Virus record (IMG/VR): IMGVR_UViG_3300044633_000288
Span: 1-23,061 of that record
Strand: one strand, 5' to 3'
DNA: 23,061 bases
Source: a virus
In this document: in pieces, positions 1-23,061 of the stretch
How the letters are laid out: each line of letters opens with the position of its first letter
How positions within the stretch are numbered: the first letter of the stretch is position 1
Notes under the pieces: model-generated
What the model saw: only the letters and a program-made list of their open reading frames with translations
Told to the model about the DNA's origin: nothing
Databases searched by the model: none
Translations under genes and position numbers: made by a program

Positions 1-1567
<1,567 letters not shown>

Positions 1568-1575
1568 GGATATAA

Positions 1576-2784
1576 ATGACAACGCAAATCACAGTTGATG
1601 GAATATTAATATATCCAGATTTAACACAGACCACCACAGCTCAAACAAGGGGTTATGGCGGATCTAGAGGTGCAACTGGTTATACTGGATCACTTGGTTA
1701 TACCGGATCTGTTGACGGCGCAGGTTCCATTGGCTACACGGGATCAATTGGGTATACTGGATCAATTGGATATACGGGTTCGGTAGGATACACCGGATCA
1801 GTAGGATACACTGGCTCAATTGGATATACAGGATCATTAGCTGGTTACGGCGGATCAATTGGATACACAGGTTCAGTGGGATATACCGGATCAATCGGAT
1901 ATACCGGATCAATTGGGTATACTGGTTCTATTGGTTATACTGGATCTCTTGTCGGTTATACAGGTTCTATTGGTTATACAGGTTCTATTGGATACACAGG
2001 TTCAGTGGGATATACCGGATCAATCGGATACACCGGATCAATTGGGTATACTGGATCTCTTGTCGGTTATACTGGATCTAGGGGTTATACTGGCTCAATC
2101 GGTTACGTTGGCTCTCTTGGCTATACTGGCTCAATCGGTTACACGGGTTCAATTGGTTATACTGGATCTCTTGTTGGTTATACTGGTTCAGTAGGATACA
2201 CTGGATCAGTAGGTGCGACCGGCCTAATTGGTTATACCGGTTCTCTTGTAGGTTATACCGGATCAATCGGTTATACTGGTTCTCTTGTTGGTTATACGGG
2301 TTCAGTTGGCTACACTGGATCGATTGGTTATACTGGCTCGGTAGGATACACTGGATCAATCGGATACACTGGATCGATTGGCTACACGGGATCATTAACT
2401 GGTTATACTGGTTCAGTAGGATACACGGGTTCCGTTGGCTATACGGGTTCAGTGGGTTACACTGGATCGATTGGTTACACAGGTTCTATCGGTTATACTG
2501 GTTCTCTTGTCGGTTATACAGGTTCAGTGGGATACACTGGTTCTATCGGTTACACAGGTTCTCTTGTTGGTTATACCGGTTCAGTTGGCTACACAGGTTC
2601 TATTGGATACACTGGTTCTCTTGTTGGTTATACTGGTTCAGTTGGCTACACTGGATCAGTAGGATATATTGGTTCAGTTGGCTATACTGGTTCGTTTGGT
2701 TACACGGGTTCTAGGGGTCCTACAGGCGCAGCTGGTCCTGATGCAATTGCGCCTCCACCTGATCCAGGTCCTAGCCCAGGATAA
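1576..2784 (+). CDS. Collagen-like repeat protein 2 (about 50 YTGS hexapeptides)
   Basis: This 402-residue protein has a short head (to about residue 26, containing a DLTQTT motif), a body built almost entirely of the hexapeptide G-Y-T-G-S-(I/V/L), and a proline-rich tail (GPTGAAGPDAIAPPPDPGPSPG, given as its last 22 residues in two parts: GPTGAAGPDA then IAPPPDPGPSPG). I count 51 exact YTGS units. The hexapeptide keeps the collagen rule of Gly at every third residue, but the body has essentially no proline. About every two to six units a seven-residue variant (SLVGYTG, SLTGYTG or SLAGYGG) adds one residue and shifts the Gly phase. A trimeric fibre or rod is likely, but whether it is a true collagen helix or another Gly-rich fold is open. 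An AAGGA ribosome site (1566-1570) precedes ATG 1576, nine bases after the previous stop. No enzymatic motif is visible. Confidence 0.75.
   Translation: MTTQITVDGILIYPDLTQTTTAQTRGYGGSRGATGYTGSLGYTGSVDGAGSIGYTGSIGYTGSIGYTGSVGYTGSVGYTGSIGYTGSLAGYGGSIGYTGSVGYTGSIGYTGSIGYTGSIGYTGSLVGYTGSIGYTGSIGYTGSVGYTGSIGYTGSIGYTGSLVGYTGSRGYTGSIGYVGSLGYTGSIGYTGSIGYTGSLVGYTGSVGYTGSVGATGLIGYTGSLVGYTGSIGYTGSLVGYTGSVGYTGSIGYTGSVGYTGSIGYTGSIGYTGSLTGYTGSVGYTGSVGYTGSVGYTGSIGYTGSIGYTGSLVGYTGSVGYTGSIGYTGSLVGYTGSVGYTGSIGYTGSLVGYTGSVGYTGSVGYIGSVGYTGSFGYTGSRGPTGAAGPDAIAPPPDPGPSPG
1678..2717 (+). repeat. 18-bp tandem repeat array encoding YTGS hexapeptides
   Basis: Degenerate tandem units of 18 bp (21 bp for the SLVG variant) run through almost the whole gene. 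Synonymous positions vary widely (for example TATACTGG, TACACAGG, TATACCGG), so the array is old overall. Some blocks are recent copies: 1861-1925 and 1990-2054 agree at 64 of 65 bases, 129 bp (43 codons) apart. The array offers many sites for in-frame expansion or contraction. Confidence 0.9.
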
Positions 2785-2798
2785 TGGAGATTAAATAA

Positions 2799-3968
2799 AT
2801 GACAACAACATTATCCAATACCGGCGTAACATTTAATGATGGCTCAGTACAAACATCTGCGAATCTAGTAACCGGCGCTGCTGGTGCTATTGGAGCAACA
2901 GGTACAAGAGGACCAACCGGGCCTGTAGGAAATACCGGCCCTGTTGGAGCTATCGGAGTAACCGGCGCGCGTGGACCAACCGGACCGATAGGAAATACCG
3001 GTTCTATCGGTTTAACCGGTCCTATCGGTACTACAGGTTTGCGTGGTACTACCGGACCGCAAGGGGCAACCGGAGCAAGAGGACCAACTGGAGCAACAGG
3101 AACTACAGGTTCAATCGGCCCAACCGGAGCAAGAGGACCAACTGGCGGTCGAGGTGATACTGGAGCGCAGGGGGCAACGGGCGCAATTGGACCAACCGGA
3201 GCGAGAGGGCCAACTGGCGGAATCGGTCCAACTGGAACTCGTGGAGCAACTGGCGGCCGTGGTGATACAGGACTTATTGGGCCAACTGGCGCAATTGGTC
3301 CAACCGGAGCAAGAGGAACTACAGGTTCTATCGGACCCACCGGTCCTATCGGAGCGACTGGTGGCCGCGGTGATACTGGTGACATAGGACCAACTGGACC
3401 TGTCGGACCAACTGGTGCGCGTGGACCAACTGGAGGCATCGGTCCAACAGGAACAAGAGGACCAACTGGTGGTCGTGGAGATACCGGTGACCTAGGACCA
3501 ACTGGATCTATCGGTCCAACTGGTGCTAGAGGAACTACTGGCCCTATTGGACCAACCGGTCCTATCGGCGCGACCGGCGGCCGTGGTGACACTGGAGCAA
3601 GAGGTCCTGTCGGAGCTATCGGTCCAACCGGAGCAAGAGGCCCTGACGGCCCAATCGGACCAACAGGAACACGTGGACCAACAGGTGGTATCGGTGATAC
3701 AGGTTCTATCGGACCAACCGGAGCAAGAGGCCCAACTGGCGGGATCGGTGCTACTGGGGCAATAGGTCCAGTTGGTGCACGAGGAACTACTGGCGGCCGA
3801 GGCGACACGGGATCAATAGGTCCATCTGGAGCAAGAGGACCGGCTGGGCCACAAGGTTCTGTTGGTGCACGAGGAACTACTGGACCAACTGGTGGCGGCG
3901 GTAATGAAGGTGCTGCAGGATATGTTGTACCAGCACCACCAGGTGTACCACCGGGCGGCGGAGAATAA
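2799..3968 (+). CDS. Collagen-like protein 3 (GPTGARG / GGRGDTG repeats)
   Basis: This 389-residue protein has a head with the motif FNDGSVQTS (about residues 11-20), an almost uninterrupted Gly-X-Y body from about residue 26 to 370, and a tail, [16 protein letters not shown]. Pro is mostly in the X position and Thr or Arg mostly in Y. Charged residues recur in modules such as [10 protein letters not shown] and GGRGDTG, the latter present six times, so this helix would be charged, unlike the YTGS protein upstream. Long regular Gly-X-Y supports a collagen-like trimeric rod on the virion (family knowledge plus inference). A GGAGA ribosome site (2786-2790) precedes ATG 2799. It is followed 25 bases later by the hydroxylase start, which makes it the nearest candidate substrate. 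A long antisense reading frame covers it, but that is a by-product of the repeats. Confidence 0.8.
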
Positions 3969-3983
3969 TTGAATTTTAATAAT

Positions 3984-3987
3984 GGAG
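3984..3987 (+). promoter_or_regulatory. Ribosome binding site that decides the hydroxylase start
   Basis: GGAG here is six bases from ATG 3994. The in-frame ATG at 3982 overlaps this site and has no ribosome site of its own, so 3994 is the preferred start. Confidence 0.7.
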
Positions 3988-3993
3988 TGTAAA

Positions 3994-4674
3994 ATGGAAA
4001 AAGTTAATAATGATGACACGTATACTACTTACAATATGGCGAATCAACAATGGCTACACTATGCCTCTTTTTACATCATGGATAAGTTTCTATCTGATCA
4101 AGAATTAGTGATCGTCAATGGTGCACTTTCACATTCTCATTCTGAGATGGTTAAAGGCTCTATCATCTCTAAAGAAAAAATGAATATGGATATTAGAAAC
4201 ACCGATATTCATTTCTTGAGAAAGCAAGGCGATGCGGCATCGGTGCACTATGATTTTTGGGATAATGAAGTACTTAAGAGAGTTGACGTCATTAACAAGA
4301 ACATTTTTGATTTTGAGTTAACAGGTTCAACAGCTCCACAGTATTCGATTTACAATCCTGATCAACATTATACATGGCATCCAGATGGTCCTATCGGAGT
4401 TATGGATGGTCGTGGCTTAAACTGCATTCCTAAAGCTTTATTGTGGCGTAAGCTTTCAGCAGTGATCATGTTGTCTGATCCGTCAGAGTACGAAGGCGGC
4501 GAGTTTCAAATCATGAATCCACATTCACCACCTGAAAGTGCACTTAACACATTGAAGCTAGATAAGGGATCAATTATCTTGTTTCCTTCCTTTATGTCTC
4601 ATAGAGTACTACCGGTTAAAAGCGGTCAGAGAAGAACTCTAGTTTATTGGTTTGTAGGCCCACGCTGGAAATAA
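3994..4674 (+). CDS. PKHD-type 2-oxoglutarate/Fe(II) hydroxylase (prolyl-4-hydroxylase-like)
   Basis: This 226-residue protein belongs to the 2OG-Fe(II) oxygenase superfamily, closest in motif to the PiuC/YbiX PKHD group. The iron ligands are visible: TWHPDGP gives His129 and Asp131, and SHRVLPVKSGQR gives distal His203 with the 2-oxoglutarate-binding Arg213 ten residues later. LSAVIMLSDPSEYEGGEF and GSIILFPSFMSH are the typical core strands. The expected reaction is hydroxylation of a substrate with 2-oxoglutarate and O2 giving succinate and CO2. The substrate is not shown by the sequence. Its position directly after three collagen-like genes suggests Pro, or another residue, in those fibres, but most Pro there are in X, not the Y position used by animal prolyl-4-hydroxylase. 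Related enzymes are known in other T4-like phages, also without an agreed substrate. Start 3994 is chosen over 3982 because of the GGAG site. Confidence 0.85.
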   Translation: MEKVNNDDTYTTYNMANQQWLHYASFYIMDKFLSDQELVIVNGALSHSHSEMVKGSIISKEKMNMDIRNTDIHFLRKQGDAASVHYDFWDNEVLKRVDVINKNIFDFELTGSTAPQYSIYNPDQHYTWHPDGPIGVMDGRGLNCIPKALLWRKLSAVIMLSDPSEYEGGEFQIMNPHSPPESALNTLKLDKGSIILFPSFMSHRVLPVKSGQRRTLVYWFVGPRWK

Positions 4675-4677
4675 ATA
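4670..4677 (+). promoter_or_regulatory. Probable late promoter box (AATAAATA) for gene 13
   Basis: The AATAAATA box overlaps the hydroxylase stop codon and lies 18 bases before ATG 4696. It differs from the T4 late consensus TATAAATA only in the first base. Position and spacing match the better boxes in this window. It is the weaker type. Confidence 0.4.
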
Positions 4678-4695
4678 AGGCAAAGGAATAACATC

Positions 4696-5436
4696 ATGTC
4701 GACACCTACAACCAGAGAAGAATTTAAAAATTACTGCCTAAGAGCTTTGGGTAAGCCTGTAATTGAAATCAATGTCGACGAAGATCAGGTTGAAGATCGT
4801 GTTTCCGAGGCTTTGAAATACTACGCTGATTATCATTTCGACGGTACAGGCAAGCAGTATTATAAGCATTTAGTTACAGCAGAAGATAAGACTAACAAGT
4901 TTATCACACTTCCTGAAAATATTATTGGCGCAGTTAAGGTCTTCCCTATTGGAGGAATGTTAACCGCCAATAATATTTTCGATATTCGTTACCAGATTGC
5001 TCTAAATGATTTGTACACACTTACTTCTGTATCAATGGTTCCATATTATATGGCCATGTCGCATCTTCAGCTACTAGAGCAACTTCTTATTGGTCAGAAG
5101 CCAATCAGATACAACCGTCATACTAATAAGCTATATATCGATATGGACTGGGATCTTATTTCTATCGGTGAATATATTGTACTTGAAGCGTACGGTATTA
5201 TCGATCCAGAAGAATACGTAGATGTATGGTCAGACCGCTGGTTGGCCAGATACACTACTGCTCTAATCAAGCGTCAGTGGGGAAATAATATCAAGAAATT
5301 TGGTGAAATGAAGTTGCCAGGTGGATTGACATTTAATGGCCAGAAAATTTACGACGAAGCAGTAGAAGAAATTGAAAGGTTAGAGCATGAAATGATTGTT
5401 AACTTCTCATTGCCCGTTGCGGATTTTATAGGATAG
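4696..5436 (+). CDS. 13: Neck protein gp13 (head completion)
   Basis: This 246-residue protein resembles T4-like neck protein gp13, which with gp14 forms the collar below the portal and closes the filled head so the tail can attach. The N-terminal segment TREEFKNYCLRALGKPVIEI followed by NVDEDQVEDRVSEALKYYADYHFDG is the recognisable conserved part; the protein is mostly helical and has no enzymatic motif. It is shorter than T4 gp13 (309 residues), as in exotic T4-like phages. An AAAGGA ribosome site lies eight bases before the ATG, and a late-type box lies further upstream. gp14 would normally follow directly; here a homing endonuclease gene separates them. Confidence 0.85.
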   Translation: MSTPTTREEFKNYCLRALGKPVIEINVDEDQVEDRVSEALKYYADYHFDGTGKQYYKHLVTAEDKTNKFITLPENIIGAVKVFPIGGMLTANNIFDIRYQIALNDLYTLTSVSMVPYYMAMSHLQLLEQLLIGQKPIRYNRHTNKLYIDMDWDLISIGEYIVLEAYGIIDPEEYVDVWSDRWLARYTTALIKRQWGNNIKKFGEMKLPGGLTFNGQKIYDEAVEEIERLEHEMIVNFSLPVADFIG

Positions 5437-5452
5437 TTTACCCCATTTTGTG

Positions 5453-5460
5453 TATAAATA
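5453..5460 (+). promoter_or_regulatory. Late promoter (perfect TATAAATA)
   Basis: TATAAATA is the exact T4 late consensus read by gp55-RNA polymerase. It is intergenic, 24 bases before the endonuclease ATG. It could drive the endonuclease and the following 14-15-16-17 genes. Confidence 0.75.
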
Positions 5461-5484
5461 ATTCCATAGAGAAAGGAGATTTCT

Positions 5485-6150
5485 ATGGAAAAATATGGAT
5501 TCATTTATATTTGGTTTGACCGTAAACATAAGCGTTATTATATCGGTTCCCATTGGGGAACAGAAACAGATAGATATGTTTGTTCTTCAAAATGGATGAA
5601 CAAAGCATATGCAAGAAGAACTAATGACTTCAAGCGACGTATTTTAAAACGAGTATATTCGTCTAGAAAAGATATGCTAGAAGAAGAGACTCGCTGGCTT
5701 CAGATGATTAAACCAGAAGAAATAAAGATTAGATATTATAATTTAAAAAGAAGTGGCAATCATTGGTCTGCTTCTGAATATGATCGTCTAAGGATAAACC
5801 AAAAAATAGCTATCAAAACAAAAGAAGCTATGTCTCGGCCGGATGTTAGAAAAAACTACGAAAACGGACTTAAAGAAAGAGACACCAGTTGGACACAGGA
5901 TCCAAAGGTCCTAGCCCAGAAATCCAGATCTATGATGGGTAAGAATAAAAGGCCTGGAAATTGGAAGGCAGCAATCGAAAAGAACAGAGGTCGGCCATTA
6001 ACCGAAGAACACAAAGCCAAGATAACCAATGCCGGTGTTTTTGCTTCAATAAATAAGAAGAAAATACAATGCATGCATTGTGAATTTACGGGAAACGCAG
6101 GTAATATTGGTAGATATCACAATGACAAATGTAAGAAGAAAATAGTATAA
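5485..6150 (+). CDS. GIY-YIG homing endonuclease (free-standing)
   Basis: This 221-residue protein starts with FIYIWFDRKHKRYYIGSHWG, a GIY-YIG variant (FIY at 6-8, YIG at 19-21), followed by basic residues around 40-56 and a candidate catalytic Glu near 67 (LEEETRWL). The middle is a linker rich in Lys and Arg; a NUMOD3-like DNA-binding motif (GRPLTEEHKAKI, about 169-180) follows, and the C-terminus has a C2HC zinc-binding pattern (Cys196, Cys199, His212, Cys216). Such enzymes cut an allele lacking the gene and spread by repair. It sits exactly between 13 and 14, with its stop overlapping the gp14 ATG, the usual location for a seg/mob-like mobile gene. It uses more AAA and AGA codons than its neighbours, consistent with transfer. 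AAAGGAGA and a perfect late box precede it. All core motifs are present, so activity is plausible. Confidence 0.85.
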   Translation: MEKYGFIYIWFDRKHKRYYIGSHWGTETDRYVCSSKWMNKAYARRTNDFKRRILKRVYSSRKDMLEEETRWLQMIKPEEIKIRYYNLKRSGNHWSASEYDRLRINQKIAIKTKEAMSRPDVRKNYENGLKERDTSWTQDPKVLAQKSRSMMGKNKRPGNWKAAIEKNRGRPLTEEHKAKITNAGVFASINKKKIQCMHCEFTGNAGNIGRYHNDKCKKKIV

Positions 6151-6875
6151 TGGTAGTTGGCACGAACGTCTTCTTTAATAACTTCGCTCAGAGCCAGGAG
6201 CAACAGCTGTTCGAAAATTTGATCATCGAATCGATCAAAATTTACGGGCAAGAAATGATTTATATTCCACGCAATATCGTTTCTAGAGATGGAATTTATA
6301 CTGAAGACGATCAGTCATCTTACACCGTTCCAATGTCGATCGAAATGTACATCAAATCAATTGATGGTTTCAGCGGCGACGGTGAATTCATGTCTAGGTT
6401 TGGTCTTGAAATTAGAAACCAGGTTGTGTTTTCGGTTTCACAAAGAATCTTTAAAAATGGTATTGCAGAAGTTATTAATATAGCGAGGCCTCGTGAAGGC
6501 GATATTGTTTATTTTCCTCTTAATAACAAAATCTTTCAAATTAAGTTTGTGAACGAAGATGAAATTTTTTATCAAGTAGGAAATCTTACCACATGGGAAT
6601 TAACATGCGAAATGTTTGAATACTCTAATGAAGTATTCAACACAGGTATCCCTCAGATCGATCGCATTCAAAAGATTCATTCAACTAATATATTTGATTG
6701 GGCTCTAACTGACGAAGATGGAAACGTTCTTATGACAGAAGAGTCTGATTATCTTATCGGTGAAAAATATGATCCACAGACCGTTGATCCAGCGTCTATG
6801 AATGAAGAATTAGAAATAGCAGCAGATGCTATAATTGATTTCTCTGAAAGCAACCCATTTGCAGAAGATATGTAA
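6150..6875 (+). CDS. 14: Neck protein gp14 (head completion)
   Basis: This 241-residue protein is similar in length to T4 gp14 (256). The N-terminal VFFNNFAQSQEQQLFENLIIESIKIYGQEM segment (given here from its pieces FFNNFAQSQEQQLFENL and IIESIKIYGQEMIYIPR) is the conserved mark of T4-like gp14. gp14 joins gp13 in the neck, where the portal is capped and the tail docks. The ATG overlaps the stop of the upstream endonuclease (TAATG) and the gene's own stop overlaps the gp15 ATG in the same way, so translation is probably coupled. The ribosome site is weak (AGAAGAAA), another hint of coupling. The C-terminus is acidic (EELEIAADAIIDFSESNPF). Confidence 0.87.
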   Translation: MVVGTNVFFNNFAQSQEQQLFENLIIESIKIYGQEMIYIPRNIVSRDGIYTEDDQSSYTVPMSIEMYIKSIDGFSGDGEFMSRFGLEIRNQVVFSVSQRIFKNGIAEVINIARPREGDIVYFPLNNKIFQIKFVNEDEIFYQVGNLTTWELTCEMFEYSNEVFNTGIPQIDRIQKIHSTNIFDWALTDEDGNVLMTEESDYLIGEKYDPQTVDPASMNEELEIAADAIIDFSESNPFAEDM

Positions 6876-7726
6876 TGTTTAATGACCCATTCTATTTCTC
6901 ATTATTGAGAAAATACACATCTTTATTTGGTACACTTTTTAATAACATCCGAATCACTAGAACAGATGAATCAGATGTTAAAAAAGCTGTAATCAAAGTT
7001 CCAATTACATACGCGCCAAAAGACAAAATGATGGCGCGACTAGAAGCGAATCCAGATTCAGATTTAAGTAAGCCTTCAGCTACGCCAACGATGCCGTACA
7101 TTTCATTCATTCAAGATACACTAGACTACGATGGTTCACGTAAGCTTGGAACATCAGGTAGATCATCATTTCGTAATACAGCATCTAATAATAATCTTAG
7201 AACACAGTATAATCCGGTTCCATATAATATCGGCTATACACTGTTCATCATTACCAAGAATATCGAAGATGGCAATAAAATTCTAGAACAGATTCTTCCA
7301 TATTTCACACCCTCATGGACGGTTACTGCAGAACTTATTCCAGAGATGGAAGAAAAGCGCGATCTAGAATTCGTCCTGAATTCAATCACATCTGAAGATA
7401 CATATGACGGTTCATTCAAAGAACGTAGATCAATCATTTGGACTCTTAAGTTCACTCTTAAAGGCTGGTTTTATGGTCCTGTAACAGAATCCAAGGTTAT
7501 CAAGTTTGTCAATGCACAGTTTTATGTTGCCAACACAGCTAATATCAATGATTCGGTTGGCGTGACAGATGTTTCAGAAAGAGTAACTGTTCAACCTGGA
7601 TTAACCGCAAACGGATTGCCAACATCTAATATAGATCTTACAATCCCATATGCTAATGTGTCAGTAACAGATAACTATGGATATGTAACCGTAGTCGTAA
7701 GCCATGATGAGATAGACAATGAATAA
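6875..7726 (+). CDS. 15: Tail sheath stabiliser/completion protein gp15
   Basis: This 283-residue protein is close to T4 gp15 (272). gp15 forms the hexameric ring that caps the finished tail, holds the last sheath layer and contacts the neck. The recognisable parts are the N-terminal MFNDPFYFSLLRKYTSLFGTLF, the IKVPITYAPKDKMMARLEAN block and the central YTLFIITKNIEDGNKILEQILPYFTP (in pieces YTLFIITKNIEDG and NKILEQILPYFTP). It starts on the gp14 stop (TAATG) and ends eight bases inside the gp16 gene. Confidence 0.88.
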   Translation: MFNDPFYFSLLRKYTSLFGTLFNNIRITRTDESDVKKAVIKVPITYAPKDKMMARLEANPDSDLSKPSATPTMPYISFIQDTLDYDGSRKLGTSGRSSFRNTASNNNLRTQYNPVPYNIGYTLFIITKNIEDGNKILEQILPYFTPSWTVTAELIPEMEEKRDLEFVLNSITSEDTYDGSFKERRSIIWTLKFTLKGWFYGPVTESKVIKFVNAQFYVANTANINDSVGVTDVSERVTVQPGLTANGLPTSNIDLTIPYANVSVTDNYGYVTVVVSHDEIDNE

Positions 7727-8183
7727 TGATGATTCAGCTAACAACGATCCTATTGCAGCATCGATGGGAATTTCACCTATTCCAAATGATAAGCCAAATC
7801 AAATTGTAAAATTGATGGGCGAAGTCATGGATGATTCTGCCAAAAAGGATTTTACAACAGCCAGATCTAATATCTTGGATGTAATCGATTCTGGTAAAGA
7901 TGCTTTAGACAAGTTAGTTCAAATTGCCGGCCAGTCACAACATCCTAGAGCATTCGAAGTTGTCGCTAAATTAATCGATACTCTATTAGTGGCTAATAAA
8001 GATTTATTAGAAATTCAGCAAACTATCAGAGAAATCGACGCTGCCGATTCATCAACGACCGGTGGCAGCAACCCAACAACAGTGAATAACAATCTTTTTG
8101 TAGGATCATCAACTGATCTACAAAAAATTATTGCTAAAATGACAGGAGCTAAATTTGATCGAGGAACCGAGGATAAAGGATAA
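7719..8183 (+). CDS. 16: Terminase small subunit gp16
   Basis: This 154-residue protein is close to T4 gp16 (164) and lies directly before the large terminase, overlapping gp15 by 8 bases and gp17 by 29. The central helices (about residues 28-115) with DFTTARSNILDVIDSGKDAL and HPRAFEVVAKLIDTLLVANK correspond to the coiled-coil oligomerisation core that makes rings and regulates gp17 during DNA packaging. The low-complexity segment SSTTGGSNPTTVNNN around 112-126 is a likely linker before a C-terminal tail. No catalytic motif is expected. Confidence 0.87.
   Translation: MNNDDSANNDPIAASMGISPIPNDKPNQIVKLMGEVMDDSAKKDFTTARSNILDVIDSGKDALDKLVQIAGQSQHPRAFEVVAKLIDTLLVANKDLLEIQQTIREIDAADSSTTGGSNPTTVNNNLFVGSSTDLQKIIAKMTGAKFDRGTEDKG
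8144..8148 (+). promoter_or_regulatory. Ribosome binding site supporting a TTG start for gp17
   Basis: AGGAG lies six bases before TTG 8155. The first in-frame ATG comes about 49 codons later and would remove the conserved N-terminal region, so the TTG start is preferred. Confidence 0.65.
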
Positions 8184-9825
8184 AGGTTATAACGGTAACC
8201 TCCTTCTAAAGAAAAAGAATGTAGAAATTGAATGGACTCCTGAGCTCGTAGAAGAATATATTGAGTGTGCGCGTAATCCGGTTCATTTCGTAGAAAGATA
8301 CATGAAGGTCATCAACCTAGATAGAGGTTTGGTCGATCTTCATTTGTATGACTATCAAAAAGAGATGCTTGAATCTATGGTTTTGAATAGATTCACTATC
8401 ATCACAACTGCTCGTCAGGCTGGTAAATCTACCGTGACTTGTGCTGCGATCCTATGGTACATTCTATTTCACCCAGAGAAAACAGTTGCACTTCTTGCCA
8501 ACAAAGCCGACACCGCACGTGAAATTCTTGGTAAGGTTCAGCTAGCGTACCAGCATTTACCTAAGTGGCTTCAGCAAGGTGTTCTAGAATGGAACAAAGG
8601 ATCTATGGTCCTTGAAAACAATTCTAGAGTGCTAGCGGCCGCCACGTCAGCTTCAGCCATTCGTGGTTATTCTATTAACATGCTTATTATCGACGAAGCT
8701 GCGCACATCGATAACTGGGAAGAATTCTTTACATCTGTGTTTCCTACGATTTCATCAGGTAAAGAGACTAAGACAGTTCTTGTATCTACCCCTAACGGTC
8801 TTAATCACTTCTATGATATCTGGAATAATGCCCAGAAGAGAAAGAATCAGTATCATCCGATTGAAGTGCCGTGGCATCGTGTTCCAGGTCGTGATCAGAA
8901 GTGGTATAACGATACTCTTGCCGGTCTTAACTTTGATACCGAGAAGTTCGAGCAGGAATACAACTGCTCATTCCAAGGTTCGTCTGGTACACTGATTGCC
9001 GGTTGGAAGCTAAAGGAACTTATCAATGAAATCAAAGTCCCTATTCGTAGAAATGAAGGCCTAACTCAATATGTCCTTCCAAAGGAAGGCAACAAATATA
9101 CCATTGTGGTCGACGTGGCCAGAGGCAAAGGTTTGGACTATTCTGCGTTTTCTGTGGTAGATATTTCAAAAATGCCTTATGAACAAGTCTGCGTTTTCAA
9201 AAGTAACACTATGTTGGTACCTGATTATGCAGCTGTCGTCCATCAAATAGCCAAGTTGTACAATGATTCGTATGTCTTGGTAGAAATCAATGATATTGGT
9301 GAACAGGTTGCGTATACCATACATGATATGTTCGAATATGAAAATATTCTATATACTCGAATGGCAGGCCGAATCGGAAAGACACTGTCTTCCAGCTTCT
9401 CTGGAACCGGTACTCAGGCGGACATGGGCGTACGAACCACCAAGCCGGTTCGAAATTCTGGTTGTTCGATGTTAAAAATGCTAGTTGAACAGAATCAGCT
9501 TTTGATTTGGGACAATTTTACGGTCTCAGAATTGTCCACATTTTCCAAGAATGGTGATAAGTATGAAGCTGAAGAAGGCAAACATGACGATATTGTTCTT
9601 GGTTTAGTACTTTTTGGTTGGATGACCAATCAGCCGTACTTTAAGGAATTAACGGATATCAATACATTTGTCTCGCTCAGAGATAAGTCAGAAGATGACA
9701 TTATGAATGACATCATGCCATTTGGTTTTGTCGATAATGGCAGACCAGAAGTGCTTACGCGGGAAGAACAAAGAGCTGGATGGGTGATGGTCGGAGACGA
9801 TTCTTCAGACAACAGCTTTCTATAA
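8155..9825 (+). CDS. 17: Terminase large subunit gp17 (packaging ATPase and nuclease)
   Basis: This 556-residue protein carries the two activities of T4-like terminases: an N-terminal ATPase that pumps DNA through the portal and a C-terminal RNase H-fold nuclease that cuts concatemers. Visible motifs are an adenine-binding YQ near 67-68 (YDYQKEM), Walker A TARQAGKS (85-92), Walker B LIIDEA (177-182), coupling motif VSTPNG (210-215), and nuclease acids Asp320 (VVDVARG), Glu377 (LVEIND) and Asp478/479 (KHDDIVLG). T4 gp17 is 610 residues; this copy is slightly shorter at the ends but has all core motifs. It begins at TTG 8155, supported by AGGAG, and overlaps gp16 by 29 bases. Its stop codon lies inside the late promoter box of the sheath gene. 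Confidence 0.95.
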   Translation: MIEEPRIKDKGYNGNLLLKKKNVEIEWTPELVEEYIECARNPVHFVERYMKVINLDRGLVDLHLYDYQKEMLESMVLNRFTIITTARQAGKSTVTCAAILWYILFHPEKTVALLANKADTAREILGKVQLAYQHLPKWLQQGVLEWNKGSMVLENNSRVLAAATSASAIRGYSINMLIIDEAAHIDNWEEFFTSVFPTISSGKETKTVLVSTPNGLNHFYDIWNNAQKRKNQYHPIEVPWHRVPGRDQKWYNDTLAGLNFDTEKFEQEYNCSFQGSSGTLIAGWKLKELINEIKVPIRRNEGLTQYVLPKEGNKYTIVVDVARGKGLDYSAFSVVDISKMPYEQVCVFKSNTMLVPDYAAVVHQIAKLYNDSYVLVEINDIGEQVAYTIHDMFEYENILYTRMAGRIGKTLSSSFSGTGTQADMGVRTTKPVRNSGCSMLKMLVEQNQLLIWDNFTVSELSTFSKNGDKYEAEEGKHDDIVLGLVLFGWMTNQPYFKELTDINTFVSLRDKSEDDIMNDIMPFGFVDNGRPEVLTREEQRAGWVMVGDDSSDNSFL

Positions 9826-9828
9826 ATA
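9821..9828 (+). promoter_or_regulatory. Late promoter (perfect TATAAATA) for the sheath gene
   Basis: TATAAATA overlaps the gp17 stop codon and lies 48 bases before ATG 9877, the longest spacing among the late boxes here. It gives the highly expressed sheath gene its own start. Confidence 0.75.
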
Positions 9829-9876
9829 TTTGAGAATTTGTATGAAAAGATCTATATGGTCCAAGGAGAATAATCA

Positions 9877-12192
9877 ATGCCATTTCAGTTAAGTGCCGGT
9901 GTTAATATCACTGAAATCGATCTAACAACAATCGTTCCTGCAGTTTCTACTGCGGTTGGAGCGATTGCTGGTATCTTCCGCTGGGGTCCTGTCGGGCAGA
10001 GATTGCTTGTTGACAGAGAAACTATCCTAGCAGCAAGATTCGGTACCCCATCAAACCTAAATGCAGAAACATGGTTTACTGCTGCTAACTTCCTAGGTTA
10101 TGCCAACCAGCTAATGGTAGTTCGTGCTGCTAACACGACCGGAGCAACTCCTTCAGCCGACTTTAATGCCCTAGGAGCCAACTCAACCGTTTCAAACAAC
10201 ATCTTCACAATCACATCTGGTAATACAGCTGAGCTGGCAACCGGAATGTACATCACACAGTCAAGTAACTCAACGATCATCGGTTCTGGTAACAACCTGT
10301 CAGTGACTGTGATTAACTCAACAGCTATCTCATTGAGTGGTAATACCAACTCAAACGGAACTGTTACGATGTATTTCGGTAGAGCACAGACAGCTTACTC
10401 AGCTGTAGCTCTAGCTAACAACGGTTTCGTTGCTAACTTGGTTAACCAGATCGTAAAGAATGAAGAAGAGTATACAACTAAGGACGGAACTTTTGACACG
10501 GACGTAATGTACGTAGCTAAGTTCCCAGGTAGCATGGGTAATTCTCTTCGGGTTGCAGTGTGTGATACAGCCAATGCATATCAGTCAAACGTAAATCTTT
10601 TGGCTAATGCAACATGGTCTGGTTCTGCCTTTGCGATCACTGTTGGTTCAAACACAGGAACGATCTCAGTTTCTAACGGCTCAGCTACGAACACCAGCGG
10701 TAATACGTACGCCGGAACGCTTGCAGCTAACTTGGTTGCTGGTGACTTGATTTCAGTTGGTAACTCGCAGATTGGAACTCAGTACCTAAAGGTAACTGAA
10801 ATTGGTGCTGCGGTATCTAACGCAACAGTGACAACTCTAACCTTGTCATTCGAAGATCCATACCGTCTATCAACTGATTATTCATCTAACACAATCGCAA
10901 GACATTGGGAATTCTTCAATGTTGTTGATACTGCTCCAGGTCAGTCTCAGTATGTCCAGGACTACGGTAACACAGCAGCTAATGATGAACTTCATGTAGT
11001 TGTGGTTGATGAAAACGGTGACTTCTCTAGCGCACCGGGAACAATCCTAGAAGTGTACAAGAACCTTTCTCGTGCTACTAACGCCAAGGGCGCTGATAAT
11101 ACAGACAATTATTACAAGAATGTACTAAACGATAAGTCTCAGTACATCTATTGGGCAAATGATCGTTCGAACGCTGCGTCTGCAAATGCCCAGACAGTTG
11201 CATCTTCAACCAACTATGCTCCTCTATCAGTTAACTTCACACTAGGTGCAGATGGTTCATCTGAATCCGATGCAACTCTAGCTGTTGTTGCGGCTGCATA
11301 TGACAAGTTCATCAACTCTGAAGATGTTGACATCTCGATCGTTATGCAGGGTAAGCCACTAGGTGGTTCAACCAGCTTTGGCGGTCAGACCGTAACTGGT
11401 TACCTACTTGGTAATTACATCATCGATAACATCGTAACAATCAGAAAAGATTGCGTCGCTGTTATCTCACCGGAAAAGAGCACTGTTGTTAACAACATCG
11501 GTAACGAAGCACTATCTCTGGTTAATTGGAGAAACGTTCTTCATGATTCTTCATATGCTATTATGGATAGTGGTTACAAGTATCAGTACGACCGCTACAA
11601 CGACATGTACCGTTGGATCCCTCTAAATGGTGACATTGCTGGTCTTTGCGCAAGAACTGATCAGACCAATGACGCATGGTGGTCACCAGCCGGATTTAAC
11701 CGTGGACAGATCAAGAACTTGGTTCGTCTAGCGTTTAATCCAGGTAAGGCAGAGCGTGATACGCTTTACAAGAATGGTATCAACCCAGTAGTAACGTTCT
11801 CAGGTCAGGGCACAGTTTTATACGGTGATAAGACTATCCAGTCTAAGCCAAGTGCATTCGATCGTATCAACGTACGTCGTCTGTTCATCGTCCTAGAAAA
11901 GGCAATCGCTGTTTCTTCTAAGTTCCAGCTATTCGAGTTCAACGATGAATTCACAAGACGCCAGTTTGTAAACATTGTTACTCCATATCTTCGTGAAGTA
12001 CAGGGTCGTCGTGGTATCACAGCGTTCAAGGTGGTATGTGATGAATCTAACAACACCGCTCAGGTGGTTGACTCTAACGAGTTTGTTGGTGACATCTACA
12101 TCAAGCCAGCCCGTTCAATCAACTTCATTCAGTTGAACTTCGTTGCAGTACCATCTGGTGTTCAGTTCTCTGAAATTGTCGGAAACTTCTAA
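9877..12192 (+). CDS. 18: Contractile tail sheath protein gp18
   Basis: This 771-residue protein has the T4-like sheath N-terminus (GVNITEIDLTTIVPAVSTAV, then GIFRWGPVGQRLLVD) and the conserved C-terminal domain (RDTLYKNGINPVVTFSGQGT, FDRINVRRLFIVLEKAI and a final VPSGVQFSEIVGNF). Sheath subunits stack around the tube and contract to drive it through the host envelope; the two terminal regions form the inner conserved core. It is longer than T4 gp18 (659). The extra length lies mainly in two Asn/Ser/Thr/Gly-rich, beta-like stretches at about residues 92-170 and 237-330, probably outward-facing domains. An AAGGAGA ribosome site precedes ATG 9877. A hairpin five bases after the stop separates it from gp19. 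Confidence 0.94.
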   Translation: MPFQLSAGVNITEIDLTTIVPAVSTAVGAIAGIFRWGPVGQRLLVDRETILAARFGTPSNLNAETWFTAANFLGYANQLMVVRAANTTGATPSADFNALGANSTVSNNIFTITSGNTAELATGMYITQSSNSTIIGSGNNLSVTVINSTAISLSGNTNSNGTVTMYFGRAQTAYSAVALANNGFVANLVNQIVKNEEEYTTKDGTFDTDVMYVAKFPGSMGNSLRVAVCDTANAYQSNVNLLANATWSGSAFAITVGSNTGTISVSNGSATNTSGNTYAGTLAANLVAGDLISVGNSQIGTQYLKVTEIGAAVSNATVTTLTLSFEDPYRLSTDYSSNTIARHWEFFNVVDTAPGQSQYVQDYGNTAANDELHVVVVDENGDFSSAPGTILEVYKNLSRATNAKGADNTDNYYKNVLNDKSQYIYWANDRSNAASANAQTVASSTNYAPLSVNFTLGADGSSESDATLAVVAAAYDKFINSEDVDISIVMQGKPLGGSTSFGGQTVTGYLLGNYIIDNIVTIRKDCVAVISPEKSTVVNNIGNEALSLVNWRNVLHDSSYAIMDSGYKYQYDRYNDMYRWIPLNGDIAGLCARTDQTNDAWWSPAGFNRGQIKNLVRLAFNPGKAERDTLYKNGINPVVTFSGQGTVLYGDKTIQSKPSAFDRINVRRLFIVLEKAIAVSSKFQLFEFNDEFTRRQFVNIVTPYLREVQGRRGITAFKVVCDESNNTAQVVDSNEFVGDIYIKPARSINFIQLNFVAVPSGVQFSEIVGNF

Positions 12193-12196
12193 TATA

Positions 12197-12225
12197 AAAC
12201 GGCTGCTCTCAATGAGCAGCCGTTT
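12197..12225 (+). terminator. Perfect 12-bp hairpin between gp18 and gp19
   Basis: AAACGGCTGCTC and GAGCAGCCGTTT pair perfectly around a TCAAT loop. Only three Ts follow before AAAC, so it may be a partial terminator or an mRNA 3'-end stabiliser rather than a strong stop. Confidence 0.7.
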
Positions 12226-12233
12226 AAACTAAC

Positions 12234-12241
12234 GATAAATA
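12234..12241 (+). promoter_or_regulatory. Probable late promoter box (GATAAATA) for gp19
   Basis: GATAAATA lies 22 bases before ATG 12264, directly after the hairpin. It has seven of eight consensus bases and the same spacing as the other late boxes here. Confidence 0.55.
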
Positions 12242-12263
12242 AGTAGAAATAGGAGTTAACTAA

Positions 12264-12854
12264 ATGTTCAATATCGACGAATTTAAAGCACAAGGTTTGG
12301 TTTATGGTGGCGCACGTCCAACATTATTCCAGGTCGTTGTGTCCCCTCCACCATCTTTAAGTCTTGACTTGCTTTCAGCAAGAAAGTTCGAGCTAACAGC
12401 TCGTGCAACGTCTGTTCCGGAACAGAATATTGATCAGATTCAGATCCCTTATATGGGCCGTAAAATCAAGGTTGCTGGTGATCGCACGTATGCTGATTGG
12501 CGAGTAACAATCATGAACGACGAAGACTTCGGTGTTCGTTCCATGTTTGAAAAGTGGTCAAATGCTCTTAACAGAGCCGTTTCAAACACGCGTATGGCAA
12601 TGGGATCTGGTTCTGCTGAGGCTTATAAGGCCGATATGACAGTCCTACAGTTCTCTAAGGAAGGCGAAATCATCCGTGGTTATCAGCTAGTAGGTGCATG
12701 GCCTCAGCTAGTTGAATCAATGGAACTAGATTGGGACTCAACTAATCAAATCCAGAATTTCAACGTAACCTTAGCATATGATTACTGGATTCCTACAGTT
12801 GAAAATTCCAGCAAGATTGCTGGTGGTATTAACCAGTTCGCTGGTAATATCTAA
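12264..12854 (+). CDS. 19: Tail tube protein gp19
   Basis: This 196-residue protein is the T4-like tail tube subunit, which stacks in rings to form the inner tube through which DNA passes. The pattern RPTLFQVVVSPPPSL, then FELTARATSVPEQNIDQI, PYMGRKIKVAGDRTYADWRV and a MFEKWSNALNRAVSN helix is the tube beta-barrel with its conserved helix. It is somewhat longer than T4 gp19 (163). It has its own ribosome site (TAGGAG), its own late-type box and flanking hairpins on both sides, so its dosage can differ from that of the sheath and portal genes. Confidence 0.92.
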   Translation: MFNIDEFKAQGLVYGGARPTLFQVVVSPPPSLSLDLLSARKFELTARATSVPEQNIDQIQIPYMGRKIKVAGDRTYADWRVTIMNDEDFGVRSMFEKWSNALNRAVSNTRMAMGSGSAEAYKADMTVLQFSKEGEIIRGYQLVGAWPQLVESMELDWDSTNQIQNFNVTLAYDYWIPTVENSSKIAGGINQFAGNI

Positions 12855-12876
12855 AACCCGTATAGTAGATTATTTG

Positions 12877-12900
12877 ACGAGGGCTTTACGCCCTCGTTTT
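12877..12900 (+). terminator. Rho-independent-like terminator between gp19 and gp20
   Basis: ACGAGGGC and GCCCTCGT form an 8-bp GC-rich stem with a TTTAC loop, followed by a short T run (the last T of the stem plus TTT). It lies immediately upstream of the gp20 ribosome site, so it may also affect portal translation. Confidence 0.65.
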
Positions 12901-12905
12901 GGGAG
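12901..12905 (+). promoter_or_regulatory. Ribosome binding site that sets the gp20 start at ATG 12911
   Basis: GGGAG lies five bases before ATG 12911. An in-frame TTG at 12899 would overlap this site and the terminator, so it is unlikely to be the start. Confidence 0.75.
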
Positions 12906-12910
12906 ATAAT

Positions 12911-14668
12911 ATGAATTTTTTTGGTTACGAATTCCGTAAAATTGAAGATGAAGAGAAGAGAGAAGAACGCGCACCGTCGTTCGTAAAGCGTGAGAATGAA
13001 GATGGTCAGGTAGATATTGCCGCCGGTGGCGGATATTCTACCTACATTGATCTAGACGGAACAATCAGAACAGAAGCAGAATTAGTTGGCCGCTATCGTG
13101 AGATGGCGATGCAGCCAGAAATCGACGCTGCAATTGATTCTATCATCAATGAAATGATCGATATCGCTGAAGAAGAAATTATCTCAATCAACCTAGATGA
13201 CATCTCAATCCTTTCGGATGATATTAAAAAGCTTGTCACTAAAGAATTCCAAAACACTCTATCACTGTTGAACTTTAATAACAAGGCATACCAAATCATT
13301 CGTAGATGGTATGTCGATGGTCGTTTGTATTACCATGCAATTATCGATCAGACCAAGTCTCAAGAAGGTGTTAAAGAACTAAGATTCGTTGATCCCCGTA
13401 AGATCAGAAAAATCAGAGAGATTACCCGTAAGAGAGTACCTGGCACTCAGGACAATGAGTTGACTATTCCAATCGTTAAGAATGAATACTTCATTTATAA
13501 TGAAAAGGGATTCAACTATGGTAACAATTCTGGTGGTCCTGCTGCGACCGGTCTAAAAATCAGTAAAGACTCTATCGTACATTGTGTATCAGGTCTAACT
13601 GATACGAACGGTTCGATGGTTTTATCTTATTTGCACAAAGCAATTAAGGCCATGAATCAGCTACGTACTCTTGAAGATGCGCTGGTAATTTACAGATTGG
13701 CTAGAGCCCCCGAACGTAGAATTTGGTATATTGACGTAGGTAACTTGCCTAAGATCAAAGCCGAACAGTATGTTCAAGATATTATGGCTAAGCATAAGAA
13801 TCGTGTGATCTATAACGCATCGACTGGTGAAGTTAGAGACGACCGTAAGTTCATGACCATGCTTGAAGATTTCTGGTTGCCGCGTAGAGAAGGTGGTAAG
13901 GGTACAGAAGTTACTAATCTTCCTGGTGGGCAGAACCTAGGTCAGATGGATGACGTACTCTACTTCCAGAAGCGTTTGTACAGTACTCTAAATGTTCCTG
14001 TTAATCGTTTGAATTCTGATGCTCTATTTTCTATTGGTAGAGCGACTGAAGTTACAAGAGATGAAGTAATCTTCTCTAAGTTCATTACACGCATGCGTGC
14101 ACAGTTTTCTTCATTGTTCTTAAAGATCATGGAGAAGCAGGTTGTATTAAAGCAGATTATGACTCTTGAAGATTGGCAGAGACTAGAACCAAAGATCAAG
14201 TTTAACTTTGCTAAAGACAACTATTTTACTGAATTAAAGGATGCCGAGATCTACGAAAATAGAGCTAACTTGGTAGGTCTATATGAGCAGTCAGGATTGG
14301 TTGGTCGTTATGTATCTCCTCAGTGGGTTCAGCGTACTCTACTAAAACAGTCTGAAGAAGAAGTAGAACGTATGCAAGAAGAAATTGCTATCGCTGAAAC
14401 AGAAATGCCAGAACTTCTACAGCCACCAACGGGACCTGAAGGTCCTCCTGGAGACGATGGCGGTGATCCTGGTGATCCAGCTGCAGGAGGTGGACCACCG
14501 GGAGCAGATGGTGGAGATGATAAGAGCAAAATGGCTAAAATTCAAGCCGCTAAGTTAAGATATAAACAGCTTAAGGAAAAGGGATCTAATAGATCTCTCC
14601 AGGATGAATCAGAGTTTAAGAAAGTAACTCAGATAGTAGCTCGTAATAAAGCGCCAGGGACGTCATAA
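12911..14668 (+). CDS. 20: Portal vertex protein gp20 with collagen-like C-terminal stretch
   Basis: This 585-residue protein is the T4-like portal, the dodecameric ring at one head vertex that starts head assembly, holds the terminase and later joins the neck. Recognisable parts are MAMQPEIDAAIDSIINEMID, YVDGRLYYHAIID, ELRFVDPRKIRKIREI, RLARAPERRIWYIDVGNLPK, FWLPRREGGKGTEVTNLPGG and LNVPVNRLNSD. T4 gp20 has 524 residues; much of the extra length is at the C-terminus, where a Gly-Pro-Asp stretch (about GPEGPPGDDGGDPGDP and GGGPPGADGGDD) has collagen-like spacing, including Pro in the Y position. A basic tail of about 45 residues follows. ATG 12911 is chosen because of GGGAG. Confidence 0.94.
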   Translation: MNFFGYEFRKIEDEEKREERAPSFVKRENEDGQVDIAAGGGYSTYIDLDGTIRTEAELVGRYREMAMQPEIDAAIDSIINEMIDIAEEEIISINLDDISILSDDIKKLVTKEFQNTLSLLNFNNKAYQIIRRWYVDGRLYYHAIIDQTKSQEGVKELRFVDPRKIRKIREITRKRVPGTQDNELTIPIVKNEYFIYNEKGFNYGNNSGGPAATGLKISKDSIVHCVSGLTDTNGSMVLSYLHKAIKAMNQLRTLEDALVIYRLARAPERRIWYIDVGNLPKIKAEQYVQDIMAKHKNRVIYNASTGEVRDDRKFMTMLEDFWLPRREGGKGTEVTNLPGGQNLGQMDDVLYFQKRLYSTLNVPVNRLNSDALFSIGRATEVTRDEVIFSKFITRMRAQFSSLFLKIMEKQVVLKQIMTLEDWQRLEPKIKFNFAKDNYFTELKDAEIYENRANLVGLYEQSGLVGRYVSPQWVQRTLLKQSEEEVERMQEEIAIAETEMPELLQPPTGPEGPPGDDGGDPGDPAAGGGPPGADGGDDKSKMAKIQAAKLRYKQLKEKGSNRSLQDESEFKKVTQIVARNKAPGTS

Positions 14669-14679
14669 GGAGATAAATC

Positions 14680-14937
14680 ATGGCTGATTTGAAAGATCTA
14701 TTAAACTATTCGCACGAACAGAAGCCGATTGAATTTCAGTCTGCGGTTTCTGAGCTATTGGCTGCAAAGGTTGCAGATGCCGTAGCTTCCCGTAAGCAGC
14801 AACTAGCACTATCATTATTTGATAACTCTGAGCCATCAACTGACTCAGATGATACTCTTGATATCGATGATAATGATCAGGATGAAATAAATAATGATAA
14901 TGATCCCGACAATCAAGACGAAAACTCTGAGGAATAG
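14680..14937 (+). CDS. 67: Prohead core protein gp67-like (small, acidic tail)
   Basis: This 85-residue protein is in the gene 67 position, directly after the portal, and is similar in size to T4 gp67 (80). The N-terminal part is a helix with ADLKDLLNYSHEQKPIEFQS and a basic SRKQQLALSLF, and the C-terminal 40 residues are almost all Asp, Glu, Asn and Ser. gp67 is a scaffold core component that the gp21 protease breaks into peptides kept in or lost from the head. Its identity rests on position, length and the acidic tail rather than residue-level recognition. A strong TAAGGAG site precedes ATG 14680. Confidence 0.75.
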   Translation: MADLKDLLNYSHEQKPIEFQSAVSELLAAKVADAVASRKQQLALSLFDNSEPSTDSDDTLDIDDNDQDEINNDNDPDNQDENSEE

Positions 14938-14939
14938 AA

Positions 14940-16013
14940 ATGGCTAAAACATTAAAAGAAATTCTAGCTGGTTCGAAGGCTTCCAAGAAGGAAAAGCTTA
15001 AGCTTGGTGAAAAGCCTGGTGTTGATTATGCTCCAAAGGCCAAGGAAGAGCAAGAGTTCGTCGCGAAGCACGAGATCGAAAAGTTCTCTGACCGAGTAGG
15101 AAACGGCGATGAAGCATATAAAGCCACTACTGTCAAGCATGCTCAAACGGAAGAAGATCCGCATGGCCATAAGAGTCGCAAAGATGAAAAGGTCAATGAA
15201 GACACGTTTGAAGCTGGTAATTATTTGGCTGAAGGGACAGTAATCTCAAAGAAAGTAGTCATGAATCAGCGTGGTGGTGAAGATCATTACGAAATGCATC
15301 ATCACGGAACGGGTTCAACTGGATGGCATTCAATTATCAAGACACATCAGGACGGCCGTTCACTCATGAACGATCATGGTGGTTATAATGCTCTACATGT
15401 TGGATCAGAAAAGTACGTAGCTCAGAAGTGGAAGGGTATTACCCACCAGAAGCTTCTTCCTGCTGATCATCCAATGCGTCAGAATTACAGAGAAACACCT
15501 GATGCCGCTCCAGTCGGTAAGTTGTCTGCAGTTAAGGAAGAAACTCAACACAAGGTTGGCGACAAGGTCGCTATCGACCGTGGTGGAAGCCAAATCCTAG
15601 GTACTGTTTCAAAAATTGATCCTAAATTCACTCACGTTAGATCTGGTAATATGACTCATGAAGTAGGCCATCATATGGTTAAGCTTCGTGAAGAAGATCT
15701 AACCGAAAGAGACACTCAGAAAAAAGAAGAAACCGTTCTAGTTACCAATAAGGCCGATAAAAAGGCTACTAAGTCTGGCGGTGGTGTAAAACGTATCAAG
15801 AAGTCTGAGTATGATGAAAAGAAGCATTCGCTAGCAGAAAATAAGGTTGCTCTAAAGGATTATCTCCGCGCAATCGCAAATAGAGCTATGCATGCAGTAT
15901 TCGAAACAGAACATAAGAAAGTCGTCGATGATTCACTACTAGAAGCAGTAGAAGCAATTAAGGTTTCGCTAGATCTTGTAAATGATTCAATCGTTGAAAG
16001 TAAGGTCAAATAA
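14940..16013 (+). CDS. Putative prohead core/head protein in the gp68 position (enlarged)
   Basis: This 357-residue protein lies between gp67 and gp21 where T4 has gp68 (141 residues). The N-terminus MAKTLKEILAGSKASKKEK, with GVDYAPKAKEEQEFVAKHEI and FSDRVGNGDEAY, is a basic, conserved-looking block. The middle (about 90-200) is His/Gly-rich and unrecognised. Residues about 204-250 (HKVGDKVAIDRGGSQILGTV and following) resemble a small SH3/KOW-like beta barrel. The C-terminal 60 residues are helical (AENKVALKDYLRAIANRAMH, DSLLEAVEAIKVSLDLVNDS) and could be the scaffold-like part. A function as prohead core or internal head protein is inferred from position only. GAGG lies just before ATG 14940; its stop overlaps the next ATG (TAATG). 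Confidence 0.55.
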   Translation: MAKTLKEILAGSKASKKEKLKLGEKPGVDYAPKAKEEQEFVAKHEIEKFSDRVGNGDEAYKATTVKHAQTEEDPHGHKSRKDEKVNEDTFEAGNYLAEGTVISKKVVMNQRGGEDHYEMHHHGTGSTGWHSIIKTHQDGRSLMNDHGGYNALHVGSEKYVAQKWKGITHQKLLPADHPMRQNYRETPDAAPVGKLSAVKEETQHKVGDKVAIDRGGSQILGTVSKIDPKFTHVRSGNMTHEVGHHMVKLREEDLTERDTQKKEETVLVTNKADKKATKSGGGVKRIKKSEYDEKKHSLAENKVALKDYLRAIANRAMHAVFETEHKKVVDDSLLEAVEAIKVSLDLVNDSIVESKVK

Positions 16014-16261
16014 TGATCACATTCAGAATCCTTGGTCCAGAAATCTCAATCGCAACTGCTAACTCCGTATCAAATGCTAAGGTTGTGCGTGTAATTAATA
16101 CCGGTAATCAGGACGCCGTCATGAACGTAGCTCACGCTAATGGTACAGTGTACGGTAATTGCACATTAACACATACTGATGTTGTTATTATTCAGAAAGC
16201 TGCCAGCGATCTAGTAGTTGGTGCTGATATGAAAGCAACACCAATCACACGTCCTTATTAA
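16013..16261 (+). CDS. Unknown 82-residue protein of the head cassette
   Basis: This 82-residue protein has alternating hydrophobic and polar residues (MITFRILGPEISIATANSVS, KVVRVINTGNQDAVMNVAHA) that suggest a small all-beta fold, with no signal peptide or membrane segment. It starts on the stop of the previous gene (TAATG), preceded by AAGG, and lies 14 bases before gp21. Its place inside the prohead operon suggests a head component, for example a small decoration or core protein, but no family is recognised. Confidence 0.7.
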   Translation: MITFRILGPEISIATANSVSNAKVVRVINTGNQDAVMNVAHANGTVYGNCTLTHTDVVIIQKAASDLVVGADMKATPITRPY

Positions 16262-16275
16262 GTAAGAAGAAATCA

Positions 16276-16947
16276 ATGAAACTGATCACAGAACTTAACG
16301 AACAGGTAGAATATTTAACCGAGAATAAAGACGGCGAAAAGCAGCATTTTATTCAAGGCGTATTTCTACAAGCAGGTGTTAAAAACCGGAACGGGAGAAT
16401 CTACCCTAGCGATGTAATGGAGAGGGAAGTCTCGCGTTATACCAAAGAGCGTGTCACAGCAGGCCGAGCATATGGTGAGCTTGGACATCCTTCCGGTCCC
16501 CAAATTAATCTAGAACGTGTATCCCACATGATTGTAGACCTTTCAAAAGAAGGTGACAACTATATCGGTAAGGCTTTAATTGCTGAAACTCCAATGGGCG
16601 ATATCGCTCGTGGACTTCTTAAATCAGGTGCTAATTTAGGTGTATCTTCAAGAGGAATTGGAACGCTTGTTCCTACCAAAGAAGGCATCATGGAAGTACA
16701 GAATGATTTTCGTTTAGCAACAGCAGGCGATATTGTAGCTGATCCATCAGCTCCAGACGCTTTTGTTAAAGGTATCATGGAAAACGTTGATTGGATTTAT
16801 GATTCAGCCAAAGGTACATATTTTGAACAGCATCTAGATGATGTTAAAAAGGCTGTACACTCTACACCTAAGAAAAGATTTGATGAAGGTAAAGCCTTGG
16901 CTATCTTCGAGAATTACCTTTCTTTATTAAGAAATACCCATAGATAA
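16276..16947 (+). CDS. 21: Prohead core maturation protease gp21
   Basis: This 223-residue protein is close to T4 gp21 (212). It is the herpesvirus-assemblin-like serine protease that, inside the prohead, cleaves core proteins and the capsid N-terminus before DNA packaging. The catalytic His is seen in YGELGHPSGP (His71), the Ser in LGVSSRGIG (Ser124/125) and a conserved Asp in DIVADPSAPDAFV (Asp156). NRNGRIYPSDVMEREV near the N-terminus is another family mark. The ribosome site is weak (AGAAG), which would keep levels low. The stop overlaps the late box of the scaffold gene. Confidence 0.94.
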   Translation: MKLITELNEQVEYLTENKDGEKQHFIQGVFLQAGVKNRNGRIYPSDVMEREVSRYTKERVTAGRAYGELGHPSGPQINLERVSHMIVDLSKEGDNYIGKALIAETPMGDIARGLLKSGANLGVSSRGIGTLVPTKEGIMEVQNDFRLATAGDIVADPSAPDAFVKGIMENVDWIYDSAKGTYFEQHLDDVKKAVHSTPKKRFDEGKALAIFENYLSLLRNTHR

Positions 16948-16950
16948 ATA
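16943..16950 (+). promoter_or_regulatory. Probable late promoter box (GATAAATA) for gp22
   Basis: GATAAATAATTC overlaps the gp21 stop and lies 21 bases before ATG 16972. The first base differs from the T4 consensus; the downstream AATT resembles the perfect boxes at 5453 and 18039. Confidence 0.55.
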
Positions 16951-16971
16951 ATTCTAAGATAGGAGAAATCG

Positions 16972-18033
16972 ATGACTATTGACAAAAACACTCTACAAGA
17001 AGAATCAGCTGCAGCGGACTCGCTTAAGCCAAATTCAAGCGGCGTATCTGATGACAAGACATTGACGTCATCTAAGGTTGCCATGATGAAGTCCCTAATG
17101 GGAATGACGTCAGCTATGGGCAAGGAAGATATGACTGAATGGTTTAAGAAGGCCATGGCACTTCTAGGACATGAAGCCGACAAGGTTGGCGATCATTCCG
17201 GTAAGAACTCAGCATCGATTGATGCAACTACAGGTGCAGGTCCTAAGACTAAGGATGCAATGCCGAAGCTTTCTGGCGTTACACCTGGCCAGTCAATGAA
17301 GGAAGACGTAGCTGATTTGTTCGGTTCTGAAGAGCTTTCAGAAGAATTCATCGCTAAGGCAGCCGACATTTTCGAAGCAGCAGTTGCAAGCCATATCATC
17401 CTAAAGGGTGAAGAGCTAGCAGAAGAATACGAAGCAAAGTTCAATGAAGCAGTCGAAGCATTTGAATCAGAGCAGCTATCAAACCTAGACAAGTATCTAG
17501 ACTATGCTGTTTCAACTTGGATCGCAGAAAACGAAGTAGCTCTAGAGTCATCACTACGTTCAGAGATTACTGAAGACTTTCTAACTGGTTTCAAGAATCT
17601 ATGCGTAGAGCATAACATCGAACTCCCAGAAGATAAGGTTGACGTCGTAGAAGAAATGGCAACTAAGGTTGCAGAACTAGAAGAAGCCCTAAACAAGGCG
17701 TTGGATGAAAATCTAACACTTAAGGAAAGTGCTCTAGTATCTTCTAAGAATGAACTAATCGAAAGTGCTTCCGCTGATCTAACAGCTCTAAGCAAGGAAA
17801 AGTTCGTTAAGGTTGCATTAGCTCTTGATTTTGATGGCGACGAAGAGTCATTCAATAACAAGCTGAGCGTCGTTAAGGAAGCTTACTTCTCAGAACAAGA
17901 AGTAACTAAGTATACACCCGATACTAACCTAGAAGATGAAACCTTCGAAGGTGATGATATCGTCGAAGCGGCTATCGAAGATCCAAGCGTTCGTATGATC
18001 TCTGAAGCCTTGTCACGTCAACTCAAGAAATAA
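16972..18033 (+). CDS. 22: Major prohead scaffold protein gp22
   Basis: This 353-residue, acidic, mostly helical protein is the main scaffold that shapes the prohead and is then degraded by gp21. The family mark is KEDVADLFGSEELSEEFIAK (about 110-129) followed by AADIFEAAVASHI and long helices with coiled-coil character (EMATKVAELEEALNKALDEN). It is longer than T4 gp22 (269): about the first 105 residues form an extra segment with a helix (MTSAMGKEDMTEWFKKAMAL) and a flexible linker. TAGGAG and a late-type box precede ATG 16972. The short C-terminus SRQLKK is basic, as expected for the part touching the shell. Confidence 0.9.
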   Translation: MTIDKNTLQEESAAADSLKPNSSGVSDDKTLTSSKVAMMKSLMGMTSAMGKEDMTEWFKKAMALLGHEADKVGDHSGKNSASIDATTGAGPKTKDAMPKLSGVTPGQSMKEDVADLFGSEELSEEFIAKAADIFEAAVASHIILKGEELAEEYEAKFNEAVEAFESEQLSNLDKYLDYAVSTWIAENEVALESSLRSEITEDFLTGFKNLCVEHNIELPEDKVDVVEEMATKVAELEEALNKALDENLTLKESALVSSKNELIESASADLTALSKEKFVKVALALDFDGDEESFNNKLSVVKEAYFSEQEVTKYTPDTNLEDETFEGDDIVEAAIEDPSVRMISEALSRQLKK

Positions 18034-18038
18034 CTATC

Positions 18039-18046
18039 TATAAATA
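18039..18046 (+). promoter_or_regulatory. Late promoter (perfect TATAAATA) for the major capsid gene
   Basis: TATAAATAATTAG lies 27 bases before ATG 18074 in the short gap after gp22. The most abundant head protein thus has its own perfect late box. Confidence 0.8.
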
Positions 18047-18073
18047 ATTAGAAATTCGTTTAAGGAGAAAGAA

Positions 18074-19447
18074 ATGTATTTAGCCGAACAAATCCAGAAG
18101 AAGTGGGCTCCAATCCTAGATCACGAAGGCCTAGCGCCGATCAAGGATCAGACTCGCCGTTCTACAACTGCTGTAGTCCTAGAAAATACCGTACGTAGCC
18201 TACGTGAAGCATCAGCTCATGGTTCGTACCAGACACTAAGCGAAACATCTTCGCTTACACCTCAGAACGCCATGGGCGCTTCGAGCTCAACTGCTAGTGA
18301 CGGTGCAATTGACACGTTCGATCCAGTTCTTATCTCTCTAGTTCGTCGTGCAATGCCTAACTTGATTGCTTATGACATTGCAGGCGTACAGCCAATGACA
18401 GGCCCAACTGGCTTGATCTTCGCAATGCGTTCGCGTTATGCTAACCAGGAAGGTAACGAAACCTTCTACAACGAAGTTAACACTGCGTTCTCTTCTGTTG
18501 TATCTGGTGCTAACACACTAGGTCAGAAGCACACTGGTAACTCAGTTGGTGGCGGATCGATCCCAGGTGATTCGAATACGACTGGTCTATCAGCTGTTAA
18601 CACGTACAACACCGGTTCAGGTATGTCACGTGCGCAGGCTGAAGCGCTAGGAACTGATTCGAACACAGCGTTCCCTGAAATGGCCTTCTCGATCGAAAAG
18701 GTTATGGTAGAAGCTAAGTCTCGTGCCCTAAAGGCTGAGTACACGATGGAACTTGCTCAGGATCTTAAGGCCATCCACGGTCTAGATGCCGAGACAGAAC
18801 TATCAAACATCCTTTCAGCTGAAATTCTAGCAGAAATCAACCGTGAAGTTGTTCGTACGATCAATATCACAGCGGTTGCTGGTTCTCAGGTTGACACGAC
18901 AACTGCCGGCGTATTCGACTTGGATACCGATTCAAACGGCCGTTGGATGGTTGAAAAGTTCAAGGGCTTGATGTTCCAGCTAGAGCGTGAGTCTAACATC
19001 ATCGCTAAGCAGACACGTCGTGGTAAGGGTAACATCATGATCTGTTCTTCTGACGTAGCGTCAGCATTGCAGATGGCTGGTGTTCTTGATTACACACCTG
19101 CTCTAAACAACAGCCTTCAGGTTGATGACACAGGCAACACGTTTGCTGGTGTTCTTAACGGACGCATCAAGGTTTATATCGATCCATACGCAATCGGTGG
19201 TAACTATCTAACAATCGGCTACAAGGGAACTTCAGCGTTCGACGCCGGTCTCTTCTATTGCCCATACGTTCCTCTACAGATGGTGCGTGCGGTTGATCAG
19301 TCAACCTTCCAGCCTAAGCTAGGTTTCAAGACCCGCTACGGTATGGTTGCTAATCCATTCGCGCAAGGTCTAACTGCAGGTAGCGGTGCTCTTACATTGA
19401 ACACCAACGTTTACTACCGTCGTACGATTGTAAACAACCTACTTTAG
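18074..19447 (+). CDS. 23: Major capsid protein gp23
   Basis: This 457-residue protein is the T4-like major head protein with the HK97 fold. Marks are LVRRAMPNLIAYDIAGVQPM, TGPTGLIFAMRSRY, KAEYTMELAQDLKAIHGLDA, RGKGNIMICSSDVASAL and the C-terminal GFKTRYGMVANPFAQG. It is shorter than T4 gp23 (521). The first part (to about residue 57) is a helical propeptide expected to be removed by gp21; the sequence LSE at 55-57 fits the (I/L)xE cleavage rule of T4 and is the likely site. AAGGAG and a perfect late promoter precede it, and a strong terminator follows, so it can be expressed alone at a high level. Confidence 0.96.
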   Translation: MYLAEQIQKKWAPILDHEGLAPIKDQTRRSTTAVVLENTVRSLREASAHGSYQTLSETSSLTPQNAMGASSSTASDGAIDTFDPVLISLVRRAMPNLIAYDIAGVQPMTGPTGLIFAMRSRYANQEGNETFYNEVNTAFSSVVSGANTLGQKHTGNSVGGGSIPGDSNTTGLSAVNTYNTGSGMSRAQAEALGTDSNTAFPEMAFSIEKVMVEAKSRALKAEYTMELAQDLKAIHGLDAETELSNILSAEILAEINREVVRTINITAVAGSQVDTTTAGVFDLDTDSNGRWMVEKFKGLMFQLERESNIIAKQTRRGKGNIMICSSDVASALQMAGVLDYTPALNNSLQVDDTGNTFAGVLNGRIKVYIDPYAIGGNYLTIGYKGTSAFDAGLFYCPYVPLQMVRAVDQSTFQPKLGFKTRYGMVANPFAQGLTAGSGALTLNTNVYYRRTIVNNLL

Positions 19448-19485
19448 TACATCGATAATATAAAATCAGAAAAACTGATTACCTT

Positions 19486-19516
19486 AAAATGGGGCTCCTT
19501 TGAGCCCCATTTTTTT
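19486..19516 (+). terminator. Strong Rho-independent terminator after gp23
   Basis: AAAATGGGGCTC and GAGCCCCATTTT form a long stem around a CTTT loop, followed by further Ts to 19516. A smaller hairpin (AATCAG/CTGATT, 19464-19480) precedes it. This is the clearest terminator in the window. Confidence 0.88.
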
Positions 19517-19519
19517 ATC

Positions 19520-19527
19520 CATAAATA
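19520..19527 (+). promoter_or_regulatory. Probable late promoter box (CATAAATA)
   Basis: CATAAATA starts four bases after the gp23 terminator T run and 21 bases before ATG 19549. It has seven of eight consensus bases and would restart late transcription for the next two genes. Confidence 0.5.
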
Positions 19528-19548
19528 GCTTGTGTATGGAGGTGATTT

Positions 19549-19794
19549 ATGAAATTTCATATTGTCAAGAAGCCTGTTATAGTAACGCTTGATATTTTTT
19601 ATTACATGCCTATGCATGTACATCTTATTCAAGAATTTGTATGGCAGTTTGATGACAGATACCCTGATTTAGGTAGAACACGAAAATTCATGAATTACTG
19701 GAAAACCAACATAGACGCTATCATCAAGACAGTAGAAATCGGGCTAGTTGACGTTTCAACAATGAGAAATGTTCAGTTCGAAGGAAAGTTATAA
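19549..19794 (+). CDS. Unknown 81-residue protein downstream of gp23
   Basis: This 81-residue protein has no recognised family. It begins with a hydrophobic, possibly beta, segment (FHIVKKPVIVTLDIFYYMPM) and continues with two likely helices (VHLIQEFVWQFDDRYPDL and TRKFMNYWKTNIDAIIKTV). No membrane anchor or signal peptide is convincing. A very strong ribosome site (GGAGGTGAT) precedes ATG 19549 and the stop overlaps the next ATG (TAATG), so it is almost certainly translated and coupled to the tail-tube-like gene. A late structural or assembly role is inferred from the box and the partner. Confidence 0.75.
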   Translation: MKFHIVKKPVIVTLDIFYYMPMHVHLIQEFVWQFDDRYPDLGRTRKFMNYWKTNIDAIIKTVEIGLVDVSTMRNVQFEGKL

Positions 19795-20315
19795 TGGCCG
19801 CAATAGAAAATACCCCTGAAAACAAGAACTTTATGACTCCATTCAATTGGAAGTTCTATATCAAAAGATCACCGCATCTTAATTTCTTCGCACAAGAAAT
19901 CCCGCTACCAGATCTGACTCTACCTAGAGTCAATGTACCTACACCTCATTTGGTATTACCGAAGCCTGGCGATCATTTAACTTTTGATTCGGTCAGAATT
20001 ACCTTCAAGGTAGACGAAGATCTTCAGAACTACCTAGAAATCTTTAGATGGATGATTGCTCTAGGTAAGCCTTATTCTTATGACCAGTATGCAGAAATCT
20101 CGTCAAAAGGCATTTATACCGGAGCCGGGGTTTATTCTGATATTACACTAATGATTTTAAATTCGAACCGCAGACTTAACTATGAAGTAGTGTTTGAAGA
20201 TGCCTGGCCAACAAAGCTAGGAGGTGTTACTTTTAACACGACCAGCGAAGACGCAACCTTTTTGCAAGCAACAGTCGACTTCGAGTACAAGCTTTACACA
20301 ATTAATTCTGTGTAA
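19794..20315 (+). CDS. Tail-tube-like / tail completion protein (candidate gp3)
   Basis: This 173-residue protein has the layout of T4-like tube-fold proteins: NWKFYIKRSPHLNFFAQEIP, then LPKPGDHLTFDSVRITFKVD and EDLQNYLEIFRWMIALGKPY, the last corresponding to the helix after the barrel as seen in gp19 of this phage. It lies between gp23 and uvsY, the position where several exotic T4-like phages carry gp3, the tail tube terminator and sheath stabiliser (176 residues in T4). A tail tube terminator or initiator is therefore likely; gp3 is favoured by place and length, but the sequence alone does not separate it from gp54-like proteins. AAGGAA precedes ATG 19794, and the stop lies inside the terminator hairpin. 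Confidence 0.6.
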   Translation: MAAIENTPENKNFMTPFNWKFYIKRSPHLNFFAQEIPLPDLTLPRVNVPTPHLVLPKPGDHLTFDSVRITFKVDEDLQNYLEIFRWMIALGKPYSYDQYAEISSKGIYTGAGVYSDITLMILNSNRRLNYEVVFEDAWPTKLGGVTFNTTSEDATFLQATVDFEYKLYTINSV

Positions 20316-20328
20316 ACCGCATTTTTTT
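20293..20328 (+). terminator. Terminator overlapping the end of the tail-tube-like gene
   Basis: TTTACACA and TGTGTAAA pair (8 bp) around an eight-base loop and are followed after five bases by seven Ts. The stem is AT-rich, so it is moderate in strength. It divides the late structural block from the uvsY operon. Confidence 0.6.
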
Positions 20329-20329
20329 A

Positions 20330-20358
20330 TGTACAACACTCACAAGGTGCTGTATAAT
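20330..20358 (+). promoter_or_regulatory. Sigma70-like promoter for uvsY-uvsW-55
   Basis: TGTACA (20330-20335; four of six bases of TTGACA) is separated by exactly 17 bases from TATAAT (20353-20358), a perfect -10 box. It lies 34 bases before the uvsY ATG and directly after a terminator. It is unlike the ATAAATA boxes of the structural genes and would be read by host RNA polymerase before gp55 is made. Confidence 0.75.
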
Positions 20359-20387
20359 ACTGGTATCAGTAAAAACAATGTGTGAGT
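20338..20387 (+). repeat. 7-bp inverted repeat around the uvsY promoter -10 box
   Basis: ACTCACA (20338-20344) and TGTGAGT (20381-20387) form an exact inverted repeat spanning the -10 box and the likely transcription start. It could be an operator or fold at the mRNA 5' end over the weak uvsY ribosome site, or be chance. Confidence 0.35.
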
Positions 20388-20391
20388 ATAT

Positions 20392-20829
20392 ATGTCGTCC
20401 ATTGAACAATTATATAACCATTGGCAATCAGATGTATCAATAGACGAAACAGAGATTGCTAAAGAGTCTATTAAGATACCATCATTGCACCATAAATATA
20501 TGAAGATGCTGACAGAAGAACGTATTAAGTGGCGTTCACTAGATGCAGATATGAAACGGTTGAAACTTGAAAAGTATGAGTTTTACACTCAAGGACCAAC
20601 CAAAGAACAGATTGAAAAGGGATGGAAATTGCCTCCATCTGGTATGATTCTTAAGTCAGATATTCCAATGTATATGGATGCCGATGACGAAATCATTCAG
20701 TTATCAATCAAAATTGGAATACAACAAGAAAAAATTGAACTTCTAGAGTCTATTATTAAGACGCTTATGAATAGGTCTTATATTTTGTCTAATGCATTAG
20801 CTCATATGAAATTCGTGATGGGAGGATAA
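20392..20829 (+). CDS. uvsY: Recombination mediator UvsY
   Basis: This 145-residue protein is close to T4 UvsY (137). UvsY loads the UvsX recombinase onto gp32-coated single strands. The N-terminal Leu/Asp region with VSIDETEI, the middle helix HHKYMKMLTEERIKWRSLDA, the linker, and the C-terminal helices (ELLESIIKTLMNRSYILSNA, then MKF) match the family layout. It lies immediately before uvsW and ends one base inside it (TAATGG). It has the host-type promoter noted upstream and only a weak GTGAG ribosome site. No enzymatic motif is expected. Confidence 0.82.
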   Translation: MSSIEQLYNHWQSDVSIDETEIAKESIKIPSLHHKYMKMLTEERIKWRSLDADMKRLKLEKYEFYTQGPTKEQIEKGWKLPPSGMILKSDIPMYMDADDEIIQLSIKIGIQQEKIELLESIIKTLMNRSYILSNALAHMKFVMGG

Positions 20830-22274
20830 TGGAGTCAATCAGAGTCGTCAAACATTCAGAAGTCTATGATCGTATAGTATGTGATCCAGGCGTAGCACAC
20901 GAGATATCGGACTATTTTACGTTCGATGTTCCAGGGGCTAAATTTTCACCAGCATATCGTAACAAGGTATGGGATGGGAAAATTCGTATTTTCAACGTCT
21001 TCCATGGACTTCTTTACTGTGGTCTTCGTACTCATCTAGAGAAGTTTGCTAAAGCTAGACAATATACTATCGATTATGATTTCGAAACGGCCGACTCACA
21101 ATTTTCTCTAAAAGAAGCTGAAGAGTTTATTACAGATGCCAAGTTCAAGCTGACTCCTCGAGAGCATCAGCTTATGCCGTTTGTGCATGGTGTAAGAAGA
21201 GGACGGGCATTGTTCCTGTCACCAACTGCTTCTGGTAAGTCATTCATCATTTATCTACTAACCAGGTATTATAATTCCAAGACTCTGATTATCGTACCAA
21301 CCGTGTCTCTAGTCCACCAGATGGCATCAGACTTCGATGAATACGCAGGGTATCCAGAAGATACTCATAAGATTCATGCCGGACAAACGCATGACACAAA
21401 AGCCAGGATTATTGTAACAACATGGCAATCCATTTATAAGCAACCGTCGAGCTGGTTCGATCAGTTTGATGTGGTTATAGGTGACGAAGCCCATCTGTTT
21501 AAGGCTAAATCGCTTGTATCGATCATGTCCAAGACTGATAAGGTACGGCATAAGTTTGGATTTACCGGTACTCTGGATGGTTCGCAATGCCATCACCTTA
21601 TTCTAGAAGGTCTTTTCGGTCCGGTTAAGCAAGTTGTTACTACGGCTCAGCTTATTGAGAAAAAGCTGTTGGCTGAAATTTCTATTAAATGCATTATGCT
21701 TTCATATCCTGATTCAGTGCGTAAGGTTATGACAAAAGCATCGTACCAGGATGAAATCGATTATCTAGTAAGAAATGAAGCGAGAAATAACTTCATTAAA
21801 AATTTAGCGCTTTCTTTATCAGGAAACAGCTTATTGTTGTTTCAATTTGTCGACAAACATGGTATAATACTACGCGACCTAATTATGGCCGAGGCAAAGG
21901 GACGTCCTGTCCATTATGTCGACGGATCGGTTGATGGTTCAGACCGTGAAGCTATTAGGTCAATTGTAGAAACACAGAAAAATGCTATTATCGTGGCATC
22001 GTACAAGACGTTCTCTACAGGTATTAATATTAAGAACCTTCATTCGGTGATTCTGGCATCGCCGACCAAGTCTAAGATTACGAATCTACAGTCGATCGGC
22101 CGCTCACTGCGGGTATCTGATGCAAAGACGACTGCTACATTATACGATATTTCAGACGACCTATCATGGAAGTCTAAGAAGAATTACACATACTTACATT
22201 TCGTAGAAAGAGTGAAGATATACGCAGCTGAAAAGTTCCCGTATAAATTCTATAAGGTAAAGATTGATACATGA
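20829..22274 (+). CDS. uvsW: UvsW recombination helicase (SF2)
   Basis: This 481-residue protein is the T4-like UvsW helicase (503 in T4). It unwinds R-loops and branched DNA and shuts off origin-type replication late in infection. The N-terminal domain (about 1-105, KVWDGKIRIFNVFHGLLYCG) is followed by PREHQLMPF (Q motif-like), Walker A SPTASGKS (131-138), motif Ia IIVPTVSLVHQM, DEAH (219-222), motif III FTGTL, and the C-terminal motifs TFSTGINIKNLHSVILASPT and QSIGRSLRVSD with the arginine finger. GGAGG lies just before ATG 20829, overlapping the uvsY stop. Its stop codon overlaps the ATG of gene 55 (ATGA). Confidence 0.95.
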   Translation: MESIRVVKHSEVYDRIVCDPGVAHEISDYFTFDVPGAKFSPAYRNKVWDGKIRIFNVFHGLLYCGLRTHLEKFAKARQYTIDYDFETADSQFSLKEAEEFITDAKFKLTPREHQLMPFVHGVRRGRALFLSPTASGKSFIIYLLTRYYNSKTLIIVPTVSLVHQMASDFDEYAGYPEDTHKIHAGQTHDTKARIIVTTWQSIYKQPSSWFDQFDVVIGDEAHLFKAKSLVSIMSKTDKVRHKFGFTGTLDGSQCHHLILEGLFGPVKQVVTTAQLIEKKLLAEISIKCIMLSYPDSVRKVMTKASYQDEIDYLVRNEARNNFIKNLALSLSGNSLLLFQFVDKHGIILRDLIMAEAKGRPVHYVDGSVDGSDREAIRSIVETQKNAIIVASYKTFSTGINIKNLHSVILASPTKSKITNLQSIGRSLRVSDAKTTATLYDISDDLSWKSKKNYTYLHFVERVKIYAAEKFPYKFYKVKIDT

Positions 22275-22810
22275 CAGATATAGTAAGCGTACCGCTTAAA
22301 AAGAAGCCACGCAAGAAAAATTACATCAACAACCCAGATTTCTATGCAGCTTTATGTAAATATCTAGAAGACGTAAAGGCTGCTAAGAAAAACGGAACAT
22401 CTGAACCACGCATTCCGGAATATATTGGGAAGTGTATACATCTTCTTTGTACGAAGATGGGCACTAGGCCTAATTTCTCTGGGTACTCGTGGGTTCAGGA
22501 GATGATTTCTGATGGCATCGAAAACTGTATCATGTCAATCAGAAATTTTAATCCTAATAAGAACGCTAACCCATTTGGTTATTTTTCTCAGATTTCATGG
22601 AATGCCTTTCTAAGGCGTATTGAAAAAGAGAATAAAGAGACTTACATCAAACATAAGAACATGGAAAATTCGTTTGTTATGAATGATCTGATGGGGGAGT
22701 TTGGTGTCGATACTGACTCAGGTGATGACAAGTCACACTCTGTTATTAAAAACTTTGAAGACAAAAGGGCAGCTAAAAAGAAAAAGGCGGCTGCTAAGAA
22801 AGGACAATAA
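22271..22810 (+). CDS. 55: Late-transcription sigma factor gp55
   Basis: This 179-residue protein is close to T4 gp55 (185), a minimal sigma-70 family factor that directs host RNA polymerase to TATAAATA late promoters. The core NFSGYSWVQEMISDGIENCI, MSIRNFNPNKNANPFGYFSQ and ISWNAFLRRIEKENKE corresponds to sigma region 2 with its -10 recognition helix. The C-terminus is unusual: an acidic VDTDSGDDKS stretch and then a Lys/Ala tail (KRAAKKKKAAAKKGQ), instead of the hydrophobic-acidic end by which T4 gp55 contacts the sliding clamp. The ATG overlaps the uvsW stop, so late sigma synthesis is coupled to the recombination operon. The matching ATAAATA boxes elsewhere in the window support the call. 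Confidence 0.9.
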   Translation: MTDIVSVPLKKKPRKKNYINNPDFYAALCKYLEDVKAAKKNGTSEPRIPEYIGKCIHLLCTKMGTRPNFSGYSWVQEMISDGIENCIMSIRNFNPNKNANPFGYFSQISWNAFLRRIEKENKETYIKHKNMENSFVMNDLMGEFGVDTDSGDDKSHSVIKNFEDKRAAKKKKAAAKKGQ

Positions 22811-22812
22811 AC

Positions 22813-23001
22813 ATGAACAACTCACATCTTATTCCAGATATCATCAAGGATACGGTCCGTAAGTTGCTGACTGCTACTTCTGCTAATGAACGCCATAACT
22901 ATACCTTGCAGGTAAAGGCTATTGCTGATCTGTGCACGGCAGCCCTGGCCAAGACCCGTAATAATGAACCTGTTCCTAAGGCTAAAAAGAAGGCATTCTA
23001 A
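22813..23001 (+). CDS. Unknown 62-residue protein between gp55 and gp47
   Basis: This 62-residue protein is predicted to be two helices (HLIPDIIKDTVRKLLTATSA and QVKAIADLCTAALAKTRN) with a basic, proline-containing tail. No family is recognised. The ATG lies two bases after the gp55 stop with an AAAGGAC site, and its stop abuts the gp47 ATG with no gap, so it is part of the operon. A DNA- or protein-binding accessory role is possible but not shown. Confidence 0.65.
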   Translation: MNNSHLIPDIIKDTVRKLLTATSANERHNYTLQVKAIADLCTAALAKTRNNEPVPKAKKKAF

Positions 23002-23061
23002 ATGAAAGTGGCTTTAATTTCGGATACTCACTGGGGTATTCGAGGTGATAATGTTAAATTC
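23002..23061 (+). CDS. 47: Recombination nuclease subunit gp47 (SbcD/Mre11-like), first 20 codons only
   Basis: The 20 visible residues, MKVALISDTHWGIRGDNVKF, contain the SDTHWG metallophosphoesterase motif I (Asp and His metal ligands) of Mre11/SbcD nucleases. In T4 gp47 pairs with the gp46 ATPase to resect DNA ends for recombination-dependent replication. The gene starts directly after the preceding stop and runs out of the window. Confidence 0.88.
   Translation, partial: MKVALISDTHWGIRGDNVKF

Follow-up and report, generated by a model that had tools for sequence, protein, structure and literature searches.

A nearly proline-free, collagen-like GYTGS repeat in a predicted viral fibre protein

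Proline is commonly seen as a prerequisite of the collagen helix. In the cuticle collagen of Riftia, an animal protein, glycosylated Thr replaces hydroxyproline as the helix stabiliser. Collagen-like fibres of phages have been demonstrated to be trimeric triple helices, and EPclA, from the side tail fibres of E. coli O157:H7 prophages, is one for which the trimeric triple helix was demonstrated (PMC3368898). Scl2 and similar bacterial collagens form a stable triple helix without hydroxyproline, with charged or polar residues at the X and Y positions of the Gly-X-Y triplets (PMC8968730, PMC7824840). In C. difficile, the gene directly upstream of bclA3 encodes SgtA, which attaches GlcNAc to Thr residues in the collagen repeat and can use Ser as well (PMC7157674).

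Here we describe an ORF (hereafter ORF Y) dominated by the pentapeptide GYTGS, in a 23,061-nucleotide fragment of an uncultured T4-like myovirus known from a virus record; the whole stretch analysed is called the window. The features around and within ORF Y are as follows.

3..497, + strand, C-terminal part of a tail fibre with an S74 intramolecular chaperone
497..1567, + strand, C1, collagen-like and Pro-containing; five YTGS units share its Gly-X-Y register
1576..2784, + strand, ORF Y, proline-poor collagen-like protein of 402 aa (ORF translation, Pfam)
1576..1650, + strand, N-terminal 25 aa of ORF Y, MTTQITVDGILIYPDLTQTTTAQTR, a putative attachment segment resembling the N-termini of C1 and C3 (translations)
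1651..2736, + strand, repeat rod of ORF Y, residues 26-387, with 51 GYTGS and variant hexads and 11 one-residue register breaks
2737..2781, + strand, C-terminal tail of ORF Y, PDAIAPPPDPGPSPG (translation, Pfam)
2799..3968, + strand, C3, collagen-like and Pro-containing (GPT and GGRGDT types)
3982..4674, + strand, 2OG-Fe(II) oxygenase (PF13640)
4696..5436, + strand, gp13-like neck protein (PHROG head-tail adaptor)

C1, Y and C3 are thus three tandem collagen-like ORFs with similar short N-termini, and they lie to the left of gp13 together with the S74-chaperone tail fibre and the 2OG-Fe(II) oxygenase. To the right of ORF Y, the genes keep the T4 order, from the gp13-like gene through gp14, gp15, terminase and tail sheath to the major head protein, whose counterparts in Stenotrophomonas phage DLP_6, Methylophilales phage Melnitz and Sinorhizobium phiM12-type phages share 64-70% identity with it. 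In T4, the whisker gene wac is located immediately upstream of gene 13. The region upstream of gp13 is variable among 75 gp13 relatives, five of which have a collagen-like ORF within 5 kb. Since ORF Y lies among fibre and neck genes, upstream of gp13 as wac does in T4, and collagen-like ORFs occur near gp13 in relatives, a neck or side fibre is a plausible identity for its product. The sequence-only reading of this DNA had named capsid attachment as one possible source of stability, which gains no support from neighbours that are tail-fibre and neck genes.

C1 has 356 aa in the window and 392 aa in other contigs of the same virus (L143:4685-5863), and this 108-bp repeat-length difference is either a real polymorphism or an assembly collapse. 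At 758-927, its collagen tract is also interrupted four times by a different kind of break, GPANATTG, with a Gly spacing of 7. A GIY-YIG homing-endonuclease-like ORF (5485-6150) is located between gp13 and gp14, and a similar ORF adjoins gp13 in several relatives (a cluster of 15). The tail sheath protein (9877-12192) seems to carry large insertions, since its 771 aa match the PHROG sheath profile of 496 positions over the whole length.

The GYTGS unit occurs exactly 51 times in ORF Y, in agreement with the earlier estimate of about 51 copies; the first unit begins at 1678 and the last finishes at 2712. The sixth residue had been given as Ile, Val or Leu, which describes all units except two with Arg and one with Phe. 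Gly at every third residue throughout, also claimed earlier, has to be corrected: neighbouring Gly residues are 3 positions apart in 103 cases and 4 apart in 12, and 11 of these 12 fall within the rod as one-residue breaks. The breaks read SVDG, SLAG, SLVG and SLTG, mostly in the form GSL(V/A/T)G, and successive ones are separated by 7, 6, 6, 6, 4, 2, 6, 6, 3 and 3 hexads. Since this spacing fits tandem periods of 57, 111 and 336 bp in the DNA, segmental duplication may explain it; alternatively, it may have a structural reason. Pro accounts for 9 of the 402 residues (2%), nearly all outside the rod, and charged residues for another 9, which bears out the view that any triple helix formed by this Gly-X-Y protein would need a stabiliser other than proline. 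Triplets containing Pro make up 2% in ORF Y, 30% in C1 and 35% in C3. With 88% of its triplets being GYT or GS(I/V/L), ORF Y is the purest member found of the repeat type described below.

The 51 GYTGS units comprise 37 distinct 15-mers. Pairs of units differ by a mean of 3.03 at the third codon position and by 0 at the first and the second; because the units were chosen by peptide, positions 1 and 2 are partly fixed by that choice, and the near-saturated position 3 is the informative part. Since variation among the units is confined to third codon positions, the GYTGS peptide is under strong purifying selection. The DNA of ORF Y is identical in five other metagenomic contigs, and ORF Y is therefore not an assembly artefact. 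It is a real, conserved ORF for a predicted collagen-like viral fibre, and the purest example found of a proline-poor dialect.

The search for other YTGS-rich proteins, suggested together with the original observation, proved productive. Relatives of ORF Y amounted to 419 stretches in a scan of viral contigs and to 73 by a strict DNA pattern. With the window's own virus left out, the viral loci analysed yielded another 144 non-redundant proteins, each containing five or more G(Y/F)TGS units. One relative has 166 GYTGS units and an unbroken run of 234 triplets. Pro is present in fewer than 5% of the triplets in 107 of the 144 relatives, and charges in fewer than 5% in 26. Thr follows Tyr/Phe in 66% of the units of YTGS proteins and Ser follows G(Y/F)TG in 99%, figures that are partly a selection effect, as the proteins were chosen by this motif. 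From these sequences, the dialect is read as G-(Y/F)-T-G-S-x, with Tyr/Phe and Ser at the X position and Thr and a variable residue at Y. A recurrent interruption in relatives, GSASTVIGYTGS (L086:5845-10146), is a second regular register break besides GSLVG.

YTGS loci were found in only 5 cases among 84,980 prokaryote species genomes, all of them on MAG contigs, and we therefore rejected cellular genomes as the source of these genes. GYTGS was absent from the phage-collection proteins examined, a sample of that collection. The cyanophages S-CAM7 and S-CBWM1 and Roseobacter phage CRP-114, which tblastn had brought up as relatives, were dropped as they have no GYTGS. Literature containing the string GYTGS included nothing on this repeat, judged by title and abstract, and no description of the proline-poor dialect was found in the literature searched. 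The repeat is apparently widespread in viruses and undescribed in that literature, and ORF Y is by its sequence one member of a large viral family, a variant of the phage collagen-like fibres.

The relatives provide the evidence on the fold. In the 144 proteins, Lys is located 997 times at Y and 11 times at X, Arg 1051 times at Y and 35 times at X, and Asp 1348 times at X and 501 times at Y. Lys-Gly-Asp was observed 640 times (58 expected). As the repeats are related and hence not independent, counting by protein is safer: Lys-Gly-Asp/Glu occurs in 80 proteins and 50 contexts, and the reverse order in one protein. Lys-Gly-Glu/Asp pairs are strong stabilisers of the triple helix (PMC7824840). 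The X/Y preferences of the relatives correlate with those of collagen I fragments (rho 0.64, p 0.014). Host-guest helix propensities gave the expected direction at a non-significant level (p 0.066), and the placement of Leu was opposite. Moreover, of 7563 gaps between successive units, 2108 (28%) span an odd number of triplets, and in 64 of 153 proteins YTGS units and Pro triplets share one unbroken Gly-X-Y run, as they do in the neighbouring C1. At L200, the region upstream of gp13 encodes a YTGS relative whose C-terminus is an S74 chaperone, a domain of trimeric fibres.

These data bear on a single-chain hexapeptide β-solenoid resembling a left-handed β-helix, in which the Ile, Val or Leu of (I/V/L)-G-Y-T-G-S would point inward and the GSLVG breaks would be located at the corners. 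ORF Y itself suits such a fold: its hexads are almost perfect, with an aliphatic residue in sixth place, and its breaks come close to multiples of three hexads, or 18 residues, which is the length of one coil in a left-handed β-helix. A strict six-residue phase with an inward aliphatic residue is, however, largely kept in the window's rod only; across the relatives the phase is lost in the 28% of gaps noted above, and the sixth residue is Ile, Val or Leu in about a third of the units and otherwise Gln, Lys, Ala, Arg and others. No hexapeptide-repeat family in Pfam matched ORF Y at E up to 1, and Collagen was the only match. The AlphaFold2 single-chain model of ORF Y shows weak four-residue β strands (an EEEE-- pattern) that would agree with a solenoid, but its pLDDT is only 42, and a preference of AlphaFold2 for solenoids in repeat sequences is documented (PMC11795689). 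The Pro-containing control C3 gave a pLDDT of 32, and we regard the single-chain models as uninformative for both the rod and the control. Since charge placement, the correlation with collagen I, and the odd-triplet gaps and mixed Pro runs all favour a collagen-type rod, we consider the solenoid unlikely.

The Pfam match of ORF Y to Collagen (PF01391) reaches 133.9 bits against a cut-off of 27.2, which is weak evidence since in the PDB alignments the matched positions are mostly Gly alone, reflecting composition bias. Two features of that family can be compared directly: ORF Y has 117 Gly-X-Y triplets in runs, with its 11 one-residue breaks, and it lacks the Pro/hydroxyproline-rich X and Y positions. 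PDB matches to human collagens and to the 8zxl/9ius chain were dominated by Gly and composition-biased, and were discarded as evidence on the fold.

The window's rod is almost uncharged and lacks Lys-Gly-Asp/Glu pairs, so that the placement rules are seen in its relatives only. Proline and charge pairs are the best-known stabilisers of the triple helix, and in a rod lacking both, a bare helix may not be stable. The rod might then be an intrinsically flexible or polyglycine-II-like Gly-rich spacer, not wound into a triple helix at ambient temperature and serving as a tether or hydrated brush; the many one-residue breaks and the low AlphaFold2 confidence agree with this. Such a spacer leaves the collagen-type X/Y placement and the Lys-Gly-Asp/Glu pairing of the relatives unexplained, and we hold it to be improbable, if slightly less so than the solenoid. 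The earlier suggestion of a different Gly-rich fold is therefore weakened by the family data and keeps some room for the exact protein of the window.

Proline could also be supplied by partner chains, if C1, Y and C3 formed a heterotrimer in which the Pro-containing chains stabilise the Pro-free one. The three ORFs are adjacent, similar in length and similar at their N-termini, and Y and C3 both have 117 triplets. The 11 register breaks of Y and the essentially unbroken C3 would, however, make the chains drift out of register, and most YTGS genes elsewhere are single ORFs, much longer than ORF Y. A heterotrimer is thus very improbable.

We consider the most probable reading, at about 0.6, to be that ORF Y encodes a homotrimeric virion fibre anchored at its N-termini, with a Gly-X-Y triple helix of about 100 nm that is kinked at the breaks. 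Three identical chains would be attached through their short N-termini and would wind into a collagen-type rod, which would bend at each one-residue break. At the collagen rise of 0.286 nm per residue, the rod would measure about 104 nm. We infer the trimer, the triple helix and the virion location from the family evidence and the gene neighbourhood. In the tail PDAIAPPPDPGPSPG, no trimerisation or receptor domain was recognised from the translation and Pfam.

How a proline-free helix of this kind might be held together is suggested by the neighbours of YTGS genes. When neighbours were clustered for 149 YTGS and 72 control T4-like loci, a single linked cluster dominated, occurring at 45 YTGS loci and three control loci; one control member, when inspected, was methyltransferase-like and probably joined through fusion proteins. 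The representative of the cluster is a GT4-GT2 fusion (Glycos_transf_1 plus Glycos_transf_2), and its gene lies within 300 bp of a YTGS ORF in 34 loci (some redundant), mostly at 20-110 bp and nearly always divergently oriented. Among the immediate neighbours of 100 non-redundant proteins, the fusion accounts for 15, in addition to one GT60-type and one GT25-type enzyme. In the reverse search from the enzyme, a YTGS-like ORF lay within 5 kb in 44 of 80 loci versus 3 of 75 gp13 controls (Fisher p 5e-13), a result only partly independent because the enzyme alignment (A1) was built from YTGS loci, and with a control that represents a different genomic region and possibly a different set of viruses. 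Non-redundant loci under another distance rule gave 29/58 versus 0/43, and the YTGS ORF was the direct divergent neighbour in 14 of 54 enzyme loci. Collagen-like ORFs, most of them Pro-containing rather than YTGS, flank the GT60-type enzyme (Pfam GlcNAc; L261-L273, L200:4112-5131) in 11 of 13 loci. In eukaryotes, GT60 is associated with glycosylation of Skp1 on Thr. Glycosyltransferase genes flank the collagen-like genes of cyanophages S-CAM7 and S-CBWM1 too. A sulfotransferase-family ORF (PF03567; L191:1264-1956) occurs in the same neighbourhood as the GT60-type enzyme and a YTGS-S74 fibre, and in S-CAM7 an adenylylsulfate kinase is likewise encoded close to the collagen-like tail fibre.

Since YTGS genes often adjoin genes for sugar-transferring enzymes, sugars are suggested to take the place of proline in holding the YTGS fibre together. 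The neighbouring enzymes would add O-glycans to Thr or Ser (or Tyr) of G-Y-T-G-S, as SgtA does on the BclA3 collagen repeat, and the glycans, together with stacked Tyr, would stabilise the helix or coat the fibre; we put this forward tentatively, as a doubtful reading of the gene pairing. A stronger candidate, with a chance a little short of even, is that the glycosyltransferases modify the host surface (LPS) and adjoin fibre genes only through a shared, variable host-recognition region. It competes with the glycosylation and not with the collagen fold. Glycosyltransferases that pelagimyophages encode in their tail-fibre region have been explained in this way (PMC7029224), and at some GT4-GT2 loci the upstream neighbour is a non-collagen fibre-like ORF; the repeated divergent pairing directly with YTGS ORFs, and the occurrence of a second, GT60-like enzyme type near collagen-like ORFs, are less easily accommodated.

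At the window's own locus, no glycosyltransferase was found in the 23 kb or in the 4.7 kb upstream on a sister contig, so that the adjoining of a glycosyltransferase gene and a collagen-like gene, the BclA-type feature, is seen in many relatives and not here. Glycan stabilisation of this rod would thus be an extrapolation from the relatives, and the Thr modification proposed from the sequence has circumstantial backing in the relatives' neighbours and none from an enzyme gene at this locus. The window's 2OG-Fe(II) oxygenase could hydroxylate the Pro-containing C1 and C3. It was rejected as a feature of the family, as a motif scan found such enzymes at 2 of 141 YTGS loci and 3 of 75 controls; in viral contigs, the window's oxygenase has only remote relatives besides copies from the window's virus.

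Many environmental viruses seem to make long Gly-X-Y rods nearly without proline, and some of these also without charge pairs. The pairing of YTGS and glycosyltransferase genes makes the cohesion of the rod testable at the bench, with an enzyme class that can be named and a short peptide as substrate. If the fibres do carry glycans, collagen materials that are glycosylated and free of proline could be made by a compact genetic route, and some fibre-region glycosyltransferases of environmental phages, now usually read as modifiers of host LPS, would be accounted for.

Among the known systems, the Riftia cuticle collagen has a demonstrated glycan, whereas that of the YTGS fibre is a proposal. 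Scl2 depends on proline and charge; the window's rod is without both, and many YTGS relatives have charge pairs. BclA3 and SgtA resemble the YTGS relatives in the Thr at Y and in the directly adjoining glycosyltransferase gene; they differ in their GPT repeats with proline, in the bacterial spore origin and in the demonstrated glycosylation (PMC7157674), and ORF Y, unlike bclA3, has no glycosyltransferase gene alongside. In the cultured Methylophilaceae phage P19250A, the ORF at 21390-24995 (KX815270.1, L350:3530-7135) contains a Pro-free tract of 275 Gly-X-Y triplets of the form Gly-(Y/F/I/W)-Ser, with Tyr, Phe or Ile at X and Pro in 2 of the 275; its annotation as a tape-measure protein is, from this sequence, probably wrong. 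That tract differs from YTGS in having Ser rather than Thr at Y, a period of 3 rather than 6 and no GYTGS. EPclA and EPclB, in contrast to ORF Y, contain Pro, coiled-coil regions and C-terminal trimerisation domains, are unglycosylated and lack the YTGS repeat, but they are likewise phage Gly-X-Y fibre rods (PMC3368898).
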